From the NCBI RefSeq assembly GCF_003992015.1, contig NZ_RQVK01000004.1:1-64000 (forward strand): a stretch of DNA of 64,000 bases. Direction: 5' to 3'. The position numbers and the translations under genes were made by a program. This document shows positions 1-64,000 of the stretch, in pieces. Positions within the stretch are counted from its first letter, which is position 1, and each line of letters begins with the position of its first letter. The DNA comes from Veillonella sp. VA137. GTDB taxonomy: Bacteria; Bacillota; Negativicutes; Veillonellales; Veillonellaceae. The notes under the pieces are model-generated. The model saw only the letters and a list, made by a program, of their open reading frames with translations, was not told the DNA's origin and searched no databases.

Positions 1-3000
1 GATAAGTAGTCTTTATTTTATTAATATCAAATGGAATTTTATTATCTTTTTTGAATTGAATTTTTTCTAATAACTTTATATATATATTCAAATCATTATC
101 AAGTAATAAAGGAATCGCATGATCAACATATACTTCATCTTTTGTTCTTCCTCCCAAAAAAAGTCTATTTCCCTCAAAATTAATTAAGCTTCCATTATAT
201 AGCCCTCTATATATAACATGAATACTTTTTAAAGCTACCTTTCCTTTATAATACTTAACAAATAGATTACAAATAGATTGATCTGAAAAATCTCGATTTA
301 ACAAATACACGGGCACCGGGAAAATTTCAATTTTCTCTTTATTTTTTTCATCAATTGTTTTTAAAACTACATATTCAGCAATTTTAATATCACTTCGTCC
401 TCCATATTTCCCAAGTTCTTCCAATCTGCAATCAGTTTCTTTTATAGGTAAATATTTATCGTCTGATGACTTAATTGCCACATTAGCCTTTTTCAAGCCT
501 TCTTTTCGGAATAATTTTCCTTTATCTGCAACAGCTCTTCTTGTAATTCTCACATCATTACTTTTCATCATTGCAGTAACGGTTTCCATACTGTATTTTG
601 GATCCCAGATAATCATATCTTTGTTATTGCCACTAAAAATTCTTTCATCATACATTTTCGTTAAATTATATGTTCTATCTACACCTTTATTCTTTGCAAA
701 TGAAAGAAAGTCTTTTGTAAACTTTTCGTGATATACATTACCTACCACGATATTTAAATAGGCATCTTTTGCATGATGATGGTGATTCACCGATCGCACT
801 TTAATGAACCCATAATCTCGTCTAAAATCGGATACATTTTCTGCTTTTACAAATACAATTTCTGTTTTGGGATACAGTTGTTGTAATAAAGTTGTCACGG
901 CCTTAATAGATTGGCTAGTAGAAACGATTTGACGATTAATAAATTGATTTAATTCATCATTTGTTAAAGGTTCAATTCTGATTAACCGTTCAAATTTCTT
1001 TTGAGATATTAGCCCTTTATCCAATAACATCTTCCAAAAATCTCGACTTTGTTTTTGAATTGTTTCATCAATAGGATAATTATCTGTTTTACGCATATTT
1101 ATAGTTTTATCAACTAACACTAAATTATCGAAACTATCATCTTTAGTTTTACTTTTCGGAAATATATGATCTTTATCATATTGACCTGTAACTAGATCAC
1201 GTATATCAATTCTTTTCCCTGAATACATACATCTACCTAGCTGAGTAAAATAAAGATATAACTTTCTACTATCTAAATCTGCCTCATTTAGTACATTTAG
1301 CTCATTGCGCAGTCTATTTATATCATCATTTTTGATTTGATTATACAAATCGACTAAAATTGCTTTTCTAGATTTATTTCGTTTTTTATCTACTTTATTA
1401 GTTCTTGTTACTTCCACAAATATTTTCTTTGGTAGTTCTTTACGAATAGATACAAGCTCATCAAGAATACGCAATGTTTGCCATACACTACGTTTTACCA
1501 TTGGTGATAAGGATAATTCTTCTAGCATTTCAAAAGCTGATTTTTCTTTTGTTCCTAATACATTTTTTACGTATTTTTGTACATTCTCAATAAAAGAATA
1601 GGAAGAACTCAACAATTGCATCAAGTTTTCATGACCTTGTCGCATATGTTCAATAATGGTGCCTTCTTCAGAGTCATCATCATTCTTTTTTATGCCCCTA
1701 ATATCACTCAAGAATCTCTTGGACAACCTTCCCCATCCAACGTATTTTAACTTTCCTAATTTTTTGATTTGTTCCTCTGTAAGTCGTTCTCCATAGTTGT
1801 TTTTCATTACTTGTCGTAACATATCTTTACTTTCACCAAAGATAGTAATATAGCGAATGATGTCTTCTGCCATGGAATAATCAAAATTTTCACCTAGGAT
1901 ACGAGCCATATCTCTATGAGATGTTAGTTTCGTAGCAATCTGTTGATCCATACCCGTAATAACCGGAGATTGTGACACATAGTTATTATCTACTAAATAT
2001 TTTGCTACCACTTTTTTCGTAGCTGTTTTAGTATCCTGTAAAGACATAAAGTGATCTCGTATAAATGCTTGTTTAACATCTACTGGTAATGGTTTGCCAT
2101 TGATACGAATATTGTTCAATTCATTCAATAAAGAAAACTCCGCATAGAACAAGGAATATTTAGGTAACACATCTTGGTCAATTAAATAAGTACATTTATT
2201 AGTTAAGCTTTCAATAAATTTAACCGCTGATGCTTGGACATCAATTTTTTGTTCAAAGTTCCATGGCAATACTTGTCCCGCTTCCTTACGAACAACCCAA
2301 GCATACCCACCATTCTCAATTGAATGTGCAGGATTCAATGGACCCACATAATAAGGAATTTTAAACTCCAAGATGGAAATAATTTTGTCCGCTACAGTCA
2401 ATCCATCTTCTACTTCACTTAAAAATGGGAAATTTGTTTTTGCTTTGTCTAGAATACGTACTAATTCTTCTTTATGTAATTGGTAAGGTACTACACCATT
2501 TTTATTAATTCGTTGAAGTGGTAAGAAATTCTTTTCTTTTATCTCTTCCTTTATCTTTTCTATTTCTAATGATTCTGGTAATTGTTTTAATACTTTTTCA
2601 ACATAGCTATAAAAGGATTTTTCTGTTGTAGTAGTCTTTCCAATGACTCCCTTCTTAATATATTTCACATAATTTGTGCCTTCTTTCAGATCAGCCTTAA
2701 ACATATCATCATATAGTTTCTCATCTTGTTTTAACACTCCCTTTAAAAGTGCTAAATCGTTTTTATGTTTAGCATATGTTTCTATTTTTGCCTCTGATAA
2801 GGATTGTCCTGGCTTTACCATATCGCTAAGAATAATGCTATCATGCAAAACTTTACATTGATCTACTAAGCCCAACCGATCACCCCATACTTCTGCATAA
2901 GCACTTCGTATATCATCATAAATCAATTCATCTAAACTAATAATTCTAAGCTCTTTTTCATCAGGTTCTACAATATCTACATCAACTTCAGTAAATAGTT

Positions 3001-3793
3001 CTACTAACTTAGCTTTCAATCCCACAATTAAATTCGCCCATGCTTGTAACCGTTTTTTATCAATACTAGAAAGTTTTTTCCCGTTAGCAATCATCGATTC
3101 TAGTTGTTTTACCTTATCACGTCTTACAATACCTTTGTCTAGCAATAAAACAACAACTGAATCCAATATCCCCTTATTCTCTATAATAGAACCAAAACCT
3201 AACTCTGATAACGTAGCTTGAACGACTTCATTAATCTCTCCATCTAGAGAAAATTCTTTTTTCCCATATAAAAAGTTTCCCCGATGTTTTAAGATATGAT
3301 GAATAGGCAAGAATAACAAGCGAATATCTTTCGTGCCTTCTGTCATCAAATGATTGCGTAAGTGATAAATCGTAGGAAATTCCTTGTAGTAATCTATATC
3401 TGTGTACTCTTTATCCATGAATAAAGTATATTTCACTGGATTCGTTTTATCTTCTACATGGTATTTCGATTCATGAAGACGCATGAAAAATGTTTCATCT
3501 ACCGCATTAATTTCTTTAGCAAATAATGACTCTAGTAAAAGTAATCGAAACTTACGACGTTGTAAACGACGACGACCTGATCGTTTCATACGAGTATCTA
3601 CTGCTGTTTGCGCCTCTGTAAACAGTCTAGCCCCCCACATTTTATGAGACTTGAACTTCAATAATTCATACTTCTCATTTGTCACAGCCCAACCAACAGA
3701 ATTTGTACCAATGTCGAAACCAATAAAATAATTGCCCCCTTTGAAACCTTTGTGCTTGCAAATCTGATCCTTGTGTTTGTCAAAATTACTCAT
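1..3793 (-). CDS. cas9: CRISPR-associated endonuclease Cas9, type II-A-like (3' end beyond the window)
   Basis: This is an RNA-guided DNA endonuclease of a type II CRISPR system. The first 1264 codons are in the window and the frame is still open at the left edge, so the protein is longer than 1264 aa, as in II-A enzymes. The RuvC-I motif FIGFDIGTNSVGWAV holds catalytic Asp27. An Arg-rich bridge helix (KRSGRRRLQRRK) lies near residues 66-80. RuvC-II has IFVEVTR with Glu794, the HNH motif is YDKDHIFPKS with Asp875-His876, and RuvC-III is HHAKDAYLN with His1007 and Asp1010. All these residues fall in one frame, so both nuclease sites look intact. ATG 3793 has an AAAGGAG SD 8 nt upstream. The PAM-interacting C-terminus is mostly missing. 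Assignment to II-A rests on length and on similarity of the middle region to SpCas9; csn2, cas1, cas2 and the array are not visible. Confidence 0.96.
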   Translation of the reverse strand, partial: MSNFDKHKDQICKHKGFKGGNYFIGFDIGTNSVGWAVTNEKYELLKFKSHKMWGARLFTEAQTAVDTRMKRSGRRRLQRRKFRLLLLESLFAKEINAVDETFFMRLHESKYHVEDKTNPVKYTLFMDKEYTDIDYYKEFPTIYHLRNHLMTEGTKDIRLLFLPIHHILKHRGNFLYGKKEFSLDGEINEVVQATLSELGFGSIIENKGILDSVVVLLLDKGIVRRDKVKQLESMIANGKKLSSIDKKRLQAWANLIVGLKAKLVELFTEVDVDIVEPDEKELRIISLDELIYDDIRSAYAEVWGDRLGLVDQCKVLHDSIILSDMVKPGQSLSEAKIETYAKHKNDLALLKGVLKQDEKLYDDMFKADLKEGTNYVKYIKKGVIGKTTTTEKSFYSYVEKVLKQLPESLEIEKIKEEIKEKNFLPLQRINKNGVVPYQLHKEELVRILDKAKTNFPFLSEVEDGLTVADKIISILEFKIPYYVGPLNPAHSIENGGYAWVVRKEAGQVLPWNFEQKIDVQASAVKFIESLTNKCTYLIDQDVLPKYSLFYAEFSLLNELNNIRINGKPLPVDVKQAFIRDHFMSLQDTKTATKKVVAKYLVDNNYVSQSPVITGMDQQIATKLTSHRDMARILGENFDYSMAEDIIRYITIFGESKDMLRQVMKNNYGERLTEEQIKKLGKLKYVGWGRLSKRFLSDIRGIKKNDDDSEEGTIIEHMRQGHENLMQLLSSSYSFIENVQKYVKNVLGTKEKSAFEMLEELSLSPMVKRSVWQTLRILDELVSIRKELPKKIFVEVTRTNKVDKKRNKSRKAILVDLYNQIKNDDINRLRNELNVLNEADLDSRKLYLYFTQLGRCMYSGKRIDIRDLVTGQYDKDHIFPKSKTKDDSFDNLVLVDKTINMRKTDNYPIDETIQKQSRDFWKMLLDKGLISQKKFERLIRIEPLTNDELNQFINRQIVSTSQSIKAVTTLLQQLYPKTEIVFVKAENVSDFRRDYGFIKVRSVNHHHHAKDAYLNIVVGNVYHEKFTKDFLSFAKNKGVDRTYNLTKMYDERIFSGNNKDMIIWDPKYSMETVTAMMKSNDVRITRRAVADKGKLFRKEGLKKANVAIKSSDDKYLPIKETDCRLEELGKYGGRSDIKIAEYVVLKTIDEKNKEKIEIFPVPVYLLNRDFSDQSICNLFVKYYKGKVALKSIHVIYRGLYNGSLINFEGNRLFLGGRTKDEVYVDHAIPLLLDNDLNIYIKLLEKIQFKKDNKIPFDINKIKTTY

Positions 3794-3897
3794 TGTATTT
3801 CTCCTTTTCCATACAATATAACCGGCCTCACACAAAACAACTGTAAGTAGTCATTACCATAGCTCAAAATGAATATTACTATATATTATTTAATTTC

Positions 3898-3903
3898 ATT
3901 ATA
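3898..3903 (-). promoter_or_regulatory. candidate -10 of the cas9 promoter
   Basis: A perfect TATAAT reads on the minus strand and would give a leader of about 98 nt before the cas9 ATG. No good -35 hexamer lies 16-18 nt upstream, so this is a guess. The -35 of the divergent tracrRNA promoter starts only 15 bp away, so the two promoters would be packed back to back. Confidence 0.35.
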
Positions 3904-3917
3904 CTACTAAAAAACAC

Positions 3918-3946
3918 TTGACTCCATATCTTTTTTTGTATACAAT
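3918..3946 (+). promoter_or_regulatory. tracrRNA promoter
   Basis: The -35 TTGACT (3918-3923) and -10 TACAAT (3941-3946) are separated by exactly 17 bp, a near-consensus sigma-A promoter. Transcription would start at about 3953, just before the anti-repeat. Confidence 0.85.
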
Positions 3947-3952
3947 GAAAGC

Positions 3953-4082
3953 ATCTCAAAGACATTTACGTTTGAGATATTTACAGAATCACACTACAAG
4001 TTCAAATACGAATTTATTTTCATCGCCCTTGAGGCACCCGCTGTGGGTACTTAACTCAATTCATTTGGAATTGAGTTTTTTT
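3953..4082 (+). ncRNA. tracrRNA of the type II CRISPR system
   Basis: This approximately 130-nt RNA gene lies upstream of cas9 and divergent from it. The anti-repeat is at 3970-4007; its 3' part has the usual ACACTAC-AAG-TTCAAAT arrangement, with an AAG bulge. Next come a nexus-like hairpin (GCC/GGC, 4025-4035), a short hairpin (ACCC/GGGT, 4036-4048) and the terminal hairpin. Pairing rules predict a 36-nt CRISPR repeat that begins GTTTGAGA, continues GTAGTGT and ends TCTCAAAC. The 5' end can instead fold ATCTCAAA (3953-3960) onto TTTGAGAT (3971-3978). The role follows from position, promoter, anti-repeat and terminator; the array itself is outside the window. Confidence 0.88.
4053..4082 (+). 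terminator. intrinsic terminator of the tracrRNA
   Basis: A 10-bp perfect stem, AACTCAATTC / GAATTGAGTT, has a 5-nt loop and runs into seven T residues. It doubles as the last tracrRNA hairpin. Confidence 0.9.
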
Positions 4083-4167
4083 ATTATCCTTCTTTTAAAG
4101 TACGATACCATATATAGATTATATTACGTTATACTAGCGACTAAACAAATTATCATAAGACAAAAAA

Positions 4168-4197
4168 GGAACGTTGATCAAACATTATCAACGTTCC
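4168..4197 (-). terminator. intrinsic terminator of the lysC / TVP38-like unit
   Basis: An 11-bp perfect stem, GGAACGTTGAT / ATCAACGTTCC, is followed on the minus strand by TTTTTTG. It lies 112 bp past the stop of the membrane-protein gene. The plus-strand side (TCTTTATAT) is weaker, so it acts mainly on minus-strand transcripts. Confidence 0.8.
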
Positions 4198-4309
4198 TCT
4201 TTATATGTTTATTCGTGTATTAAGACCATAGATTGTCCTAGTAGATGTCTTACTGTCTTAGGCAGTGAAACCCACCAATCCTATAGACAGTTGGAGGCAT
4301 CATACAATA
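4198..4309. other. 3' intergenic stretch, nothing identified
   Basis: 112 bp lie between the terminator and the stop of the TVP38-like gene. On the minus strand CTGTCT and AGACAG could pair across about 26 nt, but I recognise no RNA family and no open frame with an SD. It is probably the 3' untranslated region of the lysC transcript. Confidence 0.3.
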
Positions 4310-5005
4310 TTACCTTTGTTTCACCCACCGTTGGTATCCTTTCCACAGTAGGAAATAGATAACCGACGCAATGAGTATCACCATGGTTAAGCGACCTAAG
4401 TTATCTTGTAATAACACCGCATCATGCCCCACAATAACCTCTAAGGCTGTGGATGGAAATTTACCGATTAAATTGGCAATGATGTAATCTCGTAAGGAAA
4501 TTTGACTAATGGCTCCTAAAGCTGTGATAATCCCACTTGGAAAATATGGAATAGATCTAGCAAAGAGCATCATAACTAAACCATTTTTACCACTAAAGTC
4601 ATCCACTTTCAGCAAAAACTCGCTCTTTTCTATGACCTTATGCGCCGTGTCCCGCAAAATGTAGCGCATAATCATAAAACTAAGCACCACACCTACAGTC
4701 TCTGCTAACCAAGAAATAATAATCCCCGGCACCACACCAAATAGCAAGCCATTGGCTGTAGAAAAGAAGATGGATGGTAAAAATCCCAACGCATTGATGA
4801 GCACATCGAGGACAAAGCTAATCACCATCGCCCAGGGGCCATAGGATTGCAAAACCTCTGCCATGCGTTGTACATCGCCAGAAAGGATTAATTCCCACAT
4901 ATCATCATAGAAACCAGGAACAAGGACGTACACCAGTAGTCCCAGTGCTACGAGTCCACTCAACAACCCCAGTTGTATATATCGTTCCTTTTTCTTATCA
5001 TTCAT
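4310..5005 (-). CDS. TVP38/TMEM64 (DedA-like, VTT domain) membrane protein
   Basis: This 231-aa polytopic inner-membrane protein belongs to the VTT/SNARE-associated family. The core FARSIPYFPSGIITALGAI, in the second half, is the typical re-entrant segment of TVP38/DedA proteins, with hydrophobic segments on both sides. Family members are lipid scramblases or flippases, or take part in membrane homeostasis; the substrate here is unknown. The in-frame ATG at 5005 is chosen because AAGG sits 7 nt upstream; the ATG at 5011 has almost no spacer. It follows lysC after 27 nt and is likely co-transcribed with it. Confidence 0.85.
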   Translation of the reverse strand: MNDKKKERYIQLGLLSGLVALGLLVYVLVPGFYDDMWELILSGDVQRMAEVLQSYGPWAMVISFVLDVLINALGFLPSIFFSTANGLLFGVVPGIIISWLAETVGVVLSFMIMRYILRDTAHKVIEKSEFLLKVDDFSGKNGLVMMLFARSIPYFPSGIITALGAISQISLRDYIIANLIGKFPSTALEVIVGHDAVLLQDNLGRLTMVILIASVIYFLLWKGYQRWVKQR

Positions 5006-5032
5006 TCCCATACCTTCTTTTCTAGTTGTTAC

Positions 5033-5527
5033 TTAACCTCTACCGTCTAATACTAAATTATCGTGGATCGCACGAACCGCCGTTTTAATGTGTTCTTCTC
5101 CGATAAGGCAGGAAATACTGATTTCAGAAGTACTGATAATCTCGATATTCACACCTTTGTCAGATAAAATGCCAAACATTTTCGCTGCCACACCTGGTTG
5201 TCCCAACATACCAGCACCCACAATGGATACTTTCGCCATATTTTCGTTAATCACGCACTCTTCAATAGACATGGATTGACCAAGTTCCTCAAGCACTTGT
5301 TTCGCCAAGTTCACGTCATCACGTGTGATCGTGAACACGATATCTGTCCGTTTATCATCTGTGGTCCGGATACTTTGTACGATCATGTCTACGTCGATAC
5401 TCTTATTGGCCAATGCTTGAAACACTTGATGTGCCACACCTGGAATATTTTCCACCCCTACAAGACTTACTTTTGCCACATTTGTATCATCTGCAACGCC
5501 TGTAATAGCGTATTGATTTGCTTTCAT
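5033..5527 (-). CDS. lysC: aspartate kinase beta subunit from an internal in-frame start
   Basis: Codon 246 of lysC is ATG, with GAGGAG at 5534-5539 (6 nt spacer). Translation from it gives 164 aa that consist almost entirely of the two ACT domains. In B. subtilis and Corynebacterium the beta subunit is made from the same kind of internal start and joins alpha in an alpha2-beta2 enzyme. Here the claim rests on the SD quality and on the exact domain boundary. Confidence 0.7.
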   Translation of the reverse strand: MKANQYAITGVADDTNVAKVSLVGVENIPGVAHQVFQALANKSIDVDMIVQSIRTTDDKRTDIVFTITRDDVNLAKQVLEELGQSMSIEECVINENMAKVSIVGAGMLGQPGVAAKMFGILSDKGVNIEIISTSEISISCLIGEEHIKTAVRAIHDNLVLDGRG

Positions 5528-6262
5528 TGTATACTCCTCTCGAATTATCGTGCCTTCTTCATCACTGAAAGTAGATCGTACATGAATTGGCACCCCATAC
5601 CGATGTCCCATTTCGACCGCTCTTGGTTGCATAACACCTGCCCCTAAGCGCGCCATTTCTAGCATTTCACCATAGGTGATTTCTTTCAATTTAACAGCCC
5701 CTGGTGCTACCCGTGGGTCTGTGGAGTATACCCCATCTACATCTGTAAAAATTTCGCATACATCGGCTTTCATAGCGCCTGCTAATGCGACTGCTGTTGT
5801 GTCAGAACCACCACGACCTAATGTAGTAATGTCTCCAGCTTCCGTCATACCTTGGAAACCCGCCACAACCACAATATTGCCGGCTTCTAACGCATCTAGC
5901 ACGCGTTTCGGTTCAATATCTAAAATACGTGCTTTACCAAAAGCATCGCTCGTAGCAATCCCAGCTTGCTCACCCGTCATAGATACTGCTGCATGACCTT
6001 TCGCTTGGAACGCCAGTGCCATCAATGCAATCGTTACTTGCTCACCAGTGGACAAAAGACGGTCCATTTCACGGCCATACGGCATAGATGTGACTTCTTT
6101 CGCCAAGCTCACCAAGTCATCTGTTGTATCGCCCATGGCAGAAACAACCACCACAATACGATCCTCTGGTTGTTTGTCGCGTAATACGCGATTTACAATG
6201 TTAAATATTTTTTCAGGCGTCGCTACAGAGCTACCACCAAATTTTTTCACAATTAATGCCAC
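5033..6262 (-). CDS. lysC: aspartate kinase, alpha subunit
   Basis: It phosphorylates aspartate, the first step to lysine, threonine, methionine and diaminopimelate. The 409-aa protein starts with the kinase motif VKKFGGSSV, carries TTLGRGGSDTTA near residues 146-157 and FTDVDGVYSTDPR near 172-184, and ends in two ACT domains (about 262-409) for amino-acid feedback. Length and architecture match monofunctional Firmicute enzymes. The start is GTG with GAGGG 7 nt upstream. An internal SD and ATG at codon 246 would give a separate regulatory beta subunit, as in Bacillus. No lysine riboswitch is visible upstream. Confidence 0.96.
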   Translation of the reverse strand: MALIVKKFGGSSVATPEKIFNIVNRVLRDKQPEDRIVVVVSAMGDTTDDLVSLAKEVTSMPYGREMDRLLSTGEQVTIALMALAFQAKGHAAVSMTGEQAGIATSDAFGKARILDIEPKRVLDALEAGNIVVVAGFQGMTEAGDITTLGRGGSDTTAVALAGAMKADVCEIFTDVDGVYSTDPRVAPGAVKLKEITYGEMLEMARLGAGVMQPRAVEMGHRYGVPIHVRSTFSDEEGTIIREEYTMKANQYAITGVADDTNVAKVSLVGVENIPGVAHQVFQALANKSIDVDMIVQSIRTTDDKRTDIVFTITRDDVNLAKQVLEELGQSMSIEECVINENMAKVSIVGAGMLGQPGVAAKMFGILSDKGVNIEIISTSEISISCLIGEEHIKTAVRAIHDNLVLDGRG

Positions 6263-6310
6263 TGCAATCCCTCATTTATAAGATACAAAGTATAAAACAA
6301 TATCTATATT

Positions 6311-6339
6311 AATCTACCATACTACGCTACTAAAGTAAA
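6311..6339 (-). promoter_or_regulatory. candidate lysC promoter
   Basis: The -35 TTTACT (6334-6339) and -10 TAGATT (6311-6316) lie 17 bp apart, 49 bp before the GTG start. The match is moderate. No long structured leader fits between it and the gene. Confidence 0.4.
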
Positions 6340-6462
6340 GGATTTTTGTAATATTTTACTATTTTTATCATACATTTGTCTTTTTAAGGTAGATATTTCT
6401 ATATATATTTTTACTATATTATACAACAGTCTATGCCTATACAAAATCTATACGTAATAATA

Positions 6463-6496
6463 AAGGACTGCCTCCCCCAAAGGGGCAACAGTCCTT
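6463..6496 (-). terminator. terminator of the superoxide reductase gene
   Basis: AAGGACTG / CAGTCCTT arms enclose an inner CCCC/GGGG pairing. On the minus strand TTATTATTA follows. It lies about 35 bp past the stop codon. Confidence 0.65.
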
Positions 6497-6531
6497 GTCA
6501 TAACCGATTCAGTTATTTGTCTAATCTTAGA

Positions 6532-6927
6532 TTAGCCTTCTACAACGATATCTTTTTCAGATTCCCACAAGCCGTGGATGTTGCAATAAGAAGTTGCAAT
6601 CAAACGACCAGATTTTTTGAAAGATGCAGTAACAACACCAGCTGCTTCAGCATGTACAGGGCCTTCGTTAGCACCTGTAGGAGCTTCGCCGTGTACGTTG
6701 AACTCAAGACGAGCTACTTCGTATGGAAGTTGTGTACCTTCTTCTACATAGTACAATTTGATCCAAGAAATATGATGTTCTACAGTGTTAGGATGAGCAA
6801 TTTCTTTACCCACTTCTAATTCGATTACAACGCGTTCGCCAGCTTTTACAGTGTCAGGTGCTGTGATCACTGGAACGTGTTTTTCTGTTGCAAATTCAGC
6901 TGTTTTTACATAATTTGTGATAGCCAT
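6532..6927 (-). CDS. superoxide reductase (neelaredoxin-type desulfoferrodoxin)
   Basis: It reduces superoxide to hydrogen peroxide without making oxygen, an oxidative-stress defence of anaerobes. The 131-aa protein has the SOR fold alone, with no N-terminal desulforedoxin iron site. The iron ligands are visible: His17 in EKHVPVI (with the conserved Glu15-Lys16), His45, His51, and Cys115 and His118 in YCNIHG. A strong AGGGGG SD precedes the ATG. It is monocistronic, with its own terminator, and an inverted repeat sits 36-53 nt upstream. Electrons probably come from a rubredoxin encoded elsewhere. Confidence 0.93.
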   Translation of the reverse strand: MAITNYVKTAEFATEKHVPVITAPDTVKAGERVVIELEVGKEIAHPNTVEHHISWIKLYYVEEGTQLPYEVARLEFNVHGEAPTGANEGPVHAEAAGVVTASFKKSGRLIATSYCNIHGLWESEKDIVVEG

Positions 6928-6962
6928 AGGTATAACCCCCTTGAATTAATATCATATCCAAA

Positions 6963-6980
6963 CATGGAAACCTTTCCATG
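6963..6980. promoter_or_regulatory. operator-like inverted repeat upstream of superoxide reductase
   Basis: CATGGAAA-CC-TTTCCATG is a perfect 8+2+8 inverted repeat, 36-53 nt before the start codon and next to TTTACA, a possible -35. It does not match the PerR or Fur box. The position suggests a repressor or activator site. Confidence 0.4.
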
Positions 6981-7126
6981 TAAAGCACTAAATTAGTACA
7001 CTATTATTGTACTTGTTTTTCTTCACTTACGCAAGAACTATTTTTAAGATTTTCGATGTGGTTTTTGCATACCCTTTATATTTTCTGCAACATCTAGTAG
7101 TCAAATACATGCTTAGACCGCTTCAG

Positions 7127-7660
7127 CTAAAACTCTATACCACGCTTTGCTTTAATCCCTTGTTGATAGGCATGTTTGATAACTTTCATTTCCGTTACCG
7201 TATGCGCCAATTCAATAATCTCTGGGCGTGCATTTCGACCTGTTAAAATCATGTCTAAGCTTTCAGGTTTTGTTTTAAGCAAGTTCACTACTGTCTCTAC
7301 ATCTACTAAACCATAATGAATGGCATAATTGATTTCATCGAGGATGATTAAATCCCATTGACCAGACTTCACTTCTGTTTCCACCATGGCCCACGCTTCT
7401 TTTGCTGCTTGTTGATGTTCCTTCATTTTTTCTTCTGATTCTTCCTGCTTGTGAAAGATAAAGCCTTTGCCCATGGATCGAATTTCTACGGTTGGTAATA
7501 AGTCAATGCCTGCTAATTCGCCGTAATTCGCACCACTTTTAATAAATTGCAAAATAAGTACTTTTCTACCACAGCCCGCTGAACGCAGTGCAACGCCCAA
7601 AGCTGCTGTTGTCTTGCCTTTCCCATCTCCCGTATTGACTAAGATTAAACCTTCACCCAT
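7127..7660 (-). CDS. cobO: cob(I)alamin adenosyltransferase, CobO/BtuR family
   Basis: It transfers the adenosyl group of ATP to cob(I)alamin or cob(I)yrinate diamide to form adenosylcobalamin. The 177-aa protein shows the family P-loop NTGDGKGKTTAA (Walker A at residues 11-18), the LQFIKSG segment and DLIILDEI (Walker B). Length matches CobA/BtuR. The ATG has a GGAGAG SD. It stands alone between lepB and superoxide reductase. Negativicutes use B12-dependent methylmalonyl-CoA chemistry, which gives this enzyme an obvious use, but its partners are not nearby. Confidence 0.93.
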   Translation of the reverse strand: MGEGLILVNTGDGKGKTTAALGVALRSAGCGRKVLILQFIKSGANYGELAGIDLLPTVEIRSMGKGFIFHKQEESEEKMKEHQQAAKEAWAMVETEVKSGQWDLIILDEINYAIHYGLVDVETVVNLLKTKPESLDMILTGRNARPEIIELAHTVTEMKVIKHAYQQGIKAKRGIEF

Positions 7661-7689
7661 CTATCTCTCCACCTTTCTTAGAATATATG

Positions 7690-7717
7690 GAAATCCTATG
7701 CCAAGGCACAGGATTTC
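7690..7717 (-). terminator. hairpin between lepB and cobO, possible weak terminator
   Basis: GAAATCCTGTGCC / GGCATAGGATTTC forms a long stem with one G-T pair. The flanking sequence on the minus strand is only moderately T-rich, so it may be a weak terminator or a processing site. Confidence 0.4.
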
Positions 7718-7739
7718 AAATGATTATATTTTATTATAG

Positions 7740-8342
7740 TTAGAATGGATTACGTATATGATACGCTAATTTACCAAGTACATGATCTGCTGGTACAAAT
7801 CCAATGAAACGACTATCTGAAGAATGATTACGATTGTCTCCCATCACAAATACATGTCCTTCTGGAACAGTAATTGGTAGAGAGCGTTCAAACTTCATCG
7901 TTTCTTTTTTGGTATACGTCTCGTTTAGCTTGGTGCCATTTCTCCAGACATGTCCTTCTTTAAATTCTAATGTATCACCTGGGCGACCAATCACTCGTTT
8001 TACCCATACATCATGGCTTTGCAAGGATGGTACTACCACACTAGCATAGTTCATCAAAGGTTCCATTACATCATCTTTCCAAGACCGTTCTCGTTGCACA
8101 CGACTATCAATGATGACGATGTCTTCATAATTTGGTACATCTCGCATAACATGAGACCATTTGCTAATTAATAGGAAATCCCCATTATGTAACGTATCCT
8201 CCATTGATTCTCCGGATACTCTTGTAGGTTGTACAATAAATATATGTGTTACCATGGCTACGATAAGAGCCACAACAATAGCTTGCAACCACTCACGAGC
8301 TTCTTTCAAAATTTGACTGCCAATAGCTGTATCTTTTTCCAT
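7740..8342 (-). CDS. lepB: signal peptidase I
   Basis: This membrane serine protease removes signal peptides from secreted proteins. The 200-aa protein has one N-terminal membrane segment (about 20-37), the catalytic serine in SGESM (Ser46), the general-base lysine in VKRVIGRPGD (Lys115) and the conserved C-terminal box VMGDNRNHSSDSR. The size is that of the short Firmicute type. The ATG has an AGGAGG SD. An 8+4+8 inverted repeat precedes it. Confidence 0.95.
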   Translation of the reverse strand: MEKDTAIGSQILKEAREWLQAIVVALIVAMVTHIFIVQPTRVSGESMEDTLHNGDFLLISKWSHVMRDVPNYEDIVIIDSRVQRERSWKDDVMEPLMNYASVVVPSLQSHDVWVKRVIGRPGDTLEFKEGHVWRNGTKLNETYTKKETMKFERSLPITVPEGHVFVMGDNRNHSSDSRFIGFVPADHVLGKLAYHIRNPF

Positions 8343-8360
8343 AGATCCTCCTATTCTAAG

Positions 8361-8380
8361 GATACGTAATGATACGTATC
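8361..8380. repeat. inverted repeat upstream of lepB
   Basis: GATACGTA-atga-TACGTATC is a perfect 8-bp palindrome with a 4-bp centre, located between yitT and lepB. There is no T run, so it is unlikely to be a terminator. It may be an operator or a processing hairpin. Confidence 0.4.
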
Positions 8381-8393
8381 TTGTATGTATCGA

Positions 8394-9263
8394 TTAATGG
8401 ATTGATTTCTTACCGAACTGACCACCGAATACATCATGTACATCATTGATGGTGATGAAAGCATTGTCATCCACTTCGTAAATAATATCTTTCAATTTTG
8501 TTAATTCCAATCGCGTCACGACACAGTAAATAATCCGCTTTGGAGTCTTGGTATAGGCTCCTTCGCCGTATAATAAAGTAACACCACGACCTAAGCGATG
8601 CATCACTACATCAGCTACTTCTTCCGATTTATCAGTGATGACCATAACGCCTTTCGATTCTTCTACGCCCGTAATGACTAAGTCCATCATTTTATAGGCT
8701 ACGAAATAGGCAATCAAGGAGTACATAGCACTATTCCAATCGTATACAAAACCCGCTGCTCCTAAAATAAAGAAGTTTAGGAACATGACGATTTCACCTA
8801 CGGAAAAGGAACTCTTTTTATCAAAGATAATGGCTACAATTTCCGATCCATCTAAGGATCCACCATTTCGTATAATAATGCCTACCCCAAGACCTAGAAT
8901 AATGCCTCCGAAGACTGCGGCTAACAATGGGTCATGCACAATAGGCGGCACATGATGCATGAAAGCAGAAAATACGGAAATGCACGCTATGGCGAAAAGG
9001 GTAGATATGGTAAAACTTTTACCAATTTGCATATACCCTACATATAAAAATGGTAGATTAATCAACATAACTAGTACACTAAATGAGATACCAGATAGCT
9101 TACTTGCCATTAAGGCAATACCTACTACGCCACCATCGATTAAGTGGTTTGGTACTAAAAATACATCTAGTCCATAGGTATAAATCACAGCACCTATAAT
9201 CATCATACAGTAGCGCATAGCCATATCTATTAATTTTCGCTTTCTGCTTTTATGTTCTTTCAT
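8394..9263 (-). CDS. YitT family membrane protein (DUF161 + DUF2179)
   Basis: This inner-membrane protein of about 289 aa has five or six hydrophobic segments in the first 200 residues, including the conserved NHLIDGGVVGIA and NGGSLDGSEI regions, and a soluble C-terminal DUF2179 domain (about 205-289) with YGEGAYT. The family is common in Firmicutes and its transport role is not established. The ATG at 9263 is preferred because a GTG at 9278 directly abuts the SD; the SD-ATG gap is long (14 nt), so translation may be coupled to the upstream gene. Confidence 0.85.
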   Translation of the reverse strand: MKEHKSRKRKLIDMAMRYCMMIIGAVIYTYGLDVFLVPNHLIDGGVVGIALMASKLSGISFSVLVMLINLPFLYVGYMQIGKSFTISTLFAIACISVFSAFMHHVPPIVHDPLLAAVFGGIILGLGVGIIIRNGGSLDGSEIVAIIFDKKSSFSVGEIVMFLNFFILGAAGFVYDWNSAMYSLIAYFVAYKMMDLVITGVEESKGVMVITDKSEEVADVVMHRLGRGVTLLYGEGAYTKTPKRIIYCVVTRLELTKLKDIIYEVDDNAFITINDVHDVFGGQFGKKSIH

Positions 9264-9274
9264 CCTTTGGATAC

Positions 9275-9697
9275 TCACTCCTTATTTGTTACTAACCAAC
9301 GTTCTCCAATAATCCATGCCGTAATATCATCCACAGGAACTGGAGGGTATAACATGCCTTTTGGCACTAATTTTCGCCACCCTGTGGGTGGGTGTACTTC
9401 AAAATAACGGCGCCGTGCTTCTTCTGTGGTATGCTTTTCATTGACAAAGTTAAATTTTTTTCCTTGCGATTCTGCTACCTGTTTTACCATACTCCCTACC
9501 GCTTTATGATTGGTTCCATTTCCACAGACTAAAACAGATACCCCTGCATACATCCTTAATAGAGATTGTAATTCACACATTACGGAATCAGTAGGCACAA
9601 TATCCATCATCATTAATTGAGATGTTCTGGTAAGAATCGCAATTCCGGTTTTATCACGACCTGGGTCAACCGCCAATACATAAGGTTCCAATACCAT
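9275..9697 (-). CDS. RuvX/YqgF-like RNase H-fold protein
   Basis: This 140-aa protein opens with YVLAVDPGRDKTGIA, the first catalytic-Asp motif of the RuvC/YqgF RNase H fold. The rest is divergent from housekeeping RuvX, and its C-terminal half (VDDITAWIIGER) keeps the final acidic motif. It may be a paralogue of the pre-16S rRNA nuclease or a separate resolvase-like protein. The SD is GAGG, 8 nt before the ATG. It sits between the DUF3084 and yitT genes with almost no spacing, consistent with one operon. Confidence 0.75.
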   Translation of the reverse strand: MVLEPYVLAVDPGRDKTGIAILTRTSQLMMMDIVPTDSVMCELQSLLRMYAGVSVLVCGNGTNHKAVGSMVKQVAESQGKKFNFVNEKHTTEEARRRYFEVHPPTGWRKLVPKGMLYPPVPVDDITAWIIGERWLVTNKE

Positions 9698-9707
9698 TGT
9701 TTATACC

Positions 9708-10889
9708 TCACTGATTTACCGGAATGACACGCAACATAATTTGTACAGGTCCACTAGTGAAAGTATCTTCCCTAGTCACAGCCTCTAAGCGTACAGGACC
9801 ACGTTGATTTTCGACTTTTCGTATCGTAGTAAACAGCTCATTGCCAGGTAAAGACCCTACTTCGCCAGTAATTGGGTCAGGCAAGATACCGTGTTTCTTT
9901 GCCTCTACATTGACTTCTTTTAAGAAAGCCAACACTTGATCTTGTGCGCTGTTACCACCATTTATTAAGGATGACCACAGAACTGTATCCTTTTTGAAAA
10001 TCATATCATGAGGATATGCATGAATTTCAGCTAGTGCTGGTTCGCCATAAATAATGTTGGCAGATGCTGTGACCCGAATCATCAATGGTTTATCTGTAGA
10101 GGCCACTACTTTTGCTACTTCATTCAAATTGTCTCGACTCACATAAATCACTGTTTTTTCCTCTTCCATTTGGAATCGATTCAAAATGAGGCGATTCGTA
10201 TCTTTCAAGAAACTGGTTAAGGCTGCCATACTTTCCACTTCCCCTAAACCTGGACGAATCACTGCTTGAGATAAAACTTCCCCATTGCGGAATACTACAT
10301 TGCCTTCACGAACATGATTGATACCATCCTCTAATTCTTTTGTTGTTATTTGCAGGTCTTGTACATGACTTTCTAGTTGCGTCCGTACATCTTCTAAACG
10401 TCCTACTTCCGCATTGGATGCCACTAACTTATGCTCTGCCTCTGCATAGGCATCCTGGATCGACACCAGTTGATCTCCCATACTTGTCAAGGCTTTACGA
10501 GTTTCTTCTAATTCTTGTTCCGTTGCTTGCACATCACTTTGTACCTTTTGTAATTGTTTATTTTTTTGATTCAATTCATCATTACTTTGTTGCAATGCTT
10601 TCGTTTTTTGATCGATATCTGCTGAAAGTTGTGCCATCTCGGCTTTCAATTTATCCATTCCGAATAAAGCAGTACGTACATTGTTGGATGCAATACTGAG
10701 CACGCCCAATGTGGCTGCGGAAATTAAAATGCCCGTTACTATGGTAACAATGATAGAAGTATGCTTAGGGCGCAACCCAAACAAACTCATGCGCCGTTTC
10801 CCTACTTTTGTGCCTATTTTATCGCCTAAAAATGCAATTAATCCCCCCATAATAGTAATGATGAGGAGAATCCGAAGTCCCACTAACAT
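9708..10889 (-). CDS. DUF3084 coiled-coil membrane protein
   Basis: The 393-aa protein has two N-terminal membrane segments around the motif KVGKRRMSLFGLRPKHTS, then a long coiled coil (about 85-200, rich in Gln, Glu and Lys) and a C-terminal DUF3084 domain (about 210-393). The function is unknown; the family occurs in Negativicutes and cyanobacteria. ATG 10889 has GAGG 9 nt upstream; an earlier TTG is less likely. It heads the DUF3084-RuvX-YitT set and lies just downstream of the LPS operon terminator. Confidence 0.82.
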   Translation of the reverse strand: MLVGLRILLIITIMGGLIAFLGDKIGTKVGKRRMSLFGLRPKHTSIIVTIVTGILISAATLGVLSIASNNVRTALFGMDKLKAEMAQLSADIDQKTKALQQSNDELNQKNKQLQKVQSDVQATEQELEETRKALTSMGDQLVSIQDAYAEAEHKLVASNAEVGRLEDVRTQLESHVQDLQITTKELEDGINHVREGNVVFRNGEVLSQAVIRPGLGEVESMAALTSFLKDTNRLILNRFQMEEEKTVIYVSRDNLNEVAKVVASTDKPLMIRVTASANIIYGEPALAEIHAYPHDMIFKKDTVLWSSLINGGNSAQDQVLAFLKEVNVEAKKHGILPDPITGEVGSLPGNELFTTIRKVENQRGPVRLEAVTREDTFTSGPVQIMLRVIPVNQ

Positions 10890-11003
10890 AGCCGTATACC
10901 TCAATGTCAAATACTAGTCCTATATCTTTACTTAGTATATCAAAATCCATAGTACACTACAATGGTTGCACAAGAAAAGGTCTCAATATACGTATCAGAA
11001 ATA

Positions 11004-11043
11004 GATATAAAAGAGTAGCATAACATAGTATATGTCATGCTAC
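11004..11043 (-). terminator. terminator of the lpxI-to-lptG transcription unit
   Basis: A near-perfect stem (11015-11043; arms GTAGCAT and ATGCTAC, extended by ACATA/TATGT) is followed on the minus strand by TCTTTTATAT. It lies 18 bp past the lptG stop and marks the end of the LPS locus. Confidence 0.82.
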
Positions 11044-11060
11044 CCCCTATACTCTCTTAT

Positions 11061-12152
11061 TTATTTAGAAACTCTCCAGTTTAAATATAAACCAGCTATG
11101 ACTCCTAATGTATTCGGAATCCAAGCTGCTAATAACGGTGGTATAGCTCCACCTTTACCTAATGCGCCTGACAGTGTCATAACCCCATAATAAATGAAGA
11201 TAACTAGCACTGAGATACCGAATCCAATAGACGAACTAGACCGTTGTTTTTGTAGGCCTAATGGTGCGCCTACTAAAGCAAATATAAAGCTTGCCACTGG
11301 AATGGTAAAGCGTTGATACATTTCCATTTGCCATTCTGTAATCTTACCACCAGTAGCTTCCATCGCTTTGATTTGTTGTCTAATCTCTTTAATAGTCATC
11401 TCTTCTGGTTTGCGTTGAGAGCGACTAATTTTATCTGGGTCTTGCGTTATTGGCAGTACTTGTTCTTCAAACTTTAATGTACGATCAATACCCTCACCGG
11501 ACGCATTGATATCGTAAATAGTACCGTCATGCATAATCCAGTATTGACCATTCCAATTTGCTGTTTTAGCACGTTCAATTTGTGTCACTTGTCCATCTGT
11601 AAATTGTTGTACCGTAATATCGGACAGTAATTTAGTAGAACTATCATATTTTCCTGCGTACATTAAGGTATTAATCTTTTTGTCAGCCAAGGTCTTCAAC
11701 ACAATATGTTCCTGTGTTTGTGGAGTAGCACGTTTCATAATCTCCTCACGGATAATCGTTTGATACGCATGGTTTGCTGCTGGCACTACATATTCATTAA
11801 AAGCAATAGAACAAAGAGAAATAAGAAATGCCATGATATATACGGGTGTAGCCAAACGCAAGAAGTTTTGACCCCCTGCACGCATGACAATAATCTCACT
11901 ACTACCACTTAATCGACCAAATGTCATCAAGGATCCCAATAGGACCGACATAGGGAAGGTTAATATGACGATATTTGGCAATGCCAATAAAAACGCTCTG
12001 GTCACAGACCACAAACTAGCTCCGTATTCTGTAATATACTGAGCAATCCGAAATAGGGTGCCGGTACCAATAAATATACTGGTAAAGGCAAAAATCCCAA
12101 ACAGAAATGGACCTATGAAAGCTTTCAATATATATTTATCTAAAATTCTCAT
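11061..12152 (-). CDS. lptG: LPS export permease LptF/LptG family
   Basis: This inner-membrane component of the Lpt transporter extracts LPS from the inner membrane. The 363-aa protein has the YjgP/YjgQ layout: three N-terminal membrane segments with LDKYILKAFIGPF and PMSVLLGSLMTFGRLSG, a periplasmic jellyroll (about 105-260) and three C-terminal segments. ATG 12152 has GGAG 5 nt upstream. It follows lptB after 8 nt. Only one such gene is present in the locus, whereas proteobacteria use an LptF-LptG pair; it could form a homodimer or pair with a protein encoded elsewhere. LptG is my choice of symbol for an LptF/G protein. Confidence 0.88.
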   Translation of the reverse strand: MRILDKYILKAFIGPFLFGIFAFTSIFIGTGTLFRIAQYITEYGASLWSVTRAFLLALPNIVILTFPMSVLLGSLMTFGRLSGSSEIIVMRAGGQNFLRLATPVYIMAFLISLCSIAFNEYVVPAANHAYQTIIREEIMKRATPQTQEHIVLKTLADKKINTLMYAGKYDSSTKLLSDITVQQFTDGQVTQIERAKTANWNGQYWIMHDGTIYDINASGEGIDRTLKFEEQVLPITQDPDKISRSQRKPEEMTIKEIRQQIKAMEATGGKITEWQMEMYQRFTIPVASFIFALVGAPLGLQKQRSSSSIGFGISVLVIFIYYGVMTLSGALGKGGAIPPLLAAWIPNTLGVIAGLYLNWRVSK

Positions 12153-12160
12153 ACCCACTC

Positions 12161-12880
12161 CTACATTCGGAAATCATCACCTAAATAAAACTTACGAGCC
12201 ACATCGCTCGTAGCCACTTCATCAGCGGTGCCTTCTAATAAAATAGTCCCACTATTTAAGATGTACGCCTTATCCACAATCCCTAACGTTTCACGCACAT
12301 TATGGTCTGTAATAAGCACCCCAATACCACGATCTTTCAAATGGCGAATTATGGATTGAATATCTGCTACCGCAATAGGATCAACCCCTGCAAAAGGCTC
12401 ATCTAGCAATATAAATTTAGGATTTAAAGCAATGGCTCTGGCAATTTCTACACGACGACGCTCACCACCTGACAACTGAATGCCCAACCGGTCACGCACG
12501 TGGGTGATATGAAATTCTTCCAATAACGATTCCATAGTATCCTTCTGTTCTGCTTTAGAAAGATTGGTGGTTTCTAACATGGCTAAGATATTATCTTCTA
12601 CTGTTAAATTGCGAAAAATAGATGCCTCTTGCGGCAAATATCCAATACCATAAGCAGATCGTTTATACATCGGCATGTGGGTCACATCCACATCACCAAT
12701 ACAGATACTCCCTGAAGTCGGCTTTTCTACACCTACAATCATATAAAAGGTAGTTGTCTTGCCGGCTCCATTAGGACCTAACAAGCCTACAATTTCACCT
12801 TCTTCAACACGGACGCTAACTTCATCCACTACATTTCTTGATTTGTAGGTTTTCACTAAATCCTTTGTTTGAATAAACAT
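12161..12880 (-). CDS. lptB: LPS export ABC transporter ATPase LptB
   Basis: It powers LPS extraction and transport across the envelope. The 239-aa protein has Walker [10 protein letters not shown] (about 35-43), the LptB-type Q-loop region [18 protein letters not shown], the signature [14 protein letters not shown], Walker [17 protein letters not shown] and the H-loop [11 protein letters not shown]. These LptB-specific stretches set it apart from other ABC ATPases. The SD is AAGGAG. Its place between lptA and the permease gene confirms the role. Confidence 0.95.
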
Positions 12881-12889
12881 AAACTCTCC

Positions 12890-13624
12890 TTACTTTGGAG
12901 TAATGATTAATGTACTACGCCCACCAAGCGTTTCTGCACTATTATCACTAAGTTCTATCTTTAACTCTGGGGCTTCTAAAACATTCCCATTTTGCACAGC
13001 TCTAGCATTACCTTTTAAATAAGCAACACCATCATTTTGATTTGGTGTTTGCGTGTACACCGCCTCATCTGCTGTAGCATTGACGTTACGACTGGCACTA
13101 GATAAAGTTACATTCCCTTTAGCTGTCGCAGATATTTGATTGGTATACGCCGTAATATGTTGACCCGTCAATACATTATCTGCCATCACTAATTGTCCAT
13201 GTCCAATAATCTCGCCATATCCAGTTTCCGTATTATAATTCACTTGATCACCAAATAATTGACGATCATCTTTTTGTAGATGTACATTACCTGTCGCATC
13301 AAATTGGTGATTATGTAAGACATGTACTTCACCAGCTGCCATGGACATATTGTTACCAATCATGCTCACGCCACCTGTTAAAAATCCTTCTTCACCTTTT
13401 GTATTGTACCAACCAGAGGCACCTGTCATAGTTTTATCATCTTTTGTAATGACCACACTGCCTTTGGCTTCTGCTCGACCACTGATACCATCATATGTCA
13501 ACTGATCGGCAGTAATCATTATATTTCCATTGCCAGCAGGATTTGCATCCGTTGGCGCTGCCCATACGGGAATCATCATGACACCACCCATAAGAGCTGC
13601 CATGAGTAAATGTTGTAGTTTCAT
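12890..13624 (-). CDS. lptA: LptA/OstA-like periplasmic LPS transport protein
   Basis: This 244-aa exported protein has a signal peptide (about 1-22, ending VWA-AP) and an OstA-type beta-jellyroll with repeated short strands (ITADQLTYDG, GNVTLSS, NGNVLEAPEL). LptA bridges the periplasm and carries LPS to LptDE. It is longer than E. coli LptA (185 aa) and could contain extra jellyroll turns. It lies between lptC and lptB. Confidence 0.88.
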   Translation of the reverse strand: MKLQHLLMAALMGGVMMIPVWAAPTDANPAGNGNIMITADQLTYDGISGRAEAKGSVVITKDDKTMTGASGWYNTKGEEGFLTGGVSMIGNNMSMAAGEVHVLHNHQFDATGNVHLQKDDRQLFGDQVNYNTETGYGEIIGHGQLVMADNVLTGQHITAYTNQISATAKGNVTLSSASRNVNATADEAVYTQTPNQNDGVAYLKGNARAVQNGNVLEAPELKIELSDNSAETLGGRSTLIITPK

Positions 13625-13635
13625 GAATTTCCTTC

Positions 13636-14166
13636 CTACTTGCGAATCAATTTAGCATGACCTTTTGCTGTCACTTGTTGCAATATCATATCCCCTTCTA
13701 ATGCATCACCTTCTAGTGTAGTATCTGCATCAGTATAGGTAAACTTAGAAGTAGATTTAAATACCTGTTCCTTACTAGTATATTCTAATCCTTCTGTACG
13801 GAGACTAGCTCCCGTACTGGAGGTAGCCTCAATACCACCGGATAAAGTAATTTGCCCATGATCTTTAGATACTAGGCCTTTAGGCGCTTTTACAGTGAGT
13901 ATGGTTCCCTCTTTATGAAAGGTGCCTGTCACATTTTCTAAGGTAATGACTTTCGTCGCTTGGTCAAGACTAATTTTTTCAGCTTTTACTGACCAAATGA
14001 GTTGTCCGTTTTTTTCTTCTTTCAGTTCTGTACCATTAAAGCTACTGGAATTACCCGATGGTCCTAACGATGTCGTATCGGTACCACCATATAGGAAGTA
14101 TCCAAAACCTAAGAGAATTAAAATGCCTACCACAATCGCGAGGAGAAGTTTTTTATTGTTCTTCAT
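13636..14166 (-). CDS. lptC: LPS export protein LptC
   Basis: This 176-aa bitopic protein has one N-terminal membrane anchor (LLLAIVVGILILLGFGYFL) and a periplasmic LptC-type jellyroll (ITLENVTGTFHKEGTILTV, GLVSKDHGQITLSGG). It receives LPS from the inner-membrane permease and passes it to LptA. ATG 14166 is chosen: GGGAGG lies 7 nt upstream and the membrane anchor follows at once. The gene overlaps the 3' end of the acyltransferase gene by 14 nt, which suggests translational coupling. Confidence 0.9.
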   Translation of the reverse strand: MKNNKKLLLAIVVGILILLGFGYFLYGGTDTTSLGPSGNSSSFNGTELKEEKNGQLIWSVKAEKISLDQATKVITLENVTGTFHKEGTILTVKAPKGLVSKDHGQITLSGGIEATSSTGASLRTEGLEYTSKEQVFKSTSKFTYTDADTTLEGDALEGDMILQQVTAKGHAKLIRK

Positions 14167-15082
14167 GCACAGCCTCCCGCACTTGTAGTTTATGTTCAAT
14201 ATCTGTGATTTCATGAATTTTTGTATTCCAACGATGCTGGAACCACAACCATTCATCAGGATGTTCTTTAATAAAAGCTTCTGTTATCTTAACAGTTTCT
14301 TCCGTAAGGCGGAACATATCTTTCTCCACATCACCAGTATCTTTATAATGAAGTGCTGGCAAGATATGGACAATATGACCATTCTCTTTACGAGATGCAA
14401 AGACTGGAACTACAGGAGCTTTAAACTTTTTCGCAAAGGATGCTGGTCCCGTTACCGCTGATGACTCTTGCCCTAAGAACATCACTGGCAATCCTGTGTA
14501 CCAGCCGTCTTGGTCCGCCAAGAAACCTAATAATTTCTTCGCTTTCATAGCTTGTGCAGCGCCTCTCATTTCGGAGCCACCACGAGCAAATACTTCTAAT
14601 CCCACCATTTCTCGGTATTCGTTCATCAAACGTGTGAATTGAGCATTTGGTTGTTTTTTTACAATCGTTGTGGACGGATACCCATGAGCCGCTAAGGCTG
14701 CGCCCATCCATTCCCAATTGCCTACGTGAGCCGTCAATATGACAACACCTTTATCTTCCGCCACAGCTGCATCTAGGTGTTCTAGCCCTCGCATTTCAAT
14801 ATGTTCTTTTATGAACTCAGGTGTCAAATTAGGCATATATAGTGTTTCCATCACAGAACGTCCCAAGTTTTTAAAGAGTCGTCCTAATATGGCATCTGCT
14901 TCTTTTTCATCTATGGAAAGGCCAATCATTAGATTATGTAATCCTCGTTTGACCTGTTTTTTACCTACTAATCTATATAAAGGTCCTAGAGATGCTCCAA
15001 TGGATAAGATTGTAGAATAGGGTAATGCACAAACTAATTTACTAATCGTCTTTAATGCTGTATATTGCCATTCTCCTGCCAT
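14153..15082 (-). CDS. lipid A late acyltransferase, LpxL/HtrB family (copy 1)
   Basis: It adds a secondary acyl chain to Kdo-lipid A from acyl-ACP. The 309-aa protein has one N-terminal hydrophobic segment, the catalytic motif HVGNWEW (His and Glu of the HX4E box) near residue 117, LADQDGW near 190 and the C-terminal HPDEWLWFQHRW. It sits in the kds-lpt part of the locus, while a second paralogue sits beside lpxD-lpxC. Two copies fit two late acylations (LpxL- and LpxM-like), but which does which cannot be told from sequence. Confidence 0.9.
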   Translation of the reverse strand: MAGEWQYTALKTISKLVCALPYSTILSIGASLGPLYRLVGKKQVKRGLHNLMIGLSIDEKEADAILGRLFKNLGRSVMETLYMPNLTPEFIKEHIEMRGLEHLDAAVAEDKGVVILTAHVGNWEWMGAALAAHGYPSTTIVKKQPNAQFTRLMNEYREMVGLEVFARGGSEMRGAAQAMKAKKLLGFLADQDGWYTGLPVMFLGQESSAVTGPASFAKKFKAPVVPVFASRKENGHIVHILPALHYKDTGDVEKDMFRLTEETVKITEAFIKEHPDEWLWFQHRWNTKIHEITDIEHKLQVREAVHEEQ

Positions 15083-15095
15083 GAAAGCCTCCTTT

Positions 15096-15617
15096 CTACT
15101 GACCTATTTGGTAAGATTCTTCCCGGTATGAGCGTACCGCATCCTCCCAAAGTCCTTCTCGTTTTAAAATATACTCAACTGCTTCACGCACTGCTCCCTC
15201 ACCACCCTTGGCTTGGCAGATATAGTGAGCTACTTCTTTTATTTCTGGTACACCATCTAGTGGTGTCATAGCTAACCCCACCTTAGACATAATGCCTAAG
15301 TCATTGAGATCATCGCCCATATAGGCTACTTCATGAACCTCTAAATCCAATGTATATAAGAGTTCTTGTAATCCTGCACTCTTATTATGGCTTCCCATTT
15401 GGATATGAGAAATCTTTAATTCCTTCGCCCTTCGCTCTACCATGGGAGAGATACGCCCCGTAATAATTGCAGTTTGCAATCCCATCCGGTGTGCTAAGGC
15501 TAATCCTAATCCATCTTTTGCATGGAATGCTTTGATTTCTTCTCCACTAGATGTATAAATAATCTCACCCTTTGTAAGTACTCCATCTACATCTAGGGCT
15601 AAACAACGTATTGCCAT
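15096..15617 (-). CDS. kdsC: 3-deoxy-D-manno-octulosonate 8-phosphate phosphatase
   Basis: This HAD phosphatase releases Kdo from Kdo-8-phosphate. The 173-aa protein begins with LALDVDGVLT (nucleophile Asp9, acid/base Asp11), has TAIITGR in the middle and GDDLNDLGIM near residues 123-132, with no cap domain, as in KdsC tetramers. Its ATG overlaps the stop of kdsD (TAATG), so translation is coupled. Confidence 0.94.
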   Translation of the reverse strand: MAIRCLALDVDGVLTKGEIIYTSSGEEIKAFHAKDGLGLALAHRMGLQTAIITGRISPMVERRAKELKISHIQMGSHNKSAGLQELLYTLDLEVHEVAYMGDDLNDLGIMSKVGLAMTPLDGVPEIKEVAHYICQAKGGEGAVREAVEYILKREGLWEDAVRSYREESYQIGQ

Positions 15618-16588
15618 TACACAATACCTCTTCGCAACAAATCAGTAATATGTACTAAGCCAAGACTTGTTCCATCTTGACCAACAACTGGTAATACGGT
15701 AATCGGCCGAGGTTGATTTTTCTCCATCATATGAAGAGCTTCTGCTGCCAACTTATCTTTTGTAATAGTACGTGGTGATTTCGTCATCATATCTTCTACA
15801 GACCATACTAGGAAATTACATCCAGAATCTAAACCGCGGCGAATATCTCCATCCGTTACTAAACCGATTAATTTGCCTTCTTCATCTACTACATTGGCTG
15901 CTCCCAGTCCTTTATTAGTCATGACAAATAAAGCATCTTGTACGGTAGCCCCTTTATGAATAATAGGATTATCGTTTCCACTATGCATAATGTTCTCTAC
16001 GGTTAACAATAATTTGCGACCTAAGGAACCACCTGGATGGAATACAGCAAAGTTCTCCGGCGTAAATTTATGTTGATCTAATAAGCACACTGCCAAAGCA
16101 TCACCTAATGCCAATGCAGCAGTAGTACTGCTTGTAGGTGCTAATCCTAATGGGCACGCTTCTTTATCTACGCATACTACCAAGACGATATCAGAGTTTT
16201 TTCCCAATGTAGAACTTGGATTGCCCACTACAGAAATTAATTTAGCACCAATGCGACGTAAGGAAGGCAATAAGCTAATGACTTCACTAGTTTCCCCACT
16301 ATTTGAGAATGCTAGTACTACATCATCAGATGTAACCATACCTAAATCGCCATGTACCCCTTCGCCGGGGTGTAAAAACAATGCAGGTGTACCGGTACTC
16401 GCTAATGTAGCCGAAATTTTTCGTGCAATATGTCCAGATTTTCCCATACCTGTACAGACCACCCGTCCTTTAGAGGCTAAAATTAACTCTACTGCCGTTT
16501 CAAAACGATGGTCTAATGTTTCAATTAAGTCTAACACTGCTTTTGATTCTTCTTGGAGCACCTGTGATGCCCGTTCAAGTATCTTCAT
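15617..16588 (-). CDS. kdsD: arabinose-5-phosphate isomerase KdsD
   Basis: It converts ribulose-5-phosphate to arabinose-5-phosphate, the Kdo precursor. The 323-aa protein has an SIS domain (about 35-190; CTGMGKSGHIARK, FSNSGETSEV, APTSSTTAALALGDALA) and two CBS domains (about 205-323), the KpsF/GutQ/KdsD architecture. The AGGTG SD precedes the ATG. It lies between kdsA and kdsC. Confidence 0.94.
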   Translation of the reverse strand: MKILERASQVLQEESKAVLDLIETLDHRFETAVELILASKGRVVCTGMGKSGHIARKISATLASTGTPALFLHPGEGVHGDLGMVTSDDVVLAFSNSGETSEVISLLPSLRRIGAKLISVVGNPSSTLGKNSDIVLVVCVDKEACPLGLAPTSSTTAALALGDALAVCLLDQHKFTPENFAVFHPGGSLGRKLLLTVENIMHSGNDNPIIHKGATVQDALFVMTNKGLGAANVVDEEGKLIGLVTDGDIRRGLDSGCNFLVWSVEDMMTKSPRTITKDKLAAEALHMMEKNQPRPITVLPVVGQDGTSLGLVHITDLLRRGIV

Positions 16589-16615
16589 AGTTCACCTGCA
16601 TCCTTTACATCTGTA

Positions 16616-17434
16616 CTATTTTTTTACGATTTTGTCGATAGCCACTAAATCAGTTAATAATTCTTCTAGAGAATCTAAATATAACATATTTGGTCCATCT
16701 GAAAGCGCTTCTTCTGGGTTATCATGAACTTCAAAGAACAATCCATCTACACCACTAGCTACTGCACCACGAGCTAGATTAGCCACGAACTCACGTTGAC
16801 CAGAAGATGCTGTACCTGCTCCACCTGGCAATTGTACGGAATGTGTAGCATCAAAGATAACTGGATACTCAAAAGAACGCATAATTGGGAAAGATCTCAT
16901 ATCTACTACCAAGTTGTTATAGCCAAAGCTAAAACCACGTTCAGTAAGCATCAAGTTTTGATTGCCAGATTCTTCCATTTTTTTCAACACATTGCTCATA
17001 TCTTTCGGAGCCATGAATTGACCTTTTTTCACATTCACGCATTTTCCAGTCGCTGCTGCTCCGTATACCAAATCAGTTTGGCGGCATAAAAAAGCCGGAA
17101 TTTGAAGAATATCCAACACTTCTGCAGCGGCATCAATTTGAGTAATATCATGGATATCACTCACTACCGGTACTTGTAACTCTTCTTTGATAGCTTTCAA
17201 AATCTCTAAACCTTCTACCAATCCTGGACCACGGAAGGAAGAATAGCTAGAGCGATTGGCTTTATCAAACGATGCTTTGAATACATAAGGAATACCCACT
17301 TTATCGCAAATTGCTTTCGCACGACGACCAATCTCTAATGTACGTTCATAGCCCTCAATTACACATGGACCTGCTAATAGAAATAAGCCTTTACCTCCAC
17401 CAAGTGTGAGGTTGCCTACTTGTACTGTTTTCAT
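16616..17434 (-). CDS. kdsA: 3-deoxy-8-phosphooctulonate synthase
   Basis: It condenses arabinose-5-phosphate with PEP to give Kdo-8-phosphate. The 272-aa protein has the DAHP/KDO8P synthase motifs LLAGPCVIEGYE, FKASFDKANRSS (PEP and A5P binding), LMLTERGFSFGYNN and FDATHSVQLPGG. Length matches the family. GAGAGGAG SD. It lies in a four-gene Kdo cluster in the order kdsB-kdsA-kdsD-kdsC. Confidence 0.96.
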   Translation of the reverse strand: MKTVQVGNLTLGGGKGLFLLAGPCVIEGYERTLEIGRRAKAICDKVGIPYVFKASFDKANRSSYSSFRGPGLVEGLEILKAIKEELQVPVVSDIHDITQIDAAAEVLDILQIPAFLCRQTDLVYGAAATGKCVNVKKGQFMAPKDMSNVLKKMEESGNQNLMLTERGFSFGYNNLVVDMRSFPIMRSFEYPVIFDATHSVQLPGGAGTASSGQREFVANLARGAVASGVDGLFFEVHDNPEEALSDGPNMLYLDSLEELLTDLVAIDKIVKK

Positions 17435-17460
17435 TGTATCTCCTCTCTAAACGAAATCGT

Positions 17461-18192
17461 TTATGCTTCTAATTGGCGAAATATTTCATTCACTCGTTCT
17501 AAATCTTCTGGTGTATCTACTCCAACAAAACGCTGGTCTGTAGTAATCACTCGGATGGTATATCCATTTTCTAATGCTCGTAACTGTTCTAAGGATTCAG
17601 TTAATTCTGCTGGTGTCGGTTCCATCTTAGCATAGGTTAATAAGAACTGACGATTATATCCATACATACCTACATGCTTGAGTGGAGGGACCACAAATGC
17701 ATGTCTAGGGTAAGGAATCAAGGATCGGGAAAAATACATAGCATTCCCTAGGCGATTCACGATGACTTTTACTGCACTAGGCTCATTGTATTCTTCTTCT
17801 AATAAGGGACAGCCTACCGTTCCCATTTGTAGGGTTGGGTCTTCTTTGAATTGACGTGCCAATGTATCGATAACCGATGCATCAATGAGTGGCTCATCGC
17901 CTTGCACATTAATAATCACATCAATATCTGTTCTTGCAGATGCCACTTCCGCTAAGCGGTCAGTGCCCGTCAAATGGTCAGCTCTTGTCATCATCACCTG
18001 TCCACCAAATTGGGTAACAGCATCATACACTCGTTCATCATCAGTAGCCACGATGACCTCATGAATTTCCGTAGCTTTCGACACTTGCTCATAGACCCGT
18101 TGAATCATTGGTTTGTTACCAATCATCGCTAAGGGTTTACCCGGTAATCGTGTAGATCCATAGCGCGCTGGAATAATACAAGCTATACGCAT
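17461..18192 (-). CDS. kdsB: CMP-Kdo synthetase
   Basis: It activates Kdo as CMP-Kdo for WaaA. The 243-aa protein shows the nucleotide-binding start IIPARYGSTRLPGKPL, EVIVATDDERV, NVQGDEPLI and KHVGMYGYNR, all typical of KdsB. It starts 2 nt after lpxK ends and precedes kdsA. Confidence 0.96.
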   Translation of the reverse strand: MRIACIIPARYGSTRLPGKPLAMIGNKPMIQRVYEQVSKATEIHEVIVATDDERVYDAVTQFGGQVMMTRADHLTGTDRLAEVASARTDIDVIINVQGDEPLIDASVIDTLARQFKEDPTLQMGTVGCPLLEEEYNEPSAVKVIVNRLGNAMYFSRSLIPYPRHAFVVPPLKHVGMYGYNRQFLLTYAKMEPTPAELTESLEQLRALENGYTIRVITTDQRFVGVDTPEDLERVNEIFRQLEA

Positions 18193-18193
18193 A

Positions 18194-19321
18194 TTATTTC
18201 CCCTTTGCTATTTGCAACACATAGGATTTAAAATCGTCTTCACCTTTAGTAAATTCGATACCAATCACTAATACATAAACAGGAATCTTCAAATCTTTAA
18301 TCGCACGTACTTGAGATAATTTCACCGCATCTTTTTCCGTTGTAATAATACCTTGAATCCCTGTTTTAAAACAATGTTGCCACAGTTTCACAACATCTTC
18401 TTCACTATAATCATGATGGTCACCAAAACTCATCATATCCTGTACCGTGAATCCGTAACCTTTCAAATTAGAAATGAAAGAGCTCGGTTGTCCGATACCA
18501 CTAATCGCTAATAAAGGAGTCCTATCATAGTCACTAATATCATGAATCGGGCCATTATGGCTCCATTCTTCCAAGGTTTGAAAACCTACCGTTTGATGAA
18601 TGGTTTCTGCCACCGGAACAAGAGGTGCTAAAGAATGAATCTCTTCACGGAGTGCTTCCAGTTGTTCAGGCTCTACTTGATTCGTTTTCGTTAACACAAT
18701 ATAGGTAGCCCGCTTCAAATTTGTCAAAGGTTCTCGTAGCAACCCTCTTGGCAACACCGCACCATAGCCAAATGGATGGCTGGCATCAATCAATACAATA
18801 TCTGCATCACGGCCCAATGCTCGATGTTGAAACCCATCATCTAAAACAAGTACATCAGATTGCATATCGTCTACAGCAATCTTAGCTGACTCCACGCGTT
18901 TAGAGCCAATAATGACATTTGCATTCGGTAATGTTTTAGCTAATAACCAAGCTTCATCACCGCTGATAAAAGAGGACACATCTACCGACCCTTGTCTAGA
19001 TACGACGATGGATTTTTTATTATTGTCCGCTTTGTATCCACGACTTAAGACACTCACTGTATGTTGGTCTGTATCCAATACCTCACACACGTATCGCACC
19101 ATCGGTGTTTTACCTGTACCACCAACTGTAATATTGCCTATACTAATGACTGGCACTGGCATGTGTAACACTCTATGTGGATGGTTATACCGTTCATTGC
19201 GATATTCCACGACTCTTTCATAGACCTTGCTAGCCGTTTCTAAACCACCACGAAGAGCATCTCCCAAAGAGCCTTGCATCTGTCCGCTGATGATATGTTT
19301 AAAGAGTTGTTCTCCTTTCAT
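18194..19321 (-). CDS. lpxK: tetraacyldisaccharide 4'-kinase
   Basis: It phosphorylates the 4' position of the lipid A disaccharide. The 375-aa protein has the P-loop GNITVGGTGKTPMV, the LpxK motifs SRGYKA and DDGFQHRALGRDADIVLIDA, and ISGIGQPSSF in the C-terminal half. It is about 50 residues longer than E. coli LpxK, mainly at the N-terminus. GGAGGAGG SD upstream. It lies between waaA and kdsB. Confidence 0.94.
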   Translation of the reverse strand: MKGEQLFKHIISGQMQGSLGDALRGGLETASKVYERVVEYRNERYNHPHRVLHMPVPVISIGNITVGGTGKTPMVRYVCEVLDTDQHTVSVLSRGYKADNNKKSIVVSRQGSVDVSSFISGDEAWLLAKTLPNANVIIGSKRVESAKIAVDDMQSDVLVLDDGFQHRALGRDADIVLIDASHPFGYGAVLPRGLLREPLTNLKRATYIVLTKTNQVEPEQLEALREEIHSLAPLVPVAETIHQTVGFQTLEEWSHNGPIHDISDYDRTPLLAISGIGQPSSFISNLKGYGFTVQDMMSFGDHHDYSEEDVVKLWQHCFKTGIQGIITTEKDAVKLSQVRAIKDLKIPVYVLVIGIEFTKGEDDFKSYVLQIAKGK

Positions 19322-19382
19322 GAGTAAACCTCCTCCGTATCCCTCTAGTATAGCCTAGGATATTAAAACTTAGATGAACCGA

Positions 19383-20687
19383 TTATGGAACAATGTGAAA
19401 GCGTTCAAAGAGACGTCGTAATTCTTCTGTGTTGCGCTGTGTAGCACCACGATTTTCGCTAACTACTTCTAAACAGTGGAGACTCATTTCTTCTCGCATA
19501 GTTTGGTTAGCACACAACGTTTGCAATACCTCTAAGAGCTCTTCTTCATCATGTACCATCGTACAAGCTCCTCGGGAACTCAATAAACTATAGATTTCTT
19601 TAAAGTTAAACATGTGCGGTCCTACAATAATCGGCTTGCCATGAGCAGCTGGTTCCAAAATATTATGTCCTCCCGTTTTGACCAAGGAGCCTCCAACGAA
19701 GATAATATCCCCTAAACTATACAGACGACCTAACTCACCAATAGTATCTAAAATCACCACTGGAATTTCTTCGTGTACAGGTTCTATCATCGTGCTTCGG
19801 CAAATCGCTTTCAGCCCATATTTTTGAGATAATGCTTTTACATCATTACCACGCATAATTTCGCGAGGTGCTATGAGCAATCTCGCATTAGGATAGGATT
19901 GTAAAATTTCTTTGAAAGCCTGGAATAGTTTATCTTCTTCCCCTTTATGAGTACTACCTGCCACAATGATAGGATGATTATGTCCAAACCCAAACTCATG
20001 TTGTAATTGTTCTTTTTCTTCATCTGTAACCGTTGCGTAGGTTTGATCATACTTAGTATTTCCTGTGACAGTCACTTCTTTCACATTCGCACCTAGTACA
20101 GAAATATATTCCGCATCTAATTTTGATTGCATACAGAATCGATCGATGGAGCCCAACATATCCCTCATGAATGACTTAATATGCATGTATCGTGACATAG
20201 AACGATCACTAATACGACCATTCACCATCATGACTGGAATTTTTTCATCTTTTGCAATACGAAGGAAATTAGGCCAAATTTCTGTTTCTACCAGTAAAAT
20301 AGCGATAGGTTTTATAATGTTCAAGATTCTTCGTGTCAAGAAAGGTAAGTCCAAAGGAAAGAAAATAATTCCTTCTGCTTCTGGTATGATACGTCGTGCC
20401 ATAGCATGACCCGTAGCAGTAACTACGGATACAACTACTACTGCATCAGGAAAGCTCTTTTTAATATCTTTCACCAAAGGGCTTGTCGCTACAATTTCTC
20501 CTACAGACGCCGCATGTAACCATATGGCACGCTTGCCTTCTATTTTTTTCATCAATGTGCTCGGCATGAATCCCGCACTTTGTTTTATACGCTCGTAGAA
20601 TCCCTCTTCAAAGGCTAACCGGTAGAGAATCACCGGTATCAAGCCAATCCAATAGATAATGAGAAGTATATTATATATCCAGTACAT
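19383..20687 (-). CDS. waaA: Kdo transferase WaaA (KdtA)
   Basis: It transfers Kdo from CMP-Kdo to lipid IVA (GT30 family). The 434-aa protein has one N-terminal membrane segment, then IWLHAASVGEIVATSPLV, ETEIWPNFLR, NGRISDRS, GSTHKGEEDK and the C-terminal GGHNILEPAAHGKPIIVGP donor-binding stretch. The number of Kdo units added cannot be predicted. It starts 3 nt after msbA. Confidence 0.94.
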   Translation of the reverse strand: MYWIYNILLIIYWIGLIPVILYRLAFEEGFYERIKQSAGFMPSTLMKKIEGKRAIWLHAASVGEIVATSPLVKDIKKSFPDAVVVVSVVTATGHAMARRIIPEAEGIIFFPLDLPFLTRRILNIIKPIAILLVETEIWPNFLRIAKDEKIPVMMVNGRISDRSMSRYMHIKSFMRDMLGSIDRFCMQSKLDAEYISVLGANVKEVTVTGNTKYDQTYATVTDEEKEQLQHEFGFGHNHPIIVAGSTHKGEEDKLFQAFKEILQSYPNARLLIAPREIMRGNDVKALSQKYGLKAICRSTMIEPVHEEIPVVILDTIGELGRLYSLGDIIFVGGSLVKTGGHNILEPAAHGKPIIVGPHMFNFKEIYSLLSSRGACTMVHDEEELLEVLQTLCANQTMREEMSLHCLEVVSENRGATQRNTEELRRLFERFHIVP

Positions 20688-20690
20688 AGT

Positions 20691-22418
20691 TTATCCTTTT
20701 CCGGCAAATTGAACAGAATATAAATGACTGTACAAGCCATTCAACGCTAATAATTCATCATGTGTGCCTTCTTCTACAACACAGCCTTGTTGTAGGACCA
20801 CTATATGATCGGCATGTTTAATAGTACTCAATCTATGAGCAATCACTAAAGCCGTTCTATTTTTCATTAATCGTTCTAATGCTTCTTGTACAATTTTTTC
20901 ACTTTCAGTATCTAAGGCTGAGGTAGCTTCATCAAGGATTAAAATACTAGGATTTTTCAAGATAGCTCGTGCAATAGCAATGCGTTGACGTTGACCGCCA
21001 GACAAGGAATTACCACGTTCTCCTACTACCGTATCAAATCCATTTGGCAATTTTTCGATAAATTCATAGGCATTCGCTGCTTTAGCTGCCGCAATGATTT
21101 CTTCGTCTGTTGCATCTAGACGACCATACAAGATATTTTCACGTACAGTCGCATTGAATAACATCGTATCTTGTGGTACTAAACCAATATTTTCTCGCAA
21201 AGACGTAAATGTTACATCACGCACATCTATACCATCAATGCGAATGCCGCCACCTGTTACATCATAAAAACGTGGTAATAAGTTCGCTATCGTTGACTTA
21301 CCCGCTCCAGAAGGACCAACAATCGCCACAGTTTGTCCTTGTTTTACCGTTAAATTAACGCCTTTTAATGCCAAATTATCTTCATCATAAGCAAATTGTA
21401 CATTGTCGAATTCTACAGTTCCTTGTACATCCGTTAATGCTTTTGCCATTGGGGATTCTTTCACATGCGGTTCTGTTTCTAAAATATCAATGACCCGATC
21501 TCCTGCTGCCATCGCTTTTTGCAAGTTACCATAGACTTGTGTTAAACGTTTTACAGGATTTGATAAATTGATGGCATAAATTAAGAATGCAATCAAGGAT
21601 CCTGCTGTAATATAACCTTGTACTACAGAATATCCACCGTACCACAAAATGATGACTACTGCAATGGCCGCTGCAAATTCCACCATAGGCCCCATGACAG
21701 CTGTTAATTTTGTAGCTTTCATAGCGGCATCAAAGTTATTTTGGTTCTCTTGTTCAAAGCGGTTAAACTCATACTTTTCACGTGCAAAAGAACGTATGAC
21801 ACGAACACCGGAGATAACTTCTTGTAAAAATGCTGTAATATCCGCTGTTCTACCTTGCACCTCATGACCTGCTGAACGCAATTTTTTACCAAAAATATTA
21901 GTCAAGCCTAATACAACAGGCACAATAATCAATGTCAAGAGGGATAATTTCCAATCCAAATAAAACATGAATACTAAGGAGCCGACCAAGGTAACGCCTT
22001 CTGTCATAAAGGAAATCAAATTATCTACAATCGCTTGTTGTAAAGCGCCTACATCGCTCGTCACGTTACTCATGATAACCCCTGTTTTACGGCGGTCAAA
22101 ATAAGCTTGGTCTAGCTTTTGTAAATGTTTAAATAAGGTTTCACGAATGTCGATAACTACTCGTTGCCCTACATAGGCCATTGTATAATTTTGCCCATAC
22201 GTAGCAAATCCTCTAAGCAAGAAAATGATTAAAATAGCGATAACAATTAATGTTAATAAGCCTAAATCTTTATCTTGCAATACGCCATCCACTACATTTC
22301 GAATCAACCAAGGTACCACTAAGTATCCCATGGCTGCTGCAATCATGCAAAATATACCTAATATGAGTCGCATCCTATATGGCAGTACAAATGCCAATAG
22401 TTGTTTATAACGATCCAT
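20691..22418 (-). CDS. msbA: lipid A export ABC transporter MsbA
   Basis: It flips lipid A-core across the inner membrane. The 575-aa half-transporter has six membrane segments in the first 310 residues and a C-terminal ATPase: Walker A VGPSGAGKSTI, signature LSGGQRQRIAIARA, Walker B ILILDEATSALD and H-loop IAHRLSTI. Many ABC exporters share this layout, so the MsbA call rests largely on its place between lpxB and waaA. Confidence 0.9.
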   Translation of the reverse strand: MDRYKQLLAFVLPYRMRLILGIFCMIAAAMGYLVVPWLIRNVVDGVLQDKDLGLLTLIVIAILIIFLLRGFATYGQNYTMAYVGQRVVIDIRETLFKHLQKLDQAYFDRRKTGVIMSNVTSDVGALQQAIVDNLISFMTEGVTLVGSLVFMFYLDWKLSLLTLIIVPVVLGLTNIFGKKLRSAGHEVQGRTADITAFLQEVISGVRVIRSFAREKYEFNRFEQENQNNFDAAMKATKLTAVMGPMVEFAAAIAVVIILWYGGYSVVQGYITAGSLIAFLIYAINLSNPVKRLTQVYGNLQKAMAAGDRVIDILETEPHVKESPMAKALTDVQGTVEFDNVQFAYDEDNLALKGVNLTVKQGQTVAIVGPSGAGKSTIANLLPRFYDVTGGGIRIDGIDVRDVTFTSLRENIGLVPQDTMLFNATVRENILYGRLDATDEEIIAAAKAANAYEFIEKLPNGFDTVVGERGNSLSGGQRQRIAIARAILKNPSILILDEATSALDTESEKIVQEALERLMKNRTALVIAHRLSTIKHADHIVVLQQGCVVEEGTHDELLALNGLYSHLYSVQFAGKG

Positions 22419-23555
22419 TTATGCCTCCTTCATTGCTACTGATGCAATGACATCAGCTACACGTTGCACCGCTCCCGGCGCCCCTAATTCTATTTTCACT
22501 TGTGCTAAATCAGCTTTCATCTGCGTATATACCGCATCATCATCTAAGATATTAGCCAATTCTCTTTCTACATTTTCTGGCGTCACGTCCCCTTGTAATA
22601 GCTCAGGAATAATGCGACGCTTTGCCATAATGTTAGGCAATCCAATATGGTCAATTTTTACCAATAGTTTACCGATTCCATACGTAACAGAGGCTACTTT
22701 ATAAATTAATACCGTAGGTACATTCATTAATGCCGTTTCTAAAGTCGCTGTCCCTGAAGCAGCAATACATGCGGTACAAATCTGCATCAAATCATAGTTA
22801 TGACCTTCTGTAACAGTGACTGGTACAGAATAGCCTTGTAAAATTCTATCAATATCTTCTCTTGGTATGGTATGAGCTCTCGGCAAGAAAAATTTCAAAT
22901 CTTGGTGATTCTCATATAACCGTTCAGCCGCTGCTAGCATAGTTGGTAGTAAACCTTCTACTTCTTGTTTACGACTACCTGGCATCAGGAGAATATTGCG
23001 ACTTGTTGCCTCTGCACCAAAATGAGCAAGAGAGTCTTCTACAGACATGGTAGGATGTACAATATCTACTAAAGGGTTTCCTACAAATTCCACATCTACA
23101 CCAAATTCACGGTATGCCTCTGCTTCAAACGGAAAAATAGAAGCTACTTTTGTGACCGTTTTAGCAATATCTTTGCCACGACCTTTATTCCAAGCCCAAA
23201 TGGTAGGTGCAATATAGTACACCACAGGTATATGCAATTCTTTTGCCACCTTAGCTAGCTTCATATTAAAGCCTGGATAGTCAATACACACCAACACATC
23301 TGGCTTTTCTCGTAGCATCGCTTCTTTTAGGAAACTACGAAGTTTAAAAAAGGTGGGTAAATGTTTTACTATTTCAACGATACCGATGAATCCTAGTTGC
23401 TGAATATCATAGATAATATCCACACCAGCTTGTTTCATCAAGTCCCCGCCCATGCCAAATAGCTGTGCTTCTGGATATTTCTCCAATAAAGCTTTTGCTA
23501 CACTGGCACCATGCGTATCTCCTGATGCTTCACCAGCAGAAAACATAATTTTCAT
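22419..23555 (-). CDS. lpxB: lipid A disaccharide synthase
   Basis: It joins UDP-diacylglucosamine and lipid X (GT19 family). The 378-aa protein has FSAGEASGDTHGA at the N-terminus, the MPGSRKQEVEGLLP donor site near 190, and CIAASGTATLETALMNVPTVLIYK. A single membrane-associated surface is known in the family. It is separated from lpxI, which makes its substrate, by 2 nt. Confidence 0.96.
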   Translation of the reverse strand: MKIMFSAGEASGDTHGASVAKALLEKYPEAQLFGMGGDLMKQAGVDIIYDIQQLGFIGIVEIVKHLPTFFKLRSFLKEAMLREKPDVLVCIDYPGFNMKLAKVAKELHIPVVYYIAPTIWAWNKGRGKDIAKTVTKVASIFPFEAEAYREFGVDVEFVGNPLVDIVHPTMSVEDSLAHFGAEATSRNILLMPGSRKQEVEGLLPTMLAAAERLYENHQDLKFFLPRAHTIPREDIDRILQGYSVPVTVTEGHNYDLMQICTACIAASGTATLETALMNVPTVLIYKVASVTYGIGKLLVKIDHIGLPNIMAKRRIIPELLQGDVTPENVERELANILDDDAVYTQMKADLAQVKIELGAPGAVQRVADVIASVAMKEA

Positions 23556-23557
23556 GC

Positions 23558-24382
23558 TTACTCCTCATCCAGCCCTTCTACGGCGCAGATTACGATACCT
23601 AATTCATTTGCTTTTTGCAATACTGCTTCTTGTTCCACAAAAATCGTCCGCTTTGCTTCCATAGCTAGGACCTTGCAGTTACCAGCAATCATAGATTCTA
23701 ACGTTTTCATACCTACCGCTGGAACATCAAACCTTACATCCTGGTTAGGTTTTGCAGTTTTTACCACCACAGCCCCTTCACGACCCAAGGCACCGCCTCG
23801 TTTGATACACTCATCGGTTCCTTCAATGGCTTCGATGGCCATCGCCGCTTGTTCTTTCACTACTACGGTTTGACCAATATCAAGAGCCCCCATTTGTTTG
23901 GCTAAGGTAAAGCCAAATGTAATATCTAGTTTCTCTACCTCTGTTGGTTGGCGATTTGTCATCACACCCACCGACGGCATAAGTGATCTCATGTATTTGG
24001 TTTGATCCGCTACCGATAGACCTTCTTTTTCTAATTCCTCTACGATAGCCAACATAATCGTATCATCTTTACGATTGCGCAAACGATTCAACAATTTGAT
24101 GGTACGCATATCTGGAATGGTTGTTATCTTTTTATAAAGATGTTCCTTTGTCACTTTACCTAACATTGTTACATCTGTGACGCCCTCTTTGAGAAACGTT
24201 TTGATCACTGTATCTGATTTAAAGACGCTGATTTGGTAGTATGCATCGGCCTCTGCTTCTAATTCTGGAGCACCATCTGTCACAACAGATATGACCACAA
24301 CTTCATAGCCTTCATGTTGAGCCGCTCGCATAAATTCAACTGGCAGATTACCAATCCCTGCAATCAATCCTACTTTCGCCAT
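23558..24382 (-). CDS. lpxI: UDP-2,3-diacylglucosamine pyrophosphatase LpxI
   Basis: It hydrolyses UDP-2,3-diacylglucosamine to lipid X, the job done by LpxH in enterobacteria. The 274-aa protein has VGLIAGIGNLPVEFMRAA at the N-terminus, GKVTKEHLYK, and RFDVPAVGMKTLE with the C-terminal catalytic domain (DUF1009). ATG 24382 follows GGGAGG by 4 nt; an upstream GTG has no SD. It is the first gene of the second LPS transcription unit, with its own promoter. Confidence 0.93.
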   Translation of the reverse strand: MAKVGLIAGIGNLPVEFMRAAQHEGYEVVVISVVTDGAPELEAEADAYYQISVFKSDTVIKTFLKEGVTDVTMLGKVTKEHLYKKITTIPDMRTIKLLNRLRNRKDDTIMLAIVEELEKEGLSVADQTKYMRSLMPSVGVMTNRQPTEVEKLDITFGFTLAKQMGALDIGQTVVVKEQAAMAIEAIEGTDECIKRGGALGREGAVVVKTAKPNQDVRFDVPAVGMKTLESMIAGNCKVLAMEAKRTIFVEQEAVLQKANELGIVICAVEGLDEE

Positions 24383-24424
24383 AACGCCTCCCACTAACTT
24401 TTAATTATAAAAATCCTAATCTAT

Positions 24425-24430
24425 ATTATA
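24425..24430 (-). promoter_or_regulatory. extended -10 promoter of the lpxI unit
   Basis: TGTTATAAT gives a TG-extended perfect -10, 43 bp before the lpxI start and just downstream of the lpxA terminator. The -35 is poor. It makes lpxI-lpxB-msbA-waaA-lpxK-kds-lpt a separate unit. Confidence 0.65.
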
Positions 24431-24467
24431 ACACATATAGGGCACAAATGGCATGAAAGTTCGCAAC

Positions 24468-24511
24468 AAAAAATACATGGCAAAAGCATATAATGTATGC
24501 TTTCACCATGT
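24468..24511 (-). terminator. terminator of the bamA-to-lpxA transcription unit
   Basis: ACATGG / CCATGT arms extended by an inner AAAGCATA / TATGCTTT stem, then ATTTTTT on the minus strand. It lies 15 bp past the lpxA stop. Confidence 0.82.
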
Positions 24512-24525
24512 ATTCTAATACCATA

Positions 24526-25338
24526 TTAATCTCTGCGTACGCGCATGATACCACGATCTGCATTGCGCAAGAAACGTAGCATATGTTCAATCTCAACAGA
24601 GGATGTTAAGTTCAATTCCATTTCTTCAATGGCTTTCGATAAACTATACCCACTGCGATAAATAATACGGAACGCTTTCTTCAATTCACGACGTACTTCT
24701 TCAGATACACCCGCACGGGCAAGACCCACAGAGTTCAGTCCAATTACATGTGCTGGCTGTCCATCCGCAATGACATACGGAGGGATATCTTGTACGACTT
24801 TCGCCATACCACCTACCATGGCATTGCGACCAATTTTTACAAATTGATGGACCCCGGCAATACCTCCGATAACCACACGATCTTCTACGATTACGTGACC
24901 TGCAAGGCCTGCACAGTTACTCATGATAACATTATTGCCAACGATACAGTTATGCGCCACGTGAGTACATGCTTGGAACAAACAATTGTTACCAATTCGA
25001 GTTTCTTCACCTTCCCCTGTAGCACGACTGATAGTTACGAACTCTCGAACCACTGTATTATCGCCAATGACGCAATAACTTTTTTCACCTTTAAATTTTA
25101 AGTCTTGTGGTTCTAAACCGATAGCACAACCTGGGAAAAATTCATTATTTTTACCAATCGTTGTCCAGCCACCAATGACTACATTGGCTCCGATTTTAGT
25201 ACCATCTCCGATTTCAACATGTTCTCCAATGACTGCACCAGGACCAATAATAACATTTTTACCAATCTTTGCATCTGGATGTATGACTGCAGTACTATGA
25301 ATTTCAGATGTTGCATTTTCCATGCCAACTACGATCAT
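24526..25338 (-). CDS. lpxA: UDP-N-acetylglucosamine acyltransferase
   Basis: It starts lipid A synthesis by 3-O-acylation of UDP-GlcNAc. The 270-aa protein consists of hexapeptide repeats (IGKNVIIGPGAVIG and others), with catalytic His129 in THVAHNC, and ends in an alpha-helical domain. ATG 25338 has GGAG 8 nt upstream; the GTG at 25347 abuts the SD. The family usually begins nearer the first hexapeptide, so the first ten residues are extra. It follows fabZ, the common lpxD-fabZ-lpxA order with lpxC inserted. Confidence 0.95.
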   Translation of the reverse strand: MIVVGMENATSEIHSTAVIHPDAKIGKNVIIGPGAVIGEHVEIGDGTKIGANVVIGGWTTIGKNNEFFPGCAIGLEPQDLKFKGEKSYCVIGDNTVVREFVTISRATGEGEETRIGNNCLFQACTHVAHNCIVGNNVIMSNCAGLAGHVIVEDRVVIGGIAGVHQFVKIGRNAMVGGMAKVVQDIPPYVIADGQPAHVIGLNSVGLARAGVSEEVRRELKKAFRIIYRSGYSLSKAIEEMELNLTSSVEIEHMLRFLRNADRGIMRVRRD

Positions 25339-25364
25339 CTGTGTCACTCCTTATATTTTGAAAG

Positions 25365-25799
25365 TTATTCTGGTTTCACTAAGGCGAACATGTACTCACC
25401 ACTTGCCACCAATTTATCACCTACATAGGCACGTCCTTCTACTTTACCCATACGGCCTTTGATTTTGACTACATCCGCCTCAATGCGCACTTGGTCACCA
25501 GGTTTAACAGGATGACGGAATCGCACTTTATCAATACCAGTAAACATTGGTGTTAAGCCGCGATTTTCTTCAGGATACAAGAGTGCAATACCACCTACTT
25601 GGGCAATCGCTTCTGTAATCAATACACCTGGCATCACAGGGTTACCTGGAAAGTGACCCATGAAATGTGGTTCATTGAAAGTACAATTTTTAAGACCTAC
25701 CGCACGTTTCATTGGTTCCATTTCAATAATACGATCTACCAATAAGAATGGATAACGGTGTGGTAGAATTTCCATAATTTCTTCAATTGTAAGAATCAT
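25365..25799 (-). CDS. fabZ: 3-hydroxyacyl-ACP dehydratase FabZ
   Basis: This hot-dog-fold dehydratase of fatty acid elongation competes with LpxA and LpxD for 3-hydroxyacyl-ACP. The 144-aa protein has LPHRYPFLLVDRI, the catalytic His49 in GHFPGNPVMPGVL and Glu63. GAGGAGG SD. It lies 1 nt after lpxC. Confidence 0.97.
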   Translation of the reverse strand: MILTIEEIMEILPHRYPFLLVDRIIEMEPMKRAVGLKNCTFNEPHFMGHFPGNPVMPGVLITEAIAQVGGIALLYPEENRGLTPMFTGIDKVRFRHPVKPGDQVRIEADVVKIKGRMGKVEGRAYVGDKLVASGEYMFALVKPE

Positions 25800-25800
25800 G

Positions 25801-26631
25801 TTATGCCTCCTCTTGCATTTCTTTTAAAATTTCTCGACTTAATCGCGAGTTTAAATTATGACTCGATTTCACAGCAATAATATGGCCTTTTAGATGGCCC
25901 ACCAAGAATAAATCGCCTAATATATCTAAAATTTTATGACGCACTAATTCATCTGGAAAATTAAGTTCCGATAAACAAGTTGTATCATCATAGACAATCA
26001 CATTCTCTGTAGATCCGCCTTTCGCCAAACCCATAGCTTGCAATTGTTCAATTTCTTTCGTAAAGCCAATCGTTCTAGCTGGTGCAATTTCTGTAGCAAA
26101 CACATCAGGATTAATTTCATAATCTGCATGTTGCGTACCTAGCATAGGATGGCTATTAATACTTGTGAAAGTCACTCGGAATCCATCATAAGGACGAATC
26201 ACGATAAATTTATCTTCTTCATAGATGCCATGAGACTGTTTCACAGTGTACACACGACGGTCTGCGTCTTGTTCTACAATACCTGCCTCTTTGATAAGTT
26301 GTACAAATGTAGCTGATCCACCATCTGCTATAGGAGGTTCTGGTGAGTTCAACTCGATGATACAGTTATCAATAGCCATGCCGTAGAAAGCTGCTAAAAT
26401 ATGTTCTACTGTAAATACTTTGGCTTCCCCATCTTCTAAAGTGGTTGCACGCATTGTATTCGTAACATTGCGAATATCTGCCTTCACAGAAGGAGTGCCT
26501 GGTAAATCTGTACGTACAAAGGTAATCCCAGTATTTGGCTCACTAGGTAGGATACGCATTTGCACAGGTAAACCACTGTGTAATCCATTCCCTTCGTAGC
26601 TAATGGCTTTACTAATTGTTTGTTGTTTCAT
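25801..26631 (-). CDS. lpxC: UDP-3-O-acyl-N-acetylglucosamine deacetylase
   Basis: This zinc amidase performs the committed step of lipid A synthesis. The 276-aa protein has the zinc ligands His77 (in EHILAAFYG), His232 and Asp236 (in HKILDILGDL), with general base Glu76 and the conserved NSPEPPIADGGSA. AAAGGAGG SD. It is not fused to FabZ; the two genes are separate neighbours. Confidence 0.97.
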   Translation of the reverse strand: MKQQTISKAISYEGNGLHSGLPVQMRILPSEPNTGITFVRTDLPGTPSVKADIRNVTNTMRATTLEDGEAKVFTVEHILAAFYGMAIDNCIIELNSPEPPIADGGSATFVQLIKEAGIVEQDADRRVYTVKQSHGIYEEDKFIVIRPYDGFRVTFTSINSHPMLGTQHADYEINPDVFATEIAPARTIGFTKEIEQLQAMGLAKGGSTENVIVYDDTTCLSELNFPDELVRHKILDILGDLFLVGHLKGHIIAVKSSHNLNSRLSREILKEMQEEA

Positions 26632-26644
26632 AAGGACCTCCTTT

Positions 26645-27559
26645 CTACAGTTTTTGATTCATTACATCTGGTGGTACTTCTATGGTATCACCATAAAAAC
26701 GACGTGTCCATTTCCAACGGTTATGGAGCCAGAACCAATCTTCTGGATATCGTCTAATATAATCTTCTAACCATTCATTGAGCATTGTCAATGTAACGGC
26801 AATATCACGTTTACGATCCTCTGTTTTCTCTGCATATACAGGAGGATGTACGGTAATTTCATGTTTTTCAGTATATTCATTAAAACGAATGGTAATCGGA
26901 ATAATCGGTACATCTTGCATGCGAGCCATCGCCGCTGGCCCTACAGGAGTCAAGGTTTCGTAGCCGAAAAATGGTACTAACTGACCTTTATCTCCTGGAT
27001 CTTGGTCCATAATAAGACCAATGAAGGAACCTTGTTGTAATTCTTTTACCATTTCACGGACCCCTGTTTTATAGGTTACGTGTTGTTTCATAAGCTCACG
27101 ATATTCATTGATAAATTTGTCCGCATCACCTTGTTGTTGCATGGCTACTGAAATCAAAGGATACCCTTCCGATGCTAAAATGCCTCCTAGTAATTCCCAG
27201 TTTCCACTATGGAGAGCGATAATAATAGCACCTTTGCCATCTTCTTTGGCAGTTTCCAGATATTCACGGCCTTCCATGGTGAACATCTCTTTATACTTAC
27301 CATCTTTAATTTCAGGATACCGAAGCACATCCACAATCATACGACCAAATCGTGTCACACTGGCTTTGGCAATTCGCTTTGCCTCTACAGGATCATCTGT
27401 AATTCGACAAAACAAGATTTGTCCGATCGCCAATCGTTTTCGATTGCTTGGTGTGAAAAGCCATCCTAATTGTCCTAATAGGTACCCAATGCCATATTGT
27501 ACTCGATATGGTAAAGCGCATAGGATAGCACTAAATAGTTTCATACAGGTATATAACAT
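26645..27559 (-). CDS. lipid A late acyltransferase, LpxL/HtrB family (copy 2)
   Basis: The 304-aa protein has an N-terminal hydrophobic segment, the catalytic HSGNWELLGG box near residue 117, MDQDPGD near 187 and YPEDWFWLHNRWKW at the C-terminus. It transfers a secondary acyl chain to lipid A. It differs clearly from the copy at 14153-15082, so the two are old paralogues rather than a recent duplication. The AGGTG SD is 5 nt from the ATG. Confidence 0.9.
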   Translation of the reverse strand: MLYTCMKLFSAILCALPYRVQYGIGYLLGQLGWLFTPSNRKRLAIGQILFCRITDDPVEAKRIAKASVTRFGRMIVDVLRYPEIKDGKYKEMFTMEGREYLETAKEDGKGAIIIALHSGNWELLGGILASEGYPLISVAMQQQGDADKFINEYRELMKQHVTYKTGVREMVKELQQGSFIGLIMDQDPGDKGQLVPFFGYETLTPVGPAAMARMQDVPIIPITIRFNEYTEKHEITVHPPVYAEKTEDRKRDIAVTLTMLNEWLEDYIRRYPEDWFWLHNRWKWTRRFYGDTIEVPPDVMNQKL

Positions 27560-27567
27560 AGGTACAC

Positions 27568-28599
27568 CTATTTATCTTCTAATTTAGCTTGCAATGCAGC
27601 TACTTCTTTTTCTAATGCTTTCAACTGTTTTACCATATCTGGCAATCGGCTTTCATAAGCCGCCAATTTCAACCATTCTTTGTGTGGTCTCATTGGGAAA
27701 CCTGCATATAATCCATTGGATGGCACATTACCTGTGATACCTGTTTTACCAGCAAAGGTAACATTGTCACCAATCGTAATATGCCCTGTACAACCAGTTT
27801 GACCAGCAAAGATAACATGGTTACCACATTTTGTGCTGCCAGCGATGCCGACTTGAGCAATTAAGAAACAGTCTTCGCCAATTTCCACATTATGACCTAA
27901 GTGAACTAAGTTGTCTATCTTAGTACCACGACGTACCAAAGTAGAACCCATTGTAGCATTGTCGATACAAGAGCAAGAACCTACTTCCACATCATCTTCT
28001 AGAATCACATTACCTACTTGTGGGATGTGTGTGTGCTTACCATTTTCAGTGGCAAAGCCAAAGCCTTCTCCCCCAATAACTGCATTTGCCCGTAAGACAA
28101 CGCGTTTTCCTAAAATACAGTTTTCATGCACAATGGAACTTGCATAGATTGTTGTCCCTTCGCCAATACGTACATTATGTCCAATATACACATAGGCGTG
28201 TAATGTTACATTGTCACCAATAATAGCATTATCGTAAATCACACAATAGGGTCCAACTTTTACATTCTTACCAATTGTTACATTCTTACCAATAATGGCC
28301 GTTTCATGAATCCCCTCTGGAAATACCACAGGAGGATGGAACACTTCTAACAATTTAGCAAAGGCAGCTTTTGCATTGGGCACTACGATTTGAGGAATCT
28401 TACACCCTTCAATGTTTGCATCCACCAGCAATGCCCCTGCTTTACTATCTTTTGCGAACTCTCTATAATCGCCGATAGCAAAACTGATAGCATGTTCTGC
28501 CCCTTGATCTAAACTGCGGGCTTCTTCAATACTAATAGAACCATCACCATATACGGTACCCTCAACCAATTTGGCTAGGTCTTCTACTGAAAACTTCAC
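27568..28599 (-). CDS. lpxD: UDP-3-O-acylglucosamine N-acyltransferase
   Basis: It adds the N-linked hydroxyacyl chain in lipid A synthesis. The 343-aa protein has a small N-terminal uridine-binding domain (about 1-98), a left-handed beta-helix of hexapeptide repeats, the catalytic His236 in LGHNVEIG, and a C-terminal helix. The start is GTG with AAGGAGG 9 nt upstream. It follows three ompH-like genes, the classic skp-lpxD order. Confidence 0.96.
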   Translation of the reverse strand: MKFSVEDLAKLVEGTVYGDGSISIEEARSLDQGAEHAISFAIGDYREFAKDSKAGALLVDANIEGCKIPQIVVPNAKAAFAKLLEVFHPPVVFPEGIHETAIIGKNVTIGKNVKVGPYCVIYDNAIIGDNVTLHAYVYIGHNVRIGEGTTIYASSIVHENCILGKRVVLRANAVIGGEGFGFATENGKHTHIPQVGNVILEDDVEVGSCSCIDNATMGSTLVRRGTKIDNLVHLGHNVEIGEDCFLIAQVGIAGSTKCGNHVIFAGQTGCTGHITIGDNVTFAGKTGITGNVPSNGLYAGFPMRPHKEWLKLAAYESRLPDMVKQLKALEKEVAALQAKLEDK

Positions 28600-28629
28600 G
28601 CTGAAGCCTCCTTACTTTTCACTCTCTTA

Positions 28630-29079
28630 TTATTTACTAGTTTCTGTGGAAGAAGCGCCTTCATTCATCTTTTTAAGCACATCTTCTGTAATATCAATAC
28701 CACCCGTTACAATGGCTTGATCATTCGCTACTACAGTCAATTCTTTTTCTTTCGCTACCGCTTGGATATTAGATTCCACATAGGCTTTGAACTCTTTACC
28801 CTTTGCTTGACCAAAGATTTGCAATTCTTGTTGTGCATTCATTTGTGTTTGATGGAATTGATCTTCTGTTTGCGTACCTTGCACTTGGGCTAAACGATCA
28901 GTCACTTCTTTTTGTTTAGCTTCCATTTCTTTATTGATGTCTTTTGCTTTTTGACTTTCTTGCACTAATTTTTCAGTGTTTACCACACCTACTTTATCTG
29001 TGGTGCCACAACCAGCAACCAATCCTAATGCACATACCATCATAGCTCCTGTAGCCATACGTTTCCACATTGATTTCAT
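28630..29079 (-). CDS. OmpH/Skp-like periplasmic chaperone, lipoprotein form
   Basis: This 149-aa lipoprotein has a signal peptide with lipobox LVAGC (Cys24), then GVVNTEKLVQESQKA and a Lys/Gln-rich helical hairpin, and ends TGGIDITEDVLKK. The fold is that of OmpH/Skp, which holds unfolded outer-membrane proteins. ATG 29079 has GGAG 7 nt upstream. It is the third OmpH-like gene in a row and the only one with a lipid anchor. Confidence 0.85.
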   Translation of the reverse strand: MKSMWKRMATGAMMVCALGLVAGCGTTDKVGVVNTEKLVQESQKAKDINKEMEAKQKEVTDRLAQVQGTQTEDQFHQTQMNAQQELQIFGQAKGKEFKAYVESNIQAVAKEKELTVVANDQAIVTGGIDITEDVLKKMNEGASSTETSK

Positions 29080-29091
29080 CACTTTACTCCT

Positions 29092-30072
29092 TTATTGTCC
29101 ATACGATTGAATGATTTCATCTGTCAAATCCATGCCTGTACGATCCGTAATATGGTCCACCAACACCAGATCTAGTTGTTTTGCTCTCGCTAGAACTCCT
29201 GCGCGAACTCGAATATCTTCTAGAATCGCATCATGCAAGGCTTGCACTTCATCTCGTTTTTGTGCCAACCGCTGTTCCCATTCTGCATCCCACAATGTGG
29301 TACCATCATGACGAACTTTTGCTAGCACCTCTTGCTGAGAGTCCACTAAACCTTTCATGGAGCGGTCCCTCTGTGAACCTAAGGCTTTAGCCTGTTCTGC
29401 AGCATAGGCACTTAACTTTTGTTGTGCCTCTGCATGAGCTGGTGCCATAGCTACCGCCACTTTCAATTCGATGTCTTTCCATTTGTCGGAGCCGCTCAGA
29501 CCATGACTACGCTGTGCCAACAATTCTGATAAACGTTGTTCTTTTTCACGTTTTTGAGCGTCCCAACGCTGACGTTGCATGTCATCAATCGCTTTTACAT
29601 TCATTTCAGTTGTTAACCATAATTGTAAATTCACAATTTCTATATCTGCTTCACTAGGTTCTACTTTATAGCTTTTACGATATTGTTCAATCAATGCCCG
29701 TTGCTTAGCAGCTAACTCTTGATTTAACTCAGCCTCACGTAGGGCAATCTTAGTTTGTAACTCACGATTCAAACTTTCTGTTAAATTTGACTCTAACTGT
29801 TTCAAATGTTCTTCAGATTTGTTTACCTCAGCACCTAGTTTAGACTTGAGAAGTTCATCTTCTCTATCCCGTTGTGCCTCTAGCCGAAACAATTCTTTCT
29901 TTTGCTCATCATAACTGTGAAAGTTTGGATGTCGTTCCACCACATCTTGCAAGCGTACAACCCCAATTCGTGGCGCCTCTATTGCCTTCGAGTGTTGGTG
30001 TCCATAATATCCACCAATACCTACGGCACATACCAGCATACCTATGAAAGCGAAGATAGGTCCTTTTTCCAT
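29092..30072 (-). CDS. OmpH-like protein, long form with membrane anchor
   Basis: The 326-aa protein has an N-terminal membrane anchor (about 6-24), then GVVRLQDVVERHPNF, the OmpH start motif, followed by some 270 residues of charged coiled coil with two helical-hairpin-like halves and the ending LVLVDHITDRTGMDLTDEIIQ. It is twice the length of Skp and may be an internal duplication. The role as a periplasmic chaperone is inferred from motif and context between the other two copies. Confidence 0.72.
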   Translation of the reverse strand: MEKGPIFAFIGMLVCAVGIGGYYGHQHSKAIEAPRIGVVRLQDVVERHPNFHSYDEQKKELFRLEAQRDREDELLKSKLGAEVNKSEEHLKQLESNLTESLNRELQTKIALREAELNQELAAKQRALIEQYRKSYKVEPSEADIEIVNLQLWLTTEMNVKAIDDMQRQRWDAQKREKEQRLSELLAQRSHGLSGSDKWKDIELKVAVAMAPAHAEAQQKLSAYAAEQAKALGSQRDRSMKGLVDSQQEVLAKVRHDGTTLWDAEWEQRLAQKRDEVQALHDAILEDIRVRAGVLARAKQLDLVLVDHITDRTGMDLTDEIIQSYGQ

Positions 30073-30084
30073 TTGGATGTTACC

Positions 30085-30564
30085 TTATTTAGTTTCTGCT
30101 AATTTTTTGCTCACTTGTTCTGTAATATCAGTACCACCAAACAACACAGATTCACGGCTCAATACAACACTAAGACCTTTGCCATCGGCTACAGTTTTAG
30201 ACGCTTCATCTACACGTTTTTTAAGATTATCTTGAATTGTTTGTTGCTTTTCTTGCATTTTTTGACGAAGTTCATCAGATAATTTAGCTTTACCTGCTTC
30301 ATCTAAATTAGCGGATTTTTCGTTAAATTCTTTTTGCAATTCTTCGTTATATGCTGCATATTCTTGTTGTGCATCTTGCACTAAGTTCGGATTGCTTTCT
30401 ACAATTCGTTGCATGTCGATGACACCAATGTTACTAATTGCATTAGAACCACCATGTCCTGCCATCTGTGTGTACGCCAAAGCGCCCACACTAATAACAA
30501 AAAGAACGCCAACAATGATGGACACTGTTTTTACATTCTTTTTATTGTTCAATAAACGCATCAT
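30085..30564 (-). CDS. OmpH/Skp-like periplasmic chaperone, signal-anchor form
   Basis: The 159-aa protein has an N-terminal hydrophobic segment (VSIIVGVLFVISVGALA), then IGVIDMQRIVESNPNL, the OmpH signature, a Glu/Lys/Gln-rich helical hairpin, and VLFGGTDITEQVSKKL at the end. ATG 30564 is chosen for the GAAGG SD; upstream in-frame codons lie in the 3' end of the previous gene. It is probably co-translated with its two neighbours in Bam-pathway chaperoning. Confidence 0.85.
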   Translation of the reverse strand: MMRLLNNKKNVKTVSIIVGVLFVISVGALAYTQMAGHGGSNAISNIGVIDMQRIVESNPNLVQDAQQEYAAYNEELQKEFNEKSANLDEAGKAKLSDELRQKMQEKQQTIQDNLKKRVDEASKTVADGKGLSVVLSRESVLFGGTDITEQVSKKLAETK

Positions 30565-30584
30565 AGTGTATCTACCTTCTTTCT

Positions 30585-31853
30585 TTATATTCGTCCTATC
30601 AGGCGCAACCACCGATCATGGTCACCCCATATATATTCTAATCGTAAATATTCATGTACATCGTAGGAAATAGCAAATTCATTCGCTTTTGCAGTCATAT
30701 CTCTTTCATATCTTGCATTCCAACGGTTTCCAATAGTTTGTTGCACTATTCCATACTGGTGGTGATTAGGCAATCCATATTGATACCCTATCTTTGTATC
30801 TTTCGTGAATTGGTACCCATAAGATGGCTTAAAGGACCATTCCAAACGATTCGGCAAAAACTCTGTTTCTACATACCAATCATGTGGCCCATCATGAACC
30901 CCTGTATATAACCGTAATCCTACAGAATCTACGCCACGACCCATATCCAAATAGCCTTCTCCTCGAAGAATATACTTAGAAGAGTCTACATGAATTTGCA
31001 AGGTTGTCTCTGTTCCTACTTCTAGGGTGGGAATCATCGTCACACCAAACTGTGTAACACCACGACTTTTGTTGAGTTCACTTTGTATCTCCTTTTCTAT
31101 CATCATTTGATGACGTCGTACAAAGGAAACTGGCAGGCCCTCTAATTGACGTAGTTTTTTTTCATAGTATTGACGCATAGTATAAAAGAACACGCTCGGT
31201 AATGTATTAGATTGAATCGTCACTACTGTACGACTTACACTATTTCCATTAGGAACTAAGTACACCGTCGCCTTTGCTGTATCTCCTCCTACCACATCAA
31301 TTTGTGGGGTAAATTCAGGAAGAGAACCTTCTAGGTCACTACGAACCGACTTTTGCACCAGTGGTGTAATCCAATCTAGTGAATCCAATGATGCTCCTAG
31401 GAGCATTTGCTCTAATCGTGGCTTTACATTCCCTAAATCGGCATCTATCAGCGAGCGTCCATAGGGAGATATATTGCCATAATTCACCGTAGTTTCCAGA
31501 GATTGTACTACCTTTCCATACGGCTCTAAGGTAAGATGAATATTCAAATTGTTGCCCACATCCATAGCTATAGCTTTTACCGTATATCCATAGAGGATTC
31601 GATCCACCACATCCATAGTTGCTTTTTCATAGGCCTGAAGAGACTCTCTAATTTGAAAGTCCTCTTTCCCTTGATACATATAGGTTGCCGCGCCTTGAAT
31701 GCTGGCGACCATACGCGATTCCAAAGCTTTTGGAATCGTTCCTGTTGTACTATGCAGGTCCACATGCACAGTCTGAACAGGAGCACCATAGACAGAGGGA
31801 ATCCCTAATGTTGCCATCAGAAGAGCCCCTCCTATCCATTTTTGTATCGTCAT
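30585..31853 (-). CDS. putative outer-membrane beta-barrel protein of unknown function downstream of bamA
   Basis: The 422-aa protein has a signal peptide (about 1-24, ending VYG-AP), a mixed alpha/beta periplasmic part up to about residue 285, and a C-terminal part (about 290-422) with alternating polar/aromatic strands such as WYVETEFLPNRLEWSFKPSYGYQF. It resembles a small outer-membrane barrel. I do not recognise a named family. It starts 1 nt after the bamA stop with only a weak SD, so it is probably coupled to bamA translation, which implies a role tied to outer-membrane assembly. Confidence 0.7.
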   Translation of the reverse strand: MTIQKWIGGALLMATLGIPSVYGAPVQTVHVDLHSTTGTIPKALESRMVASIQGAATYMYQGKEDFQIRESLQAYEKATMDVVDRILYGYTVKAIAMDVGNNLNIHLTLEPYGKVVQSLETTVNYGNISPYGRSLIDADLGNVKPRLEQMLLGASLDSLDWITPLVQKSVRSDLEGSLPEFTPQIDVVGGDTAKATVYLVPNGNSVSRTVVTIQSNTLPSVFFYTMRQYYEKKLRQLEGLPVSFVRRHQMMIEKEIQSELNKSRGVTQFGVTMIPTLEVGTETTLQIHVDSSKYILRGEGYLDMGRGVDSVGLRLYTGVHDGPHDWYVETEFLPNRLEWSFKPSYGYQFTKDTKIGYQYGLPNHHQYGIVQQTIGNRWNARYERDMTAKANEFAISYDVHEYLRLEYIWGDHDRWLRLIGRI

Positions 31854-31856
31854 CAA

Positions 31857-34001
31857 TTAGAATTGTCCACCAAAGCTAAAGTGGAATTTCTTTTGATTTT
31901 TACTAATACCATAGTCGATACGTACTGGACCAATTGGTGTTGTCACACGCACGCCGGCACCGACGGAAGCATTGAATGTTTTAGAATGAGAGAACCAAGG
32001 TACATTTGGAGCATCCCAAGCATCACCTAAGTCAGTGAATAAGGCGCCACTTACTTTATTCCAAATTGGGAAGCGATATTCCGCTGTGAAATTGTACATT
32101 TTCTTACCACGGTATTGATCGTCCTCATAAGCACGAAGAGAATCAGAACCACCGATTGTATATAATTGGCTATATGGTAAATCCCCAACAGCCCAACCGA
32201 TACGACCACGGAATGCCAATACTTGTTTATTGCCTACTTTTTTATACGTTCTAGCTTCACCAGTGAATTTATAGAAATTGAAGTCACCGCCTAAGCCATG
32301 ACCACCCCATTGCAATGTACTGGACAAACGTTTACCACGGCTTGGTTCATACACATTATCACGGGAGTCGAATACTTTTTGCCAGCTCACACTGTTTGTT
32401 GTACCGAAGTTATGTTTTAAGTATCCCGATGAAAGGAATGGATAACCATAGTTATTCCATCGATGTCCTGAGCCAGGACCTCCTTTTACATCCGTATCAT
32501 AACGGAAACCACTGGAATCCTTGTTATCCCAAATATAGGTATCTTTACGATGTTCTAATGTCAAATAATCACGAGTAAACTCAGCTGTTTGACGACCTAA
32601 GGTAATATTGAACCCATTGGACTTACGATCGTATGTAGCAACGCCTTGTCCTTTTTCATTGTAATCTGTGTATTCATTTAATTGGTTGAAGTAGGTCACA
32701 CCAAGGGATGTGCCTTTGCTATCAATCCATGGACGCAAGTAGGATACAGAGTAATTTTTATACCCTGCTGTACCGCCGAATTCCCAGTGAACTTTAATTT
32801 TGTCGCCAGTACCACGTAGGTTTTCTTCCCCTACTTCTACGATCCCCACAAATCCATCAGAACCAGAGTAACCAGCACCTAATGTAATCGTACCTGTTTT
32901 ATGTTCCAACACATCTACTTCAATATTTACCGTTTCTTCTGTGGATCCTTGTGTTAAACGTACGTTTACATCATCAAAGAAACCCAAGTTATATACTTTT
33001 TCTACAGAACGACGTACTAAGAATTTATTAAATGGTTGACCCACTTTTTGGTTGAATTCACGAGTAATCACTCGATCTTTGGTTTTCTTATTACCATGTG
33101 GTGTAATACGTTCTACAATACCTTCTACCACAAATACGTGTAATACACCATTATCGTCTACAGCCATGTCTTTTACATGCGCTAAGATGTAACCATCACG
33201 TTGGTACGCAGCATTGATACCTTGTACTTTTTCCCCTACGGAAATTGTATTCAATACGGTGTTTGGTTGTACACCTAAGTAGTTCACCAATACATCTGTT
33301 TTGTACACAGTGTTACCTTCTACAGACACACCTTTGATCACTGGGTTTAATGTTACATGGTACGCTACTTTCACCCCTTCTGGCACTTCTGTAAATACTG
33401 GTGTAATTTCTGAAAGAACGCCAGAACCGCCTAAGTTTGCTATTTCTTTTGAAATACCTTCTACAGTAACGGCATCGCCAATTTTACCTTGCAACAAGGA
33501 TAGGAATGCTGGCTGATTAGCTGCATCAAGACCTTCAATAGAGATATTTGTAATTGTTTTACCTACATATTTTTGTAATTCTGTTTCTGTTAACGATGTG
33601 AAATAACGAGCTTGTACTTGAGGAATTGCTGTTTCCACACCAGCTGCTTGTGCTTCTTCTAATTTATCACCACCAGCTTTTGTGATGGTTTTAACTTCTT
33701 TATCATTTGTAGCTAAAGAAGAGTTATCCACACGTTTACGTTGTTCTTCGATTGCATCACGTTGTGCTGCTTCCGATAAACCTTCACGAGCTGCCGCGAT
33801 GGCTGCTTCTGTTGCTGCATCACCAGCAGCTACCGTTTCTTGGCGTGTAGTATTTTGCTTTCCTAGGTCCGCCATGGACAATTTAGCAATTGTTTTGCCA
33901 CTTTCCGTTGTCGTAGCATTGTCAGCAAATACTGGAGTTGCACTGATTGCTGCTAGGACAGCAAAGGTTAAAAATTTCTTATAAGATAGGTTTCCCTTCA
34001 T
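31857..34001 (-). CDS. bamA: outer membrane protein assembly factor BamA
   Basis: This Omp85 protein folds beta-barrel proteins into the outer membrane. The 714-aa protein has a signal peptide (cut about VFA-DN, residue 26), an Ala/Glu/Lys-rich stretch (about 27-135), three POTRA-like domains (about 145-215, 216-290, 291-370) and a 16-strand-type barrel with the Omp85 segment YTIGGSDSLRAYEDDQYRG, ending in the signal FHFSFGGQF. E. coli BamA has five POTRA domains and no such N-terminal region. TAAGGAGG SD. It is the second gene of the main OM/LPS unit. Confidence 0.94.
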   Translation of the reverse strand: MKGNLSYKKFLTFAVLAAISATPVFADNATTTESGKTIAKLSMADLGKQNTTRQETVAAGDAATEAAIAAAREGLSEAAQRDAIEEQRKRVDNSSLATNDKEVKTITKAGGDKLEEAQAAGVETAIPQVQARYFTSLTETELQKYVGKTITNISIEGLDAANQPAFLSLLQGKIGDAVTVEGISKEIANLGGSGVLSEITPVFTEVPEGVKVAYHVTLNPVIKGVSVEGNTVYKTDVLVNYLGVQPNTVLNTISVGEKVQGINAAYQRDGYILAHVKDMAVDDNGVLHVFVVEGIVERITPHGNKKTKDRVITREFNQKVGQPFNKFLVRRSVEKVYNLGFFDDVNVRLTQGSTEETVNIEVDVLEHKTGTITLGAGYSGSDGFVGIVEVGEENLRGTGDKIKVHWEFGGTAGYKNYSVSYLRPWIDSKGTSLGVTYFNQLNEYTDYNEKGQGVATYDRKSNGFNITLGRQTAEFTRDYLTLEHRKDTYIWDNKDSSGFRYDTDVKGGPGSGHRWNNYGYPFLSSGYLKHNFGTTNSVSWQKVFDSRDNVYEPSRGKRLSSTLQWGGHGLGGDFNFYKFTGEARTYKKVGNKQVLAFRGRIGWAVGDLPYSQLYTIGGSDSLRAYEDDQYRGKKMYNFTAEYRFPIWNKVSGALFTDLGDAWDAPNVPWFSHSKTFNASVGAGVRVTTPIGPVRIDYGISKNQKKFHFSFGGQF

Positions 34002-34030
34002 ATATGTTCCTCCTTAGAATATAAAAGGTG

Positions 34031-34531
34031 CTAATCTCGCAAAATACGTCCACCAGCTTGCACTGCATGTAACATGTCTTTTGAACTAATAGAGGGCTCT
34101 GGTGTTGCCTCCACAGTTGGCCGCGTAGTCACCACATGTTCCTGTTTTTCCACGGTTTCCACTACTTTTGTTTCTGCTTGCTCTACAGGTGGTGATTCTT
34201 TTACAACCATTGGAGTACTAACCTTGTTTGGCTGTACTTCCACCTGTGTGTCAATGACAGGAGTGTGCGCCGTATTCCCTGTTTCATGTTGTGATAGCCA
34301 CCAATGTGTTGCTCCTATGATTCCTACTAGTACGAGTGCTAAGACAGCTCGTTGTGCATAGGACAGAATAGAAGGTTTCCCTTCATTCATTTGCTTCATC
34401 TCTGCTTGTGCCAAGAAGAGATGAAAGTTTCCTTTCACACTTCCTTTGTTAGCATACGATGTAGCTGCTGCATCTAACCAGGCACGAACCATGCGAATGC
34501 GTTTTTCCATAGGTGTTGTTACAGGTTCCAT
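34031..34531 (-). CDS. single-span membrane protein of unknown function, first gene of the bamA unit
   Basis: The 166-aa protein has a basic cytoplasmic start (about 1-57), one membrane segment (AVLALVLVGIIGATHWWL, about 63-80) and a periplasmic tail rich in Val, Thr, Pro and Glu, ending in SSKDMLHAVQAGGRILRD. No known domain is visible. The SD AAAGGAGG is perfect. It opens the OM operon directly in front of bamA, so a role in envelope assembly is possible, but no function is assigned. Confidence 0.75.
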   Translation of the reverse strand: MEPVTTPMEKRIRMVRAWLDAAATSYANKGSVKGNFHLFLAQAEMKQMNEGKPSILSYAQRAVLALVLVGIIGATHWWLSQHETGNTAHTPVIDTQVEVQPNKVSTPMVVKESPPVEQAETKVVETVEKQEHVVTTRPTVEATPEPSISSKDMLHAVQAGGRILRD

Positions 34532-34604
34532 ACGTTCCTCCTTTCATAACTATATAATCGTAGTTAGAAAGAAAAAAGTGAACCAATTTTTTACTATCTT
34601 TACT

Positions 34605-34633
34605 ATTATACCAATGAACCGCTGTTTTGCCTA
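34605..34633 (-). promoter_or_regulatory. promoter of the bamA-to-lpxA unit
   Basis: The -10 TATAAT (34605-34610) is preceded by TGG (extended -10). The -35 TAGGCA (34628-34633) is 17 bp away and matches at 4 of 6 positions. It lies about 75 bp before the first gene. Confidence 0.7.
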
Positions 34634-34742
34634 TTTTTTTCTACTAACTTTCTATATAGTACCCTACTTTTTTAAAACTTCAATGAAGAATCTCTTTCAA
34701 TACCATTCCATTTCACCACAGTTCGCCAGATATCTCAATCTA

Positions 34743-34751
34743 TGCTATACT
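34743..34751 (+). promoter_or_regulatory. extended -10 promoter of the DUF805-SHOCT pair
   Basis: TGCTATACT is a TG-extended -10, 27 bp before the DUF805 start. The -35 candidate TTCGCC, 18 bp upstream, is weak. Confidence 0.5.
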
Positions 34752-34778
34752 TATTCATAGCATGTAAGGAGGTTCCTT

Positions 34779-35291
34779 ATGGACATACTAATTAATGTGG
34801 GGATTTCATTCCTTGTAGGCTTGATCTCCCTATTTCTTATACTCAAGATTGAACCACATAGCCATCATGTGCTAAGCACATCTGGACGTATCAATCGCTT
34901 TCAATTTATCATAAGCATATTATTTTTATCTGCTACCATGCATATCTTTAATATGTTTATCCAACAACTGTTAAATGTAGTGGTCATTTTGCCAGCCTAT
35001 TTTGCCATTAAAGCATTAGCCTATGCCGGTTATATTATATTGTTACCGTTCTACTATACCTTATACATCCGTCGTCTCAATGACATTGGATTGCCTGGTC
35101 GCTTTATCGGCATCTTGTTGGGCATGTATATTCTATGTACAAATCTATACATCCCATTAAAAAATATATACATCTTACATCTTATTATCGTCTATATCCT
35201 TCATGGATTCCTAGCCTGTTTCCCTGGTTCTACCGGAAACAACCGCTACGGTTCTCCTACACGTTGGCCAAGTAAAAGTAAGAAAGGATAG
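34779..35291 (+). CDS. DUF805 family inner-membrane protein
   Basis: The 170-aa protein has four to five hydrophobic segments with the DUF805 landmarks GRINRFQF near residue 38, RRLNDIGLPG near 106 and PGSTGNNRYG near the end. The function of the family is not known. TAAGGAGG SD. With the next gene it forms a small plus-strand unit that interrupts the otherwise minus-strand gene order. Confidence 0.88.
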   Translation: MDILINVGISFLVGLISLFLILKIEPHSHHVLSTSGRINRFQFIISILFLSATMHIFNMFIQQLLNVVVILPAYFAIKALAYAGYIILLPFYYTLYIRRLNDIGLPGRFIGILLGMYILCTNLYIPLKNIYILHLIIVYILHGFLACFPGSTGNNRYGSPTRWPSKSKKG

Positions 35292-35296
35292 TCATT

Positions 35297-35866
35297 ATGG
35301 GATTCTTCGATTGGTTCACTCAGACCCCAGACCATATCATAAGTTATGCCCCTGGCGGTCATACATTGCAAGTTAAAATTACTTACAATACAGAAACAGG
35401 TCTTTTTACGTATCGTGGTCGCTATGGTACACGCGCTAAGTTTTATGACAAAGATATTGACCATATCGACAACAAAGAGGTGAGTCGCACCCATCGTGTC
35501 TTGCTCATTCAAGGTAAGGATACTTGTCTCGCCACCCTCGATGTTCTCACCAACTTAGTCAATGAAAATTTACAAGCATGGATTGAATCTCGTGGCGCTG
35601 TAGCTTATGATTATGATCAACAACAACGGGGATTATGGGTAAATACAGCTGCTGTGAAAGCCGCCATCGATGCAGGACCTCCAGTGGAAACTGCTACCAT
35701 TGAAGTTGAAGACACCTCAGATGATGCTGCTAGCACATCTGTTCCTACACCAACAGAAGATGACCCCATTCTTCGTATCAAACAATTAAAAGAACTTCTT
35801 GATATGGGAGCCATTACCGACGAAGAGTTTCAACAGAAAAAAGAAGAATTACTCAATAAAATCTAA
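35297..35866 (+). CDS. SHOCT-domain protein
   Basis: The 189-aa protein has an N-terminal beta-rich part (about 1-100, perhaps PH-like), an acidic linker (about 125-150) and a C-terminal SHOCT motif (ILRIKQLKELLDMGAITDEEFQQKKEELL). SHOCT is a short oligomerisation motif found at protein ends. It starts 5 nt after the DUF805 gene and is probably co-transcribed. No specific function can be given. Confidence 0.82.
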   Translation: MGFFDWFTQTPDHIISYAPGGHTLQVKITYNTETGLFTYRGRYGTRAKFYDKDIDHIDNKEVSRTHRVLLIQGKDTCLATLDVLTNLVNENLQAWIESRGAVAYDYDQQQRGLWVNTAAVKAAIDAGPPVETATIEVEDTSDDAASTSVPTPTEDDPILRIKQLKELLDMGAITDEEFQQKKEELLNKI

Positions 35867-35871
35867 ACACT

Positions 35872-35915
35872 AAAAGGACTGTTCTCAGTGTCTCTTTCAC
35901 TGGAACAGTCCTTTT
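35872..35915. terminator. bidirectional terminator between the SHOCT gene and pyrD
   Basis: AAAAGGACTGTTC / GAACAGTCCTTTT is a 13-bp perfect stem with A and T runs on the two sides, so it can stop transcripts from both convergent units. Confidence 0.88.
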
Positions 35916-35944
35916 CTATGTGTCATTCAATATTCTCTTCTCTT

Positions 35945-36871
35945 TTACGGCATAATAATGCCACCAACTAAGTTCGATACATGTTCGATATGTTGGCTTT
36001 CGCAATAAGCGCTCATTTCACTAGCGATGATACCAATAGCTCGTGGATCCACCATCGTTGCCGTCCCCACAGACACGATGTCAGCTCCTACTAACATAAA
36101 TTCTAAGGCATCTTCACCAGTCATGATACCGCCGCCCCCCATGATTGGGATTTCAATAGCTTGTGCCACTTGATGTGTTAAGCGCAATGCCACTGGTTTC
36201 ACAGCTGGACCAGATAAACCACCATAGATATTCCCCAATAATGGTTTACGAGTCCGTAGATCTACAGACATCCCTAATAGGGTATTAATCATACTGATAC
36301 CATCTGCACCTGCCGCTTCTACAGCACGAGCAATCTCTACGATATCTGTTACATTAGGCGATAATTTCATAATCACTGGCAAATCTGTATGCCCTTTTAC
36401 CGCTTTACATACAGCAGCCGCACTCTCCGCCTGCACACCAAATGCCATACCTCCGCATTTTACATTAGGACAACTAATGTTGACCTCTAGGGCTGCTACA
36501 CCTTCGACAGTCAATGTTTTTGCCATATATTCATACTCTTCCAGTGTATTACCAGAGATATTGGCAAAAATTGGCACATCATATTGTTTTAAATTTGGCA
36601 ATATATCTGCTACAAATGCTTCTGCTCCAGGATTTTCCAATCCAATACAGTTCAACACCCCAGATGGTGTTTCAGCGATACGTACACCAGCATTACCAGG
36701 TCGAGCGGTAGGTGTTAAACCTTTTACAGAAATCGCCCCTACCTCTGTATTGAGGTCTAAGTAACCATCGTATTCCAATCCGAACCCAAAGGTGCCCGAT
36801 GCTGCTACGATAGGATTTTTCATGGAGATACCACAGAACTTCACTGCTAATTTAGGATCTACAGTAGCCAT
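35945..36871 (-). CDS. pyrD: dihydroorotate dehydrogenase B, catalytic subunit
   Basis: It oxidises dihydroorotate to orotate with FMN (class 1B, NAD-linked through PyrK). The 308-aa protein has PIVAASGTFGFG, NISCPNVKCGG with the catalytic Cys134, and GGGGIMTGEDALEFMLVGA near the C-terminus for FMN phosphate. Its start overlaps the pyrK stop. It is the last gene of the pyrimidine operon. Confidence 0.96.
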   Translation of the reverse strand: MATVDPKLAVKFCGISMKNPIVAASGTFGFGLEYDGYLDLNTEVGAISVKGLTPTARPGNAGVRIAETPSGVLNCIGLENPGAEAFVADILPNLKQYDVPIFANISGNTLEEYEYMAKTLTVEGVAALEVNISCPNVKCGGMAFGVQAESAAAVCKAVKGHTDLPVIMKLSPNVTDIVEIARAVEAAGADGISMINTLLGMSVDLRTRKPLLGNIYGGLSGPAVKPVALRLTHQVAQAIEIPIMGGGGIMTGEDALEFMLVGADIVSVGTATMVDPRAIGIIASEMSAYCESQHIEHVSNLVGGIIMP

Positions 36872-37638
36872 TAGTAAAACACCTCCTCAGCAGGGAATAC
36901 AGGGCCATCTTTGCATACTTTATACCGTGTACCACTTTTACCTTGGCAAGCACAGCCTACGCAACCGCCAGTACCACAACCCATGCGTTCCTCTAAAGAC
37001 ACTTGGCAAGGCACTCCCATTTGTTGCGCTACAGCAGCCACACCTTTCATCATCGGTGTAGGACCACATGTCAAAACTGCATCAAACTGCTCTTCTTTCA
37101 TCAGCGTTTCCATCACAGTCGTAGGATATCCTTTAGTCCCTAACGATCCATCATCTGTAGTGATATGAACGGTCACGGGGCTATCTTTGAACAAGTCTGC
37201 CCAGAAAGATTCACTTGCATTGCGGAATCCTAATATCACATGCGCCTCTTGGCTTGGTTGTAACCGATCAGCGATACATAGCATGGGTGCAATTCCAACT
37301 CCACCACCTACGAGTAACATGCGGTCTGCAGTGGTAAACGCTTGACCTAATGGTCCCAAGCAATCTAAGATATCCCCCTCTTTTAGTTTGGTCATTAGTT
37401 CAGTGCCCTTACCTACCACACGATACAATAAATCGATAGTACCTGCTTTCGCATCAAATCCTGCATAGCTGATAGGTCGGCGCAACAAGGGAGCTGTGCC
37501 CCCTGTAACGCGGACATTACAAAACTGTCCTAGTTGTGCCTCTTTTGCTTGTTTAGGTGCATATACGGACATTCTCCATACATCACTGCCTATTTGGGTG
37601 TTATGAATCACTCGACCCATTTCTACATATCCACTCAT
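36871..37638 (-). CDS. pyrK: dihydroorotate dehydrogenase B, electron transfer subunit
   Basis: This FAD and [2Fe-2S] protein passes electrons from PyrD to NAD+. The 255-aa protein has the FAD site RRPISYAGFD, the NAD site LLVGGGVGIAPML, and the cluster cysteines Cys221, Cys226, Cys229 and Cys242 in the order CX4CX2CX12C. It lies between carB and pyrD. Confidence 0.95.
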   Translation of the reverse strand: MSGYVEMGRVIHNTQIGSDVWRMSVYAPKQAKEAQLGQFCNVRVTGGTAPLLRRPISYAGFDAKAGTIDLLYRVVGKGTELMTKLKEGDILDCLGPLGQAFTTADRMLLVGGGVGIAPMLCIADRLQPSQEAHVILGFRNASESFWADLFKDSPVTVHITTDDGSLGTKGYPTTVMETLMKEEQFDAVLTCGPTPMMKGVAAVAQQMGVPCQVSLEERMGCGTGGCVGCACQGKSGTRYKVCKDGPVFPAEEVFY

Positions 37639-37644
37639 CTATGA

Positions 37645-40600
37645 TTACTCCATTTCATAATCTTGAATAGCATCTACTGTAATTACATCACCTGCAGTAG
37701 CGCGACTCGCTACGACATGTAACACTTCACGAGCTGTATCCAAGGATGTCAAGCATGGTACACCCATTTCTACAGCCAAACGACGCAATTGGAATCCTTC
37801 ACGCTCTGGTTTTTTACCATAGGTTAATGTATTCAACATCAAGTCCACCTTACCTTCACGAATGAAGTCAGCGCAATTTGGATTACCTTCAGAAATTTTA
37901 TTTACTACAGTGCAATCCACGCCATGTTCTGTGAAGTAACGGCCTGTACCACCAGTAGCCATAATATGGTACCCCAAATCGATAAAGCCTTTTGCTAAAC
38001 GAGATGCTTCTTCTTTATCACGGTCTGCTACAGTCATCAAGATATTACCTTTATCTGGAATGCGCATGTTTGCACCATGGATGGCTTTGAATAAAGCATC
38101 TGCATAGGTGCGACCAATACCCATTACTTCCCCAGTGGATTTCATTTCTGGTCCTAGGGCAATTTCTACTAAGCCCATTTTAGAGAAGGAGAATACTGGT
38201 GCTTTCACCGCCACATGTGGACGAGCTGGCACTAGGCCTGTTGGTAAGCCTAAGCTTTCCAAGGTTTCTCCTAAGGCAATCCGTGTCGCATATTCTACCA
38301 TGTTGATACCAGTTACTTTACTGATGAAAGGCACTGTACGGCTAGAACGTGGGTTTACTTCGATTACATGAAGTTCACCATTTACCACGATGTATTGGAT
38401 GTTGAGCACACCTTTTACATTAAGACCTTTAGCGATGCGACGTGTGTAATCTACGATTTGTTCTGTCAATTCCTCAGACAAATGTTGTGCTGGATATACG
38501 GCGATAGAGTCACCAGAGTGTACGCCGGCACGTTCTACTTGTTCCATGATACCAGGGATGCATACATCGATACCATCAGAGATCGCATCTACTTCTACTT
38601 CCATGCCTACCATGTAGCGGTCGATTAACACTGGGTGATCTTTGGATGCTACTACAGCTTCCTTCATGTAACGATCTAATTCTTGGTCATTATACACAAT
38701 TTCCATAGCACGACCACCTAGTACATAGGACGGACGGACAATCAATGGATATTGCAAGCGTTTTGCCGCTTCTAAGGCTTCTTCGTCACTAGTTACCAAG
38801 GCGCCTACTGGACGAGGAATTTCTAATTTTGCCAACAATTCATCGAAACGTTCACGGTCTTCTGCCATATCGATGCTGTCCACAGATGTACCTAGAATGT
38901 TTACACCTCGTGCAGCCAACGGGCCTGCTAAGTTAATGGCTGTTTGTCCACCGAACTGAGCGATAACTCCTACTGGGTTCTCCTTCCGGATAATTTCCAT
39001 CACATCATCTACTGTCAACGGTTCAAAGTACAAGCTATCAGATGTATCAAAATCTGTACTTACTGTCTCTGGGTTATTGTTAATAATGATGGATTTCATG
39101 CCCGCTTTACGCAATGCCCAAGAGGAATGAACAGAGCAATAATCGAATTCTACGCCTTGTCCGATACGAATAGGGCCAGAACCAAGAACGATAACGCTAT
39201 TTTCACCACGTGGTACTACTTCATCTTCCTTCGCATAAGCACTGTAGTAGTATGGTGTGTGTGCTTCAAATTCAGCGGCACAGGTATCTACATATTTATA
39301 GGTTGGATGAATGCCAAGCTCATTGCGTTTTGTCAATACGTCCTCATGAGAGCAGTTTGCATAGCGAGCAATCACTTTATCTGGGAAGGAATATTTTTTC
39401 GCTAATTTTAAATTACTTTCCGTAATACCATTCGCAGATAAATCTTTTTCTACCATCACAATATTTTTAATTTTGTTTATGAAGAAAGAGTTAATTTTTG
39501 TAATGTAGCAAATTTTTTCTACACTAATACCAACACGAAGTGCTTGTGCAATGACATACAAACGCTCATCATCGACTAATTGCAATCGTTCAATGAGTTG
39601 TTCAGGCGTTTCATGAGCAATTTTTTTCAATTCAATATGGTCTAAACCGATCTCTAGAGAACGGATAGCTTTTAACAGAGACCCTTCTAATGTACGGTCG
39701 ATAGCCATAACTTCGCCAGTAGCTTTCATTTGTGTTCCCAATGTACGATCCGCCAAATTGAATTTTTCAAATGGCCAACGTGGGAATTTTGTTACCACAT
39801 AGTCCAAGGATGGTTCAAAGCATGCTTTAGTTTCTCCTGTGACGGCATTTGTAATTTCATCTAAGGTCATGCCGATAGCCACTTTCGCCGCTACTTTAGC
39901 AATAGGATATCCCGTTGCTTTAGAAGCTAGTGCAGAAGAACGAGACACGCGAGGATTTACTTCAATAACATAGTATTGATTGCTGTATGGGTCCAAGGCA
40001 TATTGCACATTACAGCCACCTTCAATTTCAAGATAACGAATGATATCGACAGAGGCAGTACGCAACATTTGGTATTGTATATCATTCAAGGTTTGCGATG
40101 GTGCCACTACCACCGAATCGCCTGTATGTACCCCTACTGGGTCAATATTTTCCATATTACATACAATGATACAGTTATCTGCGCGGTCACGCATTACTTC
40201 GTATTCTACTTCTTTCCAACCAGCTACGGATCGTTCTACAAGAATTTGATGGATCGGACTAAGCTTGATGCCACGAAGGGCAATCATGTACATTTCCTCT
40301 TCGTTATGAGCAATACCGCCACCTGTACCACCTAATGTATAGGCAGGACGGATGATGATAGGGTATCCGATACGATTAGCAAATTCTACCGCTTCTGCCA
40401 CATCACTGAAAATATCAGATTCTGGCACAGGTTGGTTGATACGTTTCATCGCCTCTTTAAACAATTCACGGTCTTCCGCTTGTTTAATAGCCTCTAAAGT
40501 AGTGCCTAATAATTTTACATTATACTCCTTAAGGACTCCTGCCTCTGAGAGTTCCACCGCCATATTGAGACCAACTTGTCCGCCTAATGTAGCCAACACA

Positions 40601-40845
40601 CCATATGGGCGTTCTTTACGAATAATCTCAGTAACAAACTCCAAAGAAATCGGCTCAATATAAACACGGTCCGCAATATCACGGTCTGTCATAATGGTAG
40701 CCGGATTGGAGTTCACTAATACAACTTCATAACCTTCTTCACGAAGAGATTGACAAGCCTGTGTGCCTGCATAATCAAACTCAGCTGCCTGTCCGATAAT
40801 AATTGGACCAGAACCAATTACAAGAACTTTTTTCTTTTCCATCAT
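37645..40845 (-). CDS. carB: carbamoyl phosphate synthase large subunit
   Basis: It makes carbamoyl phosphate from glutamine-derived ammonia, bicarbonate and two ATP. The 1066-aa protein has two homologous ATP-grasp halves (each starting [10 protein letters not shown] / [11 protein letters not shown], at about residues 9 and 556) and a C-terminal methylglyoxal-synthase-like allosteric domain (about 935-1066; [11 protein letters not shown]). Two adjacent ATG codons are possible starts; the second (40842) is better spaced from the SD. It overlaps the carA stop (TAATG). Confidence 0.97.
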
Positions 40846-41912
40846 TAACCTCTTCTCATCAATGTTTTAAAACGTTCAAACAAATACACATTATCAGTCG
40901 GCCCCGGAGATGCTTCTGGGTGATATTGTACCGACATAATCGGCAATTCATTATGCACTAATCCTTCTACAGTACCATCATTCACACTGCGATGGGATAC
41001 GCGCAATCCAGAACCCTCTAGGCTTGCTTCATCAACTGTATACCCATGATTTTGAGAGGTAATATGAACACGATTCGTATCTAAATCTTTTACTGGATGG
41101 TTAGATCCACGATGACCAAAACGTAACTTATACGTTTCACCACCAAATGCACGAGCAATCAATTGATGTCCCATGCAAATGCCAAAAATAGGTTTTTGGC
41201 CTACTAATTTTTTTATTTCTTCAACAATTTCAGGTACGTCTTTCGGGTCTCCCGGTCCATTAGACAAGAAAATTCCATCAGGATTGCAAGCCATCACTGT
41301 TTCAGCTTTTGTATGAGCTGGGAAAATTGTCAATCGGCACCCTTCATTTTCTAAGGATTGAAGAATATTTTCTTTTACACCAAAATCATATACAGCTACA
41401 TGAAACTCTGCTGAATCTTGACCACGGCGACCTTCCCACTTTGTGGTAACACGCATAATGTGATCTGTCGCTAGTGGTTGTGCTAATAAAGCATCGATTT
41501 TCTCTTGTGGTGTATCTGTTGGGCAAATAACCCCTTTCATTACGCCATGGCTGCGGATAGCACGTGTAATGGCACGTGTATCCACATTGTATAAGCATGG
41601 AATTCCATGGCTTCTCATATATTCCTCAAATGTCCCCTCATTTTGCCAATTACTAGGGAACGTACACAATTCTCCTACAATCATGGCTTTGCAATAGGGC
41701 TTAGAAGATTGATCTACCTCACGTGTGACACCATAATTGCCTACTAATGGGTACGTTAAAGTAATAATTTGATCTGCATATGACGGATCTGTTAAAATCT
41801 CTTGATATCCTGTCATCCCTGTATTAAACACTACTTCGCCAACGATTGGCATGCCCCCCAGCAATGTGCCCTCAAAGATAGTTCCATTTTCTAATACTAA
41901 TTTTCCTGTCAC
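40845..41912 (-). CDS. carA: carbamoyl phosphate synthase small subunit
   Basis: This glutaminase subunit supplies ammonia to CarB. The 355-aa protein has the N-terminal CarA domain ([16 protein letters not shown]) and a class I glutamine amidotransferase domain with the nucleophile Cys246 in FGICMGHQ and the catalytic His/Glu in [10 protein letters not shown]. The start is GTG and overlaps the pyrC stop (GTGA). Confidence 0.96.
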
Positions 41913-43198
41913 CCGATTACAACCCCGTCTTTCATTATAATTTGTCCATCTACTACTGTTAATTTTGCTTTACCAGTGACTGTCATACCATCAAATGGGC
42001 ATGATTTACCACGAGTGTAGAATTTGTTTCTATCTACAGTCCATATTTCGTCTAAGGAAAGCACTGAAATATCTGCAGGTTTACCCACTTCTAATACGCC
42101 ACCATCTACTCCGATGAGTTGGGCTGGTTTTGTACTCATCAAATTGATGATTTCATCAATTGTGAGGATACCTGTTTTTAATACATGTGTAACTACTGCC
42201 GCAAAGGATGTTTCCAATCCTGTGAAACCATTTGCTGCACAACAGAATTCCACATCTTTTTCTTCGTACGCATGTGGTGCATGGTCCGTAATTATGGCAT
42301 CAATTGTGCCATCTTGCAACGCTTCTAACAACGCTTGACGATGATCTTCAGAACGAATTGGCGGAGCCATTTTGAAATCTGCATTGTAATCTCGCAAATA
42401 TTCGTCTGTGAAAGCCAAATGTTGACTTGTTACTTCACACGTTACTTTTACACCTTGTGCTTTTGCACGACGTACTTGGTCTACTGCACTTTTTGTACTT
42501 ACGTGAGCAATATGGATATGTCCACCAGTCATTTCTGCTAACATAATATCACGAGCTACCGCTAGATCTTCTGCTACAGCTGGACGACCTTTTACACCCA
42601 TTTCATAAGAAACAATGCCTTCATGCATATGACCTTCGCAAGTTAAACTACATTCTTCGGCATGGTCTACAACCATTTTTCCAAACATAGATGAATATTC
42701 TAGAGCACGACGCATGAAAGCTGCACTTTCTACATAATGTCCATCATCGGAGAATCCTACTACACCAGCTTCTGCCATATCACCCATTTCTGCAAGTTCT
42801 TTTCCTTGCAAGCCTTTAGACACAGCTCCCATAAAATCTACTTTTACAACCCCTGTCAATTCGGCTTGTTTACGCAATCCACGTACTAGTGGAGCATTAT
42901 CCACAACAGGATTTGTATTTGCCATAGTTACAACACGTGTAAATCCACCTGCTGCTGCCGCTTGCGTACCACTGTGAAAGTCTTCCTTTGCTTCTTGACC
43001 TGGTTCACGTAAATGCGTGTGAATGTCAATCAAGCCTGGTGCTACGATTAAGCCTGTTGCATCATACACTTCTGCTTGGTCAGCTTGTAAATTTTGTCCA
43101 ATCGCCGCAATTACACCATTTTCTACAAGAATATCTGCTACTTCATGTTGTCCTTTTGCCGGGTTAACTACCGTACCATTTTTAATCAGCAAGCTCAC
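41909..43198 (-). CDS. pyrC: dihydroorotase
   Basis: It cyclises carbamoyl aspartate to dihydroorotate. The 429-aa type I enzyme has the metal motif GLIDIHTHLREPGQE near residue 60, HAEECSL, IAHVSTKSAV and TDHAPHA. The start at GTG 43198 gives the usual MSLLIKNG beginning with GGAGG 8 nt upstream; a GTG at 43207 abuts the SD. It overlaps the end of pyrB. Confidence 0.95.
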   Translation of the reverse strand: MSLLIKNGTVVNPAKGQHEVADILVENGVIAAIGQNLQADQAEVYDATGLIVAPGLIDIHTHLREPGQEAKEDFHSGTQAAAAGGFTRVVTMANTNPVVDNAPLVRGLRKQAELTGVVKVDFMGAVSKGLQGKELAEMGDMAEAGVVGFSDDGHYVESAAFMRRALEYSSMFGKMVVDHAEECSLTCEGHMHEGIVSYEMGVKGRPAVAEDLAVARDIMLAEMTGGHIHIAHVSTKSAVDQVRRAKAQGVKVTCEVTSQHLAFTDEYLRDYNADFKMAPPIRSEDHRQALLEALQDGTIDAIITDHAPHAYEEKDVEFCCAANGFTGLETSFAAVVTHVLKTGILTIDEIINLMSTKPAQLIGVDGGVLEVGKPADISVLSLDEIWTVDRNKFYTRGKSCPFDGMTVTGKAKLTVVDGQIIMKDGVVIG

Positions 43199-44132
43199 TA
43201 CCGTCACCTCCGATAATTGTTAAGTATAAAATTGCCATGCGGATGGCTACACCATTACGCACCTGTTCTTGGATGACTGATGCATCACCATACGCCACAT
43301 CTGGCGCAATTTCAAGACCACGATTCATTGGTCCTGGATGCAATACTAATACATCATCTTTTGCATTTTCTAAGACAGATTTATTAATACCAAAGATACG
43401 TGCATATTCACGATTACTTGGATATAAAGCGGAGTGAATCCGTTCTAATTGGATGCGCAATACGTTTACCACATCTGCATCTTTCACAGCTTCACGTACA
43501 TCATGATGAACAGTTACACCTAGTTTTTCTAGTTCTGGATATACTAACGTGCGTGGACCAGCTAGATGTACATCAGCACCCATTGTTTTTAAACCGTAGA
43601 TATTGGAGCGCGCTACACGGCTATGCATAATGTCGCCTATGATAACTACTTTTAAACCTTCTAATGTCGGTTTATGTTCTAAGATAGAATACATATCTAA
43701 TAAAGCTTGTGTTGGATGTTCATGGGCTCCATCACCAGCATTGATAATAATTGGATCTACGCATTTTGTAGCATATAAAGGAGCGCCTTCTTCACCAGAG
43801 CGCATTACGATGGCATCTGTTCCCATATAGGACATTGTTAATAATGTGTCACGGAAACTTTCTCCTTTTGCCATAGAGCTACCGCTTTTAGAAATGTTGA
43901 TGACGTCCGCCCCTAAATATTTACCTGCTAACTCAAAGGAACTTCTTGTGCGCGTACTATTCTCCATAAACAGGTTAATAATAGATTTACCTTTTAATAA
44001 TGGATGTTTCTTATTGTCTGATAAAACAATTTTCTTCATTTTTTTCGCTACACGTAAAATGAGTTCAATTTCTTCTTTTGACCGACCTTGCAGTCCTAAT
44101 AGGTGCTTACCTTTCAAGCTGATTTCTCCCAT
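43182..44132 (-). CDS. pyrB: aspartate carbamoyltransferase catalytic subunit
   Basis: It makes carbamoyl aspartate, the first committed pyrimidine step. The 316-aa protein has the carbamoyl phosphate loop FMENSTRTRSSFE near residues 50-62, GDGAHEHPTQALLD, and the aspartate-binding HPGPMNRG. The ATG at 44132 is 5 nt from GGAGG; an ATG three bases earlier is too close. No pyrI regulatory subunit is present. It is the first gene of the operon, behind the PyrR-type leader. Confidence 0.96.
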   Translation of the reverse strand: MGEISLKGKHLLGLQGRSKEEIELILRVAKKMKKIVLSDNKKHPLLKGKSIINLFMENSTRTRSSFELAGKYLGADVINISKSGSSMAKGESFRDTLLTMSYMGTDAIVMRSGEEGAPLYATKCVDPIIINAGDGAHEHPTQALLDMYSILEHKPTLEGLKVVIIGDIMHSRVARSNIYGLKTMGADVHLAGPRTLVYPELEKLGVTVHHDVREAVKDADVVNVLRIQLERIHSALYPSNREYARIFGINKSVLENAKDDVLVLHPGPMNRGLEIAPDVAYGDASVIQEQVRNGVAIRMAILYLTIIGGDGSELAD

Positions 44133-44165
44133 CATAGCCTCCTTTGTAGTACTTCTATTACACAC

Positions 44166-44196
44166 AAAAAGACCCCTTGCCATAAGGCAAGAGGTC
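44166..44196 (-). terminator. attenuator terminator in the pyrB leader
   Basis: GACCTCTTGCC / GGCAAGGGGTC forms a strong stem with a TTAT loop and TTTTT after it on the minus strand. It ends 34 bp before the pyrB start and is the regulated terminator of a PyrR-type leader. Confidence 0.88.
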
Positions 44197-44262
44197 GCAT
44201 AGTTATAGTGATTCTATTAGAGAGTACACCTATAGATTATAGGTAGAGTTCTCCTACTACGT

Positions 44263-44287
44263 TCCCTTACTAGCCTCACAGGACTAA
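44263..44287 (-). promoter_or_regulatory. PyrR binding loop (anti-antiterminator) in the pyr leader
   Basis: On the minus strand AGTCCTGTGAGGCTAGTAAGG matches the PyrR-loop pattern AGTCC-GAGAGGCT-AAGG of Bacillus pyr leaders. CCTT/AAGG and TTAG/CTAG pairing closes a hairpin around it. UMP-bound PyrR would stabilise this hairpin and favour the downstream terminator. The pyrR gene is not in the window. Confidence 0.8.
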
Positions 44288-44348
44288 TTTAAAAGGTTCA
44301 AATGTGCGCTCTTCGGTCTCTCGTACCGATTCATTAAGCTTATTAAGT

Positions 44349-44377
44349 ATTATAAAGCAAGAGTGCTTAAACGTCAA
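44349..44377 (-). promoter_or_regulatory. promoter of the pyrimidine operon
   Basis: The -35 TTGACG (44372-44377) and a perfect -10 TATAAT (44349-44354) have a 17-bp spacer. Transcription would start near 44342, giving a leader of about 210 nt that holds the PyrR loop and the attenuator. Confidence 0.88.
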
Positions 44378-44433
44378 GATAATTCTGTATAGTTTATACT
44401 ATCTATAGGAACACTACTAAGCAGTCATTAAGT

Positions 44434-44465
44434 GAAAAAGACCCCCATTTCTGGCAGTCTTTTTC
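44434..44465 (-). terminator. terminator of the flavodoxin gene
   Basis: GAAAAAGAC / GTCTTTTTC is a 9-bp stem whose descending arm carries the T run. It lies 42 bp past the flavodoxin stop and upstream of the pyr promoter. Confidence 0.75.
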
Positions 44466-44506
44466 GGAGTGTTATTATATTGCAACCTATTACATAGGTA
44501 GAAAAC

Positions 44507-45019
44507 TTATAGTTTAGCAATAACTTCTTCAACAAATGCTTTTGCATTAGTTAAGTCGTTTTCATCTGGATGAGATGCTGCTTGTGCATGACGTGCATCA
44601 CGTTCAGGGCTTTTACCATGGTTATGACCTTCTGGGAACATTTTGTACATCATTTCGATTACTTTTGGATCTACTTTACCTTGGCATTTGAAGTAACCTA
44701 CTGGTGTTTGACCATTTGGTAACAATTTCGCAGCTGCTTCTACAGTTTCTTGTGCATGAGGAGATACTGGAGGAACCCCTAAAGTACAGAATAAAGCTAC
44801 TTTTTCATTTGTGATTTCTTTAAGCACTGCTTGTGCCGCTTTATCAGCGTTACCTTGGTCTGCCCAGAAACCCATAAATACTACATCGTAAGATGCTAAA
44901 TCAGCTGGAACTTCTTTCACAGATACACATGGTGTACCAGCAGGCAAAGCACTTGCCATAGCTTCTGCTACTAATTTTGTATTGCCTGTACGGCTTGAGT
45001 AAACTACGATTGCTTTCAT
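44507..45019 (-). CDS. flavodoxin family protein
   Basis: This 170-aa FMN protein has the phosphate loop SSRTGNTK at residues 8-15 and a C-terminal half with YFKCQGKVDPKVIEMM, typical of the Flavodoxin_3 group. A His-containing loop (His132, His134, His144, His150) follows. It is next to the ChuW/HutW-like gene, and comparable flavodoxins accompany anaerobic heme-degradation genes in Fusobacterium, so it may be the electron donor for that enzyme. Its SD (AAAGGAG) is 28 nt from the ATG with a hairpin between, so the start is less certain than most. Confidence 0.82.
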   Translation of the reverse strand: MKAIVVYSSRTGNTKLVAEAMASALPAGTPCVSVKEVPADLASYDVVFMGFWADQGNADKAAQAVLKEITNEKVALFCTLGVPPVSPHAQETVEAAAKLLPNGQTPVGYFKCQGKVDPKVIEMMYKMFPEGHNHGKSPERDARHAQAASHPDENDLTNAKAFVEEVIAKL

Positions 45020-45029
45020 TCATTTTCCA

Positions 45030-45044
45030 CACTTCTAGGAAGTG
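45030..45044 (-). promoter_or_regulatory. hairpin between the SD and start of the flavodoxin gene
   Basis: CACTTC-CTA-GAAGTG on the minus strand can form a 6-bp stem between AAAGGAG (45048-45054) and the ATG at 45019. Folding would shorten the SD-to-ATG distance. It could be a translational control element or chance. Confidence 0.3.
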
Positions 45045-45144
45045 CGCTCCTTTTACATAACATATAAATACTATAAATAGTATACCATTATTTTGCATCT
45101 AACATTGTAGCCCAAGGCACAATGTTCATATATCAGATATACAT

Positions 45145-45329
45145 CCGCAGGCATTGCCTGCGGATACTGCACTCTCATTACAGAAGTGATTTTAAACGTA
45201 CTATAGTATGATGCAGCCTACCAACTTTGACCTGGTATACCTGATTCCACTCTATGAGCGGCTATAGAACTATTACAGGAAACTATATTGTTTGGTTTGG
45301 TAAGGTGTGTAGGAGTTCACCTGTAATAG
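45145..45329 (-). ncRNA. structured intergenic region between chuW/hutW-like and flavodoxin genes
   Basis: The 317-bp gap 45020-45336 holds several possible stems on the minus strand: CTATTACAGG / CCTGTAATAG (45320-45329 with 45270-45279, 10 bp perfect, 40-nt loop), TCTAT / ATAGA, ACCA / TGGT, and CCGCAGGC / GCCTGCGG (45145-45163). No T run follows the last one. I recognise no riboswitch family. It could be the leader of the flavodoxin mRNA, a processed spacer or a small RNA. A 7+2+7 inverted repeat (45068-45083) lies in the likely flavodoxin promoter region. Confidence 0.35.
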
Positions 45330-45336
45330 ATACTAC

Positions 45337-46959
45337 CTAAATATTTTTCTTAAATGGACTATGTCCTACTGTGCCATGAGCACGTGTAGTTTCAACATCT
45401 CCAGGATGTCCCTTTGGAATGCCCGCTGGGTGTCCTCCCATTGGTACTCCTTCTGGATGCCCTTTTGGAATGCCTGCTGGATGTCCACCTGCTCCATGTG
45501 GATGTTTCGGAACACCTTCAGGATGACCACCTACATGTGGATGATCTTTTGGTTTTCCACCGTGGTTTTGAGCAGCGATATTTTCATGTAACAATGTGCT
45601 TTCACCCGTTAAGATATATTGAACACATTCAATAACGGTTTGTGTAATATTGACATGCCAGAATCCACCAGCCGTTGTTAAGCGATATAATACGCCATTA
45701 TATTCCATCAAACCACGAGTTACCCAAGTATCAAGCAACCAACGTAAGTCCTCTAATTTTGAATCCATTTCGATCAAAGCGTCTAGGTTTAAAACGCCTC
45801 GTTCCAAGGAACTGATTACATAATTGGAGAATTCTTGTAGTTCAGATTGTTTCATGAGAACCATAAATGGCTTTTTACCTTCTTCTACAAGGGCTTCATA
45901 TGGAGGTAATACGCGGTGTAACATTGTCATATATCCACCTAAATTACCACCGGCGCCACAGCCAAATGGATACATTGGATATCCTGCTTTCGCCATAGTG
46001 TTATACATAGATCGTTCACGTGGTGCACGACTCCAATGAGCTGCGCTTAAACGTGTGAAATCACGCTTCATCAAACATTTTACAGCCGCTTCATACATCA
46101 AAGCTTGTTCTTTAGTGGTAGCTGCTGGGCTTACTTTACCGCGTTCAATTAGGCTTTGTAAATCACTGTTTTCAAAGACATTTAATTGATACAAGTCCAT
46201 ACCATCTGCTGCGGATTGTTCAAGAATTTTTAAGTCTTCCATCCACACATCCATCGTTTGATCTGGTAAACCGTAGATTAAATCTACAATCACAGAACAT
46301 TGTTGGTATGCTTTTAATTGTTCTAATCGAGACAATACTGTATCTTGATCATCTAAGCGTCCCAATTGACGACGTACATGAGTATGGAAAGATTGCACAC
46401 CTAGGGACATACGGTTTACACCATGGCTCATCCATACATCCATTTTTTCAGGCACCAAGTCGTGAATACGACCTTCTAATGTCAACTCATAGTCATTGGC
46501 CAACGGGAAATATTCTTGGATGGCAGACAACATGCGTTTTGCATTATTAGCAGATAAGGATGTTGGCGTACCACCACCAATAAAGATAGTGTGAATCAAA
46601 CCATCACGGAACCGTGGTTGATCGGCAGCCATTTGCATTTCTTTCAACAACATATCTACATATTTATCTTCTGCATCTTGATTCGTAGCATGTTGATAGA
46701 ATCCGCAGTAGGTACATTTAGTTTGACAAAACGGGATGTGAATATATGCCGTTTGCATTTGCCCTGGAACAGGCGGTTGTTGCATTAATTCATTCCATAC
46801 GCGTTGTGCCTCATCCTTTTCTAAAGGACGACCACTTAGACCAGCATGTACCGCACGTTTGCTTGTAAAAGCATGCGTCAACGGCGTTGCCGTATCAAAA
46901 CCAAGTTGAATATTACGTTGTTCCTCCGACATGGAGTCAAATAAACTTTTTAAATCCAT
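45337..46959 (-). CDS. ChuW/HutW-like anaerobic heme-degrading radical SAM enzyme with a His-rich tail
   Basis: This 540-aa HemN-like radical SAM protein has the cluster motif CX3CX2C (Cys78, Cys82, Cys85 in FCQTKCTYCGF), GGGTPTSLS near 128-136 and LIYGLPDQT near 228. ChuW and HutW open heme to a linear tetrapyrrole without oxygen. Residues 466-534 form a low-complexity His/Gly/Pro tail (12 His) with HPEGVP and HPAGIPKG repeats, which is not part of the family core and may bind heme or metal. It follows tonB after 33 nt in a Fur-box operon, which supports the heme role over coproporphyrinogen oxidation. Confidence 0.85.
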   Translation of the reverse strand: MDLKSLFDSMSEEQRNIQLGFDTATPLTHAFTSKRAVHAGLSGRPLEKDEAQRVWNELMQQPPVPGQMQTAYIHIPFCQTKCTYCGFYQHATNQDAEDKYVDMLLKEMQMAADQPRFRDGLIHTIFIGGGTPTSLSANNAKRMLSAIQEYFPLANDYELTLEGRIHDLVPEKMDVWMSHGVNRMSLGVQSFHTHVRRQLGRLDDQDTVLSRLEQLKAYQQCSVIVDLIYGLPDQTMDVWMEDLKILEQSAADGMDLYQLNVFENSDLQSLIERGKVSPAATTKEQALMYEAAVKCLMKRDFTRLSAAHWSRAPRERSMYNTMAKAGYPMYPFGCGAGGNLGGYMTMLHRVLPPYEALVEEGKKPFMVLMKQSELQEFSNYVISSLERGVLNLDALIEMDSKLEDLRWLLDTWVTRGLMEYNGVLYRLTTAGGFWHVNITQTVIECVQYILTGESTLLHENIAAQNHGGKPKDHPHVGGHPEGVPKHPHGAGGHPAGIPKGHPEGVPMGGHPAGIPKGHPGDVETTRAHGTVGHSPFKKNI

Positions 46960-46992
46960 AATTCCTCCTGAATTATTTCGTGTGCCTTTGCA

Positions 46993-47766
46993 CTAGTCAC
47001 CATTCAAAGTGTAGTACACTGTGAATGTATTTGATACTGATGAGCCACTACCATTTGGATAATTGCCTATGTTATAGACAACATCTTGGGTATGACTGTT
47101 TAAAATACCAGGTCCGCCACCTGCCGAAACAGAGACTATATTACCGCTCGCATCAATGGTTACGCTAACTGTAACACTACCTTGTAAGTTACGTTTTACT
47201 GCCATTGGAGGGTACGTACCTTGTGCTTGGGCTTGTACAGTAGCCACAAATCCTGCCCAGTCAAACGGTGCATTACCAGATGTAGTACCTACACCATCTC
47301 CATTACCTCCGCCACTGCCAGAGCCAGATCCACCACCGCTACCAGAGCCATTACCGCTACCATCGCCAGTACCGTTTCCTGTTCCGTTACCGCCACCAGA
47401 TCCACCACCAGTACCTTGGTTTGTAGATGTTCCATCACTTGCACCTGTAGCTGCGTTGGTAGATGTTGGCACATTCACAGCATCATCCACTGGCACCGGA
47501 GATGATAAACTTTGTTGCGCTGCTTGTACTTTAGCTTGTACAACTTCTTGTGAAAGTGGTTGAGGGAAGGATACCCCGCCACCACCGCCACCGCCACCTG
47601 CGGATGCTTTTAAATCGTCGGAAATAGACATGTCAATTTCAAAAGCATTTTCGGTTTGTTTATGTTCTACTACAGATACTAAAGCAATACCTAACACAAC
47701 AGCTAGGACAATGTGGATTACAACAGAGATTATGTAGGATTTTTTCCAGGAAATATATTGTTCCAT
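46993..47766 (-). CDS. tonB: TonB-like energy transducer with a Gly-rich linker
   Basis: It couples the proton-motive force to outer-membrane receptors. The 257-aa protein has a short cytoplasmic start, one membrane segment (about 11-33), a Gly8 tract (57-64), a proline-free Gly/Ser/Asn linker (117-160) and a TonB C-terminal domain (about 180-257; TYPPMAVKRNLQGSVTVSVTI). Classical TonB has a Pro-rich linker. The exbD and exbB genes upstream confirm the complex. No receptor gene lies in the window. Confidence 0.88.
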   Translation of the reverse strand: MEQYISWKKSYIISVVIHIVLAVVLGIALVSVVEHKQTENAFEIDMSISDDLKASAGGGGGGGGVSFPQPLSQEVVQAKVQAAQQSLSSPVPVDDAVNVPTSTNAATGASDGTSTNQGTGGGSGGGNGTGNGTGDGSGNGSGSGGGSGSGSGGGNGDGVGTTSGNAPFDWAGFVATVQAQAQGTYPPMAVKRNLQGSVTVSVTIDASGNIVSVSAGGGPGILNSHTQDVVYNIGNYPNGSGSSVSNTFTVYYTLNGD

Positions 47767-47778
47767 GTGTCATCCTTT

Positions 47779-48174
47779 CTAGCTAGCAGCAATTGAGAAC
47801 TTCTTAACCCCAATCGTTTTTAGCATATCCATAATGGCAACCACGAATCCATGTTGCGTATTTTTGTCTGCTTGTAATAATACCGCTGTATTTGGATTTT
47901 CTCCTACTTTGCTAGTAATGTAATTACGAGCTTCATCGATACTATATGGTTTAGAGTCAATCAAAATATGACCTTCTTTATCTAATGTCAAGATCACAGG
48001 ACTTTGTTTGACTTGTGTTGCTGATTGTGCTTGTGGTAATTGTACACCCAAGGACTTTTGTGCCACCGTTTCAATACTGTTCATCATGAAGAAAACGAGC
48101 AAGAAGAAAATGATATCAATCATTGGCACAATCATGAACTCAGGTTTCATTTTTAATCGACTATTTTGAAACAT
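47779..48174 (-). CDS. exbD: biopolymer transport protein ExbD
   Basis: This motor subunit works with ExbB and TonB. The 131-aa protein has the single membrane segment with the proton-carrying Asp in VPMIDIIFFLLVFFM, then a periplasmic domain. ATG 48174 has GGAG 8 nt upstream; a GTG at 48183 lacks a spaced SD. It overlaps the end of exbB by 14 nt. Confidence 0.93.
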   Translation of the reverse strand: MFQNSRLKMKPEFMIVPMIDIIFFLLVFFMMNSIETVAQKSLGVQLPQAQSATQVKQSPVILTLDKEGHILIDSKPYSIDEARNYITSKVGENPNTAVLLQADKNTQHGFVVAIMDMLKTIGVKKFSIAAS

Positions 48175-48796
48175 GAGAATCACTCCATTGTTCTTTCATA
48201 CCATTTAATAACACCACAGATAAAGTTTCTGTATCATTGATAATTGCATCCATACGATGACTGAAGTAGGTATATACGCAGAATGCTAAGATAGCCACTA
48301 ACAAACCAGTAGCAGTCGCAATCAAGGCTTCACCAACACCACCAGAAATAGCAGATGCTCCAGAACCACTGTCAAGGATACTGAATGTACCAATCATACC
48401 AGATACTGTACCTAACAAACCTAACAGCGGAGAAATGGTTACGATAGCACTTAAGTAGTCCAAATGAATTTTCAAATGAGATGCTTCAATCATCATTTGT
48501 TCGGAAAAAGCATTTTTCATACTTGTTTCATTTTTGGAGTATGTTAAACCTGCATTCAAGATACGACCTGTTGCCGTTTGATTTGCCGCACATAACTCTT
48601 TTGTTTTCGCCCAATCATTCTCTTTTACTGCAAAATATACATCATGACTAAATTCCTTTAGCAATGCAGTATTAGCTTTGAAATACGTATATCGTTCAAT
48701 ACCAATGGCAATAACGATAATTGATAAAATTACCAACGGATACATTACTAATCCGCCGCTGTTAAATAAGTGCACAATGTATAAAAGGCTGTCCAT
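48161..48796 (-). CDS. exbB: biopolymer transport protein ExbB
   Basis: This MotA/TolQ/ExbB proton-channel protein has 211 aa and three membrane segments (about 15-35, 115-140, 160-180), with SPLLGLLGTVSGMIGTF as the family signature. GGAGG SD. It is the first gene of the exbB-exbD-tonB-chuW unit, with a Fur box between promoter and SD. It could also be called TolQ, but the neighbours favour ExbB. Confidence 0.93.
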   Translation of the reverse strand: MDSLLYIVHLFNSGGLVMYPLVILSIIVIAIGIERYTYFKANTALLKEFSHDVYFAVKENDWAKTKELCAANQTATGRILNAGLTYSKNETSMKNAFSEQMMIEASHLKIHLDYLSAIVTISPLLGLLGTVSGMIGTFSILDSGSGASAISGGVGEALIATATGLLVAILAFCVYTYFSHRMDAIINDTETLSVVLLNGMKEQWSDSHVSK

Positions 48797-48818
48797 GTTG
48801 TTACCTCCATAAAAAATA

Positions 48819-48833
48819 TGATAATTTTTATCA
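48819..48833 (-). promoter_or_regulatory. Fur box in front of exbB
   Basis: TGATAAA-A-ATTATCA matches the 7-1-7 Fur consensus TGATAATNATTATCA at 14 of 15 positions. It lies 23 bp before the start codon and just downstream of the predicted transcription start, a repressing position. It predicts iron control of exbB-exbD-tonB-chuW. Confidence 0.8.
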
Positions 48834-48843
48834 GCTTAAACCT

Positions 48844-48873
48844 ATCATATCAGATTTAATATTTTCAAATCTA
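48844..48873 (-). promoter_or_regulatory. candidate promoter of the exbB operon
   Basis: The -10 TATGAT (48844-48849) and -35 TAGATT (48868-48873) have an 18-bp spacer. The start point would fall near 48837, just before the Fur box. Confidence 0.5.
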
Positions 48874-48886
48874 CTCTAAAAAGCTC

Positions 48887-49888
48887 CTATTCAATCCATT
48901 CCGACATTTTATTTATCTTCCTATATTCACTAGGCTTATGTCCAGTAATAACCCGAAATGCTTCTGCAAACTTACTAGCATTTTCATAGCCATATCGGTT
49001 AGCTATGCTGAGAATACTATCATCTGTATTTCTTAAATCTTTTGCCGCCTCCTTTATCCGCATATGCTTAATATATTGATGAATGCTACTACCATAAATC
49101 CCTTTGAAACACTTTTTCAATGCCGTTGGTGCTAATCCATATGTTTTTGCCAATTCTTCAATGGTCGGCTTTTGATTTAAATTTTTCATCAAAAATTCGT
49201 GCATACGTTTCACACTATCTACATGTCTTTTTTCAAAGTATGGCATGCAGCAATCATTATCTCCAGTTATGGTACTTAATAGTAATATAATTTCCATGCA
49301 TTTCAGCTGAAACAAATTTGGTAGTACTTCCTCTGGTAGATCATATAAACTTTTAAAAATATCACTAAGCCTAGATTCTCTACGACATACAAAACCAAAT
49401 TCAAAATCCTGACAAAATCGATTACATACATCACGTAGATTAATACGATCATGTCCTACAAATTTGTTCACCATTTCTTGAGCTTTCGGAATATAAATAG
49501 ACAAATTAATTCCTTTGTAAAAAGCAGTTGGAAACTTCGTAGAGTGCACATAACTAGGTGACTCTTTCCACCCTACAGAAATATCATTTTCATCCATATA
49601 TAACACTTTTCCATTATCAAAGGCACACTCAATACGCCCTTCTTTACAATAATGGATTTCAAACATACCCTCTAAGGGTTTTGCATGATGTCGGATTTCT
49701 TTCATAGTTACCTCTTGGAACGTTAATTCTACCCCACCGAACACAGGATAACTATGCATCTTCGCCTTACCTTGAGGTGTATTCATCTCATAAATGGTAC
49801 CATGTTCCACCTCTATGGTAGACAACATATCTAAATCCATAACCTTTGGTTTAAAGGTTTCCATTTTATTCACACAACCTTGACTCAT
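48887..49888 (-). CDS. AraC-family transcriptional regulator
   Basis: The 333-aa protein has an N-terminal sensing part and a C-terminal AraC-type double helix-turn-helix (about 230-330; TIEELAKTYGLAPTALKKCFKGIYG and SILSIANRYGYENASKFAEAFR). The architecture resembles siderophore-responsive AraC activators such as YbtA/PchR. ATG 49888 is chosen because AAAGGAGG precedes it; the longer frame begins inside the promoter. The gene lies in front of exbB on the same strand and probably activates the iron/heme genes. Its leader has a Fur-like box and an intrinsic terminator. Confidence 0.9.
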   Translation of the reverse strand: MSQGCVNKMETFKPKVMDLDMLSTIEVEHGTIYEMNTPQGKAKMHSYPVFGGVELTFQEVTMKEIRHHAKPLEGMFEIHYCKEGRIECAFDNGKVLYMDENDISVGWKESPSYVHSTKFPTAFYKGINLSIYIPKAQEMVNKFVGHDRINLRDVCNRFCQDFEFGFVCRRESRLSDIFKSLYDLPEEVLPNLFQLKCMEIILLLSTITGDNDCCMPYFEKRHVDSVKRMHEFLMKNLNQKPTIEELAKTYGLAPTALKKCFKGIYGSSIHQYIKHMRIKEAAKDLRNTDDSILSIANRYGYENASKFAEAFRVITGHKPSEYRKINKMSEWIE

Positions 49889-49900
49889 GCTCCTCCTTTC

Positions 49901-49941
49901 AAAAAAGCCCATTTGTTGTCTCATACGACTAACAAATGGGC
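49901..49941 (-). terminator. intrinsic terminator in the leader of the AraC-type gene
   Basis: GCCCATTTGTT / AACAAATGGGC is a perfect 11-bp stem with a 13-nt loop followed by TTTTTT on the minus strand. It ends only 12 bp before the start codon, overlapping the approach to the SD. Placed between promoter and gene, it looks like an attenuator. Confidence 0.85.
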
Positions 49942-49994
49942 CTCTTTGCCGAACTACATCGCCTACTTTAATCTGAGTATCATTTCTAATACTC

Positions 49995-50024
49995 ATTATA
50001 TTTACAATTAGCAATGATTGTCAA
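49995..50024 (-). promoter_or_regulatory. promoter of the AraC-type gene with an overlapping Fur-like box
   Basis: Perfect -35 TTGACA (50019-50024) and perfect -10 TATAAT (49995-50000) have an 18-bp spacer. TGACAATCATTGCTA (50009-50023), 11 of 15 against the Fur consensus, overlaps the -35. The transcript would start near 49988, leaving a leader of about 100 nt. Confidence 0.75.
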
Positions 50025-50176
50025 TATAAACTTTGTCTATCTAGATTATTTTAAATAAAATCATAGAATTTCAATTTGCATAATATCTTATAACAACAGG
50101 AATAACTGTTCATGTAAAACAAACAATTTAATCATTAACTCACGATATCTTTTTAGATTATTTGTATAAAAATTGA

Positions 50177-51514
50177 TTATTTTCCCAAAATTCTATTCAA
50201 TAAATTAGTAATATATTCTGATGACTTGCCATTATTTTTCATTTTCTCAGAAACTTGAGGAATCAACAAAAATCTAACCGGTAAATTCGAAGCCCCTGGT
50301 GACATGTATTCTAACAATAAATCTTCTGGTTTATCAAAGACATCTAATAGCTGTGTGTCATAAATGGTTTGATGCCCTAAGTACGGACCTTTTACAGGCA
50401 CATCATAGGTATGTGTACCTTTAGAAGATGTAATCCTAAATGTACCGCTGAACGCGCCTCCTAATGGGTTAAAATACAAGGCATAGGGAGTGTTTCCTTC
50501 TGTGTGCAACACGTATACATTGGAAATACCATAATTCCCCTTATTTTTTACCACCTTACCATTTGTCGTTTCATCAACACCGCTAATGAAAGCATCTTCT
50601 CGGTCATTGGCAATTTCAAAACTAGCTGGACCAGCCTCACTATTAAACTGTGGTTCTACCACATGGAATCTACGCATGCCTTCATAGGTACCACGCAACT
50701 CTACATCATCTATAGGATGAATTGGTAGCAATGGTAAACCATAGGTAACTGTTGATTTAGGTTCCATCACCGCCACAGAGGCGTAGACTGGTGCCGAAGC
50801 TGAAAAATCGACGATACCACTAAATAAGTCATCTTGCTTCATCAAAACTTTTTCCAACTCAGTGAAAATAGGTCGTACTTCTCCAGGGCGTAATACAAAC
50901 TCCTTCGCATCGGCATCTTGTGATACTAAAGAAATAGTTCGTGATGTGGTATCTTTTTTGATTTCTTCTTCCACTTGCTTTAACTTTATTTTTCGAGATT
51001 GAACAAGGCTCTCTTTTTGTTGTTTAATGTCTTTTTTCATCACCTTAGAGCGAACAGGAATATTAACTCCTTCTTGCATCCAAGCTCCTAAACCTAATTC
51101 TGCCGTAGCCATTTCTTTTTTAGAAAGCTCTCGTCCTACTTTAAAATAGTCTGGACTCGGCTTCGCATAAATAGCTCGTTCAATCTCTACGAATGCTGGG
51201 GCATTCCCCTTGTTTTCCAATAAAATACCTACTTTCATAGGTTCTGTTCGTTCGTTTACATGGTAAAAATAAATACGACTTTTTCCATGTAGTGTACCTG
51301 CTGCAACAATTCCAGGCTCTTTTACATATTCAGGACTATCTGACAATAATAATGTATCTATCTCTTTTACAGTTTTCACTGCTAAAGGCGTAAATGTATA
51401 GTCATCAATATTGATAGTTTTGGGAGCTTGTCCATAGGTAGTGCTCATACCTAATAAGGCTAGTACACTACCTAGCAAGCACCGTTTCCATTGTGTTGTA
51501 TTCATCAATTTCAT
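50177..51514 (-). CDS. exported protein of unknown function
   Basis: The 445-aa protein has a signal peptide (about 1-29, ending TYG-QA) and no further membrane segment. A basic coiled-coil-like stretch lies near residues 155-190; the rest is beta-rich and contains FNPLGGAFSGTFRITSSKGTHTYDVPVKGP. I do not recognise a family. It starts 8 nt after whiA with an AGAGGA SD, so it is probably co-transcribed with rapZ-yvcK-whiA. No terminator is obvious after it. Confidence 0.75.
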   Translation of the reverse strand: MKLMNTTQWKRCLLGSVLALLGMSTTYGQAPKTINIDDYTFTPLAVKTVKEIDTLLLSDSPEYVKEPGIVAAGTLHGKSRIYFYHVNERTEPMKVGILLENKGNAPAFVEIERAIYAKPSPDYFKVGRELSKKEMATAELGLGAWMQEGVNIPVRSKVMKKDIKQQKESLVQSRKIKLKQVEEEIKKDTTSRTISLVSQDADAKEFVLRPGEVRPIFTELEKVLMKQDDLFSGIVDFSASAPVYASVAVMEPKSTVTYGLPLLPIHPIDDVELRGTYEGMRRFHVVEPQFNSEAGPASFEIANDREDAFISGVDETTNGKVVKNKGNYGISNVYVLHTEGNTPYALYFNPLGGAFSGTFRITSSKGTHTYDVPVKGPYLGHQTIYDTQLLDVFDKPEDLLLEYMSPGASNLPVRFLLIPQVSEKMKNNGKSSEYITNLLNRILGK

Positions 51515-51521
51515 AGTTCCT

Positions 51522-52475
51522 CTATTCTATCGTAAGTCCATCCGGCTCCCACTGCAATGCGATAGTTTCTAATTTACGCAAACGATGTCCAATGCCAGAT
51601 TTTGTCAATTCTCGTTTATATTTTGTTTCATACGCATCTACTAATTCTTGCAAACTTCCATCTGGAAATTCTTGTCGCAATATAGCTGCCTCATAAAGAC
51701 GAACTGGCAACGAATCAAGTCCTTGATGCTTATCAATAATACGGATCGCATCTAATTGACGCACTGCTGCATTCACCGTTTTTTGTAAATTTGCTGTTTC
51801 ACAGTTTACTTGACGATTAATCGTATTACGTACATCTTTCATAATTCGTACATTTTCAAAATTCATCAGTGCTGATTGAGCTCCCATGATTTGTAAACAT
51901 GAAGTCACCGCATCACCTTCTTTTAAATATACTACAAATTCTTCTTTCCGCTCTACTTTTCGTGCATTAAGACGGAACATTTTTAAAACACGAATAATCT
52001 GATCCGCAAAATTTTCTTTCGTTGTCATAAACTCTAAATGGTAATCACTTTGTGGTTTATTCACAGAGCCACATCCCAAAAAAGCGCCTCGCAAAAAAGC
52101 ACGTCTAGACTCCATATCTTTTAACCATGCATCCGGAATCATGGCATCTACGGGCCATAATTGCAAATCTTCTAAGGCAAGACGACTAGGTTCTGTAGGT
52201 TCTACCGTTAAAGTATACATATTCTTTTTGCGTAGGTTTAACCCCTTACGCACTAGTACAGATGTGGGTAAATCATACTGTTCTTTGATGATTCCTAGTA
52301 CCCGTCTAGCTACAGCATTGTTGGCCGTCACCAAACGCACCCCTACACGACCTTGCATACCTAATAAGATAGAGCCTCCCATCCGTAATAAACAAGAGGC
52401 CTCTACCTTGGATGCCCACGCATCTTCTGTTCTAAATTGGCACAATTCATTTTTTACATCTTCTGCAAATGACAT
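51522..52475 (-). CDS. whiA: WhiA, DNA-binding regulator with a homing-endonuclease fold
   Basis: WhiA is conserved in Gram-positive bacteria and affects cell division and chromosome segregation. The 317-aa protein has the N-terminal LAGLIDADG-like part (SFAEDVKNELC, RAFLRGAFLGCGSVNKPQSDYHLEF) and a C-terminal helix-turn-helix (LQELVDAYETKYKRELTKSGIGHRLRKL). ATG 52475 follows AAAGGAGAGG; the longer frame lies in the intergenic hairpin. It ends the classic rapZ-yvcK-whiA order. Confidence 0.95.
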   Translation of the reverse strand: MSFAEDVKNELCQFRTEDAWASKVEASCLLRMGGSILLGMQGRVGVRLVTANNAVARRVLGIIKEQYDLPTSVLVRKGLNLRKKNMYTLTVEPTEPSRLALEDLQLWPVDAMIPDAWLKDMESRRAFLRGAFLGCGSVNKPQSDYHLEFMTTKENFADQIIRVLKMFRLNARKVERKEEFVVYLKEGDAVTSCLQIMGAQSALMNFENVRIMKDVRNTINRQVNCETANLQKTVNAAVRQLDAIRIIDKHQGLDSLPVRLYEAAILRQEFPDGSLQELVDAYETKYKRELTKSGIGHRLRKLETIALQWEPDGLTIE

Positions 52476-52505
52476 AGCCTCTCCTTTACTATTTCTACTA
52501 GAAAA

Positions 52506-52525
52506 TAGAGCCTCTAGAGGCTCTA
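52506..52525. terminator. palindromic hairpin between yvcK and whiA
   Basis: TAGAGCCTCT-AGAGGCTCTA is a perfect 20-bp palindrome with ATTTTCTAG after it on the minus strand. It may be a weak or partial terminator that tunes whiA expression relative to yvcK. Confidence 0.5.
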
Positions 52526-52534
52526 CTTTCATAC

Positions 52535-53884
52535 TTAATGATCTTCTCGTTGTAAATAATATTCTAAAATATGCGGTTCAATATCTGTCTGTAAGGCATA
52601 GACTACATCCATGACAACCTTAGCTAACCGATCTGAATTATGAATTGCTTTATCTTGACTATCTACTAGATTTGCACGAATTGTCCGAATCCCCATCGAT
52701 TGCAACACATCCATATCTACGTCTACTGGTTCTTGCCCCGCTTGTTTATAATGTTCCAATGTGGCATCTTGGATTCTGTTATCATTCACAAGGACTGTAT
52801 CGATAATTCCCACCTCACTATGTGCTTCAATGGCTTTCACATGGTCAGACACAGTATACCCATCTGTTTCACCTGGCTGCGTCATCACATTGCAAATATA
52901 AATCTTAGCCGCTTTAGAGTTAGCAATGTGATCCGCTACCTTATCAATTAATAGGTTCGGCATTACCGAAGTATATAAACTGCCCGGGCCTAAAATGATG
53001 GCATCGGCTTCATCAATAGCTTGCAAGGCAGCTCCTACAGGAGATGGTCTATGTGGCTCAGTATAGACCTTCGCAATTGGCTTACCCGCATTAGGGATAT
53101 TACTTTCCCCTTCTACGATGGTACCATCCGTCAATTTAGCAATCAGTTTGATTTCTTCTGTAGATGACGGAATAACACGTCCCCGAACTCGCAAGATCTT
53201 GCTAGAGGCTTCTAGGGCTTTTTCCACATCATCTTTCAGCACTTGAGTCATAGCTGTTAAGAATAAATTCCCAAAACTATGGCCAGATAATTCTGCTCCT
53301 TTAGTAAATCGATACTGGAATAGTTCTTCCATAAGTCCTTCTTTTTCCGCTAATGCTACTAAACAGTTGCGTAAATCTCCAGGAGCAATCATTTGAAAAT
53401 CTTCTCGTAACCGACCAGAAGAACCTCCATCGTCTGCTACTGTAACAATAGCGGTTAAGTTCGTGGTTTTACTTTTTAGCCCTCGCAATAGCATAGACAA
53501 TCCTGTACCACCACCAATCACTACGATTTTTGGTCCTTGTCCTAAGCGAATTTTTTCAAAAATATAATCACTCACACCATCTTCTGTATTAGGCAAAATC
53601 GCATTCACAATGGTCTGAATGAGCTTACGTATCCCCCACAACATAGCTACCATACCCGCCACAATACCTGCTAAACCAAGACTGGCTATGACCGTATAGT
53701 TATAGGAGCCTGTAAGATGGAATAAAAATTCTAAGAAAATATCTTCAAAGTTGCTAATCCACTGGTAGTTCATCATCATAAGGACACCCACTACCAGCCA
53801 AATCGTGCCTAAAGAAAATAGGAATAGCCACCGCTTAATATTAATGCCTGGCGCAAACCAGCGCATCCAATTATTATATTTCAT
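52535..53884 (-). CDS. yvcK: YvcK/CofD-like gluconeogenesis factor
   Basis: The 449-aa protein has two N-terminal membrane segments (about 17-40, 60-85), then a YvcK domain with VVIGGGTGLSMLLRGLK, TVADDGGSSGRLRED and ILGPGSLYTSVMPNLL. YvcK proteins bind UDP-sugars and affect cell shape and carbon use; the membrane-anchored form is common in Clostridia and Negativicutes. The SD near the ATG is weak; a strong SD lies 30 nt upstream with a ten-codon frame that ends on the ATG, so translational coupling is possible. Confidence 0.93.
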   Translation of the reverse strand: MKYNNWMRWFAPGINIKRWLFLFSLGTIWLVVGVLMMMNYQWISNFEDIFLEFLFHLTGSYNYTVIASLGLAGIVAGMVAMLWGIRKLIQTIVNAILPNTEDGVSDYIFEKIRLGQGPKIVVIGGGTGLSMLLRGLKSKTTNLTAIVTVADDGGSSGRLREDFQMIAPGDLRNCLVALAEKEGLMEELFQYRFTKGAELSGHSFGNLFLTAMTQVLKDDVEKALEASSKILRVRGRVIPSSTEEIKLIAKLTDGTIVEGESNIPNAGKPIAKVYTEPHRPSPVGAALQAIDEADAIILGPGSLYTSVMPNLLIDKVADHIANSKAAKIYICNVMTQPGETDGYTVSDHVKAIEAHSEVGIIDTVLVNDNRIQDATLEHYKQAGQEPVDVDMDVLQSMGIRTIRANLVDSQDKAIHNSDRLAKVVMDVVYALQTDIEPHILEYYLQREDH

Positions 53885-53922
53885 AGGCTTGAGAGACGAA
53901 GAAATCGTCCCACTCCTTTCTT

Positions 53923-54837
53923 TTATAGGTCTAATCTAGAACGCGGATTCACATCTTCTTCTACATGATTACGCATCATATCACGATGTTCCACAGAAAC
54001 ATTACAGCCTTTTTCTTTCAAATGTGTATACAACGCCTCTGCCATTGCTACGCTACGATGCATACCGCCTGTACATCCTACAGCTACCACAAATTGGCTT
54101 TTTCCCTCTTGTTCATAGTTTGGCACAAGGAAATCCAGTGTAGTAAAGAAATGCTTTTTAAATTCATCCGTCACTTCAAAGGAGTGAATATACTCTTTCA
54201 CCACTGGTACACGCCCCGATTTATGACGATATTCAGGAATGTAATACGGGTTCGGCAAGAATCGCACATCCCATACCATATCCGCATCATTAGGCATGCC
54301 AAATTTAAAACCAAAACTTACCACTGTAATAGCCATGCCATCTGTTTGTTCTTTCACGTGGCTAAAAGTACGGCGCATAAATGATTTCAAGGCAGATGTT
54401 TTCATGTTTGTGGTGTCGATAATATGATCCGCCTTGCTACGTACATCCGCCAAGAGTGCCCGTTCTTGTGACAGTCCTGTACTAATACGACCTGATGGTG
54501 CCAAGGGGTGACTACGACGTGTTTCTTTATACCGGCGAATCAAAGTATCATCGCTAGCTTCCATGAACACAATTTCATAAGGCACACTCATAGCCGTCAA
54601 ATCATCTAAAGCACTGTTTAAATCATCAAAAAATTCACGACTGCGGATATCTACCACTAAGGCTACTCGACTCACTTTAGTGCCTGCACTTTGACGACAA
54701 ATTTCACTAAACTTAGGAATCAACACAGGAGGAATATTGTCGATACAGAAATATCCCATATCTTCCAAGACTTGCATCACTTGTGTTTTACCTGCTCCGG
54801 ACATACCGGTCACAATGATTAAACGAAACCCTTCCAT
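53923..54837 (-). CDS. rapZ: RapZ (YvcJ) nucleotide-binding protein
   Basis: The 304-aa protein has the P-loop VTGMSGAGKTQ near the N-terminus and the RapZ C-terminal domain with GCTGGMHRSVAMAE. In E. coli RapZ controls GlcN6P synthase through small RNAs; in Firmicutes YvcJ has GTPase/ATPase activity and an unclear role. AGGAGGG SD. It precedes yvcK-whiA as in Bacillus. Confidence 0.95.
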   Translation of the reverse strand: MEGFRLIIVTGMSGAGKTQVMQVLEDMGYFCIDNIPPVLIPKFSEICRQSAGTKVSRVALVVDIRSREFFDDLNSALDDLTAMSVPYEIVFMEASDDTLIRRYKETRRSHPLAPSGRISTGLSQERALLADVRSKADHIIDTTNMKTSALKSFMRRTFSHVKEQTDGMAITVVSFGFKFGMPNDADMVWDVRFLPNPYYIPEYRHKSGRVPVVKEYIHSFEVTDEFKKHFFTTLDFLVPNYEQEGKSQFVVAVGCTGGMHRSVAMAEALYTHLKEKGCNVSVEHRDMMRNHVEEDVNPRSRLDL

Positions 54838-54856
54838 GAGGCCCTCCTACAAAATT

Positions 54857-55648
54857 TTATAACACATTCGCTTCAATCCATTTAGCGACGCCATCTTTTT
54901 CATTTGTGTCGCATACTTCTTTGGCAATTGTCTTCACATGTTCCTCTGCATTCCCTACTGCCACGGAATGACCTGTTACTTGTAACATAGAAATATCATT
55001 TTCTGAATTACCAAAGGATACCATATCTTCTAAACCGATGCCCAATCGCTCGCCCATGAAAGCCAAAGCTTCCCCTTTGGACACGTGAGGTGCCACGATT
55101 TCTAAGAAATTCACCTTGGATCGAACTAACTCAACCATGTGGCCAACTTCTTTAGAAAGTATAGCAATCACCTCTGTCATACGTTCAGGCTCTTCCACCA
55201 CTAATAGTTTGTTCGTTCCCTTTTGAGGGTCATAGATAGCATCTCCTACGTACACAGCCTTGGCACCTGTAATCTCTTCATAGAGACGAGAAAACTCTGT
55301 TTCACTGTGCACTAATAATTCGTCATCAATATAGGACTGAATATAGATATTATGCTCTTTCGTGATGGCTAATACTTTGCGCGCTACCTCCGGTGGTATA
55401 GCTCGTTCCCAAATGAGTTCTTTACTTTCTACACGTTGGATGACACCGCCAGAATACAGTACCATCGGTACATCACCTAAGCCTAAACGATGTGCTACCG
55501 GATATGCCGTTTGGTACATACGGCCTGTTGCAATAAGTACCTCAATTCCCTTGTCCTGTGCTTTTTTTAGCACTGCTTTTGTATAATCAGACACGGTGTT
55601 ATCATCACGTAACAGCGTATCATCTAAATCTATGGCTAACAATTTCAT
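54857..55648 (-). CDS. Cof-type HAD hydrolase
   Basis: The 263-aa protein has HAD motif I (AIDLDDTLLRDD, Asp7 and Asp9 region), VLIATGR as motif II, a C2 cap domain (about 80-190), and SFGNSENDISML as motif IV. Such enzymes dephosphorylate sugar phosphates or flavin/PLP derivatives; the substrate is unknown. AAGGAG SD. It lies 19 nt before rapZ and probably heads the operon. Confidence 0.9.
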   Translation of the reverse strand: MKLLAIDLDDTLLRDDNTVSDYTKAVLKKAQDKGIEVLIATGRMYQTAYPVAHRLGLGDVPMVLYSGGVIQRVESKELIWERAIPPEVARKVLAITKEHNIYIQSYIDDELLVHSETEFSRLYEEITGAKAVYVGDAIYDPQKGTNKLLVVEEPERMTEVIAILSKEVGHMVELVRSKVNFLEIVAPHVSKGEALAFMGERLGIGLEDMVSFGNSENDISMLQVTGHSVAVGNAEEHVKTIAKEVCDTNEKDGVAKWIEANVL

Positions 55649-55674
55649 GACATCACTCCTTCATCATATCTTTC

Positions 55675-55680
55675 ATTATA
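55675..55680 (-). promoter_or_regulatory. extended -10 in front of the HAD-rapZ-yvcK-whiA unit
   Basis: TGGTATAAT gives a TG-extended perfect -10, 27 bp before the HAD gene. No clear -35 is seen. Confidence 0.5.
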
Positions 55681-55810
55681 CCATATAACCACACATAACT
55701 ACTGCATTACTATCACTAAGATACAAACAGTTCTATCTAACATGAAACAAAAGATGACGCAACCATAGATATTAGCCACAACTTTTAGATGAGCGCCACC
55801 ACATTGGAGA

Positions 55811-55867
55811 AAATAAAAACACGACAGGTTACACAATCCAGTGTGGTACTAGTATGCAAACCTGTCG
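55811..55867 (-). terminator. terminator of the hem operon
   Basis: CGACAGGTT / AACCTGTCG is a 9-bp stem with a loop that can pair further, then TGTTTTTATTTT on the minus strand. It lies 40 bp past the cgoX-chdC stop. Confidence 0.8.
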
Positions 55868-55906
55868 CAATTGTATTTCTTTATAGTTTAATGCCCTATT
55901 GATGTA

Positions 55907-56701
55907 TTAGGAAAACAGATGATCTATGCCATCCATATCTAGAATCGTACCAATTGTAAATGGTCCAAAGATACCAAAGCGAGCACTTACTTCATCAAAT
56001 CGCATTTCATTGACGATTTTTTTAAACTGAATTGGATCATCACTCATCAATGTAATACCCCATTCCCAATCATCCATACCAAAAGCACCCGTCGTAAACT
56101 CTTTGATAGTGTCCTCATATTTTTTACCAATTTGACCATGAGAACGCATCATACTACCACGACTTTGACGATCTAGCATATACCAATTATCTGTCAAATT
56201 ACGTTGCTTAGCCATAGGGTAGAAACACATGCAAGCCAATCTAGGAATTTTAGGGTATAACCGGGCTTGCACTTTTGGATGGTCCTTCGGAGATTTTACA
56301 TAATTGCTTACTTCAATAACAGATACGAAAGAAGATTCTGGCTGTAATACACTAAAGATTGGTAATTTTTTTAGTGTCAATTCTACTTCGTTCAACTCTT
56401 GCAAGCTTGGTTGTAAGAACCAAAACATAATATCTCCCTTATGACCATTGATTTGGTACATAGCATAGCTACTTGTATGGGCCTCATGAGCTGCTTCTAA
56501 ATTTCCAATAAACGCCTTGAAAGATTGCAATGCTTCACTTTGTTGCTCACCGGACCAGCTTCTCCATTTTTCAAAATTAATGGAATAATTAGCGTGTAAG
56601 CTAAACCAACCTTCGTATGTTTCAGGTACTTTTTCTAGTCCTGTAGTATGTCCATGCATAGGTATTGCGCCTGCATGAACAGATTCTGTATGTGTATCCA
56701 T
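55907..56701 (-). CDS. possible separate ChdC from an internal start in the fusion gene
   Basis: ATG 56701 (codon 463) has AAGGAGG at 56710-56716, spaced 8 nt, better than the SD of many true starts here. It would yield 264 aa that begin in the linker and contain the whole coproheme decarboxylase domain. ChdC works as a pentamer in other bacteria, so free subunits could fill the oligomer. Translation from this site is inferred only. Confidence 0.5.
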   Translation of the reverse strand: MDTHTESVHAGAIPMHGHTTGLEKVPETYEGWFSLHANYSINFEKWRSWSGEQQSEALQSFKAFIGNLEAAHEAHTSSYAMYQINGHKGDIMFWFLQPSLQELNEVELTLKKLPIFSVLQPESSFVSVIEVSNYVKSPKDHPKVQARLYPKIPRLACMCFYPMAKQRNLTDNWYMLDRQSRGSMMRSHGQIGKKYEDTIKEFTTGAFGMDDWEWGITLMSDDPIQFKKIVNEMRFDEVSARFGIFGPFTIGTILDMDGIDHLFS

Positions 56702-58087
56702 AGGAACTACCTCCTTAGTTTCTTCTTTCCATACTGTTACCAATTCATAGGCTTGTTTGATGCCATCTGGCATGCCGACCCCTTTAAATGGAGTTCCAAT
56801 TAATGCCAATCCTGGATAGTGTTCTTGGACATGGCCCATGAGGGTTGCCACTCGGTCTTTATGTCCCACTTCGTATTGGGGCATACTTTTTTGTAACCGT
56901 ACCACTTCCATCCATTCTGGATTTCCTGTAAACTTCAATATATTTCGTATTTCTGAAAGCGCCAATTCACACAGTTCTTCTTCACTGTGCGTATCTACCG
57001 TAGAGTCTGTAGGCTTCCCTAAAAAGACGCGTAGTACCACCTTGTCTTGTGGTGTCATTTGTGGCCACTTACTAGAAATGTAAGTACATGCCGTCAATGG
57101 CGTCTCTGTGCTGCGAGTAATCACAAAGCCTGTGCCTTGCAATGGTTTTGTAAACGCTGACTTCGGCAAACTCATAATGACAATGGCACAAGAAGATTGT
57201 TCCATATGCCGCAAGTCTTCAAATTTTTCATCTCCCAAAAAAAATTTTTCATAGGCTTTAGGTGGCGTAGTAATCACAAGACGGTCATAGGAGTCTGTAC
57301 CGTTTTGTGTTTGCACTGTATAGAGCTTATCTGTGTATGATGCCTCTAGCACCTCAGTCGATGTGTGCAAAGAAACGTTCTTTGGCATTTGTTCCACAAG
57401 AGCATCTACTAATGATTCTAAACCTCCCGTTAATTGGGCAAATTGTCCTTCGGTAGCCGCCCCAGATTGTTTGCGCATACCTTGCATAGCCATCATACCT
57501 TTGACCAAGTTTCCATGCTTTTGTTCTAATTGACGAAATTCTGGAAAGGTTCCCAGTAAACTTAAGCGTTTTAAGTCTCCACCGTAGATACCAGATAAGA
57601 GAGGTTCAATTAATAAATTGACTAGTTCATCCCCTAAATGATACCGGAAAAAGGCATCGATACTCATATCTTCATTTCCTGGATATGGTTTCTTAAAAAT
57701 ATCTAATCCAGCTCGTAATTTACCAAACCAACTTAATAAGCTAGACATAGCAAAAGGAAGAAATTCTGTAGGGATGCCAATGATGGATCCTCCAGGGATA
57801 GGCTTCATTTGACCTTGATGATAAATATAGGATTCTCCCGTAGCATTACGTACCAAGGTATCACCTAATCCCAATTCCTGTACCAAATCTGTCATAGATG
57901 TTTTTCTGGCTAAATACGAATCAGGACCCACTTCTACCACATAGCCATCGCGACGTTTTGTTTGTACCTTTCCACCCCAACGATTCGAAGATTCTAGGAC
58001 ATGAATGTCCCAGTTAGGAAATGCTTTGCCCATATAATACGCTGCAGATAAGCCTGTTAGGCCACCACCAATAATTGCTACTTTCAT
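55907..58087 (-). CDS. coproporphyrinogen III oxidase / coproheme decarboxylase fusion
   Basis: This 726-aa protein joins two steps of the coproporphyrin-dependent heme pathway. Residues 1-455 are a CgoX (HemY-type) FAD oxidase: dinucleotide motif IIGGGLTGLSAA (5-16), LESSNRWGGK, and PFKGVGMPDGIKQA (433-446). Residues 488-726 are a ChdC (HemQ) domain: catalytic Tyr623 in YPMAK, proximal His650 in MRSHGQIGKKY, GAFGMDDWEWGITL and MRFDEVSARFG. The linker (456-487) is His-rich. An SD AAGGAGG 8 nt before in-frame Met463 could let ChdC also be made alone. It follows hemH by 1 nt. Confidence 0.95.
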   Translation of the reverse strand: MKVAIIGGGLTGLSAAYYMGKAFPNWDIHVLESSNRWGGKVQTKRRDGYVVEVGPDSYLARKTSMTDLVQELGLGDTLVRNATGESYIYHQGQMKPIPGGSIIGIPTEFLPFAMSSLLSWFGKLRAGLDIFKKPYPGNEDMSIDAFFRYHLGDELVNLLIEPLLSGIYGGDLKRLSLLGTFPEFRQLEQKHGNLVKGMMAMQGMRKQSGAATEGQFAQLTGGLESLVDALVEQMPKNVSLHTSTEVLEASYTDKLYTVQTQNGTDSYDRLVITTPPKAYEKFFLGDEKFEDLRHMEQSSCAIVIMSLPKSAFTKPLQGTGFVITRSTETPLTACTYISSKWPQMTPQDKVVLRVFLGKPTDSTVDTHSEEELCELALSEIRNILKFTGNPEWMEVVRLQKSMPQYEVGHKDRVATLMGHVQEHYPGLALIGTPFKGVGMPDGIKQAYELVTVWKEETKEVVPMDTHTESVHAGAIPMHGHTTGLEKVPETYEGWFSLHANYSINFEKWRSWSGEQQSEALQSFKAFIGNLEAAHEAHTSSYAMYQINGHKGDIMFWFLQPSLQELNEVELTLKKLPIFSVLQPESSFVSVIEVSNYVKSPKDHPKVQARLYPKIPRLACMCFYPMAKQRNLTDNWYMLDRQSRGSMMRSHGQIGKKYEDTIKEFTTGAFGMDDWEWGITLMSDDPIQFKKIVNEMRFDEVSARFGIFGPFTIGTILDMDGIDHLFS

Positions 58088-58088
58088 A

Positions 58089-59009
58089 TTACCCCTCCTT
58101 CAAGAGAGCTGTTAATACACCATGCGCCATGGCTTTCACAAAGAGAGTGTCACGATCTGGCATAGGCACTCGCACATAGGTCATCCCCAACTGTTCACAT
58201 TGGTCCCGCCGTTCTATATCTAAATCATAGGACACTTCCATATGGGTACAAGTAAATCCGATAGGCATATATACCACATGGGTATGCCCTTCTACGCCCG
58301 CTTGTTCTGTCACCGTTTCTACTGTAGGTGTTAGCCATTCCCCACGAGTACCTGCACTTTGCCAAGCTAAGGTAGGATGAGGCAACTGCAATTGATCTGC
58401 TATGGATTGCATCACTTGTTGTAAGCTATGAACATACCCATCATAGGTAATCCCTTTCATGAGCGGTACACTGTGAGCCGTACACACATACTGCGGGTTA
58501 GCTCCAGCTGGCAGTGTACACAATGTATCTTTCACTCGGTCTACCCACGACGAAACTAATGTGGGTGCGTCCGCCCAATGTGGCACTACCTTCCATCGGT
58601 CATTCATAAACGGTTTCAGTGGCTCTAAATAGGATGCATTTAATATGTCTGTTCCATAAGGATTCATCATAAGTACCACTACTGTATCATAGTGGCCCAA
58701 TTCCTTCGCTACATCCCCGATGAGTGGTTCTATATATTTATGTGCTTGTACCACCGTTACCTTTGCAAAGGGTAGTTCGTTTTGTAACTCTTCTTGTAAC
58801 CGCTCTACTTGCCATACGGTAGACTCCATTAACTGAGATTGTCCACCAATGCGTTCATACTTATGTCGCAATCCTTGTAATTCTTTGTCACTTGGCCCGT
58901 GACCTCTCCGTATGCGGGTATAATATGTTTTCACATCTTCTAAGGAGCGGGGAGAGCCATAATCTAATACCAATACACAAACTTGTTGTATCTCTTTATC
59001 CTCTGTCAT
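58089..59009 (-). CDS. hemH: coproporphyrin ferrochelatase
   Basis: It inserts iron into coproporphyrin III, or protoporphyrin IX in other bacteria. The 306-aa protein has the early motif VLDYGSPRSLEDV, the catalytic His in CTAHSVPL and the acidic metal-path motif HMEVSYDLDIE. Given the CgoX-ChdC partner, the coproporphyrin substrate is expected (CpfC). ATG 59009 has GGAG 7 nt upstream. It overlaps the end of hemE. Confidence 0.94.
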   Translation of the reverse strand: MTEDKEIQQVCVLVLDYGSPRSLEDVKTYYTRIRRGHGPSDKELQGLRHKYERIGGQSQLMESTVWQVERLQEELQNELPFAKVTVVQAHKYIEPLIGDVAKELGHYDTVVVLMMNPYGTDILNASYLEPLKPFMNDRWKVVPHWADAPTLVSSWVDRVKDTLCTLPAGANPQYVCTAHSVPLMKGITYDGYVHSLQQVMQSIADQLQLPHPTLAWQSAGTRGEWLTPTVETVTEQAGVEGHTHVVYMPIGFTCTHMEVSYDLDIERRDQCEQLGMTYVRVPMPDRDTLFVKAMAHGVLTALLKEG

Positions 59010-60024
59010 GTACATACTCCACTATGTTTCGCAATACTTTAGGATTCGCATCTGGCACAACACCGTGGCCTAAATTAAAAATATGCTTTCCATGAGCAGC
59101 ACCTTCTTCCAAAATACGATCAATTTCACCTTGAATTGTCTTCCAATCTGCAAATAAATAGGCAGGGTCCAAATTCCCTTGTAATGTTTGCTTGATGCCC
59201 ATCGCACTTGCTTCTGCAATGGAGCATCTCCAATCGCAACCGATTACATCTAATGGTAATTCTTTCCACACTGGAAATAAATGCTTAGTACCTACGCCGA
59301 ACATAGTGATAGGAATATGAGGATATCGTTCTTTAATAGTCCCAATAATATGTTTCATATACGGGAATACGCCACTTTCATATTGTTCCATGGAAAGGGC
59401 TCCAATCCATGAATCAAAAATTTGAATTGCATTCACCCCCGCCTGAATTTGACCTTCCATATAAGTAATGGACATAGTAGTCAATCGCTCCATCAAAGCA
59501 TGCCAAATCTCAGGGGTTGCCACTAAACATTGACGAGTTTTCTGGTAATTTTTAGAAGGTCCACCTTCAATCATATAGCTAGCCAATGTAAAAGGAGCCC
59601 CTGCAAAGCCAATTAAGGGAACTGTGAGCATTTCTTTCGTCAATATTTGGATCGTTTTCACCATAAAGTCCAACGATTCTTCTACCACAATATCCCGCAG
59701 CTTTTCCACATCATCTTTGGATCGAATGGGATTAGAAATCACTGGCCCTATACCAGATTTTATGTTCACATCTACGCCCATAGGTACCAAAGGCGTCATA
59801 ATATCTTTGTACAAAATAGCCGCATCTACATCATACTCATGAACGGGAAGAGCTGTCACTTTTGCACATAATTCCGGTTGATGAGTAATCTCAAATAGGC
59901 TATATCGTTCTTTTATCTTGCGATACGCCTCTTGACTACGTCCCGCTTGACGCATAAACCAAACTGGTCTGCGAGACACCGGCTCACCTGCAATCATTTG
60001 CAAATAATCTTGTCGTTTTTCCAT
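58996..60024 (-). CDS. hemE: uroporphyrinogen decarboxylase
   Basis: It converts uroporphyrinogen III to coproporphyrinogen III. The 342-aa protein has the substrate-binding N-terminus RRPVWFMRQAGRSQ, AAILYKDIMTPLVPMG, GFAGAPFTLASYMIEGGPS and FNLGHGVVPDANP at the C-terminus. AAGGTG SD. It is the first gene of hemE-hemH-cgoX/chdC; the earlier pathway genes are not in the window. Confidence 0.96.
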   Translation of the reverse strand: MEKRQDYLQMIAGEPVSRRPVWFMRQAGRSQEAYRKIKERYSLFEITHQPELCAKVTALPVHEYDVDAAILYKDIMTPLVPMGVDVNIKSGIGPVISNPIRSKDDVEKLRDIVVEESLDFMVKTIQILTKEMLTVPLIGFAGAPFTLASYMIEGGPSKNYQKTRQCLVATPEIWHALMERLTTMSITYMEGQIQAGVNAIQIFDSWIGALSMEQYESGVFPYMKHIIGTIKERYPHIPITMFGVGTKHLFPVWKELPLDVIGCDWRCSIAEASAMGIKQTLQGNLDPAYLFADWKTIQGEIDRILEEGAAHGKHIFNLGHGVVPDANPKVLRNIVEYVHDRG

Positions 60025-60351
60025 ATATAATTACACCTTACCTTTTACCAAACCAAACTTGGATTCTATATTCTATTGTAGCATATGGTCACTATAATTA
60101 CCTATAGATTCTGTCACTACATATAAAGTGCATATCGATTTCTATCTATAAGGTATCGTTAACTGGTTAAAAATACTCTTACTTAGTATGACTGTACAGA
60201 TCTTCATTATATACAGTATATTTTGTAAGCCATGCATGTAAAAAGAGGCTGTAACAAACATGTAAAACGTACATGTTGTCACAGCCCTCAAATCCCTTTA
60301 TAGGGTTAATACCTCATTTAACAAGAAGCCCTTAATACCTATATTCTTTTG
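60025..60351. other. 327-bp intergenic region between the chlD-like gene and hemE
   Basis: The right part holds the terminator of the chelatase unit and a small CCCT/AGGG hairpin. The left 200 bp are AT-rich and must contain the hemE promoter, but several weak -10-like sequences (TACAAT, TATAGT) compete and none has a convincing -35. I saw no riboswitch or Fur box. Confidence 0.5.
60238..60289 (-). terminator. terminator of the cobN-chlI-chlD unit
   Basis: A long stem of about 20 bp with few mismatches (GAGGGCTGTGACAACATGTA with its partner arm 60245-60264), closed by a 5-nt loop, then TTTTTAC on the minus strand. It separates the chelatase genes from hemE. Confidence 0.85.
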
Positions 60352-62325
60352 TTATATGTCTTGTACCCTTACATACTCTGCTCCTAGCATATGCGCAATC
60401 TCTTTCCCTCGATTCATGCGAACAAAACTGGTGTCTGTATCGATGACCGTCGTTTGTATTCCCTGATTCGCAATCCATCTACCGATGTCGTCTAGTCCCT
60501 GCAGTGCTTGTGAGGTGACCTTCCCATCTGTAATAATTACGACCTTTGCCTGTACATGCCCCATTTGAGACATGTCGTTGCCTATCTGTTTGACCGCTTC
60601 CTCAATACCTTTTACAAAGGGCGTTCTCCCTCCAATCCGAGCCGTTTCCAATGCTTTAGGGATGGTCTCGATTCGCCTTGTCAATGGCACCACGCATTGA
60701 GCACCTTGCTTTTGAAAGGTGATGAGCGATACATACTGTCGTTTTACATACATCATCTGTACCAATTGTGAAAGTAACTTCTCCGTCCTCTTTAATCGTT
60801 GTCTCTGCCCCATAGATCCACTTGTATCAACTACTAAATAGATGGCTTCTTTTGGCATTTCCTGATACATAGCATATCTGACATCTTCTATAATTAGCCG
60901 AATCGGTACTTGCCGACTACGTACAATCCCTTGTACTATCGTTGGTATCCATGCAATGGTTCTCCCCCTAGTTCCTTGACGATGTACCTTAGGGCCTCGA
61001 CCGTCATCACTGATGTCTATGTGTTTCTTTGCCGGCTCAGATTGCAACATCCCATATAAATGTAACACCTGCGTTTCCACTGCTTCTGAAAGTGCAAAGG
61101 ACTCCTCTACCTTACCTCTATGGGACTCACGTTGGCCCTCTCCGCTCGTATCCTTTTCTTTCCCTGTTCCATCATATCTAGTAGCTAATTCCTCTTCTGT
61201 CTGATCAGATTCTAGAGTAGTTTGCTCTATTGGTTGTTCCTCGTGAGAACTATCCCTATCTGTTGTCATCCCTTGAGTCACCTTTCCCGTTGACTCATCA
61301 CGGTCGTTCTCCCTATCTATCCCTTGTGAGCCATTATCTTCTTGTTCTCGGTTTGAACTGGCCTCTTTCGATTTCTCTTGTTCGGTTCTTGTCTCATCGG
61401 ATGGCATTCGGTCAGATGAATCCTGTGACTCTCCCTCTTGCTGTGTTTGAGAGTTCACTGGCTTCTTCATCTTTTGTGGTAATGTCCACGGGAGTACTGT
61501 TTCTACATCAGTAGGCTCAACAAACAGATGGCCTTTTTCTCTAGCTAAACCGATGGCCGCTTTTAGCAAAATGTATTCCATACCCATAAAGGAAATGTTA
61601 AATCTCTCTACTAGACTGGAAATATATGTATATATACTATCATGCACCGTCGGGATTCTAGGTGCATCCATTAATTTCCCCTCAGGATGAGTCGGATCTT
61701 CTTTATGGGTTTTAAATGCAGCCATTACTTTTCTCTCAGGAGGAATCTGTTCTTCTCTGTGGAATCCATATACATCTATTGCGGTTCCCGTACGAAGAGT
61801 TTCCACACTGTAGTGACTTTCACGAGCCACACCTATCTCATAGATTTCCTCATCTTCTCTATCTGCTAGGACTCGCACTCTAGTGTTCGCATCCGGTGAT
61901 TCTATGGGTATCCACAAATCCATATCATAGACCCATTCTGAAAGCCCTTCTGCCCCCGTATAGGTCCCAATGATTTGTAGCGGTTTTCTCGCTTCGTACC
62001 GACGATTTTGCTCGTAAAGAATCCGTAACCACATGGACCGGTCAAAGTGATCCAATCCTTCGCAAATAAGCAAGTCATACACGTCCCAAGGATGTGCTTG
62101 TTTTACAATTTGAGCTGTTTCTAAGGACCTTTGTATATCCACCGCTTCCTGTATAGCACTCACATCTGTGTGGGATGTAATCGTCGTATAGGTTCGGCCC
62201 CTATCATGCAATGTTTGTAACAGAGCATACGTTTTTCCCGTTCCCACTTCACCTGAAATCAGTAATGTCCGCAACAAAGGTTCTTGCAAAAAGAGGTGAA
62301 TGCCTGTATTCAGTTGTACACTCAT
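60352..62325 (-). CDS. ChlD/BchD-like chelatase subunit with vWA domain
   Basis: The 657-aa protein has an N-terminal AAA-like part with an intact Walker A (ISGEVGTGKT), a very polar Glu/Asp/Ser/Gln-rich linker (about 290-410), and a C-terminal vWA domain with the MIDAS motif VVDTSGSMGQ near residue 500 and ITDGKVTSQ. ChlD and CobT/CobS-like partners assemble with the I subunit to drive metal insertion. ATG 62325 has AAAGGAGG 8 nt upstream. It follows the chlI-like gene. Metal and substrate are uncertain; cobalt and a corrin are most likely. Confidence 0.85.
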   Translation of the reverse strand: MSVQLNTGIHLFLQEPLLRTLLISGEVGTGKTYALLQTLHDRGRTYTTITSHTDVSAIQEAVDIQRSLETAQIVKQAHPWDVYDLLICEGLDHFDRSMWLRILYEQNRRYEARKPLQIIGTYTGAEGLSEWVYDMDLWIPIESPDANTRVRVLADREDEEIYEIGVARESHYSVETLRTGTAIDVYGFHREEQIPPERKVMAAFKTHKEDPTHPEGKLMDAPRIPTVHDSIYTYISSLVERFNISFMGMEYILLKAAIGLAREKGHLFVEPTDVETVLPWTLPQKMKKPVNSQTQQEGESQDSSDRMPSDETRTEQEKSKEASSNREQEDNGSQGIDRENDRDESTGKVTQGMTTDRDSSHEEQPIEQTTLESDQTEEELATRYDGTGKEKDTSGEGQRESHRGKVEESFALSEAVETQVLHLYGMLQSEPAKKHIDISDDGRGPKVHRQGTRGRTIAWIPTIVQGIVRSRQVPIRLIIEDVRYAMYQEMPKEAIYLVVDTSGSMGQRQRLKRTEKLLSQLVQMMYVKRQYVSLITFQKQGAQCVVPLTRRIETIPKALETARIGGRTPFVKGIEEAVKQIGNDMSQMGHVQAKVVIITDGKVTSQALQGLDDIGRWIANQGIQTTVIDTDTSFVRMNRGKEIAHMLGAEYVRVQDI

Positions 62326-62363
62326 ACCATTCACCTCCTTTAACAAAATCTTTGATGATTCTA

Positions 62364-63302
62364 CTACTTCTGTATCCCTTCATAGGTAGCCCATAGATTG
62401 TCCAGCATAGTTTCATCAAATTCACGTTGCTCAAAGGGTTTCCGCTTCATCCGATGAGATACCACAAGCGGTGTCAACTGTTTCAGATGATCCATGGTCA
62501 CATGGGGCTCCCCTTGTAAGGCCGCCAAAGCACGGCTACTATTGAGCAAGGTAATATCTGAACGATGTCCCTCTACGCCTAGGGTAATAGATATATTGGC
62601 AATCAATTCTAATAGATTTGCATCTACCCCAATGGTAGGCAATACTTTGCGCGCTGTTTCAATAGTTTTACGCAACGCTTCATCGTCCTTCCTGTAGGGC
62701 TCAATAAATGCTTGTGGAGTATCTTCAAAGGCCAATCGGCGACGCAATACTTCCATTCTCAAGGCTACATCAGTTTCTGCTTTCACAGTCACCGATAGAC
62801 CAAAGCGATCCAACAATTGTGGACGAATACCCCCCTCTTCGGGGTTCATGGTGCCCACCAAAATAAATCGTGATGGATGACTATGGCTAATGCCCTCCCG
62901 TTCGATGCGATTCACCCCCATGGCCGCCACATCTAACAATGTATCCACTAAGTAGTCCTCTAGTAAATTGACTTCATCCACATAGAGAATATTTTCGTGA
63001 GCCTCAAATAAAATGCCTGGAGAAAACTCTTGCTTCCCCTCTTGCAGCATCCGCTCAATATCCAAGGTTCCCACCAATCTGTCTTCCGTGCAATGCAATG
63101 GAAGGTCCACCACTTTCATCGGTGTGCCATCACGATGCATAGGCAGCACCTTGGCTAAGCCTCGTACCGCCGTCGATTTTGCCGTTCCCTTATCACCCTG
63201 TATCAACACACCACCTACCCGTGGGTCTACCGCATTGAGGAGTAAGGCCAATTTCATTTGATCTTGTCCTACTAAGGCTGTAAAAGGATATATAGTACTC
63301 AT
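62364..63302 (-). CDS. ChlI/BchI-like AAA+ chelatase subunit
   Basis: The 312-aa motor subunit has [22 protein letters not shown], Walker [10 protein letters not shown], the ChlI insert [18 protein letters not shown], Walker [17 protein letters not shown] and the sensor [20 protein letters not shown]. It would hydrolyse ATP with the ChlD-like protein and feed the CobN-like chelatase. ATG 63302 follows AAGGAG; the longer frame has no SD. It begins 10 nt after the cobN-like stop. Confidence 0.92.
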
Positions 63303-63312
63303 GTTAGTCTCC

Positions 63313-64000
63313 TTACGTTTCATCATAATACCCCTCTAGGTCATCTTCCAAAGACATTGCCACATCGCGCAATCCTTCTCTGCGCTCCACACTGGCATTC
63401 CAAAGTCCTCGTTGTTCTGCTTCTAATAAAGTATGGCAAATAGCCCCTAATGCCCAAGGGTTGGCTTGACGCATCCAGTCCTGTACCTCCTGATTCATGA
63501 CATATTCGTCTGTATAGGCATCATACATCCAATCTTGAATCATATCACTAGTGGCATCCCATTCATAGGTATGTTGAACATAGGACGCCATATCCGCTGC
63601 TCCCTTGTAACCGTGTTTCATCATGCCTTCTATAAAAATAGGGTTTATTGGTTCACTACGGAACTGACGCTGAATTTCATCTTCTAAGGACCGCACCAAA
63701 ATATCTTTGCGGTACGTGGTATCTCCTATAAATGATTTCGGCTTAGTACCTTTCACCGCCTCCACAGCAGCGATCATACCCCCATGGTAGGCATTGAAAT
63801 CATCTGTACTCAACAAACTAACCTCTCGGTTATCTTCATTTTTCACAGTCACTTCGATGGAACCTAATCGCTTGCAAAACTGTTGATGGCTTGGAATAAT
63901 TTCCCCTTGCTCATCATATCCATAGCCACCCCAGGTGACATAGGCATTGGCTAAATCTTCACGAGTAGACCAGTTGCTTTGTTCTAGAATTTGATTCACT
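63313..64000 (-). CDS. cobN: CobN/ChlH-family chelatase large subunit (5' part beyond the window)
   Basis: The visible 229 or so C-terminal residues carry the family end region: [58 protein letters not shown] and [19 protein letters not shown]. The full protein should be about 1200 residues. Family members are cobaltochelatase CobN and magnesium chelatase ChlH. With chlI- and chlD-like genes next to it, and a cobO gene elsewhere in the window, cobalt insertion into a corrin is the likely reaction. The frame is open to the right edge. Confidence 0.88.

Follow-up and report, generated by a model that had tools for sequence, protein, structure and literature searches.

Results

A single frame for two enzymes of the coproporphyrin pathway

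On the minus strand of the window, as we call the whole 64,000-nucleotide stretch of Veillonella sp. VA137 DNA that was analysed, one open reading frame encodes both CgoX, a HemY-type coproporphyrinogen III oxidase, and ChdC (HemQ), the coproheme decarboxylase (Table 1). Searched with Pfam, the 726-aa protein matches Amino_oxidase at residues 10-445 (E 6.5e-51) and Chlor_dismutase (PF06778) at residues 518-715 (6.6e-57). Among the NCBIfam models, those for protoporphyrinogen oxidase cover residues 2-450, TIGR00562 scoring 335 bits against a cut-off of 98, and the H2O2-dependent heme synthase NF008913 covers residues 486-725 with 291 bits against a cut-off of 253. The CgoX part, which belongs by these matches to the FAD-dependent porphyrinogen oxidases and has the dinucleotide-binding motif GGGLTGLSAAYY at its N-terminus (starting at residue 7), has B. 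subtilis HemY (3i6d, E 4.9e-109) as its best solved relative; for the ChdC part this is G. stearothermophilus ChdC (1t0t, E 7.6e-69). A preliminary description of the locus had placed a complete HemY-type oxidase and a complete HemQ-type decarboxylase in one frame, and the profile matches over residues 2-450 and 486-725 bear this out. It had also held that the catalytic residues Tyr623 and His650 are retained, as is indeed seen in the alignment to 1t0t, and had expected products of about 82 and 30 kDa, in agreement with the calculated 81.7 kDa for the fusion and 30.4 kDa from Met463.

The roles of Tyr623 as the catalytic tyrosine and of His650 as the proximal histidine are established for ChdC. 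A chlorite-dismutase-fold match spans the full domain, and both the Tyr and the His are present. As a putative ChdC, the C-terminal part would be a pentameric enzyme that carries out H2O2-dependent decarboxylation of coproheme. Judging from the neighbouring hemE and cpfC and from the fused ChdC, we infer that the CgoX part acts on coproporphyrinogen rather than protoporphyrinogen. An AlphaFold2 model of the fusion, built from five near-identical rows, reached a pLDDT of 38 and was discarded.

The cluster is ordered hemE-cpfC-cgoX::chdC, with ChlD-like, ChlI-like and cobN genes further upstream. These chelatase genes lie at 60352-63999 on the same strand; for the ChlD-like subunit the best models cover chiefly the C-terminal part, and the ORF listed for it starts with TTG. 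We compared the locus within a genus group of six genomes, namely Veillonella sp. VA137 (the window), CHU740, VA139, 3310, 3891 and VA142. Catalase and cytochrome bd oxidase genes are present in all six, and their products are likely users of the heme that is made.

Table 1. Features of the cgoX::chdC locus (positions in the window)
Feature	Position	Strand	Remarks
cgoX::chdC fused gene	55907..58087	minus	726 aa, 81.7 kDa, one ORF
CgoX (HemY-type coproporphyrinogen III oxidase) domain	56738..58087	minus	residues 1-450; TIGR00562 2-450, aligned to 3i6d
Codon GAA, Glu456	56720..56722	minus	paired in the codon alignment with the cgoX stop TAA of VA142
Internal Shine-Dalgarno (SD) AAGGAGG	56710..56716	minus	encodes Lys458-Glu459 and the first base of Val460; identical in the five fused species
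In-frame ATG, Met463	56699..56701	minus	where chdC starts in split relatives; 8-nt spacer after AAGGAGG
ChdC reading frame from internal ATG	55907..56701	minus	264 aa, 30.4 kDa
His/Gly-rich variable linker	56633..56698	minus	residues 464-485; counterpart of the extension at the N-terminus of relatives' stand-alone ChdC
ChdC (HemQ, coproheme decarboxylase) domain	55913..56632	minus	residues 486-725; NF008913 above cut-off, aligned to 1t0t
Catalytic Tyr623	56219..56221	minus	CFYPM motif of the 1t0t alignment
Proximal heme ligand His650	56138..56140	minus	RAHG motif in the alignment to 1t0t
cpfC (coproporphyrin ferrochelatase)	58089..59015	minus	directly upstream of the fusion; Pfam Ferrochelatase 1.1e-53
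hemE/uroD	58996..60024	minus	20-nt overlap with cpfC; TIGR01464 1.1e-119

The junction carries a candidate start signal for chdC

On the coding strand the junction reads TGG AAA GAA GAA ACT AAG GAG GTA GTT CCT ATG GAT ACA CAT. The AAGGAGG lying 8 nt before the in-frame ATG at 56701, which had been described with no strand given, was read directly on the minus strand. The codons of the junction that bear it are AAGGAGGTA, for which a synonymous recoding of the SD is AAAGAAGTT. The duplex of the internal SD with the anti-SD is calculated at -12.2 kcal/mol, as against -11.5 kcal/mol at the gene's own start, and the internal SD is the best among the 64 in-frame start-like codons of the gene. RNA structure around it is weaker than at about 80% of gene positions.

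We counted the background of internal AAGGAGG on 458 kb of the genome. The motif occurs inside genes 14 times in 120,557 codons, and the junction site alone is followed by an in-frame ATG 4-11 nt on. This rarity proves little, because about one such coincidence is expected by chance (14 sites, some 2.7 in-frame codons per site, with Met making up a few per cent). For a given junction ATG, an AAGGAGG 4-11 nt ahead of it would arise by chance with a probability of about 3e-4. The evidential weight of the signal comes from its placement at the domain junction and from the homologous SD of chdC in relatives rather than from its rarity in the genome.

Fused and split alleles among relatives

The fusion is found in five of the six genus-group genomes, the window included, and all five share ACTAAGGAGGTAGTTCCTATG exactly, with identical SD, spacer and ATG. 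Absence of the SD from close relatives sharing the fusion, which the preliminary description had named as evidence against its reading, did not occur: all four other fused species retain it letter for letter. An assembly or sequencing error as the source of the fusion was rejected, since five genomes carry it. The cgoX start codon is GTG rather than ATG in Veillonella sp. 3310 and 3891.

The sixth genome, VA142, has a split allele (TGG AAA GAA TAA ATT ATG GAG GTG AAA GAT ATG CAT). Its junction has the length and frame of that in the window, with no indel up to the ATG, and a single TAA stands in the column of GAA456. Before the ATG paired with Met463 stands an SD (GGAGGTG, duplex -15.2 kcal/mol). 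In all of the family's 22 other ChdC-bearing genomes, chdC is a gene of its own downstream of cgoX; the distance between the two ranges from -1 to 553 nt, and chdC has an AGGAG-type SD. In G023, a member of the family outside the genus group, the SD lies within the cgoX tail and is followed by an in-frame stop (AAG GAG GTA TAA CCA ATG); loss of the stop in such an arrangement would yield a junction like that of the window.

Several stand-alone ChdC proteins begin with a His/Gly-rich extension resembling the segment after Met463, and Met463 therefore corresponds to the native ChdC start. Genus groups g1 and g4 as well as G007 have this extension (HGHHG, HGHGGHPGHPG) in very variable length; it is short or absent in G008-G012 and G014-G020. 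It possibly binds metal or heme.

ChdC itself was found in 28 of 380 Negativicutes genomes, all belonging to one family and to 4 genera, a confinement which suggests that the oxygen/H2O2-dependent heme route was either gained in a single lineage or lost widely in anaerobes. A survey of Negativicutes for fused and split forms, as proposed in the preliminary description, returned the fused form in five species and the split form in VA142 and the 22 family genomes, with no further CgoX-ChdC fusion among the ChdC genomes of the 380. Nor was a CgoX-ChdC fusion found in an even 398-genome sample of the phylum, where open frames of at most 482 aa are too short for both domains.

Origin of the fusion and probable use of the internal start

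The fusion most likely arose through loss of the cgoX stop codon, because VA142 has TAA in the GAA456 column and all 22 other family genomes are split. Such an origin had been put forward earlier as one of two readings, and it now gains strong support from these two observations together with the correspondence of ATG463 to the native chdC start. In a tree of the locus (cgoX and chdC codons, junction omitted), VA142 branches next to the five fused species as their sister (93/93); codon positions 1+2 (87/90) and the protein (80/90) give the same placement, as does concatenation of the locus with a 1066-aa marker (82/92).

Taken singly, this marker and two more, of 714 and 575 aa, yielded mutually conflicting orders and did not settle the placement of VA142. 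The marker trees, drawn from window positions 20691-22418, 31857-34001 and 37645-40845, conflict within the six-species group, and CHU740 is divergent in two; such conflict is a sign of recombination among the species. Because other genes of the window disagree about the place of VA142, polarity at the species level is uncertain. The ancestor of the genus group might thus already have possessed the fused gene, which VA142 would have split again by a change of GAA to TAA; the function that we propose for the present-day gene is compatible with either history. This course of events draws on the evident recombination and on the trees of other genes, which do not put VA142 outside the other five. 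It demands two changes instead of one, however, the locus and concatenated trees make VA142 the sister lineage, and the VA142 junction has a strong SD of its own at -15.2 kcal/mol. We regard a secondary split as improbable. Since the genes are split in all the family's ChdC-bearing genomes outside the group, one loss of the stop is the simplest history.

Continued use of the old chdC start is suggested by the pattern of conservation in the fused gene. Out of 171 invariant runs among the five fused species, none exceeds that of codons 456-463 (E456-M463), which is 8 codons long and matched by just one other; 2 of 704 eight-codon windows are invariant. Four-fold sites of the gene differ by 15-39% among the same species, and the codons that follow Met463 are hypervariable, with indels. 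The conditional probability of synonymous invariance at codons 456-463 is 0.013. An SD and a start codon at the proper spacing of 8 nt have been kept identical in five species. The invariance is modest evidence, coming as it does from five related and recombining species, and Lys-Glu-Val-Val-Pro could be retained for reasons other than the SD. Against an internal start speaks the location of the SD within translated sequence, where it competes with elongating ribosomes.

It may be that only the full-length fusion is made and that the SD is a relic, which persists owing to the recency of the fusion or to a role of the Lys-Glu-Val-Val-Pro linker as protein. The shared ancestry of the species and the conservation of the block in amino acids as well as in codons fit this explanation, but the third positions of the block are all unchanged despite the 15-39% four-fold divergence, the SD is still the strongest among the in-frame candidates, and the adjoining linker shows little constraint at the protein level; on balance we find it unlikely. 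A still more doubtful proposition, to which we give very little credence, is that the whole fusion is translated and then cut in an exposed His-rich linker, releasing two enzymes without internal initiation. Variability in length and composition is indeed typical of an exposed, unfolded segment, but a conserved cleavage motif cannot be seen in this linker, and cleavage would leave the conservation of the SD codons unexplained. Weighing the sequence comparisons as a whole, we consider it probable that cgoX::chdC is a stop-loss fusion with a retained chdC start signal, and that the gene yields CgoX-ChdC plus, probably, free ChdC. Initiation at Met463 likely continues, so that both the fusion and free ChdC would be produced.

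Discussion

We propose that the ancestral locus had cgoX and chdC as neighbouring cistrons in the same frame, with the ribosome-binding site of chdC in the few codons between them, as in VA142. Loss of the cgoX stop by a single base change (TAA to GAA) would have joined the genes, a step for which the comparison of alleles argues strongly. Translation from the cgoX start would, as the open frame implies, produce the 81.7-kDa CgoX-ChdC protein. The old signal, AAGGAGG followed after 8 nt by ATG, has been retained, and ribosomes probably still initiate there to make free ChdC of 30.4 kDa. Free ChdC may form pentamers by itself or together with fusion subunits, so avoiding an obligatory five CgoX units per pentamer. 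ChdC is a pentamer (PMC10427985); with such a structure, free subunits would permit mixed assemblies.

A plausible benefit of the joined form would be that CgoX releases H2O2 beside its consumer. H2O2 is used by ChdC, and the CpfC step falls between those of CgoX and ChdC. Direct channelling of porphyrin from CgoX to ChdC is less likely, since CpfC acts between the two. Three H2O2 are formed per turnover (per porphyrinogen) by CgoX-type oxidases (PMC10740692), and H2O2 from CgoX is put forward in a review as a possible oxidant for ChdC (PMC10991733). We tentatively suggest, as a possibility about which we have more doubt than confidence, that one gene under selection provides two ChdC forms, CgoX-tethered subunits using local CgoX H2O2 and free ChdC, which would jointly set the composition of mixed pentamers.

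The enzymes themselves are ordinary and known; what is new is the CgoX-ChdC fusion architecture and the retained start. Neither a CgoX-ChdC fusion nor a HemQ fusion in Veillonella was found in the literature searched, whose coverage left out most subscription papers. B. subtilis HemY (3i6d), G. stearothermophilus ChdC (1t0t) and L. monocytogenes lmo2113 have homologous full-length domains with the catalytic residues present but, unlike the Veillonella fusion, come from separate genes. The split cgoX and chdC of other Veillonellaceae, VA142 included, have the same neighbours in the same order and an SD before the same start, several with a His-rich ChdC N-terminus, and differ from the fusion in the stop codon between the genes. 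A parallel in design is the ChdC-CpfC fusion of Cutibacterium acnes, which likewise links two coproporphyrin-pathway enzymes through a presumably flexible linker (PMC10427985). That protein joins consecutive steps, whereas the Veillonella fusion joins CgoX and ChdC around an intermediate CpfC that is separately encoded, and the passage on the C. acnes protein mentions no internal start (PMC10427985). Rpn nucleases with a separately translated C-terminal RpnS give a full-length and a C-terminal product from one frame, an output that for cgoX::chdC is only predicted; Rpn and RpnS are toxin and antitoxin and have been demonstrated experimentally, whereas cgoX::chdC comprises two complete metabolic enzymes known from sequence (PMC10327210).

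In conclusion, the locus presents a fusion caught soon after the event, with split and fused alleles in congeneric species one base apart at the stop codon. A split/fused species pair in which the downstream start signal is kept allows direct tests of how an operon turned into a bifunctional enzyme and of what became of the old start. Furthermore, the fusion joins the H2O2-producing and the H2O2-consuming enzymes of the coproporphyrin pathway and skips the ferrochelatase step, and this joining of CgoX with ChdC bears on the oxidant supply of ChdC in bacteria living at low oxygen.
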